Positions 1 through 64,000 of a DNA stretch of 64,000 nt are shown piece by piece. Numbering within the stretch: the first letter of the stretch is position 1; each line of letters begins with the position of its first letter. The stretch is from Phormidesmis priestleyi BC1401. Lineage in GTDB: Bacteria > Cyanobacteriota > Cyanobacteriia > Leptolyngbyales > Leptolyngbyaceae. The DNA lies in assembly GCF_001650195.1 (NCBI RefSeq), contig NZ_LXYR01000007.1:62001-126000 (forward strand), given 5' to 3'. The notes beneath the pieces are model-generated. The model was not told the DNA's origin. It did no database searches and was given only the letters and a program-made list of their open reading frames with translations. The position numbers and the translations under genes are program-made.

Positions 1-112
1 CTTTAGAGCAGCACAGGGGTTTGGTCTGGTCAGCACAGATAAATACGTGTCGCTGAATTTGGGCGAGTCCCAACGATTCAACCCGTTTTGTCAGATCAGA
101 TTGAGAGGTCAT
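1..112 (-). CDS. (2Fe-2S) ferredoxin-like protein, N-terminal part only
   Basis: The gene starts at the ATG complementary to 110-112 and runs off the left edge, so only about 37 residues are visible. They read through a motif of the form CADQTKPLCCSK. This matches my recollection of small cyanobacterial thioredoxin-like (2Fe-2S) ferredoxin proteins, whose first cluster cysteines lie in a CADQTKPKCC-type segment. The role would be electron transfer or cluster carriage in the cytoplasm, but that is inference from the family. The gene reads away from creD on the same strand, with a strong hairpin (217-252) between them. The rest of the protein must be seen to confirm the second pair of cysteines. 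Confidence 0.6.
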   Translation of the reverse strand, partial: MTSQSDLTKRVESLGLAQIQRHVFICADQTKPLCCSK

Positions 113-216
113 TGTTTAAAGCGCTGTGAGTAACGATGATCCTAATTCCTTTCTCTAAATGGGCATCTGATCAAGCACTGTTGGTTGAATTTGCAGTAGA
201 GCATCAATCTGATACT

Positions 217-252
217 CTAGAGATAGTAGCTCAGATGAACTACTATCTCTAG
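217..252. repeat. Perfect 13-bp-stem hairpin between creD and the ferredoxin gene
   Basis: CTAGAGATAGTAG at 217-229 is followed by a 10-nt loop and its exact reverse complement CTACTATCTCTAG at 240-252. It lies just past the 3' end of creD. No T-run follows it on either strand, so it is not a canonical intrinsic terminator; it may act as an mRNA 3'-end stabiliser or be a repeat remnant. Confidence 0.6.
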
Positions 253-274
253 ATAGATGGACACGGCAATTAAA

Positions 275-1691
275 TTAAGGCGTTTCTGGAGAATGCGGTT
301 CAGGTTGGGGAGGCTGTAGTTCTGTGCGCTTTGGGCTAAGAGGCGGCTCTAGCGACTCCATGCGGCGAGTGAAATACATGATGATCGCTAAGAAGAGGAA
401 TAGCCCGATCGAACCCATCAATAGCGAATAGTCCTGGTTTGCCAGCACCACATAGAGGTAGCTGTAGAGCGCAACCTGCATGACTCCAATAATCGCGCCT
501 CGTTTTCTGGCTCGCAGAACGGCGATCGAGTATGCCGTGATCAAAACAACCACTGCACCCGTTGCAATCAGATAGCCGACCTTAAAGCCGAGATGCTCAG
601 AAATCGCCAGTTGCAGCAGATAAAACATCGACATCGCCACCCCAACTAGCAAATATTGCAACGGGTGAACGCGCAAGCGAGTGGCGGTCTCAAACAGCCA
701 AAACACTGCAAACGTCAGGATTAAAAACAAATAGTTGTATTTAATGCTGCGATCGCTCATTCGATAGTTATCGACGGGCGAAATCAAATCGACTCCAAAC
801 AAAGATGTCTGAATCAGCTCAGGATTCACAGGTGATTCGTTGTTCCACTGTTGAGGATAGTTGCGACCGAGCGAGGGAATATCCCAGGTGGCATTAAAGC
901 CTTTGGTCGTCACCGATCGCTGATCAGGCAACCACACGCCCTGAAAGCTAGGATTTGTCCAGTCAGAATTGAGGCTGACTTTGGTGACTTTGCCGAAGGG
1001 CGCAAAGGAAATTTTCTCGCTGCCGTTTACCGTGAGCGGAATGGTGAAATCAAAGCTGTCGCCCTTAAGCTGATCTTTTAGATTGGCGTGAATGCCTTGG
1101 TCTGCGCCGCCATATTTGCCCTGACCTGCGGTAAACGGAATCGATTTTTGATTCCAGTTCAACGTCGCTTGAGTTTGAATGGCATGAGCATCTGAGATCT
1201 GCAAACTCAGTTCGGCGCGATCCCACAGAATATCTTCTGGGCGCACTCCCCAACTCGTGACATCAGGACGGACAAATCCGACCCCGAATATCGAGTTTAG
1301 TCTGGTAGATCGGGACTTCAAAAATGCCGCGATAGCGCACTTCTGTCTTAAGATTGCCCGTCACCTGCAAATCATCCGGCAGAAATGTGCCGTATTTCAC
1401 ATCAGCTTTTTCATCTTTGCCGACCTGAGATCGTCGAATATAAGGCACATAGAGCTGCGGTCCTAAAATGGCTTGCTCTCGCCCCCAATTAGACGTGATG
1501 CTGCTGATGGCTTCTTGACGGAGATTTTGGCGATCGCTCACCAACCCCTGAAGCATCGCAGTCGGAATTTGGAGAACGAGTATCAGGAACGTAATTAGAA
1601 GCAGTCGGGCGAATTGAGAATTTTTTAGCTGCTCGTACATAAGTGACGATCGAGAGGACTGAACGCGGGTATTCATTTCCCAATGATTCAC
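275..1691 (-). pseudogene. creD: Inner membrane protein CreD homologue, split by a +1 frameshift
   Basis: Two overlapping minus-strand frames together make one CreD-like protein of roughly 470 residues, close to the family length of about 450. The upstream frame (1691 to 1263) has an N-terminal membrane anchor and the CreD-type segment YRGIFEVPIYQTKLDIRGR. It then runs into a stop, while the downstream frame continues from FVRPDVTSWG to the stop at 275. Deleting one T at about 1277 of the plus strand would give GRFVRPDV and join the frames. The C-terminal half shows several hydrophobic segments, as expected for this family, and a proline-rich tail. CreD belongs to the CreBC regulon in enterobacteria; its function here is unknown. 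No creBC genes are adjacent. A sequencing or assembly error is as likely as a true pseudogene. Confidence 0.75.
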
Positions 1692-1745
1692 CTCTGCTGG
1701 CAGAAATTTCGGAGGAGGAAGTTTAAGAAACGTAAAGCAGATAGT

Positions 1746-2489
1746 CTACTTACTAGCTGAAAACCGCAGCCTCACATAATCGGCAGCCCACTGCCCAGAC
1801 GCATCGCACAGAGTAGGCTTTAAACTAGCAGTCACCTCATCTAAAAAAACATCTCGTTCTGAACTGGGCAGCGCCGTTGTAAACGGATTTGCAAAGGTTG
1901 TCAGCCATCCTCTAATCCCGGTAGGTAGAGGAGTGGGGCGAGGAATCAGCGCAATTCTGCCGACTTCAAACCCTCTTGATTCCAATCGCGTCTGATAGTC
2001 TTCTATTGTTGGAAAATACCAAGGATTTAGGGTCGCTGCATCAAGCCCCCGTTTCTCTAATGCCTTGCCTAGAGCAGACACGATCGCGGCAGTGTTACCC
2101 GCTCCGCCAAACTCACCCACAAACCTACCGCCTGGTTTCAACGCTTGCCACACGCCATCGATCACTCGATCGGGCTGGGTCATCCAGTGCAGTGCAGCGT
2201 TGCTAAACACGGCATCAAATTCAGGGTTGAAATGCAGTTCGTGCCCATCGATCAATCGGGCATTGAGTCCGATCGACTGGGCAGAGTTGACGAAATCAGG
2301 ACTTGAATCGACCCCAATCACTTCACAGCCAAAATCCTGCAACTTTACCGTTAACGCTCCGTCGCCACAGCCCAGATCCAAAATTCGTTCACCGGGTTGG
2401 GGGGCAAGCCATTCGACCGCAGCCATTCCTAAATCGGAGACAAATCGGGCATTCTCAGCATAGGTCTTAGAGTTCCAGGTTTGTTCCAT
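1746..2489 (-). CDS. Class I SAM-dependent methyltransferase
   Basis: A 247-residue soluble protein with the Rossmann methyltransferase signature. Motif I reads ILDLGCGDGALT near residues 36-47, followed by the acidic VIGVDSS strand and FDAVFSNAALHWM, which resembles trans-aconitate methyltransferase (Tam) and related small-molecule methylases. PGGRFVGEFGG is the later post-motif. The substrate cannot be told from sequence. It sits between creD and the PBP2 gene, all on the minus strand, with only about 20 bp to PBP2's 3' end, so co-transcription with PBP2 is possible. Confidence 0.85.
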   Translation of the reverse strand: MEQTWNSKTYAENARFVSDLGMAAVEWLAPQPGERILDLGCGDGALTVKLQDFGCEVIGVDSSPDFVNSAQSIGLNARLIDGHELHFNPEFDAVFSNAALHWMTQPDRVIDGVWQALKPGGRFVGEFGGAGNTAAIVSALGKALEKRGLDAATLNPWYFPTIEDYQTRLESRGFEVGRIALIPRPTPLPTGIRGWLTTFANPFTTALPSSERDVFLDEVTASLKPTLCDASGQWAADYVRLRFSASK

Positions 2490-2509
2490 AATGGCATATT
2501 TCCTACAGT

Positions 2510-4324
2510 CTAGTCTCTCGGTGCAGCAACTACTTCCGCCTGCTGCTTCTTGGCTTTATCCGGGTGGAAATATGCCTCTAGCACCTGTCGCACCATCGGA
2601 GCCGCAAACGAGCCGCCGCCCCCACCAGAGTTTTCTCCAAACGCGACCACCACGATTTGAGGCTTGTCAACCGGAGAAAATGCGCCAAACCAGGTGTGCG
2701 ATTCACGCCCAAAATCTTCTGCGGTGCCGCTTTTTCCGGCGATCGCTAAATCGGTTCCGCTAAATGCCGCCGTTGCGGTGCCTCCATTGACCACGCCTCG
2801 CAGTCCTTCGTGGAGAATCCGCACGGTTTTGGGCTTCAGGTTTAGAGGTTCGCGCCAGTTTTCAGCAGATTCATTGTCTTGAAGGAGGTGAGGCTTGACG
2901 CGATAACTGCCATTGGCAGCGATCGCAAACATCCCTGCAACTTGCAGCGGTGTACACTGCAAAAAGCCTTGTCCGATCGACATATTAACCGTGTCGCCCA
3001 AAAACCAGGATTCGTGGATTTCTTTCTGTTTCCAGGCGTTGTCTGGCACCAATCCTGACGCTTCTTCATCGCCTAGCTCAATGCCTGTTTTTTGCCCAAA
3101 CCCAAACCGACGTGCCCATTGAATCAGAGTTTGGTCGCCAACTCCCATGCCGATTTGATAGAAAAAGGTATCACTACTCCACGTCAGGGCACCTACAAAG
3201 CCTTGAGGACCGAACCCTGCGTGGTTCCAATCGCCAAAATCGATGCCGCCGACTCGAATCGATGCCGAAGTCGCTAGCACGGTATCCGGCGAAAATTTGC
3301 CCGACTCTAACCCCGCCGTTGTCGTGACGATCTTAAACGTGCTGGCGGGAGGATAGCCTTGCAGCGCCCGATTCACAAACGGGTGGTCTTCACCCTGCAA
3401 TCGCTGCCACTGCTTTTCTGAGATGCGAGTCGAGAATAGGTTGGGGTCAAACGCCGGACGGCTGACCATCGCCAAAATTTCGCCATTGTTGGGGTTAATC
3501 GCCACGATCGAGCCTTTGCGATTTCCCAACGCAGTTTCGGCAGCTTTTTGGAGATCGAGGTCGATCGTCAGCGTCACGTCTTTTCCGGCGTGAGTTTGCT
3601 TTTCTCCTAAGATCTTAACGACGTTTCCAGCCCCATCGACTTCGACTTGTTGACCGCCCCACTCGCCCCGCAAGTCTTGCTCACGCGCCGATTCAATGCC
3701 CATTTGACCAATGACATCACCGAGCCGATAGTGATCTAGATGATGTTTCTTAAAATCATCATCGGTGAGTTCGCCCGTGTAGCCCAGCACATGAGCCGCC
3801 AAATCGCCGTTGGGATAGCTCCGCACAGCTTCTGCATCCACCTGGACTCCATCCAGTTCACCAATGCTTTCGGCTAAAGCTGTGACTTTTTGAGGGCTGA
3901 TGCTGCGAGCAATGCGGACTCGATAGGGGGAGTTATAGCCTTCCGTCTCCAGACGCTTTTGAATATCAGCGACAGGAATGTTGAGAATCTGCGAGACGCG
4001 CTCTAAAGTGTGGCTCCACTCGGCTTTCTTTTGAGCAAGGGGCCACAGAAAGACTGAGTGAGAGAGACGACTGCCTGCAAGAATTTTGCCTTTGCGATCG
4101 AGAATCTTCCCCCGCTCTGGCTGTTTAGGAAGCAGTCGAATGCGATTGCTGTCTGCCAGTTCTCGGTTTTGAGTGCCCTGCATCAGTTGCAGATAGGCAA
4201 GGCGACCGCCCAACCCTCCTAAAATCATCGCCGCAACGCCAAACGTCAGCGTCAGAGCCTGGTTTTTGCGACCGACGCTGCGAGTGTGTTTCTGGTAAGC
4301 GATCGTAGGAGGAGACTGAAGCAA
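2510..4324 (-). CDS. mrdA: Penicillin-binding protein 2 (peptidoglycan D,D-transpeptidase)
   Basis: A 604-residue class B PBP that cross-links peptidoglycan during side-wall elongation. One TM segment lies at about residues 23-45, followed by the PBP dimer domain (about 60-230) and the transpeptidase domain. The catalytic SxxK is STFK at 328-331, the SxN-equivalent is SSD at 383-385, and the KTG-equivalent appears as KSGT in GKSGTAED near residue 530. Length and motif order fit MrdA rather than the septal FtsI, but assignment between paralogues is by inspection. The gene is divergent from the potA operon. The 308-bp gap between them must hold both promoters. Confidence 0.88.
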   Translation of the reverse strand: MLQSPPTIAYQKHTRSVGRKNQALTLTFGVAAMILGGLGGRLAYLQLMQGTQNRELADSNRIRLLPKQPERGKILDRKGKILAGSRLSHSVFLWPLAQKKAEWSHTLERVSQILNIPVADIQKRLETEGYNSPYRVRIARSISPQKVTALAESIGELDGVQVDAEAVRSYPNGDLAAHVLGYTGELTDDDFKKHHLDHYRLGDVIGQMGIESAREQDLRGEWGGQQVEVDGAGNVVKILGEKQTHAGKDVTLTIDLDLQKAAETALGNRKGSIVAINPNNGEILAMVSRPAFDPNLFSTRISEKQWQRLQGEDHPFVNRALQGYPPASTFKIVTTTAGLESGKFSPDTVLATSASIRVGGIDFGDWNHAGFGPQGFVGALTWSSDTFFYQIGMGVGDQTLIQWARRFGFGQKTGIELGDEEASGLVPDNAWKQKEIHESWFLGDTVNMSIGQGFLQCTPLQVAGMFAIAANGSYRVKPHLLQDNESAENWREPLNLKPKTVRILHEGLRGVVNGGTATAAFSGTDLAIAGKSGTAEDFGRESHTWFGAFSPVDKPQIVVVAFGENSGGGGGSFAAPMVRQVLEAYFHPDKAKKQQAEVVAAPRD

Positions 4325-4632
4325 AGTCTATAGTCAGCTGAAGATATCTTCAGGGCGAAGGCGAACAGACAGATCTTTCAGGCAAAAGATCGACTAATCT
4401 AAATTGGGAATTCGTTCATCCAGATGGGCAGTCTAGGGCTAACAGCGCCATTCTAAAATATCGGTCTCGTTGCCATTCGTTAAATAACGTTACTCAGACG
4501 CAGCAGGCAGGTAATCTTCTTGACGACTTCACGATATAAGATAAACCAAACGTCACATCTAGCATCTTTATCGGGGATCAGGCAAGCTACCTTCGGCGCA
4601 ACAAGCAGGAATCACCGCAGGAAATCGTCACT
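4325..4632. other. Divergent intergenic region between PBP2 and potA
   Basis: A 308-bp spacer separates two divergent genes and must contain both promoters and 5' UTRs. I see no RNA gene, repeat or clear palindromic operator in it. The short reading frame that starts at 4520 runs into potA out of frame and looks fortuitous. Confidence 0.5.
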
Positions 4633-5763
4633 ATGGCTCAGACGGCAACGCAGAATCAGCAAACAACAGGCATCAATGTTGAGTTTGATGTTGAGCTGCG
4701 AAAAGTATTTAAAGTTTTCAACGGAGAGATTGTCGTTCGCGGGATCGATCTCAGTATTCGACGCGGTGAATTCTTTAGTATCTTAGGTCCGTCGGGCTGC
4801 GGCAAGACGACCACTCTGCGATTGATTGCTGGATTTGAGACTCCAACCGCTGGGGATGTGCTGATTCGCGGACAATCGATGCTCAACGTTCCGCCCTATC
4901 GCCGACCTGCTAACACGGTCTTTCAAAACTACGCGCTGTTTAGCCACTTGACCGTTTGGGAGAATGTCGCCTTTGGGCTGCGGATTAAAAAGCGCGGCAA
5001 AGCAGAGGTGCAAGAGCGAGTCAAAGAGGCTTTAAAGTTGGTGAAGATGGAAGGCTTTGCAAAGCGCTTTCCGGCTCAACTGTCTGGGGGGCAGCAGCAG
5101 CGAGTCGCTTTGGCACGAGCGTTGGTCAATCGCCCCACGGTGGTCTTGCTCGATGAGCCGCTGGGGGCGCTTGATCTGAAGCTGCGAAAAGAAATGCAGG
5201 TCGAACTGTCGAATCTGCATCAAGAATTAGGCGTGACGTTTGTGCTGGTGACCCACGATCAAGAAGAGGCATTGAGCTTGTCCGATCGCATCGCAGTGAT
5301 GGTTGACGGCAAAGTTGAGCAGATGGGTTCACCGAGTCAAATCTACGATCGTCCTCAAACGCCGTTTGTCGCTGATTTTATCGGAGACACCAATTTGTTT
5401 CGCGGCAGAATCGAAGGCGCACACCCCACCATGCTGTGGGTGATCACCGACAAGGGGTTGAAAATGAAGGTGCAGCCTGCCAATGATACGAATGGGCTGC
5501 CGCTCACCTCTGGCGCGGTGGTCGTCAGTGTGCGCCCCGAAAAGGTGAATGTTGGCTTCTCGCCGCCTGATGGCTCGCTCAACTGTTTTGAAGGGCGACT
5601 CAAGCATGTGATGTATCTCGGAACCCATGTGCATTATGTGGTGCAGCTTTTATCGGGCGATCAGATTACCGTTCGTCAGCCCAATGCGCTCAACGTTCCC
5701 ACTGGTGATACGCCCGTTTACCTCCACTGGGGCGCAGACGATTGTTTGGCGCTGCCAGAATGA
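4633..5763 (+). CDS. potA: Spermidine/putrescine-type ABC transporter, ATP-binding protein
   Basis: A 376-residue ATPase that powers polyamine-type uptake. Walker A is GPSGCGKTT near residues 53-61, the ABC signature is LSGGQQQR, Walker B is VVLLDEP, and the switch His lies in [14 protein letters not shown]-type regulatory domain follows from about residue 280. It is the first gene of a potA-potD-potB-potC operon. Its TGA stop (5761-5763) overlaps the ATG of potD (5760-5762) as ATGA, so the two are translationally coupled. The start at 4633 is supported by the beginning of conserved sequence shortly afterwards. Exact substrate (spermidine, putrescine or another cation) cannot be decided by sequence alone. 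Confidence 0.9.
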   Translation: MAQTATQNQQTTGINVEFDVELRKVFKVFNGEIVVRGIDLSIRRGEFFSILGPSGCGKTTTLRLIAGFETPTAGDVLIRGQSMLNVPPYRRPANTVFQNYALFSHLTVWENVAFGLRIKKRGKAEVQERVKEALKLVKMEGFAKRFPAQLSGGQQQRVALARALVNRPTVVLLDEPLGALDLKLRKEMQVELSNLHQELGVTFVLVTHDQEEALSLSDRIAVMVDGKVEQMGSPSQIYDRPQTPFVADFIGDTNLFRGRIEGAHPTMLWVITDKGLKMKVQPANDTNGLPLTSGAVVVSVRPEKVNVGFSPPDGSLNCFEGRLKHVMYLGTHVHYVVQLLSGDQITVRQPNALNVPTGDTPVYLHWGADDCLALPE

Positions 5764-6887
5764 CTTCTATGGCTGATTTGACTCGTCTTCATCTATCTCG
5801 ATCGCGGCGGCGGTTTTTGCAAACCTCGATCGCGGGCTTGTCAGGCATAGCACTCTCAAGCTGCGGCTGGACGCTGGCAAAAGTGCAAACTGATCAGGTG
5901 CGGCAAGGTGCCTCTGACGAGCTGCATGTTTATACGTGGTCTAACTATGTCGATCAAGAGTTGATTGATGCGTTTCGATCGCAGACGGGCATCAAGGTCA
6001 TTTCTGACGTGTTTGACTCTAACGAGACGATGCTGGCGACCTTTCAAGCAGGCAAAGCTAGAACTTACAGCATTATTTATCCGTCTGACTATAAAGTGTC
6101 GCAGATGGTGAAGTTGGGCTATCTGAGTGAGTTAGACCATTCTCGCTTAGATGGGCTTCAGAACATTTTGCCGAGATTTCAGAAGTCCGTTCACGATTCG
6201 GGCAACCGCTTCAGCGTTCCGGTAAGCTGGGGCACAACGGGGCTGATTTACAACAGCGAAAAGCTGACAGAACCGCCCACCGATTGGAATTATCTCTGGA
6301 CGCACAAAGATAAACTGACTCGTCGCCTGACTTTAATGGACGATGTGCGAGAAGTCATGGGGGCAGTGCTGCGATCGCTCGGCTATTCTTATAACTCCAC
6401 TGATCTACAGCAGATCAAGCAAGCCTACGAAAAACTGCAAGAACTCAAACCTGCCATTACGACATTTACCACCGATGCTTGGCGCGATCAGCTTTTGGCG
6501 GGAGACTTGTCGATCGCGATGGGCTATTCGGCGGATGCGGTCAACGTGATCAATCAAAATCCTAAGCTCAAATATGTGATTCCGACCAGCGGCACCTCAC
6601 TCTGGAGCGATACGATGGTGATTCCTAAAACGGCTCCTAACCCAGATGCCGCTTACGCTTGGCTGAGTTTTATGCTGCAACCCGAAGTCGCGGCTAGAGT
6701 CACTGAGCGGCTATTCTTTGCAACGCCCAATCAGGCTGCCTTCAATCAACTCCCTGACACGTTGAAGAACAACGTCACTCTCTTTCCGCCTCAAAATCTG
6801 CTCGATAAAGCAGAAACCGTGGCTCCGTTAGACAAATCTATACTCGAACTCTATGAAAAATATTGGACAAAGCTGACGAGCAGTTAG
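5760..6887 (+). CDS. potD: Spermidine/putrescine-type ABC transporter, substrate-binding lipoprotein
   Basis: A periplasmic binding protein of about 375 residues. I choose the ATG at 5760, which overlaps the potA stop (ATGA), over an in-frame TTG at 5742. The N-terminus has a twin-arginine-like SRSRRRFLQ motif, a hydrophobic stretch and a lipobox ending LSSC, which suggests a Tat-exported lipoprotein tethered outside the cytoplasmic membrane. The mature part begins with the PotD-like ELHVYTWSNYVDQELIDAF and contains DVFDSNETMLATFQAG and AMGYSADA segments typical of polyamine binders. Gene order ATPase-binder-permease-permease indicates a complete importer. Confidence 0.88.
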   Translation: MTSMADLTRLHLSRSRRRFLQTSIAGLSGIALSSCGWTLAKVQTDQVRQGASDELHVYTWSNYVDQELIDAFRSQTGIKVISDVFDSNETMLATFQAGKARTYSIIYPSDYKVSQMVKLGYLSELDHSRLDGLQNILPRFQKSVHDSGNRFSVPVSWGTTGLIYNSEKLTEPPTDWNYLWTHKDKLTRRLTLMDDVREVMGAVLRSLGYSYNSTDLQQIKQAYEKLQELKPAITTFTTDAWRDQLLAGDLSIAMGYSADAVNVINQNPKLKYVIPTSGTSLWSDTMVIPKTAPNPDAAYAWLSFMLQPEVAARVTERLFFATPNQAAFNQLPDTLKNNVTLFPPQNLLDKAETVAPLDKSILELYEKYWTKLTSS

Positions 6888-6923
6888 GGTCGTTATCTCT
6901 TAATCCTTCATCCTTTTCCTCCT

Positions 6924-7811
6924 GTGTCTACCAAAGTTCCTTCTGAATCTCGCCCGATCGCTCCCACTCCCCAATGGCTGCAAGCGCTTTTGCTGTTGGT
7001 TCCCGCAGGCGTTTGGCTGGCACTGCTCTTAGTGATTCCGACGCTGCTGATTTTTGAATTGAGCTTGGTGCCCAACATCAAACCCGGAGACCTTGTAAAT
7101 CCATCGGGGCTAGGCAACTATTGGCGAATCTTTCAGTCAGATGTGCTGAACGTAATTGGTCGATCGCTCCTCTTTGCTACCGGAACTACGCTACTTTGTC
7201 TCCTGATGGGCTTCCCGGTCGCCTACTGGATTGCGCTCCTCTCTCCTAAACGCTGGCGCAACTTGCTGCTGTTAGCCTTCGTGCTGCCGCTTTGGACATC
7301 TTCTCTATTGCGCTCTTATGCCTGGATTAGCATTCTGCGTCCGACAGGCGTTCTCAACACGCTGCTGACAAGTCTGGGTTTACCGACGCTCGATTTACTC
7401 AACCGATCGCCTGCTGTGTTTATCGGCATGACTTATAGCCTGTTGCCCTACATGGTGCTGATTCTCTATGCTTCGTTAGAAAAGCTCGATCGTCGCTTTT
7501 TAGAAGCTGCCGCCGATTTAGGAGCCACTCCCCCTCAAGCATTTTGGAAAGTCACCGTCCCGCAAACTCTGCCCGGAATCGCCGCAGGGTCTCTACTCGT
7601 GTTTATCACCGGGCTAGGAGATTTTATCAATCCTGAACTGTTGGGCGGCACGTCGAGCATGACAGCCGCGCGACTGATCTATAACCAATTTTTAGGCGCA
7701 ACTCAAAACTGGGGATTTGGGTCAGCCCTCAGCATGGTGTTAATTCTGGCAGTTAGTTTAGCGATCGCGCTGCTCATTAAATACGGCGACAAAAATGCAA
7801 GCTCCCTCTAA
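6924..7811 (+). CDS. potB: Spermidine/putrescine-type ABC transporter permease PotB
   Basis: A 295-residue inner-membrane permease with a GTG start at 6924. Six or so hydrophobic segments are visible, beginning with LQALLLLVPAGVWLALLLVI. The cytoplasmic EAA loop that contacts the ATPase reads EAAADLGATPPQAFWKVTVP. It follows potD by about 36 bp and overlaps the start of potC by 17 bp, so the four pot genes form one unit. Confidence 0.9.
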   Translation: MSTKVPSESRPIAPTPQWLQALLLLVPAGVWLALLLVIPTLLIFELSLVPNIKPGDLVNPSGLGNYWRIFQSDVLNVIGRSLLFATGTTLLCLLMGFPVAYWIALLSPKRWRNLLLLAFVLPLWTSSLLRSYAWISILRPTGVLNTLLTSLGLPTLDLLNRSPAVFIGMTYSLLPYMVLILYASLEKLDRRFLEAAADLGATPPQAFWKVTVPQTLPGIAAGSLLVFITGLGDFINPELLGGTSSMTAARLIYNQFLGATQNWGFGSALSMVLILAVSLAIALLIKYGDKNASSL

Positions 7812-8601
7812 AAGTCCCCTTCGCATCTCCTGGCAAGCGCTGTTTTCGGTGCTGATGTTTGGCTTCATGTACTTACCGATTTTGGTACTAGGGTTTTATA
7901 GCTTTAACCAATCGCCCAACAGTGCTCAGTGGGGCGGATTTACGCTGTCGTGGTATGTCAAATTTTTCAACGACAGTCGTATCCTCTCAGCGTTGTCAGA
8001 TAGCTTAACGGTTGCGTTCTGTGCCGTTGGCATTTCTGCAATCATTGGCACACTCATGGCAGTAGGATTAGCGCGTTATCGATTTCCGGGTAAGCAGTTA
8101 TATCAGGGTGCCTCTTACTTGCCTCTGATCATTCCAGATATCGCGATCGCGGTTTCGACGTTAGTATTCCTCGCGGTGATCGCAGTGCCATTAAGCTTAT
8201 GGACGATCGTTGCTGCCCATACCGTATTTTGTTTATCCTACGTCGCGTTTGTCGTATCCACTCGCCTTGTCAATCTCAATCCTCATCTCGAAGAAGCCGC
8301 CCAAGATTTAGGCGCAACGCCCTATCAGTCATTAGTGAGGGTGCTGTTGCCAGAATTGATGCCCGCGATCGTCTCTGGCTGTCTCCTCGCATTTGTCCTC
8401 AGCATGGATGATTTTCTGATTGCCAGTTTTACTGCTGGAGGCGGCGCAACAACCCTCCCAATGGAGATTTTCAGCCGCATTCGCACCAGTGTTAAACCCG
8501 ATATCAATGCCTTGAGTGTCGTTCTCATGGTTGCTTCTGGTGCAGTGGCACTGATTGCAGAAACCATTCGCTATCGCAGTGAGAAAAAGCGCCTCCAGTA
8601 A
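7795..8601 (+). CDS. potC: Spermidine/putrescine-type ABC transporter permease PotC
   Basis: The second permease half, 268 residues, starting at an ATG inside the 3' end of potB (17-bp overlap). It has several TM segments and an EAA loop, EEAAQDLGATPYQSLVRVLLP. Its FVLSMDDFLIASF segment is typical of PotC-like permeases. It would pair with PotB to form the translocation channel. moaE follows closely on the same strand. Confidence 0.9.
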   Translation: MQAPSKSPLRISWQALFSVLMFGFMYLPILVLGFYSFNQSPNSAQWGGFTLSWYVKFFNDSRILSALSDSLTVAFCAVGISAIIGTLMAVGLARYRFPGKQLYQGASYLPLIIPDIAIAVSTLVFLAVIAVPLSLWTIVAAHTVFCLSYVAFVVSTRLVNLNPHLEEAAQDLGATPYQSLVRVLLPELMPAIVSGCLLAFVLSMDDFLIASFTAGGGATTLPMEIFSRIRTSVKPDINALSVVLMVASGAVALIAETIRYRSEKKRLQ

Positions 8602-8649
8602 TCGATCGAATCTGTGCAAAATAGAGTCAGTCTCACTGAGCTTGATTTT

Positions 8650-9138
8650 ATGATTGCCACGACGCTCTCCACGTCTTACCCGATTCAACCGCACCCCGAC
8701 GATCGCTTCGCCATCACCTTTGCGCCCCTGCTGCTTCAAGAGGTTTATGACCTGGCAGATAATCCTGCAAGTGGCGCGATCGTAGTGATGAGCGGGATGG
8801 TTCGCAACAAAACCGATGGCAAGGCGGTCGAATCGCTGGAATATCAGGCGTATGAACCGATGGCGATGCGTGTCTTTCAGCAAATTGCGGCAGAGATTCG
8901 TAAAACCTGGGCAGACGTGAATCGTGTCGTGATTCATCATCGCGTAGGCAAATTGCAGATTGGCGAAATCAGCGTGTTGATTGCGGTGGGATGTCCTCAC
9001 CGATCGGAGGCATTCGAGGCGTGCCAGTTTGCGATCGACACACTCAAACACAACGCGCCCATCTGGAAAAAAGAACACTGGCAGGATGGCTCTAGTAGTT
9101 GGGTCTCGATCGGAGCCTGTGAGCAACTCGACTGCTAA
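8650..9138 (+). CDS. moaE: Molybdopterin synthase catalytic subunit MoaE
   Basis: This enzyme transfers sulfur (carried by MoaD) to precursor Z to make molybdopterin. Family hallmarks include SGAIVVMSGMVRN, LEYQAYEPMA, VVIHHRVGKLQIGE and the C-terminal PIWKKEHWQDG, which carries the catalytic lysines. I prefer the ATG at 8650 (about 162 residues); an in-frame GTG at 8614 would add 12 residues. It lies about 50 bp after potC on the same strand, probably by chance rather than function. No other moa genes are in the window. Confidence 0.9.
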   Translation: MIATTLSTSYPIQPHPDDRFAITFAPLLLQEVYDLADNPASGAIVVMSGMVRNKTDGKAVESLEYQAYEPMAMRVFQQIAAEIRKTWADVNRVVIHHRVGKLQIGEISVLIAVGCPHRSEAFEACQFAIDTLKHNAPIWKKEHWQDGSSSWVSIGACEQLDC

Positions 9139-9354
9139 GGTCAACCATGTGAGTCGTCGCCTATGTCAACATCTCGGCTCGTGAGCGATTTGAGAATTTC
9201 TGTGAGTCAAAGCGACGAATACCTAAAGGAGACGCGGTACAACATTTAAGATTTGGTTTGAATTATGGAATGTGCCTGATTTAGCCTGAATTTCTGCGTA
9301 GCAGGGGTCAGATTGAGCTTTTGATTAGCTTGATGCTCAATTCTGAATCTCGCT

Positions 9355-9726
9355 ATGTCAAAAACTCATCAGGAATGCTTGCGTGTTCTGGAAGTCATTC
9401 GCTGGCAAGGCAAACCTCGGTGTCCGTATTGCGATTCAACAAGTGCCTCAGCCTTTAAATCAGAACAAAGGTATCACTGCAACACTTGTTTTACTTCATA
9501 CAGCGTTACGGTTGGAACACTTTTTCACCAGACTCATGTAGATTTACATAAGTGGTTTCATGCACTTGAATTAGTGTTGAAAGCGTCTAGGGCAGTCAGT
9601 GTCCGTCAACTTGCTCAAGAAGTCGGAGTGAGCAAAAATACGGCTTCGTACATGATTGCCCGAATTCGTAAAGCCGTAGAGGAGGAGTCAGAACTACTAC
9701 AAGAACTAGTGAGATTGCTAGATTAA
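9355..9726 (+). CDS. IS1595-like zinc-ribbon/HTH protein without transposase domain
   Basis: A 123-residue protein. Residues 19-60 form a zinc ribbon (CPYC ... CNTC) followed by TSYSVTVGTLFH and HKWFHALELVLKASRAVSVRQLA. The C-terminal part is a helix-turn-helix (LAQEVGVSKNTASYMIARIRKA). This is the N-terminal architecture of IS1595-family (ISXO2-like) transposases, but the gene stops before the DDE catalytic domain. No remnant of that domain is visible in the 60 bp that follow, and I see no terminal inverted repeats. It may be a truncated transposase or a domesticated DNA-binding regulator. The next gene, on the same strand 61 bp downstream, is an unknown two-TM protein. Intact motifs favour a working protein. 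Confidence 0.65.
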   Translation: MSKTHQECLRVLEVIRWQGKPRCPYCDSTSASAFKSEQRYHCNTCFTSYSVTVGTLFHQTHVDLHKWFHALELVLKASRAVSVRQLAQEVGVSKNTASYMIARIRKAVEEESELLQELVRLLD

Positions 9727-9787
9727 CGGGTTCATTTTCTTTTCAATCAGTAAACGTTAATTCATCGAATGAGTTGGAGATTAGTTA

Positions 9788-10573
9788 ATGCAAGCTCAAA
9801 ACAGAGTGCCTTTCCAAGTTCGTAAAGATCATGCCGTATTTACAGCCTTCTTTCTGATCTTTCTTGCTTTGCTTTTATCGCGAGTGATGCCGTTGCTTGT
9901 CCCTCAAGAAAAACCAATTTTAGAACTTGTAGTAGGTGGTTTTTTTCTTACGTTTTCTTACAGCATGGTGAATGCTTTAGTTGGGGGAGCAATTGATTTT
10001 GCTGCGGAAGAGAAACAGCGGGATTTCCTAGACAAGCAATCTCCTGATAGCATTCACACATTACAAGAGTTAGAATACTATTCTGTAATTCCGCCGGAGC
10101 ATAGAAAGCAAGCTGGTAAGTTACTGAGCGTTCAGACTCAGACCCTTGAAGATATTGAACAAGACTCGCGCGTTAGAGATACGATCGTCTGCGGGTTAGC
10201 AAATGAGTACGTACTGAAAAGAATCGCTGTGAAGGCATGTGCTGTAGCTTTAAGGAAAGAAGATGATCGAGCGTACCTCGAAACTGATCTCAGATTTGCA
10301 CGTTTTCGACAGGATATATACATCTACCTTCGTGCTTGGCTAATTATGAGTATCAAGTATAAAAGGGAGATGTCGATCGACTTAATTCAGCAAGGGTTTC
10401 CTGATGAGAATTCACCTGATAAGTATGCTTACATCAGAGCAATTCGATATATTCGAGAAAAGTCGATCAATAAGCTGCGAGTAGAAGAGTGCTTGAAAGC
10501 AGAACACATAGAATCAGCAAAAGTAATACTCAGGCAAGAGCTAGATAAATTAATCGAGACCTTGCACAAATAG
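9788..10573 (+). CDS. Unknown two-TM protein with cytoplasmic helical domain
   Basis: I do not recognise this 261-residue protein. Two hydrophobic segments lie at about residues 15-36 and 43-67, followed by roughly 190 charged, helix-prone residues (for example TLQELEYYSVIPPEHRKQAG). That arrangement suggests a membrane-anchored protein with a cytosolic effector or sensor domain. GGAG about 11 nt before the ATG is a plausible ribosome binding site. The gene reads more AT-rich than the flanking housekeeping genes. It follows the zinc-ribbon/HTH gene closely on the same strand and faces a small unknown gene at 10607-10873. A two-gene regulator/membrane module is inference. Confidence 0.6.
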   Translation: MQAQNRVPFQVRKDHAVFTAFFLIFLALLLSRVMPLLVPQEKPILELVVGGFFLTFSYSMVNALVGGAIDFAAEEKQRDFLDKQSPDSIHTLQELEYYSVIPPEHRKQAGKLLSVQTQTLEDIEQDSRVRDTIVCGLANEYVLKRIAVKACAVALRKEDDRAYLETDLRFARFRQDIYIYLRAWLIMSIKYKREMSIDLIQQGFPDENSPDKYAYIRAIRYIREKSINKLRVEECLKAEHIESAKVILRQELDKLIETLHK

Positions 10574-10606
10574 TTGCAACTAAATTTTCAAGCACTCATA
10601 CTAACT

Positions 10607-10873
10607 CTAGAAATCGTCCATTTCATCAAGTTCTTCAGGCGTAATTGGCATTCCTTTTGCTCTTAGGTTTTGGACTAATGTGTGGTATCTGATCTGTTGA
10701 GCAGCCTCTGCAAGAACCTGCTCATTTTGCAAAGTCCGATCGATCTTCTCTTCTGCATCTTTAATATCTGAACTGTTATTGGGAGATGAATTCATCAGAA
10801 GCTCCTTTAGAACTATCTGAGCTTTTCCCAGAACGCTCTCTATAAGTACCCGCGTCCTCGCTGCCTCACTCAT
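10607..10873 (-). CDS. Small hypothetical protein, 88 residues
   Basis: A predominantly helical, acidic protein with no recognised motif. It ends with PITPEELDEMDDF. Residues 38-70 (DIKDAEEKIDRTLQNEQ and beyond) look like a coiled coil. It converges with the two-TM gene, with 33 bp between their stops. GATCGCTCCTCAC before the start, read on the minus strand, gives GAGG about 6 nt upstream of the ATG, which supports translation. Possible roles include a small partner of the neighbouring membrane protein, but nothing shows it directly. Confidence 0.45.
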   Translation of the reverse strand: MSEAARTRVLIESVLGKAQIVLKELLMNSSPNNSSDIKDAEEKIDRTLQNEQVLAEAAQQIRYHTLVQNLRAKGMPITPEELDEMDDF

Positions 10874-11232
10874 CGATCGCTCCTCACAAAATAGAATGCG
10901 CGATCGAAGTTTACGTGTTTGTTCGGGTACAATCTATACCGCAATCTGGGACAAACTCAGTACACTTAATCTACAGTATCTTTGTACTATACAGTTTGTC
11001 AACCTGAGTTCTGTAAAGGTTTTTTGGGGGCGATCGGGTTCTTGTAGAGTGTTGCAAACCCTCAACTCCCACCGTCAAAGGGTTACAGATTCAGCAGATC
11101 AACTCACGTTCTCACCCAGTCTGAAAAGGGTTGATAAATCACATCTAATCGGGCGATTTTCCGGTAATCTACGATCGAGGGTGGAGGTGATTACAGACGC
11201 TCTCCTTAGTGGTCAAATTGGATATCAAACTC
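10874..11232. other. Intergenic region upstream of the SpoIID-like gene
   Basis: About 360 bp with no convincing gene. The first part is AT-rich, with imperfect dyads around 10970-11005 (TACAGTATCTTTGTACTATACAGT). A reading frame crossing this region from 10896 into the next gene in another phase has no family features. Promoters for the flanking divergent genes are expected here. Confidence 0.4.
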
Positions 11233-12267
11233 ATGGCAGGACAGCACATTCTCAAGTGGTTTCAGCAGCGTCCCTGGCTGTTATTGCCGCTATTGGGAGT
11301 CATTCCACTGGCGGGGCTGGCGCTTAATCAGCTTACAGAACAGCCTAAACCTCAAGTGAGTCCGGTTGTGCTGTCTCCGATCGCGTCGGTTCCGATTCCT
11401 GCCTCGTCTAAGTCTCCTCAACCCAAATCTTCGACTTCACCGAAACCAACGGCAGGTCTGATTCCGGTAAATCCAGCAACGTTTACAAAAGAGCAATCTG
11501 CCATTAATGCACAGGCAAAGGCGGCATTTGCGGCATCTACAGCGACAGTAGATTCATTTATTGAGATGCATGTGGGAATCGCGATCGGAGTGAGCAGTGC
11601 CTCGATCGGTTCGTCTACGGGGGCTGATATGACCGATGAGAAGGGGCGTTCTCTGCACTCGCTCGCGGCAGGAGCGGCATATCCAGCACAAGCCGGGACT
11701 CTAGGCGCATGGCAGATTCCGGCACTGGTTTGGGTGGAACCTGCGGCAGGAGGCGTGCTGTATTTGGGTGATAAACCTTATCGCGGTAAGTTTTTGCTGG
11801 CTTCGCAACAGGGGCGAATTTGGGTCGTAAACTATATCGACTTGCGGCACTATCTCTCTAGCGTAGTTGGCAGTGAGGTGTCTCCTAATTGGCACATGAA
11901 TGCGCTTAAAGCTCAAGCGGTGGCGGCTCGATCGTATGCGTTGACCTATTATTTCAAACCTGCAAACGCACTCTATCAAATGGGAGCCGATGAATATTAT
12001 CAGGTTTATAGCGGCATTTCGAGAGAAGCCGATCGGACTCAGCAAGCAGTGGATGCGACAGCAGGAGAGTTTGTGAGCTATCGCGGCGGCATTGTAGAAT
12101 CGCTTTATGCAGCCTCCGACGATATCGTGGCGGAAGCATTTCAGGGAAAGGGGATGAGCCAGTTAGGGGCGTTGAATTTAGCAGAACACGGCTATTCTTA
12201 TCATCAAATTTTGGCGAATTACTATCCCAAAACAGGCGTTGCGAGAATTGAGCAAGATCACGAGTAG
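11233..12267 (+). CDS. SpoIID/LytB-domain protein, probable envelope protein
   Basis: About 344 residues from the ATG at 11233; an in-frame GTG at 11209 would add 8. An N-terminal hydrophobic anchor (RPWLLLPLLGVIPLAGLAL) is followed by a Pro/Ser/Lys-rich linker at about residues 40-85. Then comes a SpoIID-like domain with RGKFLLASQQGRIWVVNYIDL, HYLSSVVGSEV, HMNALKAQAVAARSYAL and the closing FQGKGMSQLGALNLAEHGYS. Family members bind or cleave denuded peptidoglycan glycan strands; in cyanobacteria the exact role is not established. Topology implies a periplasmic location. Confidence 0.8.
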   Translation: MAGQHILKWFQQRPWLLLPLLGVIPLAGLALNQLTEQPKPQVSPVVLSPIASVPIPASSKSPQPKSSTSPKPTAGLIPVNPATFTKEQSAINAQAKAAFAASTATVDSFIEMHVGIAIGVSSASIGSSTGADMTDEKGRSLHSLAAGAAYPAQAGTLGAWQIPALVWVEPAAGGVLYLGDKPYRGKFLLASQQGRIWVVNYIDLRHYLSSVVGSEVSPNWHMNALKAQAVAARSYALTYYFKPANALYQMGADEYYQVYSGISREADRTQQAVDATAGEFVSYRGGIVESLYAASDDIVAEAFQGKGMSQLGALNLAEHGYSYHQILANYYPKTGVARIEQDHE

Positions 12268-12466
12268 TGATGTTTCGTATGAGTCAGAACCACACGATGA
12301 GACAGCCTATTTTCTTTTTAGTGAAGCGAATCGGGCAAAACTGTTGGGCACGATCGAGCGGTCAGAAAATCCCAATAGTCTAGTAGTGATCACTCTAGAA
12401 GAGTGGAATAAGAAATATTGTCCTTCAGAAGAAGGCATTTCAACAATTCAAACATCGAACTGTTAG
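12239..12466 (+). pseudogene. Phd/YefM-type antitoxin remnant
   Basis: A 75-codon frame with only a TTG start, overlapping the 3' end of the SpoIID-like gene by 29 bp. Its middle, DETAYFLFSEANRAKLLGTIE, resembles the C-terminal third of YefM-type antitoxins (ETAYLLRSPANARRLM in E. coli YefM, from memory). The N-terminal DNA-binding fold typical of Phd/YefM is absent. No toxin gene follows. I read it as a decayed antitoxin, though a real short protein is possible. Confidence 0.4.
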
Positions 12467-12585
12467 AACTGAAATTAACTCAGTAACCGAACTGATAAAA
12501 GCACGATTCGTTAAGAAATTTTGTGAGTTCACTGGATTCTGAGGAAGAAGTGCGGACTTGGCTCGATCGACGACACTAATATTCA

Positions 12586-13458
12586 ATGAGTAACGAAGTT
12601 AAGGCTTACCTTTGGGGCTTTTTAGGAATCATCGGATTCGGTTTAACATTGCCCGCTACAAAAGCAGCAATTCCTTTATTTGGGATCGTTGCAGTTGGCA
12701 TTGGTCGTGCTGTTGTTTCTGGTATTTTAGGATTATCTCTACTGTGGATCACAAAGAGTAAAATACCTACTTTTAAGCAGATTCAAAGATTGAGCATCGT
12801 AGCATTAGGCGTTGTTTTTGGCTTTCCGCTTTTTAGCGCCTACGCAATGAATTATGTTCCTGCATCTCATGGCGCGATCGTAACGGGTCTTCTACCATTA
12901 TTCACAGCGTTATTTGCTGTAATCTTAGCAAACGAGAAGCCAACCGCTAGATTTTGGGCATCTGCTGTTGTGGGAAGTGCCACGATCGTGATCTATTCTA
13001 TCTACGTGAGTGGTGGAATTCTTCACGTTGCTGATATCGCATTGCTATTCGCTGTGATTAGTGCAGCGTTAGGCTATGCAGAAGGAGCGAGATTAGCCAA
13101 AGAACTCGGAAGTTGGCGAGTTGTCTGCTATGCGTTGGTGCTGTCGTTGCCAATTTCAATTCCAATATTTTGTGTTTCAGTGCAGATAAACCCTCAGCAC
13201 AACGTAATTTCTGCGTGGATTGGATTCGCTTACGTGAGCGTTATTAGTATGCTTCTCGCCTTCTTTGCCTGGTATCGTGGATTAGAGCTAGGCGGTATTG
13301 CAAAAGTTGGACAACTGCAATTACTTCAACCCTTTATTACAATTTTTGCGTCTGCTGTTTTGTTTTCAGAAAAGCTTTCTCCTGATATGTTCTTGGTGTT
13401 AGCGATCGTGTTAGCGTCCGTATATCTAGGCAAAAGATCAAGGGTTCTAAAAATTTAG
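12586..13458 (+). CDS. DMT-superfamily (EamA) transporter
   Basis: A 290-residue integral membrane protein of about ten hydrophobic segments arranged as two EamA repeats. The first repeat includes GLTLPATKAAIPLFGIVAVG and the second ends FITIFASAVLFSEKLSPDMF. Members of this family export metabolites or amino acids; the substrate is not predictable here. It is followed 5 bp later by a DinB-like gene and then ybaK, so the three may be co-transcribed. Confidence 0.85.
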   Translation: MSNEVKAYLWGFLGIIGFGLTLPATKAAIPLFGIVAVGIGRAVVSGILGLSLLWITKSKIPTFKQIQRLSIVALGVVFGFPLFSAYAMNYVPASHGAIVTGLLPLFTALFAVILANEKPTARFWASAVVGSATIVIYSIYVSGGILHVADIALLFAVISAALGYAEGARLAKELGSWRVVCYALVLSLPISIPIFCVSVQINPQHNVISAWIGFAYVSVISMLLAFFAWYRGLELGGIAKVGQLQLLQPFITIFASAVLFSEKLSPDMFLVLAIVLASVYLGKRSRVLKI

Positions 13459-13475
13459 CGTTTATGCGAGGCGTA

Positions 13476-13979
13476 ATGGATAATCCAAGTTATTACAAAA
13501 CGATGGCAGACTATAACCATTGGATGAATCAAAACCTCTATACCGTCTGTTCTAAAATCTCAGACATCAAACGTCGAGAGGACTTAGGCGCGTTTTTTAA
13601 GTCTATTCACGGGACGTTAAATCATATTTTGGTGGGCGATCGGCTCTGGCTAGGACGTTTTACTAAGCAGCCCTTTCTCGCAAAATTAGATCAAGAAATC
13701 TACTCAGACTTTGACGAGCTTCGTCGAGAACGGGAACTCACTGACCAGCAAATTATAGAGTGGTGCGATACCGTGTCTTCTGAGTGGCTCAATCACCCGT
13801 TTACTTACACCAGAACTACTAGCCCGATCGCACAAACTCGACCTGGATGGCTGCTGGTAACGCATTTTTTCAATCATCAAACTCATCATCGTGGTCAGAT
13901 AGCAACGCTGCTGAACCAGTTAGGATACGATTTAGGAGTGACTGATTTGCCTTATCTACCGAGTTTAGAGACGCAGTGA
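13476..13979 (+). CDS. DinB-family metal-binding hydrolase-like protein
   Basis: About 167 residues from the ATG at 13476 (another ATG at 13464 would add four). DinB/YfiT family features are visible: YNHWMNQ at the start, a metal-ligand His in GTLNHILVGDRLWL and a late HQTHHRGQ segment supplying two more. Such four-helix proteins act in thiol- or DNA-damage-related chemistry, but the substrate is unknown. Its TGA stop overlaps the GTG start of the next gene. Confidence 0.8.
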   Translation: MDNPSYYKTMADYNHWMNQNLYTVCSKISDIKRREDLGAFFKSIHGTLNHILVGDRLWLGRFTKQPFLAKLDQEIYSDFDELRRERELTDQQIIEWCDTVSSEWLNHPFTYTRTTSPIAQTRPGWLLVTHFFNHQTHHRGQIATLLNQLGYDLGVTDLPYLPSLETQ

Positions 13980-14452
13980 AAACGAATGCTGTGCGCGTTT
14001 TAGACAATCTGGGTATTGCCTATGAGTTGCGCGACTATGACATTAACCCCGATGATTTAGCGGCTGAAACCGTCGCGGCTAAAATCGGATTTCCGCCAGA
14101 GCAAGTGTTTAAAACGCTGGTGGTACGGGGCGATCGCACAGGCATTCTGTTAGCGGTGATTCCGGGAAACACTCAGCTAGATCTGAAAGCACTTGCCCAG
14201 GTGTCGGGCGATCGTAAAGTAGAGACAGTTTCTCTCAAAGAAGTTCAGCCGCTAACAGGCTACATTCGCGGCGGGGTCACGGCTCTGGCGTGCAAAAAAG
14301 ACTATCCTATTTTTGTCGATGAGTTGATCGAGATCTTTGAGGTCATCTCGATCTCTGCGGGAGTGCGCGGAACGCAAATCTTGCTGGCTCCTGCGGATTA
14401 TCTTCGAGCCGTCAAAGGAACCGTGGGCATGATTTCACAGGACAAACCTTAG
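13976..14452 (+). CDS. ybaK: Cys-tRNA(Pro)/Cys-tRNA(Cys) deacylase YbaK
   Basis: A 158-residue editing enzyme that hydrolyses mischarged Cys-tRNA(Pro). The GTG start at 13976 overlaps the preceding stop (GTGA). Family features include FPPEQVFKTLVVRGD with its conserved lysine, LAVIPGNTQLDLKALA and the glycine-rich TGYIRGGVTALACKK. The gene converges with rdgB, their 3' ends overlapping by 4 bp. Confidence 0.9.
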   Translation: MKTNAVRVLDNLGIAYELRDYDINPDDLAAETVAAKIGFPPEQVFKTLVVRGDRTGILLAVIPGNTQLDLKALAQVSGDRKVETVSLKEVQPLTGYIRGGVTALACKKDYPIFVDELIEIFEVISISAGVRGTQILLAPADYLRAVKGTVGMISQDKP

Positions 14453-15024
14453 AATTCAAGTGTTTTTAGCTGGGGCAGCAGTTCCGCAAAGGCGCGTCCT
14501 CGATGGCTGATGTCATGCTTGATGTCAGGCGACATTTCTGCAAAGGTCATCCCCTGCGCTGGCACATAAAAAATCGGATCGTAGCCAAACCCTTTTGACC
14601 CGCGAGGAGCCGTGAGAATCTCACCAGGACAAATGCCCTGAGTCTGAAGCACGATCGTCCCATCCGGTCGCGCCAGAGCGATCGCGCACACAAACCGAGC
14701 TTGACGATTTGGATTGTCTCCCAATTCGCGCAGCAATCGGGAAATGCGATCGTCATCGGTCTTGCCATATCGAGCCGAAAACAACCCTGGTGCGCCATCC
14801 AAAGCAGCGACTTCTAGACCAGAATCATCGGCGATCGACCAATGACCCAATGCTTTAGCAACCTGTGACGCTTTCAGTCCAGCATTTTCGAGAAAAGTCG
14901 TTCCGGTTTCCTCAATATCTAACGTGTCTGGCTTGAGGGTCAACTCCCAAACCGGGTCGGTGAGATATGCCTGCATTTCGTGCAGTTTGCCAGGATTTCC
15001 GGTGGCGACAATGAGTTTAGGCAT
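14449..15024 (-). CDS. rdgB: Non-canonical purine NTP pyrophosphatase RdgB/HAM1
   Basis: This enzyme removes dITP and XTP from the nucleotide pool. The conserved start PKLIVATGNPGKLHEM, the DDSGLEVAALDGAPGLFSARY loop and SKGFGYDPIFYVP are all present. I place the start at the ATG at 15024 because the family begins with this strand; a longer frame upstream overlaps the GDSL gene. The start codon and the stop of the upstream gene share 8 nt, which suggests translational coupling. Confidence 0.92.
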   Translation of the reverse strand: MPKLIVATGNPGKLHEMQAYLTDPVWELTLKPDTLDIEETGTTFLENAGLKASQVAKALGHWSIADDSGLEVAALDGAPGLFSARYGKTDDDRISRLLRELGDNPNRQARFVCAIALARPDGTIVLQTQGICPGEILTAPRGSKGFGYDPIFYVPAQGMTFAEMSPDIKHDISHRGRAFAELLPQLKTLEF

Positions 15025-15736
15025 GAGTTGTAACCAGTTCTGTGACTCCAATCCACTGCTGGAGCGCTTCCCAGTTCAAAATGTCTTGCAGCAGGGTCTG
15101 ATAGCCCGATACATTGGGGTGCAGCCCATCTTCGGTTAGCTGAGTTTGACACCAGGTAATGCCGCGAGACATCCACAGATCAAAGAGGTCTAGATAGGGG
15201 ATTTGTCGCTCATAGCAGGCGATGCGCGTGGCTTCTTTATAGCGGTGCTGGTCGGCGTGGTTGTAGTAGAGACAGTCAAGAAAGGGCATTTTAGTCTCGT
15301 CTACGGGCACTGCGCCCACAAACAAGACGGGGCAGAGGCGACGGGCACGATCGAGCAGGTCTGCAATGCCCACCTGAAAACCCTCAAACTCGGTGAAATT
15401 TTTGCCGTCCAATCGGGCAAGTCTAGGAGAATCGTTGGTTCCTACAGAGAGAATAATCAGATCGGGGACTTTGTTTCGCAACTCACCGCGATGCCGAAAT
15501 TCGTCTTCTAGCCGTCTGGCGACCTGTCGTACCCCATCTCCGCGCACTCCCAGGTTATAGAGAGCGTGATTAGCGTTACCAGGGGTCATCCACTGCCGCC
15601 GCAGACGCTCGACCCAACCGCCTCCGATCGGATCACCAAAACCATAAATTAGACTGTCTCCAAGGGCGAGCAGTCTCAATGAGGGCTGATTTACTTGAAA
15701 TTCATTCAGTTGAGATGAGGAAGCGATTGTTTGCAT
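15017..15736 (-). CDS. GDSL-type esterase/lipase (SGNH hydrolase)
   Basis: A 239-residue SGNH hydrolase. Block I is LALGDSLIYGFGD with the nucleophile serine near residue 28; block III is SVGTNDSPR; block V is DGLHPNVSGY with the catalytic Asp and His. No signal peptide is evident, so a cytoplasmic esterase or acyl-hydrolase is likely. Its 3' end overlaps rdgB by 8 nt on the same strand. Confidence 0.85.
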   Translation of the reverse strand: MQTIASSSQLNEFQVNQPSLRLLALGDSLIYGFGDPIGGGWVERLRRQWMTPGNANHALYNLGVRGDGVRQVARRLEDEFRHRGELRNKVPDLIILSVGTNDSPRLARLDGKNFTEFEGFQVGIADLLDRARRLCPVLFVGAVPVDETKMPFLDCLYYNHADQHRYKEATRIACYERQIPYLDLFDLWMSRGITWCQTQLTEDGLHPNVSGYQTLLQDILNWEALQQWIGVTELVTTHA

Positions 15737-15915
15737 GAAGGCGGGCGATCGGGGTCAGGTCTGCGCTATTAATAGAGTATGCTTCTTGAGAATCTACCAC
15801 TATGGAAGAAGATTTTCAAATCTTCACACTCCTTGGGTGAACCTATATTGTCTCATAGGCATATAGAGCCTGGTAGCTCTTGTTTTCTGCGAACTATTCA
15901 CCAAATGCAATCCCT

Positions 15916-16161
15916 ATGGCAAAGTCTGGCTCTCTTCATAAGCGCCCCGTGTTTGATACGACTCAGCTAATGCGTCGAGCAGATGAACTAATCTCGGCAG
16001 CGTCTAACCGTTATCGCATTACGGTTCAGGTGGCAAATCGTGCTAAACGGCGGCGTTTTGAAGATTTTGATAGTGGGGACGACCCCATGATGAAGCCTGT
16101 AATGCGGGCGATCGTTGAGATGTCTGATGAGCTAACTCAACCAGAAATCATCGGCGAGTAG
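15916..16161 (+). CDS. rpoZ: RNA polymerase omega subunit
   Basis: An 81-residue subunit that helps RNA polymerase assembly. The ATG at 15916 is preferred over an upstream in-frame ATG at 15880 because the family starts close to the segment [40 protein letters not shown] follows, as in cyanobacterial omega. The acidic C-terminal tail is typical. The gene is divergent from the GDSL gene. Confidence 0.9.
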
Positions 16162-16247
16162 CTTAATTTCTGAATCGATTAGAGTGGGGTAGAGGCGAAC
16201 CTCAAACGCTTCCGCCCTATTCTTCTATTGAATGACTTTAAGAAAGG

Positions 16248-17051
16248 TTATTGATCAGGAACCTTAAAGAAAATCTCGTAGGGCGAGGCAAACCACTTGA
16301 GAAACCCTGGTGGCAAAGGAGGCTTTGCACCCGGTTTTAGAGGGAGATACTGAGAGCGATAGGCATCTAGAGCCTGTATCTTTTTATCTCGTGTGCCAGC
16401 GATCGCAAGGCGATACACATTCTCGATTTCTGCTGCCTTGAAGTCGATCTGCTGCGGTCGCCAGTTTGCCCAAACGGGATATTGAATTAGCTCTAGCGCT
16501 TGCTGAGATTGAAGAATCGCCGATCGCACCAGAGCATAGGTCTCTTGATGATCGGGATGGATCTCTTTACGGTAAGTCACATACACTTCTTGGGCGTGGG
16601 TCATCTTGAGCAATTCAACCAACTGCTCGACTACTTGCTGACGCTTTGCTTCGGGTAGGGCGGGTAAGCTGCCATCGGGTAAATCGAGAAAGTGGATCTC
16701 TGAGGACTGAACGCCTAGCGTGTTCAAAGCGGCTAGGGCTTCATGTTTGCGAATTTCAACCAGTTCTGCGATCGTCTTAATGCGCTCGTGATTAAACTGT
16801 GAGTCTTGCCCATCGGTCATAAACACGACCCAAACCGGGACTCCTTGCTGACGCTTTAATGCGATCATGCCACCGCATCCTAAAGTTTCATCATCTGGAT
16901 GAGGAGCGAACACGATCGCAGGCTTTTGGTTTGAGAGCATGGGCTGACTCTTGAGGTGCAAAATCCAACATCTCAGCACTTTTGCGCGAAGATTTTGCTT
17001 TCTCCAAGCGAGGGCAGACCTCACCTTCTGGTAAAACTTGACTAAGATCAT
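16248..17051 (-). CDS. PIG-L family deacetylase
   Basis: A 267-residue protein of the LmbE/PIG-L family, zinc-dependent N-deacetylases that act on GlcNAc-type sugars. The metal motif is APHPDDETLGCGG at about residues 49-61, and a later YRKEIHPDHQETY supplies the distal histidine. It lies directly downstream of a GT2 glycosyltransferase on the same strand (34 bp), so both may serve cell-surface polysaccharide or glycolipid synthesis. Confidence 0.87.
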   Translation of the reverse strand: MILVKFYQKVRSALAWRKQNLRAKVLRCWILHLKSQPMLSNQKPAIVFAPHPDDETLGCGGMIALKRQQGVPVWVVFMTDGQDSQFNHERIKTIAELVEIRKHEALAALNTLGVQSSEIHFLDLPDGSLPALPEAKRQQVVEQLVELLKMTHAQEVYVTYRKEIHPDHQETYALVRSAILQSQQALELIQYPVWANWRPQQIDFKAAEIENVYRLAIAGTRDKKIQALDAYRSQYLPLKPGAKPPLPPGFLKWFASPYEIFFKVPDQ

Positions 17052-17085
17052 GATATTTTTAACTCGACAGGAGTAGACGATCGCA

Positions 17086-18099
17086 TCAACGACTCAGCAG
17101 CGCTCGCAGCTCAGTCACGATCAGGTCATCTTGAGAGACTTGCATCCGATTAGCACGCTGTTTTCTAGCGCTTGTAAGCAGATCTTGAGCGATCGTGGGT
17201 GAAAGCACTCGCATGAGCAGGAGCTTGAAGAGCAACCCTAAAGTCTTTTTCTGGAGGAGAATCTGGGGATGAAACTTAACGGCTGTTAACAACTTTTGGG
17301 TTGCTAGATTAACTCCATCCTTCTCCCTGCAACGACTGATATAAAGATGAGCTAAAAACTGATAGAGATTGGCGAGACTCTGCTTTTTGAGCGGTTTTAA
17401 GAATGAAGGAGCAGCCTGAAACGACTTCTCAATGACTTTGAGAGAATTTTGCTCCATGACTTCGACTTGTGAAGAGGCTGAGGTGGCAGACTGACGATAA
17501 AAAACTTGGGGCTTGTTCACGGCGACAAACTCCCAACGGGCGGCGAGACGCAGGTAGAGATCCCAGTCTTCACCGTGGGTTAGGCTTGGGTCAAACCCGT
17601 TGACTGACTCAAGCGCGTGCCGACGAATTAAAGGGTTGGAGCCGGGGCTGAGAAGAAAGTTTTTGGTCAGTAGTTTTGCGTAAACATCTCCTTCGGGCAA
17701 CGTCAGGTTGTCAACGTGAAAGGTTTTTCCTTGCTCGTCCATAAAGCAGGTTCTGCTGTAGGCGACTCCTGCTTGAGGGCACTGGGTTAAAGCAGCAAAC
17801 TGGCATTCAAGCTTATCAGGTGTCCATAAGTCATCTGCATCAATAAAGGTGATGAAGTTACCTGTGGCGTGCTGAAGACCTCGATTGCGAGCGATCGAGA
17901 CCCCTGCGTTTTCGTAGGAAAAAACGTTGAGACGAGCATCCCGGACTGTGTTTAACCGCTCTAATGTGCGATCGGTGGAGCCGTCATTGATGACAATTAG
18001 CTCAAAGTCTGAAAAGGTCTGCAACTGGAGTGACGCGATCGTCTCTAAAATGGTCCGCTCTGTATTATAAGCGGGAACAATAACGGATATAACTGGCAT
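17086..18099 (-). CDS. Family 2 glycosyltransferase
   Basis: A 337-residue GT-A enzyme. It starts with VISVIVPAYNTERTILETI, then ELIVINDGSTDRT and the metal-binding ITFIDADDLW, with LTHGEDWDLYLRLA further on. No TM segment is obvious. The C-terminal third is basic. Acceptor sugar unknown. Likely co-transcribed with the following PIG-L deacetylase. Confidence 0.88.
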   Translation of the reverse strand: MPVISVIVPAYNTERTILETIASLQLQTFSDFELIVINDGSTDRTLERLNTVRDARLNVFSYENAGVSIARNRGLQHATGNFITFIDADDLWTPDKLECQFAALTQCPQAGVAYSRTCFMDEQGKTFHVDNLTLPEGDVYAKLLTKNFLLSPGSNPLIRRHALESVNGFDPSLTHGEDWDLYLRLAARWEFVAVNKPQVFYRQSATSASSQVEVMEQNSLKVIEKSFQAAPSFLKPLKKQSLANLYQFLAHLYISRCREKDGVNLATQKLLTAVKFHPQILLQKKTLGLLFKLLLMRVLSPTIAQDLLTSARKQRANRMQVSQDDLIVTELRALLSR

Positions 18100-18657
18100 A
18101 GATTTAAATTTTTCTTTAAAGAATTAACGTGAATCCACCTATAAAACCTGATGCTGGCAGAGGCAACGCTTAAAGAAGGTGGTGCGGGTAAATGAGAAAC
18201 TTGTGCGAATGCCACGAAAACTTAAAGACAATGATGACTTAGGTAATTTACAGACCTAAACCGTAAATTTTGAACCCGCAGTAAAATTTTATACAGTCTC
18301 TGTCTATTTCTAATACTTTTGAAAGTTTCTTTATAAGAAATTCATGGTGAGACATTTTTATCTTACTGATAGTAAATGTAGAGAATTCCAATTATTGTCT
18401 GTCAGGGCAGCGTTTTTCTACGTATACCAGATCACAACTCAGTGCTGATAAGCGCTTTTGACAAAATGCTGCTTAGAAGAGAACTTTTTTAAAATAAGGC
18501 TACGAAAACCTTGAAGCAATTTTTGGCGTTTCTGAATGCAGCTACGAATTGACCCTCAACCCCAACCACTTCAGGAAACGAGAACCGCCCTACTATTCAT
18601 TACATTCAAATTAAGGGAACACTTAACCGAGAATCACCTTAATGTGAGGACGGAAAA
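18100..18657. other. AT-rich divergent intergenic region between glycosyltransferase and dprA
   Basis: A spacer of 558 bp, noticeably AT-rich, lies between divergent genes. No RNA gene or protein gene is recognisable; only very short frames are present. It should contain both promoters. Confidence 0.45.
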
Positions 18658-19791
18658 TTGGAGGAACGTGCGTTTTGGCTGGCGTGGTCGCAAATTCCGG
18701 GCATTGGTCCGGTGTTGATCAAGCGACTATATCGGCATTTTGGCAGTCTGGAATCCGCTTGGGAAGCCAGCCCAAAAGAGTTAATGGAAGTTGAGGGAAT
18801 CGGAAGTCAAACCGTAGAAGAGCTTCTGCCAGAGCGAAATAAGTGTCAGCCCGATCGCTTGCTGCAACAACACGAACAAAAGAATGAACATTTTTGGACT
18901 CCTGCCGAGGCTGATTATCCTCGATTGCTACGAGAAATTCCTGATCCGCCGCCCGTGTTGTATTACTGCGGCGACTCTAAGCTGGTGAAAGATTTAGGGA
19001 ACCTGCCCGCGATCGCGATCGTAGGGACTCGTGATCCCTCAGACTATGGCAGACGCTGGACGCGCAAACTTAGCTCAACTCTGGCACAAAATGGCTTTGT
19101 CGTCGTGTCTGGTTTAGCCGATGGCATCGACACCGAAGCTCACCACAACTGCATTGAGTCTGGAGGCAAAACCGTTGCTGTGCTGGGAACAGGAGTCGAT
19201 GTCGTTTACCCTTGGGCAAATCGCCAGCTCTATCAAGAAGTGCTGCAAAACGGATGCGCTTTGAGCGAATATCCAGTGGGGACACAGCCCGATCGGACTC
19301 ACTTCCCTCGTCGGAACCGAATCGTAGCGGGTTTGAGTCGAGCCGTGCTGGTGATTGAGGCTCCTAAAAAATCAGGTGCTCTAATTACGGCATATCTCGC
19401 CAACGACTATGGGCGCGATGTCTATGCACTTCCTGGCAGTTTAGATAATCTCAAATCAAAAGGCTGTCTGATACTGATCAGCAAAGGCGCACAAATGATT
19501 TTGGGAGAAGCAGAATTACTAGAAATGTTGGGGACGATGCCTCAGCTAGACTACCCAATTATGGACGCGACGCAGACGCAGTTACCCCTGATTGATCTGA
19601 GTGCAGAATTGAGTCAAGTGTTGCAATCGGTCAGCGAGATTGTCAAAACCACCAACGTGGACGCGGCTGCTTTTGATGCGATCGTAAACCAAACTGGGAT
19701 GGCAGCAGGTTCCGTCTCAGGAGCGTTATTGCAGTTAGAAATGTTGGGACTCGTTTCACAATTACCGGGAATGCGCTATCAGATTCACTGA
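18658..19791 (+). CDS. dprA: DNA-processing protein DprA (DNA uptake, RecA loader)
   Basis: A 377-residue protein that binds incoming single-stranded DNA in natural transformation and loads RecA. An N-terminal helix-hairpin-helix region (IPGIGPVLIKRLYRHFGSLE) precedes the Rossmann-like domain with AIVGTRDPSDYGRRW, VVSGLADGIDTEAH and FPRRNRIVAGLSRAVLVIEA. A winged-helix tail lies at about 310-377. The start is a TTG at 18658: the frame has no ATG or GTG before the upstream stop at 18640, and the family typically opens with EERAYWLAW. Confidence 0.92.
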   Translation: MEERAFWLAWSQIPGIGPVLIKRLYRHFGSLESAWEASPKELMEVEGIGSQTVEELLPERNKCQPDRLLQQHEQKNEHFWTPAEADYPRLLREIPDPPPVLYYCGDSKLVKDLGNLPAIAIVGTRDPSDYGRRWTRKLSSTLAQNGFVVVSGLADGIDTEAHHNCIESGGKTVAVLGTGVDVVYPWANRQLYQEVLQNGCALSEYPVGTQPDRTHFPRRNRIVAGLSRAVLVIEAPKKSGALITAYLANDYGRDVYALPGSLDNLKSKGCLILISKGAQMILGEAELLEMLGTMPQLDYPIMDATQTQLPLIDLSAELSQVLQSVSEIVKTTNVDAAAFDAIVNQTGMAAGSVSGALLQLEMLGLVSQLPGMRYQIH

Positions 19792-20217
19792 AGCCCTCTT
19801 CATCTCAGGACCAGCGTTCTGCCATTCCAAAAGGGTCAAAAATCGTTTACAAAAGCTAGTCGAAAGCTCCGTCGCCGCGCTGTTGCTAGATCGACTTTCT
19901 ACCATTCCTGCGACATCTGGATGTTCGGGCTTTGTCGATGAACCTCTCGGCAACTTAATGCAGACTGAGCCGAGGGCAATCTTAGATATTCAGATATATA
20001 TTAAAAACCTCGCCCTGTGGCTGGCACCAGAAAGATAATCTTAAGGGGATATCTAAGGTGTGAAAGAGTCACTGTGATGAGAAGCGACCTGTAAATGAAG
20101 TCTATATGGTGCAAGCTTTCTAGTTCAATTTGGTCTGGTTGAACGCCCCATGACCCAGGCTTCTTTCTGGCTCAGAACAAAGCAGGAGATAGAGGTCGCC
20201 CAATAATTCAGGGCAGT
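19792..20217. other. Intergenic region between dprA and nblA
   Basis: About 425 bp between convergent genes. I see no protein gene. A small hairpin, CTCGGC (19946-19951) with GCCGAG (19969-19974), lies in a GC-mixed part around 19850-19990, which could be a small RNA or a terminator region. I cannot assign an RNA family. Confidence 0.35.
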
Positions 20218-20415
20218 CTATGGCATTTGAGAACCTGGCTCTAAGCCCCACTGATGCTTAAGAAAGTGACGATACATCGTTTCACGCATGACCATTTGCT
20301 CATAGAGCTTGATCAAAAAGTCTTGAGCTTGCTCATGGCTCATCTTTTCGACTTGGGTTTCAAACGATCGAATGCTGAATCTTTGTTCCAGAGACAGTTC
20401 TACAGGTTGGTTCAT
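20218..20415 (-). CDS. nblA: Phycobilisome degradation protein NblA
   Basis: A 65-residue helical protein that directs Clp-dependent breakdown of phycobilisomes during nutrient starvation. The sequence MNQPVELSLEQRFSIRSFE, then KLYEQMVMRETMYRHFLKHQWG and a final SQMP match the NblA family closely. The true start is the ATG at 20415; an in-frame extension to 20562 exists but lies outside the family's conserved part. nblA genes are usually induced by nitrogen or sulfur starvation. I did not find a clear NtcA site in the upstream gap. Confidence 0.93.
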   Translation of the reverse strand: MNQPVELSLEQRFSIRSFETQVEKMSHEQAQDFLIKLYEQMVMRETMYRHFLKHQWGLEPGSQMP

Positions 20416-20788
20416 AATACACTCCAATGTAAAAGAGAGTAGGTCAGCTAGAGAATCATTGGTTTGGAAAGCCGTTAGTAGGTTCTCGTTGGACTGGATT
20501 GATTTTTCAAAGATACCCAATGAATCAATCAACCTGTCCCTTGCTATTACAAAAGATAACAACTATTTGACAAAACGACCATACCCCGCTCGGATTACTT
20601 TAGCAAAGGTTCTCATACCTCATTGGAAGTGAGCCTCAAAACGGTATGTATCGCGACAGACTAGCAGAAATTTTGGTAGCGATTATGACAAAAGGGAGAC
20701 TTATTGATCAGGTAAATCTTTCGTTCGACAGTTGCATGATTAGATCTTCTCAACATGTACTGGTTGAACATTCTCACTGAAAATGCCG
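20416..20788. other. Upstream region of nblA
   Basis: About 370 bp between the nblA start and the 3' end of the PP2C gene, all minus strand. It should hold the nblA promoter and any starvation-response elements. By eye I see no GTA-N8-TAC NtcA box and no strong hairpin. Confidence 0.4.
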
Positions 20789-21532
20789 CTAATAGTCACT
20801 GCGGCTCAGACTCTCGATCGTCACAATCACGACTGTAATATTGTCTCGCCCGCCATGATCTTTTGCGGCATTAATCAGGGCAGAGGCGGCTTTCTCACCG
20901 ACCTGGATCGACTTCAGTTGGTTTGTGATCAATTGGTCAGAAAGCTCTTCAGTCAAGCCATCGCTGCAAAGTAACAGGCGATCGCCCGGTTGCACAGACA
21001 GCGAGTTGACATCAACTTTCTGAAGGTCTTCTCGCCCTAGACACTGAGCAAGAACGTGACGTAGTGGGTGAGTTCGCGCTTGGTCAGGAGTGATTTCGCC
21101 TAAACGCATTGCCCGCGCCACCCAAGTGTGGTCTTCTGTGATTTGGTCTAGTTTTGACCCGTGCAGACGATAGAGCCGAGAATCACCAACGTGAGCACAT
21201 AAAGGTTGGTCATCTCGAAAGATCACCACGACGACCGTAGTCCCCATGTCCGATCGTTCCGGGTGCTGCTGTTGATCATCTAAGATCGCTTGATTTGCCT
21301 CTAACAAAGATTTCTCTAACAAATCTTGTGAAGGAATCGCTGCGTTCCAATGAGCATCTAAACATAACTGAATGACTTGCGTCACTAGACGACTGGCTTC
21401 TTGCCCCCCTGCGTGCCCACCCATGCCATCTGCCACGATAAAAAACCGCCCATCTGAGTCGAGGTGATAGGCATCTTGGTTGACAGCACGGATCAAACCC
21501 GTATCCGTCATCCCGGTGAAGAGGCATTTCAT
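20789..21532 (-). CDS. PP2C-family serine/threonine phosphatase (Stp1/IreP type)
   Basis: A 247-residue Mn/Mg-dependent phosphatase. Metal-binding motifs are VADGMGGHAGGQEAS near residues 34-48, HVGDSRLYRL and LLLCSDGLTEELS, with GGRDNITVVIV near the C-terminus. It removes phosphate from Ser/Thr in bacterial signalling. It is followed upstream on the same strand by a UbiB kinase, a DUF6825-like gene and a kinase-fold protein, so a signalling cluster is plausible. Confidence 0.9.
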   Translation of the reverse strand: MKCLFTGMTDTGLIRAVNQDAYHLDSDGRFFIVADGMGGHAGGQEASRLVTQVIQLCLDAHWNAAIPSQDLLEKSLLEANQAILDDQQQHPERSDMGTTVVVVIFRDDQPLCAHVGDSRLYRLHGSKLDQITEDHTWVARAMRLGEITPDQARTHPLRHVLAQCLGREDLQKVDVNSLSVQPGDRLLLCSDGLTEELSDQLITNQLKSIQVGEKAASALINAAKDHGGRDNITVVIVTIESLSRSDY

Positions 21533-21564
21533 GGGTGAGCGAGGATAGTTAGAGACACTCCAGC

Positions 21565-23433
21565 TTAAGGCATTCGTTCATAACGATCGAGCTTAATTAA
21601 CAATCGGATCAACACGATCGCGGCAGCAAGTGCGGCAACTGCCATCGCAATGGCTAACCAGAGATAGTGACTCACAAACAAAATAGTCGCAGAAACCGTA
21701 AACGCACAGGTCAGCAGCGTGTAGTTAGTGCCCATGTTCACGCCACTGATGCGTCGCAGAACGCGATCGGTTTCGGTCGATCGCACGCGCACGCGAATAT
21801 CACCTCGCTCTAGTTTGTCTAGCGTATCTTCAATACGACGGGGCAACCCAAACGCGGTGCTGCCGACTTGAACCGCTTGACGACTTAGTTCATTCAGCAG
21901 GCTTCCCGTCTCTGAGGAGGAATTTCCGTTGGTCATAAGTTGCATTGCAAAAGGTTTTGCAACCTCCATAAAGTTAAAGTCTGGGTCTAAGCCTTTGCCC
22001 ACCCCTTCTAAAGTGGAAAAAGCACGCATCACAAACGTGAATGTTGCCGGAAAGCGAAACGGCTGATCGTAGGCAATTTCATATAGGTCGTCGCTAATAG
22101 CGCTGACAGACTGATCCTCAAAGGGTTTATCCATGAAGTGGTCTAACATGAACTGCACCGATCGCCGCACTGGACCCATGTCATCAGTGGGAGCCAATGC
22201 CCCTAATGCAACCAGAGACTCAACCACCCGATCAGCATCTTTCTGCGCCACCCCAAAAAAGGTATCCAATAACTTCTCGCGGGTGATGGCTTGCACCTGC
22301 CCCATCATGCCAAAGTCATAAAAGATTAGAGAGCCGTCGGGGCTGACCGCAATGTTGCCAGGGTGAGGATCTGCGTGAAAAAATCCATTGTCCAGCAGTT
22401 GATGGAGATAGGCTCTAGCCCCCATTTGGGCAAGTTCTTTACGATCGAGTCCGGCTGCCTCTAAGGCTTCATAATGGCTAATCTTAATTCCAGGAGCATA
22501 TTCTAGGCTCAACACGCGGGGGGAAGTAGAACGCCAGTAGACTCGCGGCACTTTTACCCAGTCCATGCCTCTAAAATTGCGGCGGAAGGTGTCTGCGTTG
22601 CGCCCCTCGTTGAGGTAGTCGATTTCTTCCCAGAGGATTTTGCAGCACTCGTCGTAAATGCCGAGCCAGTCGCGCCCTTTGCCCCACTCTGGATGGTTTT
22701 GAAAATAGCGAGTAATGCCCTTGAGAATTTGCAGATCAATTTCAAAGAGTTTGCGAAGTCCGGGACGCTGAATTTTAACGACAATCTCTTCGCCAGAGTG
22801 CAGTTGCGCTCGGTGAACCTGCCCTAAACTAGCGGCAGCCAGCGGAATCGGATCAAAGCTGCGAAAGAGTTCTGCGATCGACTTGCCCAAATCTTGCTCG
22901 ATAGTCGATTCGACCTGCTCATAGCTAAACGCTGGAACGCGGTCTTGCAGTTTAGATAATTCTTCAACAAATTCTGGTGCAAACAGGTCGGCGCGAGTCG
23001 AGAAAAGCTGCCCAATTTTGATGAAGGTAGGTCCAAGATCTAACAGCGTCTCGCGAATCCAAACTGCCAGGTTCCTTCGTCTCGTCGCCTTTTTCTCGTC
23101 TGAAATGCCGCCCTGATAGCTCCACGACTCTTTATAGAGCCACCTCGCCCCAACCAGCTTGAGCACAAATGCCCAAATGTCGATAAAGCGACCCCGACGT
23201 GAATAATTTTCTCGACTCCAGCGATAGGCTTTTGCAGAGTGGAGTTTCCCCATTGATTTACGGGTTCTATCAGGCATTGCAGGGGGCAACGCTATAGCGT
23301 TAAGTGGGAGTTGCTCAGGGCGATCGTGGAGATCAGCACCCGTGACTGACTCCGCCGTTTCTATAAAAATTTCGCTGTGCGAACGCTGAGGCGTAGTGGA
23401 GTCATTTGGAGGAACAGACACTCGACTTTCCAA
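21565..23433 (-). CDS. AarF/ABC1/UbiB-family atypical kinase (copy 1)
   Basis: A 622-residue ABC1 protein. The family-specific A-rich loop appears as AAASLGQVHRAQL, the nucleotide lysine in EIVVKIQRPG, the catalytic loop as FFHADPHPGNIAVSP and the DFG equivalent as FYDFGMMGQ. Two TM segments lie at the C-terminus (about 565-610). ABC1 proteins support quinone and isoprenoid-lipid metabolism in bacteria and plastids; the exact role of each cyanobacterial copy is not established. A second, shorter copy lies at 39637-41391. Confidence 0.88.
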   Translation of the reverse strand: MESRVSVPPNDSTTPQRSHSEIFIETAESVTGADLHDRPEQLPLNAIALPPAMPDRTRKSMGKLHSAKAYRWSRENYSRRGRFIDIWAFVLKLVGARWLYKESWSYQGGISDEKKATRRRNLAVWIRETLLDLGPTFIKIGQLFSTRADLFAPEFVEELSKLQDRVPAFSYEQVESTIEQDLGKSIAELFRSFDPIPLAAASLGQVHRAQLHSGEEIVVKIQRPGLRKLFEIDLQILKGITRYFQNHPEWGKGRDWLGIYDECCKILWEEIDYLNEGRNADTFRRNFRGMDWVKVPRVYWRSTSPRVLSLEYAPGIKISHYEALEAAGLDRKELAQMGARAYLHQLLDNGFFHADPHPGNIAVSPDGSLIFYDFGMMGQVQAITREKLLDTFFGVAQKDADRVVESLVALGALAPTDDMGPVRRSVQFMLDHFMDKPFEDQSVSAISDDLYEIAYDQPFRFPATFTFVMRAFSTLEGVGKGLDPDFNFMEVAKPFAMQLMTNGNSSSETGSLLNELSRQAVQVGSTAFGLPRRIEDTLDKLERGDIRVRVRSTETDRVLRRISGVNMGTNYTLLTCAFTVSATILFVSHYLWLAIAMAVAALAAAIVLIRLLIKLDRYERMP

Positions 23434-23475
23434 CTAAATAGGGCTGATGTAACTCGATAACAAGCGTAGTGTTGT

Positions 23476-23802
23476 TTAGATAGAACGACTACGATGGCTT
23501 TGTAGAGCTGATCTGAGTTGGGCAATCTCGGCGCGAAGGTCGTCGATCGTCGCTTGCAAATCTTCAGTTTGAGACTCTACGCGCACTCCAGTCGAACCCG
23601 TTCTAGCCTGCATCGCGATCTCTTCTTCGCGGGCTGCTCTTTCGGCAACCTGATCGACGAAGATTCTTAAATTTTCTCGCTGCTCGGCATCAAATTTGCC
23701 TAACTCGCTGAGGGCATTGGTGACCCCGTTTTCTAGCTGTTCGTAGGCGATTTCGGCGATCGCTCGACCCATAAAAAAGGCGTGAACCAGAGAGGTGTTC
23801 AT
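23476..23802 (-). CDS. DUF6825-like conserved cyanobacterial protein
   Basis: A 108-residue protein starting MNTSLVHAFFMGRAIAEIAYEQLE, with a C-terminal coiled coil (about 75-100, DLQATIDDLRAEIAQLRSAL). This matches what I remember of a conserved cyanobacterial/plastid family of unknown function. No enzyme motif. It lies between the kinase-fold gene and the UbiB gene, all on the minus strand with small gaps. Confidence 0.6.
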   Translation of the reverse strand: MNTSLVHAFFMGRAIAEIAYEQLENGVTNALSELGKFDAEQRENLRIFVDQVAERAAREEEIAMQARTGSTGVRVESQTEDLQATIDDLRAEIAQLRSALQSHRSRSI

Positions 23803-23871
23803 AGGAAGTTTTAGTTAGGCGCGCTGCCAAGATTATAGCTTGCTTATGAGAGGGATGAAGTCAGAAGGGGT

Positions 23872-25491
23872 TTAAAGTTTTGGGTCGTTCTTTGAAGTCG
23901 GAACTACGGGAACTGCCTCGCGATTGGTGCCAGGAGTAGATTGAGTGGGCGGCACTGGGTCGCTCGTCGCTGGAGCGGGTGCAGTCGAGGGCGCGATCGC
24001 AGGAGCCGAGCCAGCCGGAATCGGGTCAGACTTCACGGTTGGGGCAGCCGGGATGGGTTTAGCAGACGATCGACGAGGCGTTCCTGATGAAATGGACGGA
24101 GCAGCCACTTCTTCCCTATTATTCGCAGGGAGAGGCGCATTATTTGAGGATTTTGATGTAGGTGAAGCACTCCGAGGAGATGCCAAATTATTTTGATAAT
24201 CCCCTGGAACCGCACCTGATTTTTCAATCGGGACATCAGACATATCTCCTTGAGGAGTCAGCGTTCCTTTCCAATCTTTTGAGGGGAAGGCTTGATTGGG
24301 ATGAAAGAAGCTAGCACCCGGAGCGCGAGCGGCACTGAAACGTAACGCCAACCCAAACCCCACCCCGATCGAGACAGCAGCCGCGCTCGTTATTCCAAGA
24401 AATTTAGGCAGACGTTGACTAATGCCGAGCGGAATCGCCATTGATGCTAAAGACAGCTTACGAGGCGGAATTGCGGAAATCGATTTAGGTGCAGAAGGGG
24501 GTTTCTGCGGAGCGATCGTCGCCGGAGATGGGCGTTTGGTGGCGAGATTATCTTCCTGCACGATCGCGGCTTTGACAGGTTCTGACTTTGGTAAAACGGG
24601 TAACGAGGTGGCGATCGGGGGAGCCACCTGTTTTTTGGCGACTTCTAAAACTGGCTCTATTAGTTGAGCAGGCTGACTAGGAGTCGTCAGCGCCGTAGCA
24701 GAGGCGAGAGGAACGGCTTCAAGGGGCAACAGGTTTAGCCAATCAGCGATCGTTTGAGGGCGATGAGTTTCATCAGAGGTCATTCCTCGCAAAATCGCTT
24801 GCTTGATTGTTGGATTCCACGATTGATCGAATTGAGGAGATCTGGGAGAACGGGCGGATAGCAAATAATAGAGAGTGGCAGAGAGGCTGTAGAGGTCGAT
24901 CGCGAATCGGTTCTCGGCGATCCTAGGTTGATTGGGAGGCGCAAATTCGTTGAAGTCAGAACGATTCGTCTGAGGTGAGTTGACGGCACTCGCGACTTCG
25001 TGGGCGATTCCAAAGCCAACCAGCACAGCTAGCTTAGTGCCGGGGCGACGAATGATCGAGCTAGGTTTGAGATTGCGGTGAACTAGCCCGTTGCGATGGG
25101 CAATCTCAATCGCTGATCCAATTTGTCGAACGTAATGAATTGCCTCAGCTTCGGGCAATGCTCCGTTAAATTTGACCTGTTCTGCCAGCGTGTGCCCTGG
25201 CACATGTTCCATCACGAGAAAGGGAAGGTTTTCTTCTTGAAAGAAGTCGAGAACTCGGACAATGCTGGGATGTTGACTTCGGGCAAGAAGTCGCGTTTCT
25301 TCGACAAAGCGCTGGTGCAACTGAGGAAAACTGCGCGTCACCTGCAAACTAGACTCTAGGGTTTTGATGACGACAATCTGATTCAAGAGCGTTTGAGTTG
25401 CGAGATAAGTGATGCCAAGTCCTTCCTCTCCCAAAGCTTGATTTAACAGGTATTTACCGCTTTGTAAGGTCATTCCTGGTGTCAGCTTCAT
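23872..25491 (-). CDS. Protein-kinase-fold protein lacking catalytic residues (pseudokinase)
   Basis: A 539-residue protein with a Hanks-type kinase domain at residues 1-255. It is followed by a Pro/Ala-rich linker, one TM segment at about 367-385 (FLGITSAAAVSIGVGFGLAL) and a long Pro/Ser/Thr-rich extracytoplasmic tail. The ATP lysine (VVIK, K43) and the alphaC glutamate region remain. The catalytic loop, however, reads HRNLKPSS at 138-145 rather than HRDLKPxN, and the DFG motif is GFG at 159-161. The catalytic Asp, loop Asn and metal-binding Asp are therefore all replaced. A scaffold or regulatory role, perhaps sensing through the tail, is inference. Confidence 0.85.
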   Translation of the reverse strand: MKLTPGMTLQSGKYLLNQALGEEGLGITYLATQTLLNQIVVIKTLESSLQVTRSFPQLHQRFVEETRLLARSQHPSIVRVLDFFQEENLPFLVMEHVPGHTLAEQVKFNGALPEAEAIHYVRQIGSAIEIAHRNGLVHRNLKPSSIIRRPGTKLAVLVGFGIAHEVASAVNSPQTNRSDFNEFAPPNQPRIAENRFAIDLYSLSATLYYLLSARSPRSPQFDQSWNPTIKQAILRGMTSDETHRPQTIADWLNLLPLEAVPLASATALTTPSQPAQLIEPVLEVAKKQVAPPIATSLPVLPKSEPVKAAIVQEDNLATKRPSPATIAPQKPPSAPKSISAIPPRKLSLASMAIPLGISQRLPKFLGITSAAAVSIGVGFGLALRFSAARAPGASFFHPNQAFPSKDWKGTLTPQGDMSDVPIEKSGAVPGDYQNNLASPRSASPTSKSSNNAPLPANNREEVAAPSISSGTPRRSSAKPIPAAPTVKSDPIPAGSAPAIAPSTAPAPATSDPVPPTQSTPGTNREAVPVVPTSKNDPKL

Positions 25492-25554
25492 TGGGTTTCC
25501 TCCACAATTCCAGACTATGCTACCTTTTTCTGAACGATCTTTGAGGATCAGGAC

Positions 25555-28281
25555 TTAGGACTTTGGGGTGTAGTGGTGTGCTAGATACGCCTCGGCTTCG
25601 GCTCGATCGTGCACTTTCCCATCCAACGTAACTGCCAGCAAATCATCTAAAATTTGCTTGAACTGCCGACCTGGTTGATAGCCCAGTGCTTTGAGATCGT
25701 TGCCGTCTAGAAGTGGCTTGACATGCGCCCAAACGGTCAAATAACACCAAATCTGTCTGCGAATCGATCGGGAACTCTTGACCGCTACGAGCATTAAGAG
25801 CGGCAGTTCGTAAGGTTTTAATTGCTGCGCTATCTGGCTTGGCGGCTGACGGGTTGACAAATTCGCCAACGCAGATTGAGCGGCTTCAAGCTGGTCTAAT
25901 CGCTCGGTGCCATCCGCCGAGAGTTGCAGGTTTTGGGCAACAAGAGCACGATCGCTCGGTGCCAGATCCGCGATCAGAACTTCTAGAAGCACCTGCCAGT
26001 GAGTCAACGTTTGGGAGCGATCGAAGCGACGCAGCCAACGATCCGCCAAGCGTAATTGCCACCTTAATTCGTCGTTTAACGTGAGACTGGGATGAATGCA
26101 GCTCAATGCTCCCAAATGATCTAGCTGCTTTAACGCTGCCTTCCAATAAGACGATTGCAGAATGTATTTGAGTTCTGATTTAAGACGAGTTTGCAGCGCG
26201 GGGGCACTGACTCGACCTGCCACTTGACGGTTTTGGACTTGTTCATAAATGCCACTGGCGATCGCATAGCGAATATAGCGTTCGGTTTGTGGCTCAATCT
26301 CAAATCCTAGCCGCACTGCAAATCGAACGGCTCGATAAATTCGGGTGGGATCTTCGATAAAACTATTGGGGTGCAGGACTCGAATTTGTTTTGCCTGCAA
26401 ATCTAGCGCTCCGCCGAAGAAATCTAGCAGATCACCTGAACGGGGATTAGTCAGCCGCAGCGCCATTGCGTTGATGGTGAAATCTCGACGATAGAGATCT
26501 TGACGAATCGAACTTGCCTCAACTTCTGGGTTTGCCGCTGGGTAAGGATAAAACTCAGTTCGGGCGGTGGCGATGTCAATCCACAGCGAGTCAAAGGTGG
26601 GATCTTTGTGCCACAGCAGCGCAGCAGTTTGAAATCGTCCGTGAATGTCTAGACGCGCATCGGGATAGAGACTTTGCAGCGATCGCGCTAACTCCACCCC
26701 TGCGCCCACGTCTGCCGAGCGATGAAACCCATCAACGACTAAATCAACGTCAGTCAGCGTCACGGGTTCTTGAGAATTGGTCAGCAGCAAATCGCGCACG
26801 CCTCCGCCTACTAAATAAAGATGCCAACCGCGCTGTTCTGCCTGATGTGCCGCGATCGCTAATAATTCTTGCAGGTGGAGAGAGAGCCGATCGAGACTAA
26901 TTTTAGGTTTTGAAGTCTGGATTTTGGAGTTTGAAGGGTTCGTCTCATCTCTAGGGTGAGTATTGGCTTGATGAAGTTGCCGCAACACATCTGTGCGCGT
27001 CACAATGCCAATGAGTAGACCGCGATCGAGTACAGGCAACCGACCAATGTCATAAGTGACCATCAACGCCTCGATTTCTGGTAATCGCGTCTCAGGCACG
27101 ATCGTCTTCACGTTCGTGGACATATACCCTTTAACTGGGGCGTGACCAAATCCGTGATGAAAGGCGATGTCTAAGTCACGACGAGAAATAATCCCGACTA
27201 GCTGATCATCGGCATCCACAACCGACAAACCCGAATGACCATAGCGTAAAAGAATGCGTTGAGCTGCCTCGATCGTCGTATCGGGGCGGATCGTGCGAAC
27301 GGGCGATGACATCAATTCTCGTGCGGTGGGCGGCGGCGGAATTTGTGCCTTGAATCGCGTCAGAAGCTGGGTCAAGACTACTTGAAAATCGCCGTCTTTC
27401 AGCGTCACAGCGGCAGCTTTGGAATGTCCGCCTCCGCCCAGAGGTTTGAACAACTCATTGAGATCGGTGCCCTCGATGCGCGATCGACCGATCACACTCA
27501 GCACGTTTCCATCGTCAACCTGACAGTTGGCTCCTCGACAATAGCGGTGGGTCAACAGCAGCGCATCACTTTCAGTCAATTCCACAATTCGAGAAGCGAG
27601 GCTAGAAAGTCCGGGTATATAGTCCTCAGTTTTTAGCGTCACCCAAGAGAGAATGTAGCCTTGAATCGTTTCGGACTGTAAATTTTCGAGTGCCACACTC
27701 AGCAGATCTTGCAGCATCGGCGAGAGTCCGGGATCGACGTATTCTGCGATCGCCCGCAAATTTGCCCCCTGAGTCATCAACCACGCTAGCGCCAGGGCAT
27801 CTCGTGCCGTTGAGTGGTCAAACGTCAGCGATCCGGTATCGACGTGAATACCTAGCGCCATTGCCGTGGCTTCGATCGGAGTCAGCAAAATCTTCTCCGT
27901 CTGAAGTCGTTCAGCGATTAACGTGGTCGTCGCTCCAACCGCTTCAACCTGACGTTCTTGAGCAGAAATATCGCTCTCTGCATCTTGATGATGGTCATAA
28001 ACCGTGATGGAAATGTCGGGCAGATCTAACCATTCTGCAACGCTGCCTAAGCGATCGCGCCGTTGAGCATCAACCACAGACAGAGAGCGGATGGTTTGCG
28101 GGTTCACCGATCGCCGTTCAATTAGCGCATATTCATCGCGATATAGGGCTAAAAAATCTCGCACCGTGGGATGGGCACCCCCCGACAGCACAATCCGCGA
28201 TCCCGGTAGGAGACGCGATAGCCCGATCGCGGCACCTAAGGTATCGAAATCTGCCGTGGCATGACATAGAATCAGATCCAT
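25555..28281 (-). CDS. DHH-CBS-CCA/poly(A) polymerase fusion (tRNA nucleotidyltransferase)
   Basis: A 908-residue multidomain enzyme. The N-terminal DHH phosphoesterase-like part (about 1-310) contains [28 protein letters not shown] and VYDHHQDAE. Two CBS repeats follow (about 315-440). The nucleotidyltransferase head begins near 475 with [11 protein letters not shown] and DVDLVVDGF, then [32 protein letters not shown] and a helical tRNA-binding tail. It likely adds A (or CCA) to tRNA 3' ends, with adenine-nucleotide sensing by the CBS pair; whether it adds A only or CCA cannot be told by eye. It is divergent from psbZ. Confidence 0.85.
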
Positions 28282-28376
28282 TTTTCTGATAGGTTACTAC
28301 TCAGGGTTAATCAATGTTGCAGCCTATATGCCGCCAAACCTAGATTTAATTTACTTGCTGTAGTAGGGAGAAGACG

Positions 28377-28565
28377 ATGACCATTTTGTTTCAAGCCGCT
28401 TTGGCTGCTTTAGTCATGTTCTCATTTGTGATGGTTGTTGCAGTGCCAGTTGCTTACGCATCTCCTAAAGACTGGGATCAGTCAAAGCGCCTACTTTATC
28501 TAGGTGCTGGAATCTGGACTCTGTTGGTGTTAGCAGTTGGGGCATTAAACTTCCTCGTCGTTTGA
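28377..28565 (+). CDS. psbZ: Photosystem II reaction centre protein PsbZ (Ycf9)
   Basis: A 62-residue thylakoid protein with two TM helices (about 3-28 and 38-60) joined by [20 protein letters not shown], the family signature. It stabilises photosystem II and its antenna interactions. GGGAGAAG lies 8 nt or so before the ATG as ribosome binding site. It is divergent from the CCA enzyme gene. Confidence 0.95.
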
Positions 28566-28597
28566 TAAAGTCATATAATTTAGGGGGAGGAAACACA

Positions 28598-28657
28598 ATG
28601 CTTTCAACCCCTTCTAAACTGGAGTTCCGCAGATTAAGATGCCTGAGCAGAGCCTGA
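28598..28657 (+). CDS. Possible 19-residue ORF after psbZ
   Basis: An ATG at 28598 is preceded by GGGGGAGGAAACACA, a much stronger Shine-Dalgarno than most genes here have, and opens a 19-codon frame ending in TGA at 28657. It begins 33 bp after the psbZ stop. There is no recognisable homologue; it may be fortuitous or a small leader or regulatory peptide. Confidence 0.2.
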   Translation: MLSTPSKLEFRRLRCLSRA

Positions 28658-28825
28658 ATTCTGACGCAAAACGCAAACTCTAAATAAATAACAGTGTCGC
28701 CTCTACTCAAAGGCTGACGATTTTGGTGGATTGAGCAAATATTCTTGGGGTCACAGTATTAGGTGGAAGCTGGGGCAATCTGCTCTCGATCGTAGCTGTG
28801 AAATGTTGATACTCAGACTGAAAAA

Positions 28826-29407
28826 ATGACTATATTTGAAGGATCTTTTTCGCAAGCGGAGTCCCTTCGTTTTGCACTGGTGATTGCACGGTTTAACGAC
28901 CTGATCACCAATAAGCTGGTAGAGGGGTGTCAAGACTGCCTCAAGCGCCACGGGGTTGATGTCAATCCTCAAGGCACACAGGTCGATTACGCCTGGGTTC
29001 CGGGCTGTTTTGAGCTACCACTGGTCGCCCGTCAGCTTGCCATCACTAACCGATATGATGCCATCATTTGCTTAGGTGCCGTCATTCGGGGGCAAACTCC
29101 TCACTTTGACTATGTTGCGTCAGAAGTCTCGAAGGGGATCGCGGCAACTGGGTTTCAAACAGGGGTTCCCGTCATTTTTGGCGTAATCACCGCAGACACC
29201 ATGCAGCAGGCACTAGAGCGCGCCGGGATCAAGAGCAATCACGGCTGGGGCTATGGCATGGATGCCCTAGAAATGGCAAGCCTGATGCGTCAAGTCAAAA
29301 GTGCTTCGACAGCCAACCACTACCCAAACCCAGCGATCGAGCCCACCAATCACCACACGCTATCCGCCTCATTTCAGGAAGCTGTTGCCGAGCCATCTTC
29401 TGAATAA
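28826..29407 (+). CDS. ribH: 6,7-dimethyl-8-ribityllumazine synthase
   Basis: A 193-residue enzyme that performs the penultimate step of riboflavin synthesis. Motifs include [53 protein letters not shown] and [16 protein letters not shown]. It carries about 30 extra C-terminal residues of low complexity beyond the usual 155-160. I saw no FMN riboswitch in the preceding 250 bp. Confidence 0.93.
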
Positions 29408-29545
29408 CCGACTCTGTATGAGCATAAGCAACCTCTCTTCACCGACACTCAGCCCAAAAATAATCTCATTAGAGTCATAGAAAAACGTGCGTCGGAATTT
29501 ATGCTATAAATCTACAGTAATCTCATCAAAAAACCGGAGATTGCG

Positions 29546-30562
29546 GTGGGCATTGTAATACAAGACGTATCCAAGAAATTTGGCAGTTTCCAGGCGGTCG
29601 ATCGAGTCAGTTTAGAAATCAAGAGCGGCTCTCTCGTTGCGCTGCTCGGTCCGTCTGGGTCAGGCAAATCAACGCTGCTGAGATTGATCTCAGGGTTAGA
29701 AACTCCTGATGTGGGCAAGATTTTGATTACGGGTGAAGACGCCACCGATCGCAGTGTGCAAGCTCGCAATATCGGCTTTGTCTTCCAACACTACGCGCTG
29801 TTTAAACACATGACAGTGCGCCAAAACATTGCGTTTGGGCTAGAAATCCGCAAAGTGACGGCAGCCAAAGTCAAAAAGCGCGTCGAAGAACTGCTGGACT
29901 TAGTGCAGTTGGCGGGGCTGGGCGATCGCTATCCCTCCCAACTATCAGGAGGTCAGCGGCAGCGCGTTGCCCTGGCACGAGCACTTGCAGTAGAGCCAAA
30001 TGTTTTGCTGTTAGATGAGCCGTTTGGGGCACTTGATGCCAAAGTGCGAAAAGACCTGAGAGCTTGGCTGCGGCGGCTGCACGATGAAGTCCACGTCACG
30101 ACGGTCTTTGTCACCCACGACCAAGAAGAAGCGATGGAAGTCTCAGATGAAATCGTGGTGATGAACAAAGGGAAAGTCGAGCAAGTCGGCACCCCGGCTG
30201 AGATTTATGATCACCCAGCGAGTGCCTTTGTGATGAGCTTTATCGGACCGGTCAACGTGCTGCCTAGCTCGTCACACATCTTCCAAAATAACGGGTTTGA
30301 CTCAGCGCATCCAGAAATGTTTTTGCGCCCCCAAGATGTTTTGATCGAGACTTCTGCAAACGGCAGCACGGTTGCCGCTAGAGTTAGTCGATTGATTCAC
30401 TTGGGTTGGGAAATTCAGGCTGAACTGACGCTCGACGATGGGCAAGTGGTGACGGCGCATCTGACCCGCGATCGATTTGATGAACTGAAGCTAGAACCTG
30501 AGCAGCGGGTCTATGTCAAGCCAAAAGACGCAAAATCTTTTCCGCTTTACTATTCAATCTAA
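29546..30562 (+). CDS. cysA: Sulfate/thiosulfate-type ABC transporter ATP-binding protein
   Basis: A 338-residue ATPase with a GTG start at 29546 and GGAG upstream. Walker [10 protein letters not shown], signature LSGGQRQR, Walker [20 protein letters not shown] and a C-terminal TOBE-like region fit CysA. No permease or sulfate-binding gene is nearby, so it either serves a transporter encoded elsewhere or is a related MalK-type ATPase. It converges with the 2OG oxygenase, their 3' ends 1 bp apart. Confidence 0.8.
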
Positions 30563-30563
30563 T

Positions 30564-31145
30564 TTAGTGATAGAGCCAACTGGTCCAGGCATATTTTCGT
30601 CCTTTGGTGACGGGGAGCGCCTGGTGAGGATGGGTATAGTACGACGGAAACACGATCACACTGCCCATTTGAGGTTTGACCTTGATGTTTTGGCGATCGA
30701 ACAAGGTCTCGCCCCCTTCGCAGTCATTTAGATAGCCAACCACGCTGACATCTCTTGTCGGAATGCCCTGCTCAATCTCTTGAAAGCGACTGGTCAGCAA
30801 AACATTATCGACATGGCGCTTATAGTGCTGTCCGGGCAGATAGCGCAAGATAGAGCAGGTTTCGGCATAGGGAAACTTGACTCCATAGCACTTAAAAAGA
30901 GCTTGCTGGACGATCGAGATTTTGCCAATCAGCAGCTCGTTGGTCGATTTGAGCAGCGAATTTTTGGGATCAAGCTTCAACAATCCACTGCTGCGAACAT
31001 CGGCATCAACGGTTCCGATCAAAATTGAGGCGGGCGTAAAGTGAGAAGATTCCGCTATGTCGATGATGTGGGAGCACAGTGAGGGTTCTAAGAGATTTTC
31101 GATCAACAAAATCTCTCCCCCTAAATCTTTGACAGAATAGCTCAC
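30564..31145 (-). CDS. 2-oxoglutarate/Fe(II)-dependent prolyl-4-hydroxylase-like oxygenase
   Basis: A double-stranded beta-helix dioxygenase of about 193 residues from the GTG at 31145. The iron ligands appear as HVDN (HxD) and the distal His in YTHPHQALPVTKGRKYAW, where the following basic residue binds 2-oxoglutarate. Family members hydroxylate proline residues or small molecules; target unknown. The frame extends upstream to an ATG at 31298, but that stretch overlaps the start of pgl and lacks conserved features, so I prefer the shorter form. Confidence 0.75.
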   Translation of the reverse strand: MSYSVKDLGGEILLIENLLEPSLCSHIIDIAESSHFTPASILIGTVDADVRSSGLLKLDPKNSLLKSTNELLIGKISIVQQALFKCYGVKFPYAETCSILRYLPGQHYKRHVDNVLLTSRFQEIEQGIPTRDVSVVGYLNDCEGGETLFDRQNIKVKPQMGSVIVFPSYYTHPHQALPVTKGRKYAWTSWLYH

Positions 31146-31297
31146 GAATTCTTTCTCCGATCGCCCATATAGAAATGACCCATTCAATCTACCCTCAAAC
31201 CTTTGCAAAATCCCAAAAAATCTGGGTGATCTGAAACTATTCCGTAGGGCAAGGCGAGATGGCAAAATTCCCCTTATTCTGTCAGGGGACTGTTTCA

Positions 31298-32038
31298 ATG
31301 GTGGAAATTATGAATAGAGTTGTCGAAGTTCTGCCAGATTTGGAGGCGTTGATCGATCGTGCCTTAGCAATCGTTGTAGACAAACTAAATACGGCAGTTG
31401 CAGAACGAGGAATCGGGACGATCGCGCTATCCGGTGGTAGCACTCCCAAGCCGCTCTATGAAAAATTGGCGGAGCAATCCTTGCCGTGGGATAAGATTCA
31501 TGTCTTTTGGGGAGATGAACGATATGTGCCTGCCGACCACCCCGGCAGCAATCAACGAATGGCGCGTCTCGCATGGCTCGATAAGGTCGCGATCCCGGCG
31601 AGTAATATTCATCCGATGGCGACAAACGAATCCGATCCCGCGATCTCCGCTCAAGCTCACGAAGCAGAACTGCAAGCCTTTTTTCAGATCAAAGCGAATG
31701 AGTTTCCTGAATTTGACGTGATTTTGTTGGGCATTGGCGATGATGCTCACACTGCCTCGCTGTTTCCTCATACCGATGCGTTGCAGGTGCACGATCGACT
31801 GATTACGGTGGGCAGCAAAGATGGACAGCCGCGCATCACCTTTACCGCTCCTCTGATCAATCACGCTCGATCGGTGATTTTTATGGTGGCAGGTGCCAGT
31901 AAACAGAGTGCCCTCACGCAAATCTTTGCCTCAGTTGCAGACGATATGACCTATCCTGCTCGTCTGATTCATCCATCAGGAGAACTGTGGTGGCTATTAG
32001 ACCAGCCAGCCGGACAAAATCTGGAGCTTAAAACTTAG
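31298..32038 (+). CDS. pgl: 6-phosphogluconolactonase
   Basis: A DevB-type lactonase of the oxidative pentose phosphate pathway, about 246 residues from the ATG at 31298 (ATGs at 31259 and 31310 are alternatives). Motifs are IALSGGSTPKPLYEKLA, HVFWGDERYVP and DVILLGIGDDAHTASLFP. It is divergent from the 2OG oxygenase. Confidence 0.92.
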   Translation: MVEIMNRVVEVLPDLEALIDRALAIVVDKLNTAVAERGIGTIALSGGSTPKPLYEKLAEQSLPWDKIHVFWGDERYVPADHPGSNQRMARLAWLDKVAIPASNIHPMATNESDPAISAQAHEAELQAFFQIKANEFPEFDVILLGIGDDAHTASLFPHTDALQVHDRLITVGSKDGQPRITFTAPLINHARSVIFMVAGASKQSALTQIFASVADDMTYPARLIHPSGELWWLLDQPAGQNLELKT

Positions 32039-32081
32039 AATTATTCATCTATCATAGGGTTTGGTAAATGGGGAACCCTTC

Positions 32082-32801
32082 ATGATTGTTTGTCCTAATT
32101 GCAATCATCAAAATCCTGATGGTGCGGTGCAGTGCGAGGCGTGCTATACGCCGCTTCCGGTGACCACTCAATGCCCAACCTGTGGAGCAACTGTGCAGGC
32201 AGATGCCAGCTTTTGTGGTCAGTGTGGCTTGAACTTGAAGACCGTAGAGGCTGAGAGCCAGGTCGCAACCGCCGTTTCATCATCCGTGGTGGCATCTGAT
32301 CCTGGTGGCTTTCCAGATTTGCTGGCGATCGAGCCGCTGGTCTCGCCCGATCCGCTCGTGGTGCCACCCCCCCAAATCCCGGTTGAAGAGTCAGTCGTCA
32401 AATCGACCTCAATTCCGCCCCAAGAGACTGCTGTTCAATCTGCTCCGGTTAGTGCAAACACTCAGTTGCAGCATCAGTCAGGCAGACTACTGCATCTGCA
32501 AACCAATGTTGTGATTGAGCTACCGCAAGGGTTGCCTGTCGTTCATATTGGCAAACCCAACGATCGGATTCCGCCTGATATTGACGTGTCTGGCTTCCCT
32601 AACTCTGAAATCGTCTCTCGAATTCATGCCGATATTCGGGCAGATAGTGATGCTTATTACATTGAAGATGTGGGAAGCTCAAATGGGACTTATATCAACA
32701 ACGTGCCTCTGCTGCTAGGAAATCGACATCGGCTGCGTCCGGGTGATCGCATTGCGCTCGGTAAAGGGGATAAAGTCTCATTCTTATTTCAAACGTTGTG
32801 A
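32082..32801 (+). CDS. Zinc-ribbon and FHA-domain protein
   Basis: About 239 residues from the ATG at 32082. Two zinc ribbons open the protein (CPNC...CEAC and CPTC...CGQC within the first 50 residues). A Pro/Val/Ser-rich linker follows, then a C-terminal FHA domain with SEIVSRIHADIR, SSNGTYINN and LRPGDRIALG. FHA domains bind phosphothreonine, so this is probably a reader of Ser/Thr kinase signalling. The next large gene is an FHA-kinase and a small ORF lies between them, which supports a shared pathway. Confidence 0.85.
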   Translation: MIVCPNCNHQNPDGAVQCEACYTPLPVTTQCPTCGATVQADASFCGQCGLNLKTVEAESQVATAVSSSVVASDPGGFPDLLAIEPLVSPDPLVVPPPQIPVEESVVKSTSIPPQETAVQSAPVSANTQLQHQSGRLLHLQTNVVIELPQGLPVVHIGKPNDRIPPDIDVSGFPNSEIVSRIHADIRADSDAYYIEDVGSSNGTYINNVPLLLGNRHRLRPGDRIALGKGDKVSFLFQTL

Positions 32802-32861
32802 CACGTATCTTTTTTGACCTTAAAAAAAGCTGTTCAGATAAATTTCCTCTAAGTTAGAGTG

Positions 32862-32978
32862 ATGACACTTAATAGTTTGACCGCTCTTCTCAAAGCAGAA
32901 TTAGAATATAAAAAAGTTTTAGACGGTAGCAGTCTTTTCGTTCTGTCTGCGTATCTAGACTCTACGGCGCTAATGTGA
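32862..32978 (+). CDS. Possible 38-residue ORF coupled to the FHA-kinase
   Basis: An ATG at 32862 opens a 38-codon frame whose TGA stop (32976-32978) overlaps the GTG start of the kinase gene (32975) as GTGA. It begins MTLNSLTALLKAELEYKK and is amphipathic. No homologue comes to mind. The exact 4-nt overlap, as seen at other gene junctions in this window, suggests it is translated and couples initiation of the kinase; chance remains possible. Confidence 0.35.
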   Translation: MTLNSLTALLKAELEYKKVLDGSSLFVLSAYLDSTALM

Positions 32979-34318
32979 TTACTCTGACCCTTCTACACCC
33001 TGTCCAGTTAAAGCCCGTTCAGTGTTGGACGTTTGACGACGAATCGGTGATTCGCATTGGGCGATCGACCGACAATCACGTCGTTCTCTATAGCGCTGTA
33101 GTCTCTCGATATCATGTAGAACTGCGGCGGGTTAACTCTGTTTGGGAAGTCGAAAGTTTGGGTGCAAACGGCACCTATTTAGACGGCAAACGGATGACTC
33201 AAGTGCCCATCAGAAATGGAATGATTATTCGGTTGGCACGATCGGGTCCTAATATTCAAATTCACGTCGGGGTCTCTGCTAGCCACGAAGCAACGATGCT
33301 AGCGGGCGATCGCACCGTGCCGCAGCAACCCCAACTTAATGCAGTCGCGGCTTTAGACGACGACATCACCCAACCTCTGCCTGCAATGGGAGTGCTTGAA
33401 AGTCAGGTTCCTGAGCGATCAACGGCGATGGAACCACCCAGTGAGAAGCCCAGTTTATCAGGCAACATCACCTGTGCTCACCTTCGCAAAACACCAGACT
33501 TGCGATTTTGCATTGACTGCGGCGCGCCTCTAAGAGTTCAGCAGACGATCGGACGCTATCAGGTCGTGAAGCTTTTGGGTCAAGGTGAGATGAGCTTTAC
33601 TTATCTAGTTTGGTGCGATGGCAAACATTGGGTGTTGAAAACGCTAAATCCCAATTGGGTGAGACACCCCAAGGCACTCGATTTGTTTGAACGAGAAGCC
33701 AAAGCCCTCAGCCAACTGAGTCATCCGAGCATTCCTCACATCGTGGATTTTTTTACGATCGAGCGACAGCCCTATCTGGTCATGGAATTAGTTTCTGGAC
33801 GATCGCTGTTTCAGCAGGTCACAAAGTGGGGCGCGATTCCTCAAAAACAAGCGATCGGCTGGATGCTAGAACTGTGTGAAGTCCTAGAGTATCTACATCA
33901 ACTGTCGCCTCCGGTTTTACACCAAGATATTAGACCGCACAACTTAATCCGGCGATCGGCTCCAACTGCCTTTGGCGAGATTGCTTTGGTCGATTTTGGG
34001 GCGATTAGAGTTTTGAGCTTAGAGGCTAAACACCGGACTAGCGCGATTAGCTACAGCGCACCCGAACAGTATCAAGGAGAGATCAGTCCTGCTTCAGATT
34101 TATATTCTCTAGGAACAACGCTGGCGTTTTTGTTGTCGGGTCAAGACCCCGGCGAGTTTTATCGCTATCGAGAGCAGGGATACCGCTTTTATGCGGAGTA
34201 TGTGCCTGGGTTAAGCCCTGAGGTTGTGCAGGTGATTCGCAAATTGACCCACCCCGAAATCAGCGATCGCTACGCATCAGCGCCAGAAGTTTCGGAGGCA
34301 CTGCGGCAAATTATTTAA
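32975..34318 (+). CDS. FHA-domain serine/threonine protein kinase
   Basis: A 447-residue protein with GTG start. An N-terminal FHA domain (about 20-90: RIGRSTDNHVV, SRYHVEL, NGTYLDG) is followed by a linker and a partial zinc ribbon (C167, C179, C182). A Hanks-type kinase domain runs from about 195 to 447. Key residues are kept: K222 in VLKTL, the catalytic loop HQDIRPHN (D318, N323) and DFG at 340-342, then SYSAPEQY. It therefore looks active, unlike the kinase-fold protein at 23872-25491. FHA on the same chain suggests autophosphorylation-dependent partner binding, possibly with the preceding FHA protein. Confidence 0.87.
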   Translation: MITLTLLHPVQLKPVQCWTFDDESVIRIGRSTDNHVVLYSAVVSRYHVELRRVNSVWEVESLGANGTYLDGKRMTQVPIRNGMIIRLARSGPNIQIHVGVSASHEATMLAGDRTVPQQPQLNAVAALDDDITQPLPAMGVLESQVPERSTAMEPPSEKPSLSGNITCAHLRKTPDLRFCIDCGAPLRVQQTIGRYQVVKLLGQGEMSFTYLVWCDGKHWVLKTLNPNWVRHPKALDLFEREAKALSQLSHPSIPHIVDFFTIERQPYLVMELVSGRSLFQQVTKWGAIPQKQAIGWMLELCEVLEYLHQLSPPVLHQDIRPHNLIRRSAPTAFGEIALVDFGAIRVLSLEAKHRTSAISYSAPEQYQGEISPASDLYSLGTTLAFLLSGQDPGEFYRYREQGYRFYAEYVPGLSPEVVQVIRKLTHPEISDRYASAPEVSEALRQII

Positions 34319-34392
34319 GCAGCAGAAAACAGGATTGGAGACTCGCGGCTTTTTCCAGTACGCTGTTTTCTATTGCCTGATTTGATTGCCTT

Positions 34393-35187
34393 ATGAAAAT
34401 TGCGACGTGGAATGTTAACTCGGTGAGAACTCGACTGGAGCAAGTTGTGGGATGGCTGCAAGACAACCCGATCGACGTGTTGTGTTTGCAAGAAACCAAA
34501 GTGGTCGATGAGAGTTTTCCGCGATCGGCGTTTACTGATCTTGACTATCAGGTTTATGCGTTTGGGCAGAAAAGCTATAACGGCGTGGCGTTGATCAGTC
34601 GATCAACGCTTGCGAATGTCAGCATGGGATTTGGGGCAGTCTTGCCAGAGAGTCTAGTGGGCGATTTGGATGAACAGAAACGGGTGATCACCGGGGTTTT
34701 AGAGGGAGTTAGAGTCGTCAATCTCTATGTCCCTAATGGGTCAGCAGTGGGAAGTGACAAATATGTCTATAAGCTGCACTGGCTCAAGGTGCTGCGAGAA
34801 TATCTGCACGTTTTGCTGCAACAGACAGAGAATTTGCTGGTGTGCGGTGACTTCAACATCGCTTTAGACGATTTGGATATTCACGACCCGAAAGGACGCG
34901 AAAAGCAGGTGATGGCAACCGACGCTGAGCGAGAAGCGCTGCGCCACGTTCTCGATTTGGGCTTGGCGGATCTGTTTCGCAAATTTAATCAAGATGGCGG
35001 ACAGTTTAGCTGGTGGGATTATCGCACGGGGGCGTTTCGTCGCAATGCGGGCTGGCGAATTGATCACCATTATGTGACTCCTCACTTATATGAACGCACG
35101 ATCGCCTGCACGATCGACACCGCACCTCGCAAACTCACCCAGCCAAGTGATCATACGCCCGTGATTGCCGAACTTTCGCTAAGTTAG
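34393..35187 (+). CDS. xth: Exodeoxyribonuclease III
   Basis: A 264-residue AP endonuclease/3'-5' exonuclease for base excision repair. Motifs are KIATWNVNSVRTRLEQV, LCLQETKV, YNGVALISR, VCGDFNIALDDLDIHDP, GWRIDHHYVT and the closing PSDHTPVIAEL with the catalytic histidine. It is not obviously linked to the neighbouring genes. Confidence 0.93.
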   Translation: MKIATWNVNSVRTRLEQVVGWLQDNPIDVLCLQETKVVDESFPRSAFTDLDYQVYAFGQKSYNGVALISRSTLANVSMGFGAVLPESLVGDLDEQKRVITGVLEGVRVVNLYVPNGSAVGSDKYVYKLHWLKVLREYLHVLLQQTENLLVCGDFNIALDDLDIHDPKGREKQVMATDAEREALRHVLDLGLADLFRKFNQDGGQFSWWDYRTGAFRRNAGWRIDHHYVTPHLYERTIACTIDTAPRKLTQPSDHTPVIAELSLS

Positions 35188-35212
35188 TAGGAAACGATTG
35201 TGGGTTATTTCT

Positions 35213-36082
35213 ATGTTTTTAGTGACGGGTGCAACAGGTGGGTTAGGTCGTCGAATCGTCCGACTTTTGCGAGAGCGAGAATTAGCGGTGCGATCGTTCG
35301 TGCGGCTAATGTCAAATTATGCGGAACTTGAGCAGCGAGGCTCTGAGATTTTTATCGGAGATTTGTCTCGTGAACGGGATATCCAAAAAGCGGTGCAAGG
35401 GGCGCAGTATGTGATTAGCGCCCACGGCGGAGACGCGGAAGCAATCAACTATCGTGCCAACATTGACCTCATCGATCGAGCAAAAGAGGCAGGAGTCGAG
35501 CACTTTGTATTTATCTCGGTGTTGGGGGTCGATCGCGGCTATGAAGATGCTCCGGTCTTTAAGGCAAAACGCGAGGTCGAGAAATATTTAGAGACCAGTG
35601 GGCTAAACTACACAATTCTTCGCCCTGCGGGGTTTGCGTCCAACTTGTTGCCCCTAGCAGAACAGTTTCGACGAACTGGAATTTATTTATTGATTGGCGA
35701 TCCTCAAAGTCGCACGTCGATTATTAGCACCGATGATTTGGCGAAAATAGCGATCGAGTCCGTCTCTCTAGATGCCGCACGAAATCAAGTTTTACCCGTG
35801 GGCGGTGCTGAAATTTTGCAACGTCAGGAGATTCCTCGCATCTTTGGGCGGATTTTCGATCGAGAACCCATCATCATCAATCCGCCTCTATTGGCATTTG
35901 ACGCGACTCGAAATTTGGTCGGTTTGCTCAATTCTAAAGGTCAAGAATCATTGGGGACTTTAAGAGCACTCCTCGCCAATGAGTTTTTCTGCACTCCTGC
36001 CGAGACTGAACGCATTGAATCACTCTTTAACTTGAAGTTAGAAACGCTAGAAAGCTTTTTGAGACGATATGTGAGTGTTTGA
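35213..36082 (+). CDS. NmrA/SDR-type NAD(P)-binding protein
   Basis: About 289 residues from the ATG at 35213; a TTG 15 nt upstream is less likely. The nucleotide-binding loop FLVTGATGGLGRRIVRLL opens the protein, with GDLSRERDIQKAVQGA and FISVLGVDRGYEDAP further on. The latter resembles atypical SDRs of the NmrA/HSCARG type rather than classical SDRs with YxxxK. Substrate unknown. Confidence 0.82.
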   Translation: MFLVTGATGGLGRRIVRLLRERELAVRSFVRLMSNYAELEQRGSEIFIGDLSRERDIQKAVQGAQYVISAHGGDAEAINYRANIDLIDRAKEAGVEHFVFISVLGVDRGYEDAPVFKAKREVEKYLETSGLNYTILRPAGFASNLLPLAEQFRRTGIYLLIGDPQSRTSIISTDDLAKIAIESVSLDAARNQVLPVGGAEILQRQEIPRIFGRIFDREPIIINPPLLAFDATRNLVGLLNSKGQESLGTLRALLANEFFCTPAETERIESLFNLKLETLESFLRRYVSV

Positions 36083-36084
36083 CT

Positions 36085-36846
36085 TCAAATTCCGATCGCC
36101 CATCCTAACCCGATCGCCACGATCGCGCCAATCAGCGTGTTGAAAACATTCACGACTTCGTTCGTCATCCAATCAAAGTCTGATTGCAGCGTTGCACCGA
36201 TGACGCTTTCTAGATTTGTGGCGATGAACGCTGCCACGATGCACAGCCCAATCCCGATCGGGCTAATCAACCCAACTGACCAGGCGACGAGGGCGATGGC
36301 GATCGATGCCACAATTCCTGCCAAGGTGCCTTCTAGACTAACCGCTCCTTCCGTTCCTCTCGGCACAGGTTTTAGAGTTGTGATCAAAAAAGTCCGCTTG
36401 CCGTAAGCTTTGCCGATCTCACTCGCACAAGTGTCTGAGAGTTTTGTGCAGAAGCTTGCCACATATCCCAACAACAGCAGAGGAATGAATTCTTCGCCTT
36501 GACCGATGAGCGAAATGAGCAGAACGCCCAACGCGCAAACAGTGGCGATTAGGGCAGAACCCCAAACGTTTTCAGGTCCGCGAGCGCCCGATCGTTTCTC
36601 GGCGATGCCCATCGCTTCTTTTTGCGCTTTGCCGACAAACGTGATGCCAGAACCGACTAGAAAGTAGAACCCAACTACGAGATAACCCCGCCATCCCAAG
36701 CTGCCCCAGACAATGACTCCCAAAATCCAGGCGTGAACAATGCCTGCGGGAGTCAGAAGTTTTTTAGGAGCAACCCAGACGATCGCTAGCAAAACAGTGT
36801 TGAGTCCGATCGCGATTAGCCAGGGAGTCAGGGAGGGTGACAGCAT
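36085..36846 (-). CDS. DUF92/TIGR00297 membrane protein, VTE6-like phytyl-phosphate kinase candidate
   Basis: A polytopic membrane protein of about 253 residues with seven or so hydrophobic segments. GKAYGKRTFLITTLKPVPRGTEGAVSLEGTLAG is the conserved family core. Members of DUF92 include plant VTE6, reported as phytyl-phosphate kinase for tocopherol and chlorophyll-phytol recycling, and a Synechocystis homologue. I choose the ATG at 36846; the ATG at 36903 is possible but would make a start codon overlapping that of the divergent VOC gene. Confidence 0.78.
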   Translation of the reverse strand: MLSPSLTPWLIAIGLNTVLLAIVWVAPKKLLTPAGIVHAWILGVIVWGSLGWRGYLVVGFYFLVGSGITFVGKAQKEAMGIAEKRSGARGPENVWGSALIATVCALGVLLISLIGQGEEFIPLLLLGYVASFCTKLSDTCASEIGKAYGKRTFLITTLKPVPRGTEGAVSLEGTLAGIVASIAIALVAWSVGLISPIGIGLCIVAAFIATNLESVIGATLQSDFDWMTNEVVNVFNTLIGAIVAIGLGWAIGI

Positions 36847-36901
36847 CAGCAAGCCTAGAAATTCGCCATAATTTATTCTGACACCTAACTTTCCTAATCC
36901 C

Positions 36902-37333
36902 ATGTCTCCTACGCTTTTTCACCTCACCTTTCCCATCACAAATATCGCTCAGACAAAAGAATTCTATGTGAACGGGTTAGGCTGCCAATTAGGTCGAGAA
37001 AATTCTCAGGCGATAATTCTCGATCTCTATGGTCATCAACTGGTTGCCCACATGACCGATGAGCTACTGACTCCTCAAAAGGGCATCTATCCCAGACATT
37101 TTGGGTTAGTCTTTATCGACGAAGCAGACTGGAAGATGTTGTTAGAACGGGTGCAGATTAAGCAACTGTCGCTCTATCAGCAGCCCAAACAGCGCTTTGT
37201 CGGAACGCCATTAGAACATCGAACGTTCTTTTTATCTGACCCGTTTGATAACTTGATGGAGTTCAAGTTTTACGCGCATCGATCGGCGATTTTTGGCGAT
37301 CGTGACTATGACCAAATCGGCGATCGAGGGTGA
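36902..37333 (+). CDS. VOC-family (glyoxalase/bleomycin resistance-like) protein
   Basis: A 143-residue protein with one vicinal-oxygen-chelate fold. It begins with LFHLTFPITNIAQTKEFY (His ligand), contains RHFGLVF (His) and ends with FFLSDPFDNLMEFKFYA (Glu ligand), so metal ligands appear intact. Substrate unknown. It is divergent from the DUF92 gene and converges with the lipase. Confidence 0.85.
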   Translation: MSPTLFHLTFPITNIAQTKEFYVNGLGCQLGRENSQAIILDLYGHQLVAHMTDELLTPQKGIYPRHFGLVFIDEADWKMLLERVQIKQLSLYQQPKQRFVGTPLEHRTFFLSDPFDNLMEFKFYAHRSAIFGDRDYDQIGDRG

Positions 37334-37345
37334 GAAATGACTCCC

Positions 37346-37954
37346 TTACCTGTTTTGCACAGGTTCTCGCAGGGCGTTTGCCACTGCTTGCAGCCCTCTC
37401 ACGTCTTGCACCATCCACGAATGAAGCGGCACATTCACCTGAATCGTTCGTCCCACCTGTAGCTGAGAACTGGTTGCGGGCACGATCATCAAATCCATCG
37501 GAGTCCAAATCGAGGTGAAGTTTAGCTGGTCTAACATTGGGACATCACGATTGAGATCGTTTAAAAAAGGACTGTTAGGGCGCATCTGCACACAGCCCGG
37601 ACGCTGAGAGAAATGAGCGGTCAACGTGCCATTGTGAGGCGAGGCAATGGTGATAAAACGCTGGACTCGATCGAGTCCTCCTAATCGCTGCACATAATAG
37701 CGGCTGACGAGACCTCCCATGCTGAAGCCGATGAGATCAAAGGGCTGCTGGTTTGGCAAGGCTGACTTGATGAACGTGTCAAGCTGCTTGGCGAGTTGAT
37801 CGAGTTCACAATCGCCGTTTGAGGGCAGCAAATTAACGCTATGCACCGCCCAACCGTGTTTTTGCAAATAAGCGGTCATGGGTTTAAAGATGACGTTGGT
37901 GTCGGTCAGACCATGAACCAACACGACGGGATTAAGCTGATCTGAGGGATTCAT
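37346..37954 (-). CDS. Alpha/beta hydrolase, lipase-like
   Basis: A 202-residue lipase-type hydrolase. It opens with PVVLVHGLTDTNVIFKPM (oxyanion HG), has the nucleophile elbow GFSMGGLVSRYY near residue 93, FITIASPHNGT and the C-terminal LHSWMVQD His. No signal peptide. Resembles EstA/PGAP1-type acylglycerol or ester hydrolases; substrate unknown. Confidence 0.85.
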   Translation of the reverse strand: MNPSDQLNPVVLVHGLTDTNVIFKPMTAYLQKHGWAVHSVNLLPSNGDCELDQLAKQLDTFIKSALPNQQPFDLIGFSMGGLVSRYYVQRLGGLDRVQRFITIASPHNGTLTAHFSQRPGCVQMRPNSPFLNDLNRDVPMLDQLNFTSIWTPMDLMIVPATSSQLQVGRTIQVNVPLHSWMVQDVRGLQAVANALREPVQNR

Positions 37955-38088
37955 TAATTTAGAAGAATACTATCTCTAGCTTAGTGCGTGACGATCTAGG
38001 CTTGCAGTGAGTAGAGGACAGACGATAAAACGTCACTAACTGCTCACCCAGATTCCCGACTTTTTCAAGAAGCCGAAAATTTTACTAA

Positions 38089-38124
38089 CTTCCTTGGAGA
38101 CAAGAATTATTGTCTCCAAGGAAG
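38089..38124. repeat. Perfect 15-bp-stem hairpin in a divergent promoter region
   Basis: CTTCCTTGGAGACAA (38089-38103), a 6-nt loop and its exact reverse complement TTGTCTCCAAGGAAG (38110-38124). It sits between divergent genes, the lipase (start 37954) and the TPR gene (start 38193), so it is not between convergent 3' ends. It would fall in the 5' leader or promoter of the TPR gene. Confidence 0.65.
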
Positions 38125-38192
38125 CGTTTAATTTTCTGGATTCATTGCTGCTATGATTGGCTGCGATCGACTCTCTCGAAAACAAATCTGGT

Positions 38193-39122
38193 ATGCCACA
38201 GCGCTACGCTAGACTTCGCCACACGAATCCGATTTTCCTCAAATCTCTCAGCTATCTCCTATCAGGCGGATTGCTCGTTTCAGGCTTGGTGAGGTTGCCC
38301 AACGTTCAGGCAAACCCGGTGCTGATGGCGCAAGCCAACGGGCAAGCAGCCGAAGAGAAGGTCAACCAAGGGTTGCAGTTCATTCAGCAGGGCAGACTCA
38401 ACGACGCGATCGAGTCTTTTAAAACGGCTGCTCGGCTCAATCCCAATATGGCAGCCGCTCACTACAATTTAGGGTTAGCACTTCGGCAGCAGGGGCAACT
38501 CCAAGCTTCGGCAACGGCGTTTCATCAAGCCACTCAAGCCGATCCCAATTTTGCGTTAGCGTATGCAAATTTAGGAGCCGCCCTACTTGAGGGCAATAAC
38601 TTAAATCAGGCGCGAGATTATTTGCAGCGATCGCTCGAACTAGAACCCAAACTCGGACTCGCCCACTATAATCTCGGACTTGTGCTAGAGCTTCAAGGCG
38701 ATTTGCAAGGGGCGATCCGGGCATTTCGAGAGGCGGCTCAGTTGACTCCGAGCGCACCAGAGCCGCCTTATCACTTGGGGTTAGTCTACCAAAAACAGCA
38801 GAAAAGTAAGGACGCGATCGCGGCGTTTCAGCAAGCGGTGCAGCGCAATCCTAACTATGCAGAAGCTCATTACAGCTTAGGTTCAGTCTTATTTAATCAA
38901 GGAGATCTAGGCGGAGCGTTGTCGGCGTTTCGCAAGTCTAGTCAGGTAAATCCTAACTATGCCAATGCCTACTATGGGGCAGGATTAGTTCTTGTGCGTC
39001 AAAAAAAACTCACCGATGCTCAACAAGTTTTGAAGTATGCCAAGAATCTCTTCACAGCACAAAAAAACCTGCCTTGGGCAGAAAAAGCAGATCAGCAGCT
39101 TAAAAAGCTTGGAACTCCCTAG
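38193..39122 (+). CDS. TPR-repeat protein with N-terminal anchor or signal
   Basis: About 309 residues from the ATG at 38193. A basic N-terminus and hydrophobic stretch (SLSYLLSGGLLVSGLVRL) suggest a signal peptide or membrane anchor. Roughly six tetratricopeptide repeats follow, each with the pattern AHYNLGLALRQQGQLQAS. TPR arrays mediate protein-protein contacts; partner unknown. A palindrome with terminator character lies just after the stop. Confidence 0.85.
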   Translation: MPQRYARLRHTNPIFLKSLSYLLSGGLLVSGLVRLPNVQANPVLMAQANGQAAEEKVNQGLQFIQQGRLNDAIESFKTAARLNPNMAAAHYNLGLALRQQGQLQASATAFHQATQADPNFALAYANLGAALLEGNNLNQARDYLQRSLELEPKLGLAHYNLGLVLELQGDLQGAIRAFREAAQLTPSAPEPPYHLGLVYQKQQKSKDAIAAFQQAVQRNPNYAEAHYSLGSVLFNQGDLGGALSAFRKSSQVNPNYANAYYGAGLVLVRQKKLTDAQQVLKYAKNLFTAQKNLPWAEKADQQLKKLGTP

Positions 39123-39137
39123 AGATATCCTTTTGGC

Positions 39138-39160
39138 AAGGGGCTTAAGCCCCTTATTTT
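39138..39160 (+). terminator. Probable intrinsic terminator after the TPR gene
   Basis: A perfect 18-bp palindrome, AAGGGGCTTAAGCCCCTT (39138-39155), is followed by ATTTT. It starts 15 bp after the TPR stop. Similar GGGGCTTAAGCCCC palindromes occur as dispersed repeats in cyanobacteria, so it may be both. Confidence 0.5.
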
Positions 39161-39200
39161 AGAACGGTTGCTGTACTTTAGTCGTCTGAGAGTTGATGTA

Positions 39201-39572
39201 TTAGCCAAACGAATCTAAGTCTAATGCTTGAGATCCGCCTTGATCGAGCTGCGCCAAAATTTTGCCGAGTTGCCACCAGACTAACCAGCTAATTCCGATC
39301 GTCAAGGGCACTGCAATTCCATACGCTAGAAACGAAGGCAGTCCAAAAATCTCCATACCAGACGACAGGAAGAAACAGCAACCCCCTGCGATTCCTAGAA
39401 ATGGGACGAGCAGTTGCGTTCCTCGCATATTTGCAAGTGTGCGGGTCGATCGATTTTTTGCCCACTCGCGCACCGATTGCTTGAGAACCGCATCAAAGGC
39501 AGTGCCCGATGCAAGGCTTGCTAGCAGTCCGACGACGAGGAGAAGATAAGGAGGTTCGGGGAAGCTATACAC
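39201..39572 (-). CDS. Conserved hypothetical membrane protein, 123 residues
   Basis: Three hydrophobic segments at about 8-28, 53-72 and 79-100, with WAKNRSTRTLANMRGTQLL between the first two. I recall no named family. It lies directly downstream (3') of the second UbiB gene on the same strand, 64 bp away, so a joint transcript is possible. Confidence 0.6.
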   Translation of the reverse strand: MYSFPEPPYLLLVVGLLASLASGTAFDAVLKQSVREWAKNRSTRTLANMRGTQLLVPFLGIAGGCCFFLSSGMEIFGLPSFLAYGIAVPLTIGISWLVWWQLGKILAQLDQGGSQALDLDSFG

Positions 39573-39636
39573 AGTTGGTTAGGAAAATAAGGGATGGTTG
39601 TCTCAGGCGATGAGTGATGTCAGAATTCGGCGATTC

Positions 39637-41391
39637 TTAAAACTCCTTCATCGTACCGTTACTCGGATTGCGAGTCAAAGCCGCAACCGACGGAATAATT
39701 GCGGCAGTGCGAGCGGCAGAAAATTCGGCGATCGCGCCCACTGCGGCACTGAGCAATCGATCGGGCTTGAGGTCGTCTTTGATCAGATTCCACAAACGCT
39801 GAACTTCTTCAGTGTGAAAGCGATCGTCTTCGGTAAGGGCTAAAAGTAGCTGTTGCCGCAAGAATTGACCCTCCCCAGAGAGAATGTATTGCAGCCCCAG
39901 TTGAGCGGTAGGCAGTAGATCAAAGCCGTCGTCAGACTGAGCGATCGCGATTAAGTTCTCCAATCGCTGCCACTGAAACTTGCCATCTTTAAACAGCACT
40001 TCGATCAGTCTGCGTCGCAGTTGAGCCGATTCGCCCGTCAGCAAACGACGAGCTATGTAGGGATAAGCAACTTCGACGATTCTAAAATTGGGATTGAGAG
40101 TGAGCGCTAATCCTTCTTGAGTGACGAGCGATCGGATAATCAGCGCAAATTTAGCCGGAATCCGAAACGGATAGTCGTACATCAACGTCGAGAACTGATC
40201 GGTGATCGTCTTAAAATTAAAGTCTCGAACGCTCTCGCCTATGATATTGCCCAGAACGGACTCTAAAGCGGGGACGATCGGCAGAATATCGACATCGGGC
40301 GTTAAGAAACCCAGTTTGACAAAATCTTTGGCAAGTTCGATATAGTCTTTGTTGATCAGATGCACAATAGCATCCACCAGATTTTCTTTGCCGCCTTCAT
40401 CAAGCTGATCCATCATGCCAAAGTCGATGTAAGCCATTTGCGCCGTCACGGGCTGCTTACCGTTCGTAGACGGTGACGCAACCGCAAATAAATTACCAGG
40501 GTGCGGGTCGGCGTGGAAGAAGCCATGTTCGAGCAGTTGCCGTAAACCTGATGTGACTCCGATCCGAATCAGGGCATCGGTGTCGAGTCCAACTTGTTTG
40601 ATACGATCGAAATCAGTCAGCTTAAAGCCGTTAATCCACTCTAAAACGAGGACGGTGTTAGTCGTGTAGCGCCAGACGATCGATGGCACTTTCACCGTTG
40701 GATCATTGCGGAAGTTGTCCGCAAATTTCTCAGCGTTGCGACCTTCGTTGATGTAATCGATTTCTTCAAACAGCTTGGTGCCAAACTCATCGACAATCAG
40801 CGTCAGGTCGTGCCCCAAATTGAGCGGAAGCCAGGGCGATAGCCAACCCGCCGCCCAGCGCATCAAATAGAGATCGAGCGTCAAAATGGGGTGAAGATTG
40901 GGACGCTGCACCTTGACGGCAACCTCTTCACCACTGAAGAGACGAGCGCGGTAAACCTGCCCCAAACTGGCAGCTGCAATTGGGTTGGGAGAAATTTCGC
41001 TAAACGTGTCGGCGATCGGAGCGTCGAGTTGGGTCTCAATAATACGAAAAGCTAGCTCGTTCGGAAAGGGAGGCAACTGATCCTGAAGCTTCACCAGTTC
41101 GTCGAGAAAGTCTTGTTGCACCAAATCAGGACGCGTAGACAGTGCCTGACCGACCTTAATAAATGTCGGACCCAAATCGGTGAGAATCTGCCGTAGCTGA
41201 GACGCGCGACGACATTTGTTGCGTTCCGTCTGACCCTGCCAGTCGTCCCACTTTAGACCGAGAATAAATCCTAAAAACAATCCGGCAATTCTGAGGGCAC
41301 GCCAGATAGCCCTCCACGGACGGTAGCGATAATATTGGGCGATCGCGCTCGCATCATAGCGTCTAAGTTGACTTAGGGGACTTCGACCCAC
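39637..41391 (-). CDS. AarF/ABC1/UbiB-family atypical kinase (copy 2)
   Basis: A 584-residue ABC1 protein. It carries AAASLGQVYRARLFSGEEVAVKVQRPN, the catalytic loop FFHADPHPGNLFAV and the DFG-like YIDFGMMDQLDEGG. It lacks the paired C-terminal TM segments seen in copy 1. LRQILTDLGPTFIKVGQALSTRPDL is the family's N-terminal signature. Having two ABC1 paralogues in one window fits the multiple copies typical of cyanobacteria. Confidence 0.88.
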   Translation of the reverse strand: MGRSPLSQLRRYDASAIAQYYRYRPWRAIWRALRIAGLFLGFILGLKWDDWQGQTERNKCRRASQLRQILTDLGPTFIKVGQALSTRPDLVQQDFLDELVKLQDQLPPFPNELAFRIIETQLDAPIADTFSEISPNPIAAASLGQVYRARLFSGEEVAVKVQRPNLHPILTLDLYLMRWAAGWLSPWLPLNLGHDLTLIVDEFGTKLFEEIDYINEGRNAEKFADNFRNDPTVKVPSIVWRYTTNTVLVLEWINGFKLTDFDRIKQVGLDTDALIRIGVTSGLRQLLEHGFFHADPHPGNLFAVASPSTNGKQPVTAQMAYIDFGMMDQLDEGGKENLVDAIVHLINKDYIELAKDFVKLGFLTPDVDILPIVPALESVLGNIIGESVRDFNFKTITDQFSTLMYDYPFRIPAKFALIIRSLVTQEGLALTLNPNFRIVEVAYPYIARRLLTGESAQLRRRLIEVLFKDGKFQWQRLENLIAIAQSDDGFDLLPTAQLGLQYILSGEGQFLRQQLLLALTEDDRFHTEEVQRLWNLIKDDLKPDRLLSAAVGAIAEFSAARTAAIIPSVAALTRNPSNGTMKEF

Positions 41392-41586
41392 GTTCTACAG
41401 TGCCTCTCAAGACGAATATTAAGCACCAATAGCAGTCGAGCAGGTTGAATAGAGGACGACTTGCGTCTACAAAAACAACTGATTGCCAAAAACTTCGGAA
41501 AAACCCCGGACATATAACTGCTATTAATGATTATTAATTGTTACCTTTTGCTTAATTCTAGTATGGAAAACTACAAATTTTCTGCT

Positions 41587-42726
41587 TTACCCTAAGCAGT
41601 CTTTTAAGCCATAAACCACTTGATCTTGTTGCTCGATCGAGAGTTCAGGAAACATCGGCAGCGATAACACTTCATGAGCCGCCCGATCGGACACGGGCAA
41701 CTGCCCAGGCTGGTAGCCCAACGACTTGTAAATCGGCTGCAAATGCAATGGCAACGGGTAATAAACCATTGAGGTGACTCCCTTTGACTGAAGTTGAGTG
41801 CGGACTCGATCGCGGAGCAATTTCCCACTTTCAGACTGACTAGAATCCTCCACGATCCGCACAGTGTATTGATTCCACACACTGCGACCATTGGGAGTCT
41901 CTTGCGGGATCACCACGCTGGGAATGGATTTAAGCAGTTGGTGATAGCGATCGGCGATCACCCGACGCTGATCATTCCAGCCGTCGAGATAGCGTAGTTT
42001 GATCCGTAAAATTGCCGCCTGAATTGCATCAAGTCGGCTGTTGACCCCAAATTCTTCGTGATAGTAGCCACTGCGTCGCCCGTGATCGCGCAGCATTCGC
42101 AGAGTCGCCGCAATTTTCGGATCGTTCGTCGTGACTGCGCCGCCATCGCCACAAGCCCCTAAATTCTTGGTGGGATAGAAACTAAAACAGCCAATCTGCC
42201 CAATGCTGCCGACTTTTTGACCTGCCCATTCTGCACCCGTTGCCTGAGCACAATCTTCGATAACCGTCAGGCGGTGGGCGTGAGCGATCGCCATCAATCG
42301 CGTCATATCGACAGGTTGCCCAAACAAGTGAACGGGGATAATCGCCTTGGTTCGAGGTGTGATCGCCGCCTCAATCTGCCTCAAATCTAGGTTAAATGTC
42401 TGCGGATCGATATCGACAAAAACTGGTGTAGCTCCAACTGCGCTCGCCGTCTCGCCTGTAGCGACAAATGTGAAGGGCGTTGTGATTACTTCATCTCCGG
42501 CTCCAATCTTTAGAGCACGTAGGGCGAGATAAAGGGCATCCGTGCCAGAATTGCAGGCAACACACTCAGAAACTCCTACATAGTCTGCAAGCTGTTGCTC
42601 AAACGTCTCGACGATCGCGCCCCCGATATATCGACCAGAGGCAAGCACGCCTAAAACTGCCTGATTAATCTCCTCGCCGATAAGTTTGTATTGGTCTGAC
42701 AGGTCAAAAGGGGGGATGGTATTCAC
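41587..42726 (-). CDS. DegT/DnrJ/EryC1/StrS-family PLP aminotransferase
   Basis: About 379 residues from a GTG at 42726 that begins [19 protein letters not shown]. The frame extends further upstream, but that part overlaps the divergent FetB gene. Features include [39 protein letters not shown] and the PLP lysine in [16 protein letters not shown]. Enzymes of this type aminate keto-sugars for surface glycans. No sugar-nucleotide genes lie next to it. Confidence 0.87.
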
Positions 42727-42861
42727 TTTGCACCACAAGCCGTAATTGCTAACGCCACATTCAGAAACGGTTTTCTTAGGCGTTAGACTATGAAACTTCT
42801 TAATTGTTTCAACAAATCCCCTTTCTGGCAAGATCAGGAGGTTGAGATATCTAGAGACACG

Positions 42862-43626
42862 ATGGATTTACTGATTCGACTCCCGTGGGCATTGGGGCTA
42901 GTCGTGGCAACGATCGCGCTTTCATCGTGGCAAAAACTTGGTTTAGAGGGCAGTTTGGCACTCGCAGCCGGACGGACGATCGTGCAACTCACCGTAGTGG
43001 GCTACTTTTTAGGAGTGGTGTTTGCGTTTAACAGTCCTGGGTTGGTGTTAGCTGTTTTAGGAGGAATGCTTGTAGTCGCGGCGATCGTGGCGCGAAATCG
43101 CATCAGCCAGAAGATTCCTCGCTTGCTGCCGTTGATCGCGGGGTCAATTTTAGTTAGCACGGCTCTGACGTTGACCTACACCAATCTGCTGATCGTGCAG
43201 CCGCAGCCCTGGTATGACCCCAAAACCATTATTCCACTAGCGGGAATTGTCTTGGGCAACGCTATGAATGGGGCGGCGATCGCGGGCGATCGGCTGGTCA
43301 GCACTCTCAACTCTAGTCAACTCGAAATTGAGACTCATCTCAGTTTGGGGGCGACTCCTCAGCAAGCGGTCGCCGATTATCGCCGAGATGCGATTAAAGC
43401 AGGGCTGATTCCGACGATCAACTCGATGATGGTGGTGGGGCTGGTGACACTTCCCGGCATCATTACAGGGCAATTGCTAGGCGGGGCAAATCCGATCCAG
43501 GCGGCGGCGTTTCAGATGCTGATTTTGTTTATGTTGGCGTTTGCCACATTGCTAACTACAGTACTCGTGACCCAGGGGCTGCTTCGACAGTTTTTTAATC
43601 AGGCAGCCCAGTTGATTCTTTGGTAG
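42862..43626 (+). CDS. fetB: FetB/UPF0014-family ABC permease (metal export-like)
   Basis: A polytopic protein of about 254 residues from the ATG at 42862; an upstream in-frame ATG at 42790 is possible. It has seven or so TM segments and the conserved [26 protein letters not shown] and [19 protein letters not shown] segments. E. coli FetB works with ATPase FetA in iron export. No FetA-like ATPase is adjacent, so the partner must be elsewhere. Confidence 0.82.
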
Positions 43627-43667
43627 TCAGATGTACGAGAATGGTTTCGTGAGGTCGTCACCGATCG

Positions 43668-43928
43668 CTTCAACTCGATATCGTCAATAGTGCAGCAACT
43701 CAGCGAATTTTAGAAAACTTGTACCAACTGTTAGAAGAGTCGCTCGGCTACCCCTATACACTGAAAGTAGTCGATATCTTTAAACACACAGAACAGGCAG
43801 AACTGGATTAGGTTTTGGCAACGCCGACGCTGGTTGAGCTTTATCCTCGTCCGGTACGGCGGATTGTGGGAGACCTGAATGATGTCGATCGAGTGTTGCA
43901 GATGCTGGAAGCGCCGGGAGACGTATAA
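43668..43928 (+). pseudogene. kaiB-like gene interrupted by an in-frame stop
   Basis: The frame from 43668 to the TAA at 43926-43928 reads LQLDIVNSAATQRILENL, then YTLKVVDIFKHTEQAELD, a TAG at 43809-43811, and [24 protein letters not shown] and onward. This aligns with the KaiB fold ([25 protein letters not shown], then VRKIIGDLSD, from memory of KaiB). TAG could arise from CAG or AAG by one change. No clear start codon remains, and a stop precedes the frame at about 43651. KaiB is the fold-switching circadian clock protein, but paralogues with unknown roles exist. cofH starts 3 bp after the TAA. Confidence 0.8.
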
Positions 43929-43930
43929 CC

Positions 43931-45106
43931 ATGAATAGTCAGGTTGAAGAGATTTTGGAACGGGCGATCGCGGGAGAAGATTTATCGCCAGAAGCGGGAG
44001 TGGTGCTGCTTAAACAGACTGACGAAACCGCGATCGGGCAGATTCGCGACACGGCGGATCGACTCCGACAGCGGCAAGCCGGAGACACCGTGACGTATGT
44101 GATTAACCGAAATATCAACTTCACCAACATTTGCGAACAGCACTGTAGCTTTTGTGCATTTCGGCGAGACAGCGGAGATGAGGGGGCTTATTGGCTCGAT
44201 CGGGCACAAATTCTAGAAAAAGCCACCGACGCGGTCAAGCGCGGGGCAACTGAGATTTGTATGCAGGGAGGCTTGAATCCAGAAGCACAAATTAACGGAG
44301 CATCGCTTCCTTATTATTTGAAGGTGATTGACGGAATCAAATCTGAGTTTCCTCACCTGCATTTACACGCCTTTTCTCCCCAAGAAGTTGAGTTTATCGC
44401 TAGAGCAGACGGCTTGACGTTTGCAGACGTGGTGGCGGCGCTGCAAGAAGGCGGAGTCGATTCGATGCCCGGAACGGCGGCGGAAGTCTTAGACGACGAG
44501 GTGCGACGAATTCTCTGCCCTGAGAAAATTAACTCAGAAACTTGGTTAGAAATCGTCAGAACGACGCATCAGCAAGGAGTTCCTACAACCAGCACGATGC
44601 TCTCAGGGCACATCGAAACCCCCGAACAGCAGATGCGGCATTTGGGATTGATCCGATCGCTCCAACAGTCTGCTAAAGCCCACGGCTACACGGGCATCAC
44701 TGAATTTATTCTGCTGCCATTTGTGGGTCAAGAAGCGCCCAAGCCTCTGCGTCGTCGAGTCGGGCGCGATCAGCCCATTCTCTCAGATGCTCTGTTGCTG
44801 ATGGCAGTCTCCCGCATCTTTCTCGGCAACTGGATTCCTAATCACCAGCCAAGCTGGGTCAAGCTGGGGTTAGCTGGAGCCGTAGACGCACTGCAATGGG
44901 GCTGCAACGACATCGGCGGCACCTTGATGGAAGAACACATCACGACAATGGCGGGTGCCTTGGGCGGGACGTGTATGGAAGTGGAGACTCTGCAAAGCGC
45001 GATCGCCGCGATCGGTCGTCCCTATCAGCAACGAGATACTCTCTACAGAAAAGTAGCCCCAAAGCCCAGCAACGATGCTGTATCAAAGCAAGAATCAACT
45101 CCTTGA
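43931..45106 (+). CDS. cofH: FO synthase subunit CofH (radical SAM)
   Basis: A 391-residue radical SAM enzyme which, with CofG, forms 7,8-didemethyl-8-hydroxy-5-deazariboflavin, the F420 precursor and photolyase antenna. The cluster motif is CEQHCSFC (CX3CX2C) near residues 64-71, preceded by [32 protein letters not shown] and [14 protein letters not shown] follow. No cofG lies in the window. It follows the kaiB-like remnant by 2 bp and may have been its operon partner. Confidence 0.9.
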
Positions 45107-45432
45107 GCAGTCCTATCTGCCTCATACGAACAGGGAACAAAAACTCGTCGGCATGGGGTTTTCTCGCCTGCGACGCGAAATTGATCCCCAATCAAAGCGA
45201 CGTGAGTCGAGGGAGGATATCGACTGCACGGGCAGTACCGTGGATCGCTGGGTTTAACTTTTCCCAATCGTTTTTGCTGACGGCAGTATTATGGCTCTAC
45301 GCAGATATTTTAGGACAAGGGGCTTAGGGCGAGGCAGAATCGCAGCGAAAGGGCTTTAAACCGCGCTCTAATCTCCTTGTTGCTTCCCGCAACCCAGCGT
45401 CCTAACATTCCTGCGTACCAGCTATCTCATTA
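45107..45432. other. Intergenic region between cofH and the infB terminator
   Basis: About 325 bp between convergent genes. It holds only short, unsupported frames. I see no RNA gene; the infB terminator begins at its right edge. Confidence 0.45.
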
Positions 45433-45460
45433 AAAAGGGGCATACCCATGTACGCCCCCA
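45433..45460 (-). terminator. Intrinsic terminator of infB
   Basis: On the minus strand, GGGGCGTAC (45459-45451), loop ATGG, then GTATGCCCC (45446-45438) form a 9-bp stem with one G-U pair, followed directly by TTTTT (45437-45433). It lies 22 bp past the infB stop and closes the rimP-nusA-ylxR-infB operon. Confidence 0.85.
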
Positions 45461-45481
45461 CCTTCAAACTTGACCTAACGG

Positions 45482-48400
45482 TTACCGCACAAGCGATAAT
45501 GTCCGACGCTTCGACACCATCCGGTAAGCCTCGATAATATCGCCGACTACCCAAGCGCTGAAGTTGTCTAAGCCGATACCGCACTCATAGCCAGCATTGA
45601 CTTCCCGTGCGTCTTCTTTCATCCGCTTCAGGGAGTCAAGGTTGCCTTCATGAAGAAGGTTAGTGCCTCGACGAACGCGAATCTTACAGTTACGAATGAT
45701 TTTGCCAGACAAGACATAACAGCCCGCAACCGCACCGCGACCCACTGGGAAGACCGCTCGAACTTCGACCTGACCGAGAGGTTCCTCAATCATTTCAGGC
45801 TCTAGCAGACCTTCCATCGCGCCCTGCACGTCATCCAGCAGTTTGTAGATGATGTTGTAGTCGCGCACATCAACCCCGGCTCGATCGGCAGCTTGTCGTG
45901 CCCCCGGTGCCAGCGTCGTGTTGAAGCCAATCACCACAGCATCACTCGCCGCCGCCAGGTCAACGTCTGTCTCAGAAATCTCACCCGGAGCCGCATACAG
46001 CACCCGCACCTGCACCTCGTTTTGAGGCAGTTGGCGCAAGGAACCCAGAATCGCTTCTACAGAACCCTGGACATCTGCCTTGAGAACCAGGTTTAACTCC
46101 TTCAAGTCACCCTCTTGCGCCTTCTGCGAAAGCGTATTGAGGCTGACTCGACGAGAAGACACGGCTGCCAGCAGGCGAGACTGGCGTTGCTCATCGGCTC
46201 TTGCATCTGCAACGGCACGAGCTTCACGCTCATCCTGGAAGACCTCAAACTCATCTCCAGCCGCCGGAACGTCGCTTAAACCTAAGACCTCAACCGCAAA
46301 TGAAGGCGATGCAACTTGAACTCGCTTGTTGCGATCGTCTACCATCGCTCGAACTTTACCCAGTGACGATCCCGCTACTAGAATGTCGCCCACCCGCAGC
46401 GTTCCATTCTGAATCAGCAGCGTCGCAACCGGACCCTTTGCTTTATCAAGGTGTGCCTCAATCACCGTTCCTCTCGCAGAGCGATCGGGGTTTGCAGACA
46501 GATCCTCGACCTCTGCCACTAAGAGAATCATCTCTAGCAGCGTGTCTAGGTTATCGCCACTGATCGCACTGACGGGCACCATAATGGTGTCGCCGCCCCA
46601 CTCTTCAGGAACCAGAGCGTACTCAGTGAGTTCTTGCTTAACGCGATCGGGCTGCGCGCCTTCTTTGTCTATTTTGTTGATAGCAACCACGATCGGCACT
46701 CCTGCTGCCTTGGCGTGGCTAATCGCCTCAATCGTCTGTGGCTGTACGCCATCGTCGGCTGCCACGACAAGAATGGCAATGTCTGTCACTCGTGCGCCGC
46801 GTGCCCGCATTGCAGTAAAGGCTTCGTGACCTGGCGTGTCGAGGAAAACGACTTGCTGCTCTTTCCCGTTGTGCTCGACATCAACGTGATAGGCACCGAT
46901 ATGCTGAGTGATTCCACCCGCTTCTCCCTGCGCGACTTTAGTTTTGCGAATCGAGTCAAGCAGAGTGGTCTTACCGTGGTCAACGTGACCCATGATTGTG
47001 ACCACTGGCGGACGGCGAATCAGGTGCTCTAGATCCTCAGCCCCAACCATTTCAGTCACTTTACGAGCGGCTTCCTCTTTCTCACCCGCTTCGACCTCGA
47101 CCCCATATTCTTCGGCAACCATAGTGGCGGTGCCGATGTCTAAGGTTTGGGTAATGGTCGCCGCAATGCCCTTCATAAACAGCTTAGTGATCACATCGGT
47201 AGCAGGAACGGATAGCCGTTGAGCCAAGTCCTGCACCGTCAAGCCGCCTGTGAGCGTGATTGTCTCTGGACGCTCGACTTTGACTTCTTGGTCGCGGCGA
47301 TCGCGGCGATCGCGAGTCCCGCCAGACTTTTTGCGCTGAGGAGCCGCCGGGGTTGGAGCCGCCGCTACTCTGATTTGACCTGGCAGACCTTTGGGTTTAG
47401 CAGGGCGAGCTAAGGAGATGCTCATTTGAGCCGCATCTACAATTCCGCCACCGGCTGATCCATCTAGATCGTCATCATCATCTTCATCAATTTTGGGTTG
47501 AGCACGTCGCTTGCCTTTAGCCGCAAGCTTCGCCTTATCGGTCGGAAATTCTTGAACTTCCTCTTCCTCGTCATCCCATCCTTTTGCCCGTTTGGGTTTT
47601 GGCGGAGTCGGCTTATTAAGCTGTAAATCAAGCGGACCTGGAGCAACGGGCGCATCAGCCGAAGGTTTAGTTGGGCGGTTGATTCGTAGAACTGGCTGAC
47701 CCGCAAGAGCAGTGCCATCTCCCGAAGCCGCAAAGTCTGAAGGAGCTTGAGGCTTTGGACGACGCAACTCTACGATCGTCTGTGGGCGAGGAGCAGAACG
47801 ATCTTCAGAGGGTCTGCCGCCCGGAACAGGACGACGAACGCCTTCACCAGGAGCACCTGTTTGAGGTCTACCACCTTCTCTCTGAGGAGCAACGCCCGCT
47901 TCTCTCCGAGGAGCTTCGGTACTAGGGGCTGTCTGGGCGGGTTTATCTCGTTTCAAGACAGGCTTAGTTGCTGTTGAAGGACGAAAAGCGGTTGCCGCAG
48001 GTCTTGCAGGAGGCTGAGATAATGGCTTTTCTTCAACCAGTTCAACCGAGATCGACATACTGGGCTTGCGAGTGGCTGGAGACGCAGCTTGAGGAGTTGC
48101 GACCGGGGCAGCAGAAATCTCTGGTTCAGCCTCTTTGAGAGATTCGATCGGTGCAGCCAATTCTGCTCCAGATGTTTCTAGCTCTAATTCTGGTTTTGAA
48201 GTTGAATGGCTTGAGTCGATCGAGTCAACAGAAGCCTGACCGGGTTGAGTAGGAGCCGATGGAGGCGCTTTTAACTCAGATTGTTGCTCAGACGGTGCAG
48301 AGCGCGTAATTGGTCTACGGATTTCTAAAATTTGCTGTTTCTTCTGAATATTCAAGGGCGTTTTCTTTCTAATCTCAGCAGGTTGTGAACTAGCAGTTTG

Positions 48401-48607
48401 ACGAGTTGGATTGGGCTTTGTAGAAGGTGGGTGACTAGCCGTGTATTTTGCTGCCGCAGCGCGAATCCTTTCGGCTTCGTCTCCTGTAATCGTGCTGCTG
48501 TGGCTCTTGACCGAAATGTTTAGTTGTTCACAAATCGCTAAAAGATCCCTATTGTCTAGATTCAATTCTCGTGATAACTCGTAAATTCTGACTTTGGCGT
48601 TGTTCAT
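45482..48607 (-). CDS. infB: Translation initiation factor IF-2
   Basis: About 1041 residues from the ATG at 48607, the point where the conserved [22 protein letters not shown] begins; a start 15 nt upstream is less likely. The N-terminal IF2_N motif is followed by roughly 400 residues of Pro/Ala/Arg-rich linker, longer than in enterobacteria but typical for cyanobacteria. The GTPase domain then has [18 protein letters not shown] (G1), [10 protein letters not shown] (G3) and VAINKID (G4). C-terminal domains bind initiator tRNA. It delivers fMet-tRNA to the 30S subunit. Confidence 0.95.
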
Positions 48608-49279
48608 CCACTCTTCCCTCATTCGATCCAGGTTGTCACATAGTTGCCTTCTGTTTTGACTAAAACTACATTCGATCTGGGTTGACTCTGTGTGACGCTC
48701 CTACCGCTTTTCAAAGCTCTGACGGTGGTCGGAAGCCCGAAAATGTTTGGAGCGCCTCTGATGAAACAATCTTTAAAGACTGACTGCTTCACACTGTAGA
48801 CAGCTTTTACGTTTTTTCGTAAAAGTCCATCGAGACTTTTAGTAGGCTGGCATAACTGAGAATCTGTCTCAGCGATCACCCACCCTGTCTCTACTATTGT
48901 CGCACTCACACACACTTATCGGTACTTCAAACAGATCAAACTCCAGCAGAAAAACATCTAGACCTAAGTCTAGGGGTTGCAGCGTTAAGTTATCGATCTG
49001 AACCTGAAGAAAATCTTTCAAAGGCAAACTCTGATTCCTCAAAGTAGGTTGACTAAATTTCCAGAAAAAGATTTGTTTGGCACGAGAGCAATCACTCAAG
49101 TTAGCCAGCTTGGGATAGTCAAGACAATTTCGATTTTAGCGAACCCGACCCCTGATGACTGCATGGAGCCTGATGTAATGCTTCACTTCCTACTTTTCCT
49201 TGCCTTCCATGAGTTCGCCTTTACAAGCGCTGGAGTTGGCTATCAATCCCTATGACGGTACTCTTATGATATCGCAATT
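48608..49279. other. Unusually long spacer between ylxR and infB
   Basis: About 670 bp separate ylxR and infB on the same strand. Several short frames cross it on both strands, none with recognised features. It might hold an internal infB promoter, a decayed gene or a long processed leader; the sequence does not decide between these. Confidence 0.5.
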
Positions 49280-49591
49280 TCAATTAGTGGGTAGGTTAGG
49301 GGACGCAATTAAACCTAAATCACCCGTCGTAGGTGGGCTTGTTGTCTCTGAAAGACGGTGCCACAGAGCTTTATAGATTTGGTCAGAAACGGCTGCTTTG
49401 AGGACACGACTCAATCGATCCTTTTTCTGAGCGGCTGTTAAACACTCAGGTTTAGGACAGAGATAGGCAGATCGTCCCATCCCTTGGTCGAGGACGATCG
49501 TGCCCGATGAGTGACTTTTAACAACTCGCCAAAACTCATCTTTAGGGGCAGATCGACGACAACTAACACAGCGGCGATAGTTAGGTTCCAT
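49280..49591 (-). CDS. ylxR: YlxR (RnpM)-family RNA-binding protein
   Basis: A 103-residue DUF448 protein. The family signature YRRCVSCRRSAPKDEFWRVV opens it and GRSAYLCPKPECLTAAQKK follows. Homologues bind RNA, and the B. subtilis protein (RnpM) has been reported to modulate RNase P. It lies between nusA and infB in the usual order; nusA ends 42 bp before it. Confidence 0.9.
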   Translation of the reverse strand: MEPNYRRCVSCRRSAPKDEFWRVVKSHSSGTIVLDQGMGRSAYLCPKPECLTAAQKKDRLSRVLKAAVSDQIYKALWHRLSETTSPPTTGDLGLIASPNLPTN

Positions 49592-49633
49592 GAGAAAATA
49601 ATGGAGCGTATATCACACGCCCCCACTCTAGGA

Positions 49634-50959
49634 TCAAATCTCGTCTTCAGTTGACTCGTTTTCTGAGGTCTCGGGCTGAGACTCGACCGCGGTCACAGGC
49701 TGCTCAGTCTCAGTCTCATACTCCTCTTCGTCGTAATATTCGTCTTCATAATATTCGGCTTCAGCCTGCTCTTGAGCAAGACGGCGAGACTCTTCTAAAG
49801 CAGCGCTCTTCTCATTTTCAGCTTCGTAGTCGTATTTTTTGATGTCTTTGATGTCAATTTTCCAGCCAGTCAGACGGGCAGCAAGACGGACGTTTTGACC
49901 TTCTTTTCCGATCGCCAAGCTCAGTTGATCTTCAGCTACCAAAATATGTGCTTGGCGACCATCGGGATCGACGAGACGCACTTCATCTACCCGAGCCGGA
50001 CTCAGAGCATTCGCGATATAAGTCGAGGGATCGGGTGACCAGCGAATCACGTCAATTTTCTCGCCCCGCAATTCGTTCACGACTGCCTGAATTCGAGATC
50101 CTCGCGCCCCGATACACGCCCCAACCGGATCAACGTCACGTTCTAACGTATCAACCGCGATTTTAGTCCGAGGACCAACGTAGCGAGAGGGAGGATTGGC
50201 TTCCCGCGCTACTGCCACAATGCGGACGATATCATCCTGAATTTCAGGAACTTCATTCTCAAACAGATAGACGACCAGCCCTGCGTCAGCCCTAGAAACC
50301 AGAAGCTGGGGACCTCGATGAGATCCTTCGCTCACTTTTTTTAAATAGACTCTAAACGTGGCGTTTGCTCGGTAGTTGTCGTTGGGCAACTGGTCACGTT
50401 TCAGCAATTCTGCTTCGACTTCTGGCTGACCGAATCCGCTCGTCACCGCCATGATCACGGACTGTCGCTCAAATCGCAGCACTCTGGCTTGCACGATCGT
50501 TCCTTCCAACTCCTGGAACTCTTCTTGAACGAGTTTGCGCTGCTGATCCCGCAGTTTTTGCGCCAAAACTTGCTTGGTCTGAATCGCCGCCATCCGTCCA
50601 AAGTCGCCCTGTTCGGGGGTGACATCTAAAACCACTGTGTCGCCAGGTTGGGCTTCAGCCGCGACCTCCTGCACTTCTTTCAGCGCAATCTGGTGATCGG
50701 GGTTGTTGACCTCTTCAACGATCGTCTTGGTTGCCAAGACGCGAAAGCCTTCTTCGTCGGTGTCTAGCTCGACTTCAAAGTTATCGAAATATTCTTCTTC
50801 AAAGTTGGGGCTGTCCATGCGCTGGGTGCGCCGAAACCGCTCATATCCCTTCATCAGGGCTTCGCGCAGAGCGGCTTGGACTGAGAGCTTGGGCAGGTTG
50901 CGCTCTCGACTAATGCTATCGATCATGTCTTTGAGTCCGGGTAAGGCGACCATTGACAT
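49634..50959 (-). CDS. nusA: Transcription termination/antitermination factor NusA
   Basis: A 441-residue NusA with an N-terminal RNA-polymerase-binding domain, an S1 domain (about 135-205) and two KH domains. Features include ARSREANPPSRYVGPRTKIAV-like sequence, DPVGACIGARGSRIQAVVNEL and LAIGKEGQNVRLAARLTGWK. The C-terminus is highly acidic (EYYEDEYYDEEEYETE), and the alpha-CTD-binding AR repeats of E. coli NusA are absent. Acts with RNA polymerase in pausing and termination. Confidence 0.95.
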   Translation of the reverse strand: MSMVALPGLKDMIDSISRERNLPKLSVQAALREALMKGYERFRRTQRMDSPNFEEEYFDNFEVELDTDEEGFRVLATKTIVEEVNNPDHQIALKEVQEVAAEAQPGDTVVLDVTPEQGDFGRMAAIQTKQVLAQKLRDQQRKLVQEEFQELEGTIVQARVLRFERQSVIMAVTSGFGQPEVEAELLKRDQLPNDNYRANATFRVYLKKVSEGSHRGPQLLVSRADAGLVVYLFENEVPEIQDDIVRIVAVAREANPPSRYVGPRTKIAVDTLERDVDPVGACIGARGSRIQAVVNELRGEKIDVIRWSPDPSTYIANALSPARVDEVRLVDPDGRQAHILVAEDQLSLAIGKEGQNVRLAARLTGWKIDIKDIKKYDYEAENEKSAALEESRRLAQEQAEAEYYEDEYYDEEEYETETEQPVTAVESQPETSENESTEDEI

Positions 50960-51020
50960 AGTGAAATCTCCGTGAATATTAGATTGTTAGAAAGGGGATT
51001 AGGTCAATCAGCAGAATGGT

Positions 51021-51485
51021 CTATTCTTCACCTTCGACCAATTGAACCTGAGCGACTAAATCGCGGGGAATGGTAATCGGTCGTCCTTTTTGGTTGAGAT
51101 AGACGGCTTTTTCATCTCGACGAACTAAGTCTCCTGTCCAATCGGTGTGACCTTTGTAAGGTTCAGAGGTGGTGATGATCGCCAGAAACCCTCGAAACGA
51201 GATGAACTCTCGATCGGTGGTGAGAAGCCGTGAAACGCCAGGACTCGACACCTCCAACACATAGTTGTCTGGGAAGAAATCAGTGCCATCGAGGACAGGC
51301 TCTAAAGCACGGCTCATTCGTTCGCAGTCTTCTAGCCCAGTGTCATCTTGCTTGTTTCGCACGTCTAGCCGCAGCACTGGAGGATTTTGATGGGTATGAA
51401 ATACCGCTGCAACAACTTCCAAGCCCAAAGAGTCTGCCACGGGGGCAGCGAGATCGAGGATTTGGGGAACCAGAGGATGCGCCAT
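51021..51485 (-). CDS. rimP: Ribosome maturation factor RimP
   Basis: A 154-residue 30S assembly factor. It contains LGLEVVAAVFHTHQNPPVLRLDV, DCERMSRALEPVLD and DNYVLEVSSPGVSRLLTT, all family hallmarks. First gene of the operon with nusA. A terminator-like hairpin sits 19-45 nt upstream of its ATG, and GGAG lies about 10 nt before the start. Confidence 0.92.
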   Translation of the reverse strand: MAHPLVPQILDLAAPVADSLGLEVVAAVFHTHQNPPVLRLDVRNKQDDTGLEDCERMSRALEPVLDGTDFFPDNYVLEVSSPGVSRLLTTDREFISFRGFLAIITTSEPYKGHTDWTGDLVRRDEKAVYLNQKGRPITIPRDLVAQVQLVEGEE

Positions 51486-51503
51486 TTGACCACTACTCCA
51501 AAT

Positions 51504-51530
51504 AAAAAAAGTGGGTCATATTGCCCACTT
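51504..51530 (-). promoter_or_regulatory. Intrinsic-terminator hairpin in the rimP leader, candidate attenuator
   Basis: Read on the minus strand, AAGTGGG (51530-51524), an 8-nt loop and CCCACTT (51515-51509) are followed by a T-run down to 51504. The structure lies immediately before the rimP ribosome binding site, and the next upstream gene on this strand (the porin) ends 400 bp away. A terminator inside the leader of an operon that encodes NusA suggests autoregulation; this is inference. Confidence 0.65.
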
Positions 51531-51641
51531 CTCATGAATTTACTTCATGAAACTCGGTGACGAACAGCGAACTGTCCTTCCTGGTTTCTAGTTTAGCGGA
51601 TGGATCTCATAAGTAGGTGATGGAATTAGTCGGAAGACGCA

Positions 51642-51699
51642 TTTCGGCTGCGCTCAACGCTCAAAGCCAGAACTCCCAGCAGGTTTAGCGCAGTCGAAA
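51642..51699. repeat. Inverted repeat with TTTCGGCTGCGCT arms
   Basis: TTTCGGCTGCGCT (51642-51654) faces AGCGCAGTCGAAA (51687-51699); 12 of 13 bases pair. It resembles dispersed extragenic repeats common in filamentous cyanobacteria. It lies in the non-coding gap between the porin and rimP. Confidence 0.6.
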
Positions 51700-51718
51700 C
51701 CCATCGCCACAAGCCGAC

Positions 51719-51760
51719 TTTAATTGCGCCTGTCTACTTAAGTAGGTAGGCGCAATTAAA
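51719..51760. repeat. 42-bp near-perfect palindrome
   Basis: TTTAATTGCGCCT, GT, CTACTT and then AAGTAG, GT, AGGCGCAATTAAA form a palindrome centred at 51739/51740, with only the central GT/GT pair unmatched. A partial copy of its left arm (TTTAATTAAGTCTGTCTACTTAGTAG-like, about 51869-51894) lies on the far side of the adjoining repeat element. Confidence 0.7.
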
Positions 51761-51767
51761 CTGAAGA

Positions 51768-51850
51768 CCCTCATCCCCTAATCCCTTCTCAAGGAGAAGA
51801 GGAACTAGATTCTGGCTCCCTCTCCTGCGGGAGAGGGCTGGGGTGAGGGT
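51768..51850. repeat. Dispersed extragenic repeat, copy 1
   Basis: The element begins CCCTCATCCCCTAATCCC and ends with CTGGGGTGAGGG, with internal inverted blocks (CTTCTCAAGGAGAAG and CCCTCTCCTGCGGGAGAGGG). A second copy lies at 58090-58170. Repeats of this type occur widely between bacterial genes. Confidence 0.7.
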
Positions 51851-51928
51851 ATCTCCCGCATTTTATGTTTAATTAAGTCTGTCTACTTAGTAGCGTGTTT
51901 TTCAGTTTTCATCGATTGCCGAATTAAC

Positions 51929-53761
51929 CTAGAACGTAAACGTTGTCCGAATTACAGGCACTGTGATGGTTCGGTTGCCGCTAAATCCTTCAGGGTTAAA
52001 GATCACAAACACGCCGGGAGTGATACTAATGTTGTCGTTGACCTTGTATTTGAAATACGCTTCCAGGTGATAAGGTTTAGCGTCTTCAGGTTTGGGAGAC
52101 GCTGCCCCTGAAACGCGATCGCGAGCAGGTGGTTGACCAAACAAAAGCCCGAAGGTGCTACCGGGTGTCAGAACGTCTTTAATGTGAATTCCGCCCATGT
52201 AGCTCAGAATGTTGGTAGAAGCCTCTGGACCAGTCACTGCATTGACAAAGCTATAAAAGCCGAACCCAGTCAAGGTAATTTTAGGCGTAATTCTCCAAGC
52301 GGCTGTCGCACCCACTGAATCGAGACTCACCGGAGTAGTTGCCCCAACATTAGGAATCGCCCCGACTGCAACCGCCGCTTCTCCTAAACCGAGAATGTTG
52401 ATTTGGTGGTAGCTGTGGGCATAGTTTAGCGCTAAGTCGATCGCGGGAGTCGGTTTGATCGTGAGTTGTGTCGCTGCGACGTAGCTGCCACCGAACAACC
52501 CTGCACCTAGAGGAGTCCCTCCTGCTAACCCTCCATTGGCTGGCAGACTCGCATTCACACTGCCATACAGCGCTCGGAGGTCTAATGCATCTGAAATATT
52601 CCAAATGAACCCTGCCGCAGAAGCTAGCCCAATTTCAGAGGTGCCGCCGGAAATTCGCAAGATGGGGTTCATGTTGCCAAATCGTGAGACAGACTCTTGC
52701 CCGTCTCCATAAAATGGGACGATCGCAGGAAACGCATCATCCACTTCAGCAGCCGTGCCAGCAAACAACGTGAGCTTATTGATGCCAGACGGGAAAATGT
52801 AGAGCAGTTTATAAAGCCCGATCGAGTTGTTGTTCCCAGGCGCACCACTCAAATTTGAGGGATTGGTTGCACCAAACTGAGGTTCAAAGGCTAGACGAGC
52901 ATTGCTGGCAGTGCCAAAGATGCTGTCTGCATAGCCTAACGTTCCTGAGAGGCTGTCTCGACGCGGAGAACCAATTGCCGATCCCAACCCTCCGCCAAAG
53001 TTATACGCCTGCAATCCAGTAATCAGAAGATCTTTGCCCGAAAAACTGGTTAAGAGCTTTAGCCGCACTCGATTGTTAAAAACGACGTTGGCATCGTTTC
53101 CAGGTGCGCCGCCTGTAGTGGTTCCCGATGCCAGCGATCGACGATTTCCCAAACCGGGATAGGCTCCATAAGCGGATGCAAGACTAAAGATTACTTCACC
53201 ACTTAGCTTTGTTGTCGTCGAGAATTGCTGTTTTTCCAGTGTGGTCGTTCTGGCTTCTAAGGCATCGACTCGACCGCGCACGGTGGCGAGTTCGGCGGCA
53301 AATTCTTCTTGCAGTTTTTGCAGGGTTGCCAGGTCTTCTTTCTTGACCAAATCGGCTGTAGCAGCGGCAATCAGTTCGTTAACTCGATCGAGACACGCAT
53401 TCAGCCCGGCAGCGAATTCATAGCGAGTCAGTGCCCGATTGCCGCGAAAGGTCTTGTCGGGATATCCCACAATGCAACCATATCGCTCAACCAGCGATTG
53501 CAGCGCTTGAAATGCCCAGTCAGTCGGTCTAACGTCTGATAGCTGTGAGACTGAGGTCACCTGCTCTATTTCAGAGACGGAGAGTGATGAGGGGCGCTCG
53601 ATCGCGCCGCTTTTATCTTGAGGCGACAGTTGAGCAACTTTAGAAGATGAGACGGTCTCAGCCTCGGACGCAGCCACAGGCAATCCTACTAAAGGAATCG
53701 ACCCAGCTAGCAAACAAGCCAAGCCAATTTTTTGAGTCAGTGAAACGTGTTTCTTGTTCAT
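51929..53761 (-). CDS. Iron-uptake porin (SLH domain, OprB-type barrel)
   Basis: A 610-residue outer-membrane protein. A signal peptide (about 1-30, IGLACLLAGSIPLVGLPVAA) is followed by an SLH domain (about 75-130: DVRPTDWAFQALQSLVERYG, YPDKTFRGNRALTRYEFA) and a coiled coil (about 135-180). The carbohydrate-selective OprB-like barrel ends in aromatic TFTF. Cyanobacterial SLH porins carry ions, including inorganic iron, across the outer membrane. No clear Fur box was seen upstream. Confidence 0.88.
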   Translation of the reverse strand: MNKKHVSLTQKIGLACLLAGSIPLVGLPVAASEAETVSSSKVAQLSPQDKSGAIERPSSLSVSEIEQVTSVSQLSDVRPTDWAFQALQSLVERYGCIVGYPDKTFRGNRALTRYEFAAGLNACLDRVNELIAAATADLVKKEDLATLQKLQEEFAAELATVRGRVDALEARTTTLEKQQFSTTTKLSGEVIFSLASAYGAYPGLGNRRSLASGTTTGGAPGNDANVVFNNRVRLKLLTSFSGKDLLITGLQAYNFGGGLGSAIGSPRRDSLSGTLGYADSIFGTASNARLAFEPQFGATNPSNLSGAPGNNNSIGLYKLLYIFPSGINKLTLFAGTAAEVDDAFPAIVPFYGDGQESVSRFGNMNPILRISGGTSEIGLASAAGFIWNISDALDLRALYGSVNASLPANGGLAGGTPLGAGLFGGSYVAATQLTIKPTPAIDLALNYAHSYHQINILGLGEAAVAVGAIPNVGATTPVSLDSVGATAAWRITPKITLTGFGFYSFVNAVTGPEASTNILSYMGGIHIKDVLTPGSTFGLLFGQPPARDRVSGAASPKPEDAKPYHLEAYFKYKVNDNISITPGVFVIFNPEGFSGNRTITVPVIRTTFTF

Positions 53762-54188
53762 GATAAATCCTCACACCAAAGAGAATAGAAGCTGCGATCA
53801 CTAACGAATGTAATCGTTTTAGACAGAAAATTTAGAGGAACTTAACTTTAGCACTTTGCGGCACAAATCGTTTTCCAGAAAGGCTTTTGACCTTCTTTTG
53901 AAATACAGTTCTGCTAAACGATGCGCCCAGAACTAAACCTCAACTGCCAAAAACTTACATGAATAAGTTAGTAAGTAAAAATTAAGACACTGAATTTTCG
54001 TGTAATCAAACTCTAATGGTCAGAGGGGTCTAATTGAAATAGGTGCTAGCTCTAAAATTGTGATGGTTTGAATAGAGCGAGTTTGATGACTTAGTTCCAG
54101 AGGCTTTTTGCGGATAGTTTGAGCAGAGCTTGCGCGATCGATCAAACTGGCTCTATCATAGTAAGCTGTGTTGAATTAGAGCAATCCC
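53762..54188. other. Divergent intergenic region between the porin and rpmI
   Basis: About 425 bp holding promoters for both directions. Near rpmI, AGTTTGA (54116-54122) can pair with TCAAACT (54142-54148), while AGAGC (54125-54129) can pair with GCTCT (54150-54154). The two pairings interlock and cannot form together. The arrangement may be an autoregulatory leader for the L35-L20 unit. Confidence 0.4.
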
Positions 54189-54386
54189 ATGCCCAAGCTG
54201 AAGACCCGTAAATCTGCTGCTAAACGTTTCAGAGTGAGTGGAACTGGCAAGATCATGCGCCGAAACACCCACAGAGCACACTTGTTAGAGCACAAAAGCC
54301 CCGCTCGTCGCCGTCGCCTTGCTGGAATGTCAGTGGTAGACGAGCGAGATGCAGGCAACGTTCGGGCAATGCTGCCTTACTTGTAA
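54189..54386 (+). CDS. rpmI: 50S ribosomal protein L35
   Basis: A 65-residue basic protein. [20 protein letters not shown] and a later [16 protein letters not shown] are family signatures. It precedes rplT by 77 bp, the usual order, but infC does not precede it here. Confidence 0.96.
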
Positions 54387-54463
54387 GGACAGATTGGGTC
54401 GAGCAGGCGATGTTGGGGCGATCGAGATTCTGTCTCACAGTATTTAAGTAAGGACATCAAACA

Positions 54464-54817
54464 ATGACACGGGTAAAGCGCGGTAATGTCGCTCGTAAGC
54501 GCCGCAAAAAAATTCTGAAGCTTGCGAAAGGGTTTCGGGGGTCACACTCGACAATTTTTCGCACCGCAAATCAGCAGGTGATGAAGGCACTGCGGAATGC
54601 CTATCGCGATCGCCGCAAACGGAAGCGCGATTTCCGTCGGCTGTGGATCACTCGCATCAATGCAGCCGCTCGGATGCACGGACTGAGCTATAGCAAACTG
54701 ATTGGCAATCTTAAGAAGGTGGACATTGAGATCAACCGTAAGATGTTGGCTCAGTTGGCGATTCTCGATCCAGATGGCTTTGCGAAAGTGCTAGAACTTG
54801 CTGCTCAAGCAAAATAG
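54464..54817 (+). CDS. rplT: 50S ribosomal protein L20
   Basis: A 117-residue protein required early in 50S assembly. [40 protein letters not shown] and [19 protein letters not shown] match the family. In other bacteria L20 represses its own operon by binding the leader. The next gene starts close to its stop. Confidence 0.96.
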
Positions 54818-54842
54818 AGTCGTCGATCGACTGACCCTCTTG

Positions 54843-55631
54843 ATGAACCGGAAACGGCAGTCAGTTTTACTCAAAATCATCGGACTGTGGACGTTAGGGG
54901 CGCAATTTACCGTGCCCCTTTGTTCGTTGGCGGCAGATTTGGAGACGATCGCTCACAGAGGTCAACTGATTGTTGCCGTTAAAGATAGTCTGCGTCCTTT
55001 AGGCTTCCGTGACGCGAAGGGCAACCTACAAGGGCTAGAAATCGATATCGCCGAACGATTGGCACAAGAGTTGCTAGGCAAATCGGGTTCTGTTGTCTTT
55101 AAGCCTGTTAGCAATCGGGATCGGCTTGCAGTTGTGATGAATGGTCAGGTGGATTTGACAATCGCCAGCGTTACCGCAACAACCTCTCGATCGCGGATTG
55201 TCAGTTTTAGCGCTCCCTATTATCTAGATGGAACCGCTCTAATCACCAATATTTCTGCAATTCAAGGACTCACTGATTTAACCAATCGGACGATCGCCGT
55301 CCTCAACGACTCCAGCACGATCGCGACTCTGCGATATCGGTTGCCTCAAGCCAAACTGATCGGAGTCAACTCCTACATCGAAGCGAAAGCGTTATTAGAG
55401 TCTGGGAAAGCGATCGCATTTGCCTCTGACACCAGCGTCTTGAGTGGCTGGGTACAGGAGTTTCCGACCTATCGGCTGTTACCGTTGCGTCTCTCAACAG
55501 AGCCACTTTGCGTTGTTTTACCAAAAGGTGTTCAATATGACGAGTTGCGACGGCGCATCGATCGGGCACTCGATCGTTGGAAAGCAGAAGGATGGCTTCA
55601 GCAGAGAGCGATCTATTGGGGGCTTCTGTGA
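54843..55631 (+). CDS. Solute-binding protein, amino-acid ABC transporter type
   Basis: About 262 residues from the ATG at 54843; a TTG at 54798 inside rplT is unlikely. An N-terminal hydrophobic export signal (LLKIIGLWTLGAQFTVPLCS) is followed by a SBP_bac_3 domain: RGQLIVAVKDSLRPLGFRD, LEIDIAERLAQELLG, LTIASVTATTSRSRIVSFS. It binds small polar solutes in the periplasm. No permease gene lies nearby. Confidence 0.83.
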   Translation: MNRKRQSVLLKIIGLWTLGAQFTVPLCSLAADLETIAHRGQLIVAVKDSLRPLGFRDAKGNLQGLEIDIAERLAQELLGKSGSVVFKPVSNRDRLAVVMNGQVDLTIASVTATTSRSRIVSFSAPYYLDGTALITNISAIQGLTDLTNRTIAVLNDSSTIATLRYRLPQAKLIGVNSYIEAKALLESGKAIAFASDTSVLSGWVQEFPTYRLLPLRLSTEPLCVVLPKGVQYDELRRRIDRALDRWKAEGWLQQRAIYWGLL

Positions 55632-55705
55632 GATACCTTGAAAGGAGGGGCGCAGTCGAACTTTTGCCTCAACTATCTGTGTTTTAATTCAAAAGTGATA
55701 AAACT

Positions 55706-56233
55706 ATGCAGAGCTATCTTCCGATCGCTTATATCTCTGGTTTGTTAGCACTACTTGCCATTGCGGCTATCGCCGTTTTTCGTCAAGTGCTCAAAACCCA
55801 GAAGATTGAAAAAGCTCTTTCTCGGCTGCAAGGCAAACTTGGCACCGAGAAAGGAACGGCTCAGGAATATTACGAATTGGGCAGCATTTTGCTAGATAAG
55901 CGGATTTATGTGCAAGCGATCGCGCAGTTTCAAAAGGCAATTAAAGCAGAAACCCTGGAGGGGTTAGAACTGGCAGTCGTGTACAACGCGCTGGGCTTTA
56001 CTTACTTTTCTCAAGAACAATATGATCTGGCACTTCGCAACTATAAAGAAGCCCTGAAGCTCGCCCCAGACTATGTGACGGCTCTTAACAATCTCGGACA
56101 TGCCTATGAGCGAAAACAGCTAGCTGCTCCTGCACTCGAAGTTTACGAGAAAGCATTGACGCTCGAACCCACTAACCAGACCGCCAAGCGTCGGGCAGAC
56201 TCTCTGCGAAAACGTTTGGTTCCGTCGTCTTAA
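55706..56233 (+). CDS. ycf37: Ycf37-like TPR protein (photosystem I assembly)
   Basis: A 175-residue protein with one N-terminal TM helix (about 5-26, IAYISGLLALLAIAAIAVF) and three TPR motifs (for example VYNALGFTYFSQEQYDLALR and VTALNNLGHAYERKQLAA). Anchor plus TPR order, length and EKGTAQEYYELGSILL fit Ycf37, which aids photosystem I assembly or stability. A generic TPR protein remains possible. Confidence 0.7.
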   Translation: MQSYLPIAYISGLLALLAIAAIAVFRQVLKTQKIEKALSRLQGKLGTEKGTAQEYYELGSILLDKRIYVQAIAQFQKAIKAETLEGLELAVVYNALGFTYFSQEQYDLALRNYKEALKLAPDYVTALNNLGHAYERKQLAAPALEVYEKALTLEPTNQTAKRRADSLRKRLVPSS

Positions 56234-56248
56234 TCTATGAGATTGATC

Positions 56249-56293
56249 AAAAAAAGTGGGTGCTGAGTTCAACAACTTGGCACCCACTTTTTT
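56249..56293. terminator. Bidirectional intrinsic terminator between ycf37 and the FecR gene
   Basis: AAAAAAGTGGGTGC pairs with GCACCCACTTTTTT around a 16-nt loop, giving a 14-bp stem with an A-run on one side and a T-run on the other. It lies between convergent genes (stops at 56233 and 56314) and would end both transcripts. Confidence 0.9.
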
Positions 56294-56313
56294 AAAGTTT
56301 CGGCTACTTGAGA

Positions 56314-57738
56314 TTATATTTTGCTCATAGGTTGAGCTTGAACAGGTGTAGATTTTCCATCTAGAGGCAGCACGGGCGCGACTGTAGGTGCCAGAGTCGG
56401 TGCTAACGTTGGAGTTGGGGCTGATGGTGATGTTGAAGGGCTATTTACAGGAACGGTTGGCGCTGCATTGGGCGTGGGAAACGGCACCGTCTGAATTGCT
56501 GCGGGTGCTTTTGGAACGACTTCTAGCTGCTGTAATGGAACAGGTGCAGGAAGTGGAGTCAGAACAGGTGCAGGAAGTGGAGTTGGAACAGGTGCAGGAA
56601 GTGGAGTCAGAACAGGTGCAGGAAGTGGAGTTGGAACAGGTGCAGGAAGTGGAGTCAGAACAGGTGCAGGAAGTGGAGTCACAGGCGGCTCAGGTGCTTT
56701 GATAGCAGGAGCATCTTTTGGAATCGGAGTGAAACTTGGAGGTTGAGGGACGGGTGCTTGTTCTTGAGGTGGAGTGACAACGGGTGTTTGGGCTGGAACT
56801 CGTGGATCAGGAAGGCTCCCTAAGTTAGGGTTGGCAACAGGTGGATTTGTAGATGGAGCAGTCTGAACGGGCTTCAAAGTGCCTCGATCGATAAAAGATT
56901 CTGGAGCACCCGGTTTCTCGATCGGAATCTGAACTCCTGCAACAGGTGAAGTTGATATCGTCTCTTGGGGAAAGCCAGGGGGCTGTGGCGAGAGCCTGAT
57001 GAAGTCGGGGTTTTGAACTAGCTTGTCGTCTTGAATTTTCTCTTGTTTTCCAAGAGCTTCAGATGTTTCTCCTTGAACGGCTGCAAGCCCTTTATCTGAA
57101 CTTGAGTCAGAGGGCTTCTGATCTAAGTTCAACCCTCGAACTAGGTCGCTAGTCTGGTAAAACGTGGTCAGGTCAAAGTCAAATAAGCGCAGCCCTTTTG
57201 GATCGACGACTGCCAGTTGTCCTGCTTTAAGTTCTACAATCCGATTCGTGCCATTGTCTGTAACCGTGATTCCACTATTGGTCAAGGCACCGACGATCGT
57301 CGTATTGGTCTGTTTGTCAACGCGCACAAATAGCGCCGACCCCCGAATTCCCGCAGAGACGTTAGGCGTTGTCACATTTGTGGTGCCTCGTCCGGGAGGA
57401 ATTATTAGAAGTGCGGTGCCGTTAGAAAGATTAAATCGTCGCGTGTTGGGAAAGAATCGAAATAAAGCGAGTTCTCCAACTCGTGCAAGAGAGCCGTCGT
57501 TAAAGCGCAAATCGGCTCTAGAAGAACGAGCGGTTGAAAGCGCATCGCCAGGGGTCATTCTTTCTCTGACTCGGGCTGGGCGAGGAGATTGATTTTTGGG
57601 CTGTAGCCGGACTTGCTTAAGAAGTGTTTGAATATCCGCAAATGTTAAAGGAATCTCAGCCCGCGCCGGGGTTGGAAGGAGCGCAGTGCTAAAGCCTAAA
57701 ACACTTAGGGTGACGACGAGGAACAATTTACGAGACAT
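56314..57738 (-). CDS. FecR-domain protein with proline-rich repeats
   Basis: About 474 residues from the ATG at 57738 (an upstream ATG at 57774 is less likely because the signal peptide begins at MSRKLFLVV). After the signal (to about residue 27), a FecR-like domain runs from about 30 to 190: [66 protein letters not shown]. The C-terminal half is Pro/Ala-rich and includes six copies of an 8-residue unit, [16 protein letters not shown]. It is exported. FecR domains sense or bind envelope ligands; exact role unknown. A divergent barrel gene follows upstream. Confidence 0.82.
56537..56680. repeat. Six tandem 24-bp repeats inside the FecR gene
   Basis: Six units begin at 56537, 56561, 56585, 56609, 56633 and 56657, alternating in the first base (G or A) and the last base, which gives a 48-bp higher-order period. 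Each encodes eight residues of the proline-rich region. Copy number is likely to vary between strains through slippage. Confidence 0.9.
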
Positions 57739-58251
57739 AGACGCTCCAAGAACAGAGGGCATCGAAGCTATCAAGCTCCATCGAGATAACTTAGATGCTG
57801 AAGATCCTGCAAGTTAAAGTTTACTTGGACTTCTTGCGTCCGCGCTAACCCGTTTAGGTGAAAATATAGCCTTTTGTCTTTACCAGTACTTTACATCGAG
57901 TGATCAAAATTGCGGATTTTAATCGCAATCTCTTAAAGAGTCTTCATCAAAAGAACGGCAAGTTTGAGCTGTAGGGCGATAGTGAGGCGTGACAGGTGAG
58001 ACAATATTCCGGAAAGACTCGACAGGTTGTGTTGATCTGTTGGAGAGTTTCTCGGCGTTGCTGAATTGATGTATGAATTTCCAGATTGACCCTCACCCTA
58101 GCCCTCTCCCAAGAGGAGAGGGGACAAGATCTTTAGCTCCCTTCTCCCCAAGGAGAAGGGTTGGCGAGGGCTTCGCCCCAATTCGTGAGGAGGCAGTTCA
58201 TAATTGCATTCAGCAACGCTAGTTTTTCTAGCGGGCGATCGCTAAACGTGG
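57739..58251. other. Divergent gap between FecR and barrel genes, with a repeat
   Basis: About 510 bp. Its right part holds the dispersed repeat copy 2 (58090-58170). The left part should contain the promoter of the FecR gene. I see no other gene. Confidence 0.5.
58090..58170. repeat. Dispersed extragenic repeat, copy 2
   Basis: It starts CCCTCACCCTAGCCCTCTCCC and ends GGTTGGCGAGGG, with internal CCTTCTCCCCAAGGAGAAGGG. It is related to the copy at 51768-51850 by the same terminal CCCTCA/GAGGG inverted ends and the CTCCC...GGAGA core. Confidence 0.65.
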
Positions 58252-59643
58252 TTGAGTAAAGTGACGGTTTCTTCTCCTGTGAATCAACTATTGTCGTGGA
58301 ATCAAGCGTGGCTTTGCAAATCACCGCAAGCGCTGCTAAAGCAATTTGTTTTTTGGGTAGTCTTGACTGGGGCAAGTTCGGCGTGGTCTTCGTCGCTGCC
58401 TTCAGTTCAGTCATCTTCAGACTTTGAGCACCCTTCTTCAAAACCGCAAGAACCCCTTGAGACAGGTTTACCTCGGTCGATATATCTTTTGTCTCGTTCA
58501 GGTCAACCGTCTCACCAGACAATCCCCTCAAGTATCTTACTTTCAACCGTGAGCAGACGATCGGAGCTTGCTCAACTGGCAAAAGAACCGAGCTTGCTCG
58601 ATCGTCTGTCACCTGCCCAGACGGTGATATCGGCTTGTTGGAAGTCACCCTCTGCTCAAGCCGCCTGTAGCTTTTCACCTAGTCGATCGACGTTAACTCT
58701 AGACAATCAAGCGCTCGGTCAAGTGCCTCTTAAACCGCTTCGTGATGACCCAAGGCGTGCTCAGTCGGCCCCTCCGCCAGAGCCGACCGCAAAGACAGGA
58801 GATGCAGAACTGGGATTAATCATCACAAAACCTAGCGGAGAACTCGACCCAGAGCTAGGTTTGCCACGACTGCAAGAGCGCCTTTTAGAACCGCGTCCTT
58901 TGCCATCGGCAGCGCGGCAACCCTCGGTTTATCTGGTAGGCAGAGTCGATTATTTTAGAACGACAAACGTGTTTTCAGGAGTCGATCCGATTAGCGATGG
59001 ACTGATTCGATCGGGCTTGACCCTCTTTTATGCCCCTGCGATCGGACGCAACACCTACCTTGTGACCTCGATCGATGGCAGTCTTATTCGCTATGGCAAT
59101 CTAGGCTATCTGAACTATAACGAGCTGAGATTTCGGGCGGGAGTTTTGCAACGGCTGACTCCGCGCACGTTTGGCGAGCTTGGCTGGAGCAATCAGCAGC
59201 TATTTGCCACCAAAGAAGGGTTGCGAGATGCGCTTCGCGGCGATCGCTTCTTAAATGATCACGCAATTCGGTTTGAGCTGAGTCGCCAAGATGCCCTCTC
59301 AGCAAAGCTGGCGCTAAACACCTTTTATCAACTTCGGATGAGCTTTGCTGACCCCAACGATCGGTCTCGGCTGATTAATTCGTTCATCACGTCTTTGAGC
59401 TATGGCTGGTCGCCTAATTTTCAGACAGCGCTCGACTATCAGGTTGCCTGGTCGCACTTCACTCAACAGCCACGGGATGATGTTTATCATCAGTTGGTGG
59501 CTCGCTTGACTTACACTATTACTCCACAAAGTCAGTTTAATGTCTTTAGTGGGTTTAGTTTTGGCGATTCTTCTGACTCGCGCATTAACTTTAACGGCTT
59601 TATTCTGGGGGTCGGGATTGTGTTGAATTTGCCGTTATTTTAA
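58252..59643 (+). CDS. Predicted outer-membrane beta-barrel protein
   Basis: A 463-residue protein with a TTG start at 58252 or GTG at 58261; neither is strong, so the start is uncertain. A hydrophobic stretch near residues 30-45 (QFVFWVVLTGASSAW) may be the signal. A Ser/Pro-rich segment follows. From about residue 215 the protein alternates aromatic and polar residues as in a barrel (VYLVGRVDYFRTTNVFSGVD, RTFGELGWSNQQLF), ending LNLPLF with a C-terminal Phe typical of BAM substrates. It is divergent from the FecR gene and may form a pair with it. Confidence 0.6.
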   Translation: MSKVTVSSPVNQLLSWNQAWLCKSPQALLKQFVFWVVLTGASSAWSSSLPSVQSSSDFEHPSSKPQEPLETGLPRSIYLLSRSGQPSHQTIPSSILLSTVSRRSELAQLAKEPSLLDRLSPAQTVISACWKSPSAQAACSFSPSRSTLTLDNQALGQVPLKPLRDDPRRAQSAPPPEPTAKTGDAELGLIITKPSGELDPELGLPRLQERLLEPRPLPSAARQPSVYLVGRVDYFRTTNVFSGVDPISDGLIRSGLTLFYAPAIGRNTYLVTSIDGSLIRYGNLGYLNYNELRFRAGVLQRLTPRTFGELGWSNQQLFATKEGLRDALRGDRFLNDHAIRFELSRQDALSAKLALNTFYQLRMSFADPNDRSRLINSFITSLSYGWSPNFQTALDYQVAWSHFTQQPRDDVYHQLVARLTYTITPQSQFNVFSGFSFGDSSDSRINFNGFILGVGIVLNLPLF

Positions 59644-59738
59644 GCGTTATCCCTACAAAAGATTACGATCGTGGCGCTCCATTCGCACTATTCTCTAAAG
59701 CAGATGAATTAAATCATTGCTCATAGGAGACGTGACCC

Positions 59739-60665
59739 GTGCCGACTGACTATATTTTGTTTGTTCATGGGGTTAAGACTCGCAAACAAGAAGACTTTGG
59801 GGCATTAGCAACGACTTTATTTAATCGCATCCAGTCCTCGATGCGAGATGAATCGAGAGTGCTAAAGTCGATCCCGTTTTTTTGGGGAGACTTAAACCAA
59901 GCGGCGCAAGACGAGCTGCTTAACGGATTCAAAACCTCGTCTAAGTGGCAAGATTTTTGGTTTCGAGACTTTCGCACCCAGCAAGTTTTAGAATTTGTAG
60001 GCGATGCAGCCCTTTATTTAAGTCGGCATGTGGGTTCTCAGGTCGTTCAGCGATTTGAGCAAGATGTATTAGGGGTGTTGCAAACCACGTCTCCGGGCGA
60101 TCGCTTGCATCTGGTCACTCACAGTTGGGGCACGGTCATTCTCTTTGACCTGCTGTTTGCGGCTCGTTGGGAAGATCCTCAGCTTAATTCAGCGATTCGG
60201 CAAACGGTTCAACAGATTCGGAACGCGCTGTTTGGGCTACCTCCGGTTGAAGGAACCGGGATTCCGATCGCCAGCATTCATACAATGGGGTCTCCGATCG
60301 CGTTGTTTAGCTTGCTGACGATCAGCGGCACATTGGGCGGCAAAAGCACTCATGATCTGTCACCTAATCTTAAAAGCCTATTAGAACAGCTTTACACCTT
60401 GAGGAAAAAGCCAATTCCCTGGCGAAATTTTGCTCACCCAGGAGATCCGATCGCCTATCCATTAGAGGGGGTGATTCCTCTGTTGCTCAACGACGCGAGC
60501 CAATATGTCGAAACTCAAGATGTGATTACAGATAAGGGCAATATTTTTAATCGACCCTTTCAACAAAGGCTGATCCCAGTATTGTGGGGAGGTGACGCTC
60601 ACGGAAGTTATTGGACGAACGAGGTGGTGTCAAACACGATCGCGGAGGTGATTCGTTTAGCTTGA
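59739..60665 (+). CDS. Alpha/beta-hydrolase-fold protein of unknown specificity
   Basis: A 308-residue protein with GTG start. YILFVHGVKTRKQEDFG at the N-terminus resembles an oxyanion strand, HLVTHSWGTVILFDLL holds a nucleophile elbow of the form HSWG with Ser near residue 128, and GDAHGSYW near the end offers a catalytic His. There is no signal peptide. Substrate unknown. It begins a run of plus-strand genes with a methyltransferase and a glycosyltransferase. Confidence 0.7.
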   Translation: MPTDYILFVHGVKTRKQEDFGALATTLFNRIQSSMRDESRVLKSIPFFWGDLNQAAQDELLNGFKTSSKWQDFWFRDFRTQQVLEFVGDAALYLSRHVGSQVVQRFEQDVLGVLQTTSPGDRLHLVTHSWGTVILFDLLFAARWEDPQLNSAIRQTVQQIRNALFGLPPVEGTGIPIASIHTMGSPIALFSLLTISGTLGGKSTHDLSPNLKSLLEQLYTLRKKPIPWRNFAHPGDPIAYPLEGVIPLLLNDASQYVETQDVITDKGNIFNRPFQQRLIPVLWGGDAHGSYWTNEVVSNTIAEVIRLA

Positions 60666-60735
60666 GAAGGATGAGCTAGCCACTAGAATTTGTTAAAATA
60701 ACTTCATACATTTTTTGAAGCTCTGCTGATTTATT

Positions 60736-61380
60736 ATGCTGCTTAACTCCAACCAGCGCACTAAACTCGACGATACAAACGATACGCTGTTTTATGAGGC
60801 TCCGCGATTTGTCACTCACGTTGATGAAGGCTTTATCCAACAGTTGACGGATTTGTATCGATCGCGATTAAAGCCCAACACTCGCATTTTAGACATGATG
60901 AGCAGTTGGGTGTCTCATTTGCCCGAAGAGATGGCGTTTGCCCACGTCGAGGGGCACGGGCTGAATGGAGAAGAACTTGCACGCAACCCTCGATTTGATC
61001 ACTACTTTGTGCAAAATCTCAATCAAGATCCTAAGTTGCCGCTAGACGATCAATCACTCGATGCGGTGCTGAATACGGTATCAGTGCAGTATGTTCAGTA
61101 TCCAGAAGCGATTTTTAGTGAGATTCATCGGGTTCTTAAGCCGGGAGGCATTGCCATCATCAGCTTCTCAAATCGGATGTTTTATCAGAAAGCGATCGCG
61201 GCATGGCGTGACGGTTCAGAAGCAAGCCGAGTTGAGTTAGTCAAACGCTACTTTAAGGCAATTCCTGGGTTTACAGAGCCAGAAGTGGTGACCAAACAGT
61301 CTCAGGCACCCGGCATTTTTCAACTGTTTGGGATGCCCGGAGGCGACCCGTTTTACGCGGTGATGGCGACGCGCTCTTAA
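60736..61380 (+). CDS. Methyltransferase-fold protein with atypical SAM motif
   Basis: A 214-residue protein with the later class I landmarks: LDDQSLDAVLNTVSVQYVQYP and IHRVLKPGGIAIISFSNRMF. The motif I position reads RILDMMSSWVSHLP, without the usual GxGxG loop. It may bind SAM in a modified way or have lost methyltransferase activity. Function unknown; downstream of the hydrolase by 70 bp. Confidence 0.75.
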   Translation: MLLNSNQRTKLDDTNDTLFYEAPRFVTHVDEGFIQQLTDLYRSRLKPNTRILDMMSSWVSHLPEEMAFAHVEGHGLNGEELARNPRFDHYFVQNLNQDPKLPLDDQSLDAVLNTVSVQYVQYPEAIFSEIHRVLKPGGIAIISFSNRMFYQKAIAAWRDGSEASRVELVKRYFKAIPGFTEPEVVTKQSQAPGIFQLFGMPGGDPFYAVMATRS

Positions 61381-61458
61381 GGAAGGCTAGAGAAAATAAC
61401 CTGGGCAGACAAGGGGAAAGGAATCCGCATCGTTTTATTTGCAAAAAAGGGGAAACAA

Positions 61459-62415
61459 ATGACGAGGCAGGATCAGGGGATGAGTTTCTCGATCGTGCTA
61501 GAAACCGAAAATCTAGCCAACGCTGACGCTCATGGATTGATTGACGCGATCGAGGCTCTGGCTCACCAATCTCTGCCTCCCACTGCCGCCAATGAAGTGC
61601 TGCTAATCGATAGCGGTGACTCTCCGCCTGACTTATTGGCGCAACTCCGCCATCAATATCCGTGGATTAAAGTGCATCATGCGCCAATGGGCACCCGCTA
61701 CTACAACGCCAAAATGCTGGGGGCAGAACTTGCAACCGGAGCGATCGTGGTCTACTACGACTGTGATTGTGTCTATGAGCCGAACTGGTTGCAAGCGATG
61801 CTGACCAGCTTCACGAGGGCTGATATTCAGCTTGTGGCAGGAGAAACGACGACTCGCAGCGTCGGCATTTACGGCACTGCGATGGCGCTGACCTACATTT
61901 TCCCGCAATATTCTGGACGAAATAACCTGACTCCGGTTAATCAATACTTTTTGAATAATGTGGCGTTTCGACGTGAGTTTTTGCTTCAGCATCCGATCGC
62001 GTTTGAGTTGCCTCTTTATCGAGGTCATTGTGCCATTCACGCTGATGAGTTGCGCCAGAAAGGATACACCATTTGGAGTCAGCCCCAAGCCAGAGCAACC
62101 CACGCTCCGCCCAATGGGTTATCGCATTTCTTTTGGCGATTTTTGCTGATCGGACACGATTACTACTGGCAAAAAAAGCTGCTTAAAGGAGCCGTTTCGA
62201 GCGATCCCGCTCTGTCAGGTATCAAGGGGAAAATGCAGGTATTTTACGATCGCGTCAGCAAGATGATTGCCAATAATCCGCATCGTTTGATCTTTTTTCC
62301 GTTGGCGATGCCGATCGCGATCGCTTCAGCCATTCTGATTTATGTGGGCTATCTGATCACGTCTTTGAATCCGCACTATCTTTTGAAGGCTTACGACAAA
62401 ATTTTGGGTGAATAG
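61459..62415 (+). CDS. Family 2 glycosyltransferase, membrane-associated
   Basis: A 318-residue GT-A enzyme. The DxD-type motif is VVYYDCDCVYEPNWLQAM at about residues 97-114, preceded by GTRYYNAKMLGAELA. A hydrophobic segment near residues 275-300 (RLIFFPLAMPIAIASAILIYVGYL) suggests membrane attachment. It converges with another glycosyltransferase at 62470, which supports a surface glycan or glycolipid locus. Confidence 0.82.
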   Translation: MTRQDQGMSFSIVLETENLANADAHGLIDAIEALAHQSLPPTAANEVLLIDSGDSPPDLLAQLRHQYPWIKVHHAPMGTRYYNAKMLGAELATGAIVVYYDCDCVYEPNWLQAMLTSFTRADIQLVAGETTTRSVGIYGTAMALTYIFPQYSGRNNLTPVNQYFLNNVAFRREFLLQHPIAFELPLYRGHCAIHADELRQKGYTIWSQPQARATHAPPNGLSHFFWRFLLIGHDYYWQKKLLKGAVSSDPALSGIKGKMQVFYDRVSKMIANNPHRLIFFPLAMPIAIASAILIYVGYLITSLNPHYLLKAYDKILGE

Positions 62416-62469
62416 GCGATATCGGGGAGACGTTTCGGTGAAACGTCTCTACGGGGTTGGATGAATTCT

Positions 62470-63606
62470 TTAATCCCACGATCGAATTAAGCCATCTGCT
62501 TCGATTCGCAGTTTGCGTCCGCGCCAATAGACTCCACGCCCAAATGCCCCCGCAATCCACACCCCAAAACTGAGCACATCTCGAAGCGGCAATACCCAAA
62601 ACCAGCGCACCAGATTTGAGCAATTAAGATTGACCGCCGCCACCCAAGCCTGCGTGTAGCGAATTGTGAAGGTTGCAAACGTTAGCCCGATCGCCCAGTC
62701 AGCAAACCCCGTTATGAGCAGCAGCGGCAGACAATAAACCGTGCCATAGCAAAACGCCATGGTGTAATAAACCCAGCCACGATTAAAGCGAATCGTTCTT
62801 GCCCAGCGCAACTCTCGCTTGACGAGCCGCCCAATGCTTTCTCGCCCCGTGTCTGACTCTAAAATGTAGTGAGACAGCTCGACTTGATAACCCGCGCTGG
62901 CGGCTCGTTTGCCTAAGTTATAGTCAGAGCCGATGCGATCGAGATGCAGCCCGCCAAAGTCGGCTAATGCAGATTTGCGAGTGGCGATCGTAGCTCCGAT
63001 CGCAAATCTTAACCTGCCATCTATTGAACGGGCAATCAGCGCACTCGGAATGAAATCACAGCACCGCCCGATCGAGGCTAGGGCTGCTCCTAGAAACTGA
63101 GGGTCATGACCTACAAACGCACAAGTGACGAGTCCCACGTTGGGTTCGGCAAGCGGCTCTGTCACGGTTTGGATGTAGTCAGAACTGACGCAAATATCGC
63201 TATCGGCAAAGATGATGACTTCGTAACGTGCAGATTCTAAGAGGTAGCTGAGGGTGCTGTCTTTGTGGTTGATGCCACGGGGGAGCAGTCCAGTCAGTAG
63301 ACGAGCACGATCGGGAAATAAATCTACTAATTTTTTAAGCACTGGAACCGCCGGATCGGTGGGTTCGACGACTCCAAACAGCACCTCATAAGGGTCATAG
63401 TTCTGTTTGCAAAAGGCTGCCCAATTGTTCCAAGCACCCTCGTCTAACCCGCAGACGGGCACCAAAATTGAGACTCCCTCCGTGGAAACTTCTGGAATGG
63501 ATGGAGGAACCACAAAAAATCGGCGGGTAAACCAAAGACAGGCTGCATAGAATACGATCGAGCCAACGATCAAAACTGATAGAGCGATTGCCAACGAGAT
63601 CATCAT
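62470..63606 (-). CDS. Glycosyltransferase of the ceramide glucosyltransferase/HpnI type
   Basis: A 378-residue enzyme with an N-terminal TM helix (about 3-26) and two or three TM segments near the C-terminus. VSILVPVCGLDEGAW, VIIFADSDICVSSDYIQTV (DxD-like) and KRELRWARTIRF (the acceptor-site Q/RxxRW motif as RELRW) point to GT21/HpnI-like sugar transfer to a lipid. The sugar and acceptor are not known. Confidence 0.75.
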   Translation of the reverse strand: MMISLAIALSVLIVGSIVFYAACLWFTRRFFVVPPSIPEVSTEGVSILVPVCGLDEGAWNNWAAFCKQNYDPYEVLFGVVEPTDPAVPVLKKLVDLFPDRARLLTGLLPRGINHKDSTLSYLLESARYEVIIFADSDICVSSDYIQTVTEPLAEPNVGLVTCAFVGHDPQFLGAALASIGRCCDFIPSALIARSIDGRLRFAIGATIATRKSALADFGGLHLDRIGSDYNLGKRAASAGYQVELSHYILESDTGRESIGRLVKRELRWARTIRFNRGWVYYTMAFCYGTVYCLPLLLITGFADWAIGLTFATFTIRYTQAWVAAVNLNCSNLVRWFWVLPLRDVLSFGVWIAGAFGRGVYWRGRKLRIEADGLIRSWD

Positions 63607-63745
63607 TTCAACTTAGCGAACGTCGTGAAATACCACTGTTCTAACCTCTACACTTTTTAGACGCAAACTTGTGCGTTTAGTTGATGGTTGCCCGTTTAGT
63701 ATTTTTAATGATCAATAAATTCAACATCTGCCTAGTGGAGACTTA

Positions 63746-63772
63746 TCTGAATGTATGCGGTATACATTCAGA
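63746..63772. promoter_or_regulatory. Perfect 11-bp inverted repeat upstream of the GH76-like gene
   Basis: TCTGAATGTAT (63746-63756), 5-nt spacer GCGGT, and its exact reverse complement ATACATTCAGA (63762-63772). A further half-like GATACATTCGAT follows immediately. It is 52 bp before the GH76-like start and 140 bp before the divergent glycosyltransferase start, a position suited to a repressor operator for either gene. Confidence 0.6.
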
Positions 63773-63823
63773 GATACATTCGATCGTTTACCCTAAACCT
63801 AGTAAGGTGCTTGGAGATACCCA

Positions 63824-64000
63824 ATGACTCTTGATCAACCGTATCGCGAACGAACTGAGGCAGGTATGGTGGCGCTACAAGGCTTCTATAACACCACCAC
63901 TGGGCTTTGGGACACGGCGGGCTGGTGGAACTCAGCAAACGCTCTTGAGACCACGATCGACTATTGCCGTTTAACCGATTCGCTCGCTTATCGAGGCAAT
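63824..64000 (+). CDS. GH76-family glycoside hydrolase-like protein, N-terminal part
   Basis: A partial gene running off the right edge; 59 residues are visible. It begins TLDQPYRERTEAGMVALQGF, then TTTGLWDTAGWWNSANALET. The WWNSANALE segment is characteristic of GH76 alpha-1,6-mannanases as I remember them. GGAG upstream of the ATG is a likely ribosome binding site. The rest of the gene is needed to confirm the catalytic aspartates. Confidence 0.7.
   Translation, partial: MTLDQPYRERTEAGMVALQGFYNTTTGLWDTAGWWNSANALETTIDYCRLTDSLAYRGN

Follow-up and report, generated by a model that had tools for sequence, protein, structure and literature searches.

The window, by which we mean the whole 64,000-nucleotide stretch of Phormidesmis priestleyi BC1401 DNA analysed here, probably encodes a membrane-anchored, catalytically dead Hanks-type pseudokinase that serves as a scaffold or allosteric partner. 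The gene, an ORF of 539 aa with an ATG start and a Pkinase match, lies at 23872–25491 on the minus strand, as do all features of the protein given below. As read from the aligned sequences, the residues for phosphotransfer are gone throughout the clade of its nearest relatives, and the fold, the β3 lysine, the helix-C glutamate, the transmembrane (TM) segment and a juxtamembrane motif are under purifying selection. Since residues were lost repeatedly at this gene position and the protein is under selection, binding of other molecules, and not catalysis, is probably what the fold is retained for.

The protein scores 99.2 bits with Pfam Pkinase (PF00069), for which the cut-off is 31.7. Its kinase-fold domain (residues 1–262; 24706–25491) was modelled by AlphaFold2 with a mean pLDDT of 92.1 from a 111-row alignment, into which 110 of the 148 listed kinase stretches were taken, and the structures in the PDB that match it best are those of bacterial PknB/Stk1 and PknA. 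AlphaFold2 run on the full-length protein with a 12-row alignment reached a pLDDT of 47 and was set aside. With a Pkinase score above the cut-off and a two-lobe fold the protein classes as a Hanks-type Ser/Thr kinase fold. The β3 (VAIK) lysine K43 (25363–25365), in a motif reading VVIK here, and the helix-C glutamate E65 (25297–25299) are retained; in the alignment column of E65, 53 of 54 non-cluster kinases carry E. The catalytic loop reads HRNLKPSS, with HRN for HRD (residues 138–140; 25072–25080) and S145 for the metal-binding loop Asn (25057–25059), and DFG is replaced by GFG (residues 159–161; 25009–25017). A kept fold and ATP lysine combined with these three substitutions had been claimed in a sequence-only reading, and model and residues bear this out. 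The further claim that all three catalytic residues are lost holds for HRD-Asp, loop Asn and DFG-Asp, but not for the usual pseudokinase triad of β3 Lys, HRD-Asp and DFG-Asp as described in PMC12599244, of which two are lost because the lysine is retained. Classed by sequence, where loss of Lys, HRD-Asp and/or DFG-Asp marks a pseudokinase, the protein is one through HRN and GFG.

Hydropathy and conservation across families place a single hydrophobic segment at residues ~363–387 (24331–24405; ending in GVGFGLALR), with a Kyte-Doolittle peak of 1.84 over 19 residues. It is followed by the juxtamembrane motif QAFPSKDWKG (residues 400–409; 24265–24294), presumably on the outside face, and by a Pro/Ser/Thr/Ala-rich C-terminal tail (23872–24264); past residue 400, P, S and T make up 57 of 139 residues. 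The TM segment and Pro/Ser/Thr-rich tail noted earlier were recovered in this way. The same arrangement, a TM end of pattern G.G...LR and then LR..QxFP, recurs in the kinases found at the same gene position in other genomes, which we call cluster kinases. LR..QxFP is present in 39 of 53 cluster kinases, absent in 22/22 members of the active paralogue group described below and in all 24 other kinase domains of the own genome; the looser pattern R..QxF occurs in 46/53 cluster kinases, 1/22 paralogues and 4/22 own-genome domains, and we rely on the stricter pattern. The window protein shares all marks of the group, lying upstream of a DUF6825 gene, falling into one tree group with the others and carrying LR..QxFP. 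One cluster kinase ORF (L071:4326-5423, G011) ends inside the TM segment, either by a draft-genome frameshift or by true truncation.

Searching 42 genomes from the window's family yielded 11 relatives that align along most or the whole of the protein, from genera g1, g6, g12 and g14; one of them, from Phormidesmis priestleyi ULC007, is 72% identical over the protein. Across this clade of 12, window protein included, K43, E65, N140 and G159-F160-G161 are invariant, and the positions of HRD-Asp, loop Asn (T in six, S in four, A in two) and DFG-Asp are substituted in every member; the Ala-Pro-Glu segment is lost as well. The alignment of homologues proposed in the sequence-only reading therefore gives H(R/H)N and GFG in all 11 nearest relatives. 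Decay in a single strain or a sequencing artefact is thereby ruled out: the frame is open and the substitutions recur in another 11 genomes, which span four genera, and nothing was found in favour of either.

Selection on the kinase domain was estimated by the Nei-Gojobori method in 8 genome pairs. Here dN/dS was 0.046–0.130 in the window clade, compared with 0.032–0.121 for the active paralogue and 0.023–0.099 for PphA in the same pairs (the UbiB of G030 left aside), ratios that are rough because several dS values exceed 1. Invariant columns in the clade amount to 97 of 262 in the kinase domain, 0 of 98 in the linker, 8 of 27 in the TM segment, 7 of 26 in the juxtamembrane part and 3 of 126 in the tail from residue 414. 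These figures also bear on relaxed constraint, under which the domain would be a drifting relic kept only since the TM segment, the tail or the gene order matters. Such drift would be in keeping with substitutions that differ between genera and with degenerate groups outside the window clade, where kinase-domain dN/dS is 0.09–0.20 and that of PphA and UbiB in these pairs 0.02–0.08. In most pairs outside the clade the kinase-domain value is roughly 2 to 8 times as high as that of PphA or UbiB, so that part of the wider loss pattern may be relaxed constraint. It would also be in keeping with an ORF at the same place in G210 (L166:4379-5872, family f23) that is no longer a kinase to Pfam and aligns to the kinase profile with 49 bits. 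For the window protein we regard drift as improbable in view of the low dN/dS in its clade, the contrast between kinase domain and linker, and N140, G159, K43 and E65 being fixed.

Conservation is unevenly distributed along the domain. The nearest non-cluster kinases, an active cyanobacterial paralogue group (L213 and relatives) with ~43–49% identity over the kinase domain, differ in having VAIK, HRD, Asn and DFG intact, and their mean pairwise identity of 0.73 is like that of the window clade (0.70). At this like divergence the window clade is at least as conserved in the N-lobe (0.87 vs 0.81) and from β3 to helix C (0.87 vs 0.77), and far less conserved in the catalytic loop (0.80 vs 0.91) and the activation loop/P+1 segment (0.60 vs 0.80). 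Such a kept N-lobe and relaxed activation/P+1 segment would be expected if contacts of the N-lobe or nucleotide site were selected and substrate phosphorylation was not. The maintained non-catalytic function suggested by the sequence-only reading gains support from this pattern, together with the shared motif loss and the purifying selection. The kept Lys and Glu, invariant in the clade, and the intact predicted fold could likewise be explained by weak or unusual catalysis, that is, a kinase still working by metal-independent chemistry or at low activity. CASK, a GFG kinase, is argued to act by unusual chemistry. In cyanobacteria, SpkE (Slr1443) of Synechocystis is a known Hanks-type protein without the HRD-Asp, reported as inactive (PMC2176072) and then by one group as active (PMC11863333); it resembles the window protein in this loss, as far as the description in PMC2176072 allows comparison. 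We nevertheless consider remaining kinase activity unlikely, as none of the 12 clade members retains HRD-Asp, loop Asn or DFG-Asp, the Ala-Pro-Glu segment is gone and conservation of the activation/P+1 segment is poor. The kinase domains listed from two genomes of family f6 (G055, G116) keep both HRD-Asp and DFG-Asp without exception.

A switch to another enzyme activity of the fold, AMPylation or glutamylation as in SelO or SidJ, has precedents among bacterial pseudokinases (PMC12599244) and could make use of the retained ATP-site Lys. SelO and SidJ, however, keep an Asp in the DFG position according to the same review, which the window protein lacks, and its catalytic cleft is not specially conserved; we hold such a switch to be very improbable.

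Bacterial pseudokinases are known, most of them without an assigned function. The sequence-only reading had called bacterial membrane pseudokinases few in the literature, which is true only in part: the 2025 review PMC12599244 treats several families, many of them membrane-associated. Among the bacterial pseudokinases described in the parts of this review that we drew on, no matching family was found. ActPs2 shares HRN but combines it with a β3 Arg and a DFG deletion (PMC12599244), and the window protein has the β3 Lys and GFG. CP1 is partly cyanobacterial, without TM segment and fused to COG3899 (PMC12599244); the window protein has a TM segment and only kinase domains by Pfam. DLHK proteins also have no TM segment, keep the HRD-Asp and have a degraded ATP-binding Lys, although one from Pseudomonas shows GFG (PMC12599244); the window protein is the reverse in TM segment, HRD-Asp and Lys. 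EssB/YukC is alike as a membrane pseudokinase working by scaffolding, but it is part of type VII secretion and degraded in all three motifs including the Lys (PMC12599244), and no type VII secretion genes were seen in the cluster of the window protein. The PknB/Stk1 PASTA kinases are alike in fold and give the best PDB and NCBIfam matches; assignment to them was rejected, as NF033483 scores 132.8 bits where its cut-off demands 450, no PASTA domain is among the Pfam matches and the catalytic residues are lost. Among the papers listed from the open-access literature on pseudokinases of cyanobacteria, Leptolyngbya included, and of bacteria at large, none gave an account of this gene position.

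The kinases at the same gene position were compared in a 62-row tree computed with the catalytic columns left out, using 49 of 52 cluster rows (the long-branch kinases L162, L164 and L174 were omitted) and 13 of 54 non-cluster rows. Four sequences stand outside the 52-row set: L179 (a contig-end fragment, G022), L246 (G038), L247 (G010) and the L166 ORF of G210. In this careful tree the cluster kinases form one side of a branch (support 96/82; recovered in 98% of bootstrap trees), with support of 100/99 for the window clade; a quick tree of 106 rows also gave the cluster kinases as a single split, weakly supported (62). Among the 52 cluster kinases the Lys is kept in 45, the helix-C Glu in 30, the HRD-Asp in 23, the loop Asn in 34 and the DFG-Asp in 16; Lys and both Asp are kept together in 14, 5 of 39 in the window's family vs 9 of 13 in other families, and HRD-Asp, loop Asn and DFG-Asp are jointly lost in 17. 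Intact relatives, which would have spoken for decay in one strain, are absent among the 11 nearest, but do occur among the cluster kinases of other genera and families, all five key residues being kept in 10 of the 52. With intact kinases in this position elsewhere, the window protein is best seen as a derived pseudokinase and not as part of a uniformly dead family.

On the tree of 49 cluster rows (computed without column 65) HRD-Asp must have changed at least six times, and DFG-Asp at least six times as well. These are counted as changes and not as proven losses, although losses are more likely because the outgroup kinases are intact. A single loss common to every degenerate relative is rejected by AU tests (HRD p 3.3e-7, DFG p 2.4e-54), with p values that are indicative only because the groups were named after the motifs had been seen; the alignment used had residue 64, not 65, as the helix-C Glu column. 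By these sequence comparisons the lineage at this gene position has lost catalysis several times. In 30/30 non-cluster kinases of other genomes, picked for the most part as best matches, the Lys, the HRD-Asp, the Asn and the DFG-Asp are intact, so the substitutions shared by the whole window clade go beyond chance; 3 or 4 of 24 further kinase rows from the own genome deviate at these residues. The extreme is the protein of G210, whose Lys and DFG Asp are gone together with the first two residues of HRD, and which keeps WRL...QSFPAQADW after its TM segment. Such repeated loss at an orthologous position, down to a protein with TM segment and QSFP kept, supports the reading as a membrane-anchored scaffold or allosteric partner.

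The gene is part of a cluster on one strand. In order of transcription this comprises a CCA/poly-A polymerase (DHH-CBS-PolyA_pol; 25555–28281), the upstream end of the conserved cluster, then the pseudokinase, a DUF6825 gene (23476–23802; PF20711, 123 bits), a UbiB/ABC1 atypical kinase (21565–23433; PF03109, 283 bits), a PP2C phosphatase (20789–21532; Pfam, 72 bits) and, as downstream neighbour, the phycobilisome-degradation protein NblA (20218–20562; PF04485, 87.5 bits), all on the minus strand and separated by 63, 69, 42, 32 and 226 bp according to ORF coordinates. DUF6825, UbiB and PP2C had been named as same-strand neighbours in advance, correctly by these matches. The phosphatase appears to be of PphA type, scoring 275 bits with PDB 2j82/5iti, which we take to be PphA of a thermophilic Synechococcus, and 139 bits or less with other PP2Cs. 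A promoter/terminator scan of the region added nothing. The order DUF6825-UbiB-PphA is that of Synechocystis sll1769-sll1770-sll1771 (PG18, SpkI, PphA), and from gene order we infer that the last three genes of the cluster PcnB-kinase-DUF6825-UbiB-PphA correspond to Sll1769 (PG18), SpkI (Sll1770) and PphA.

In the window's family DUF6825 is present in 41 of 42 genomes and a kinase of the cluster type in all 42 (39 in the 52-row set, G010, G038 and the fragment in G022). The kinase lies directly upstream of DUF6825 on the same strand in 35 of the 38 family genomes with judgeable adjacency, that is, all except G009, G010, G022 and G039 with their contig ends. In G035, G036 and G038 it lies apart from DUF6825-UbiB-PphA, in the first two still beside the CCA polymerase. 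The phylum-wide search covered three scored candidates per genome. Outside the family, a kinase was found upstream of DUF6825 at 13 of 74 loci (loci around DUF6825 matches from 28 other families), belonging to 8 families, and at none of the loci examined in f6 or in f7, the largest sample. G210, with its strongly degenerate kinase at the same place, is a 14th locus; a kinase 2.4 kb from DUF6825 at L155 (f14) is outside the cluster-kinase count. At f3, g66 and f24 loci the CCA polymerase adjoins DUF6825 with no kinase, so an older neighbourhood either gained the kinase by insertion or lost it. Direct adjacency of the polymerase to DUF6825-UbiB, with no kinase between them, is seen at L104, L105, L149 and L168. 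NblA often follows PphA, also in families that have no kinase there, as in the window (20218–20562, minus strand) and at L086, L087, L100, L106, L115, L126, L129, L130 and other loci.

Sll1769/Alr4514 has been listed under the name PG18 among the proteins of plastoglobules and cyanoglobules, with enrichment when nitrogen is deficient (PMC12923008), and PphA has been described as the PII phosphatase (PMC6603209). SpkI (sll1770) lies upstream of pphA, and the same account has the PII kinase as not identified (PMC11863333); SpkB has been proposed for this role (PMC10651672). Through its linked genes the window protein is tied to cyanoglobule proteins (PMC12923008) and also to PII dephosphorylation, a step whose counter-kinase has yet to be firmly established (PMC11863333, PMC10651672). 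A role of the window protein itself as PII kinase is unsupported, the catalytic residues being absent and SpkB being the published candidate (PMC10651672).

A cytoplasmic kinase domain acting through its N-lobe as scaffold or allosteric partner would be anchored to either the thylakoid or the plasma membrane by way of the TM segment and the QxFP..W motif. The domain may adopt a nucleotide-dependent shape without the bound metal pair, and nucleotide binding may persist. By linkage, PphA, SpkI and PG18 are candidate partners, and this phospho-signalling set (PphA, SpkI/ABC1K, PG18) might, as a weaker inference, provide the clients; an active sister kinase, paired through the N-lobe, might be the client instead. 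Nitrogen status and thylakoid remodelling are the common theme of the neighbours, which makes a membrane scaffold for them a reasonable though unproved reading. The link to PphA and SpkI is not obligatory and any role would be accessory, since the kinase stands apart from the trio in three family genomes and the trio occurs without it in many cyanobacteria, including most loci outside the family. It is doubtful that the non-catalytic job was selected from the start, as a platform coupling PphA and SpkI, and with them nitrogen status, to PG18-bearing thylakoid lipid droplets, with at least six losses following; if true, the cluster kinases would document, step by step in nature, how an active kinase turns into a scaffold that retains only the fold. 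With intact, half-lost and fully lost versions of one position in living relatives, the order of loss and the roles of the residues are directly testable.

Other kinase-like genes of the same genome also deviate from the canonical motifs. A second probable pseudokinase (L233; G000:C11:95637-96392, plus strand) reads VLE, HQNLNLDS and QFG. An ORF of 1411 aa (L231/L232; G000:C34:31668-33269, minus strand) contains a pair of kinase-like stretches; Lys, HRD-Asp and DFG-Asp are missing from the first (HRG, GCR), and the second has HRD/DFS. At L217 (G000:C14:36510-38069, minus strand) two kinase genes lie side by side, one with NFG for DFG and with HRD and Asn intact. The window itself carries a further kinase domain at 33557–34276 on the plus strand, reading HQDIRPHN and DFG.
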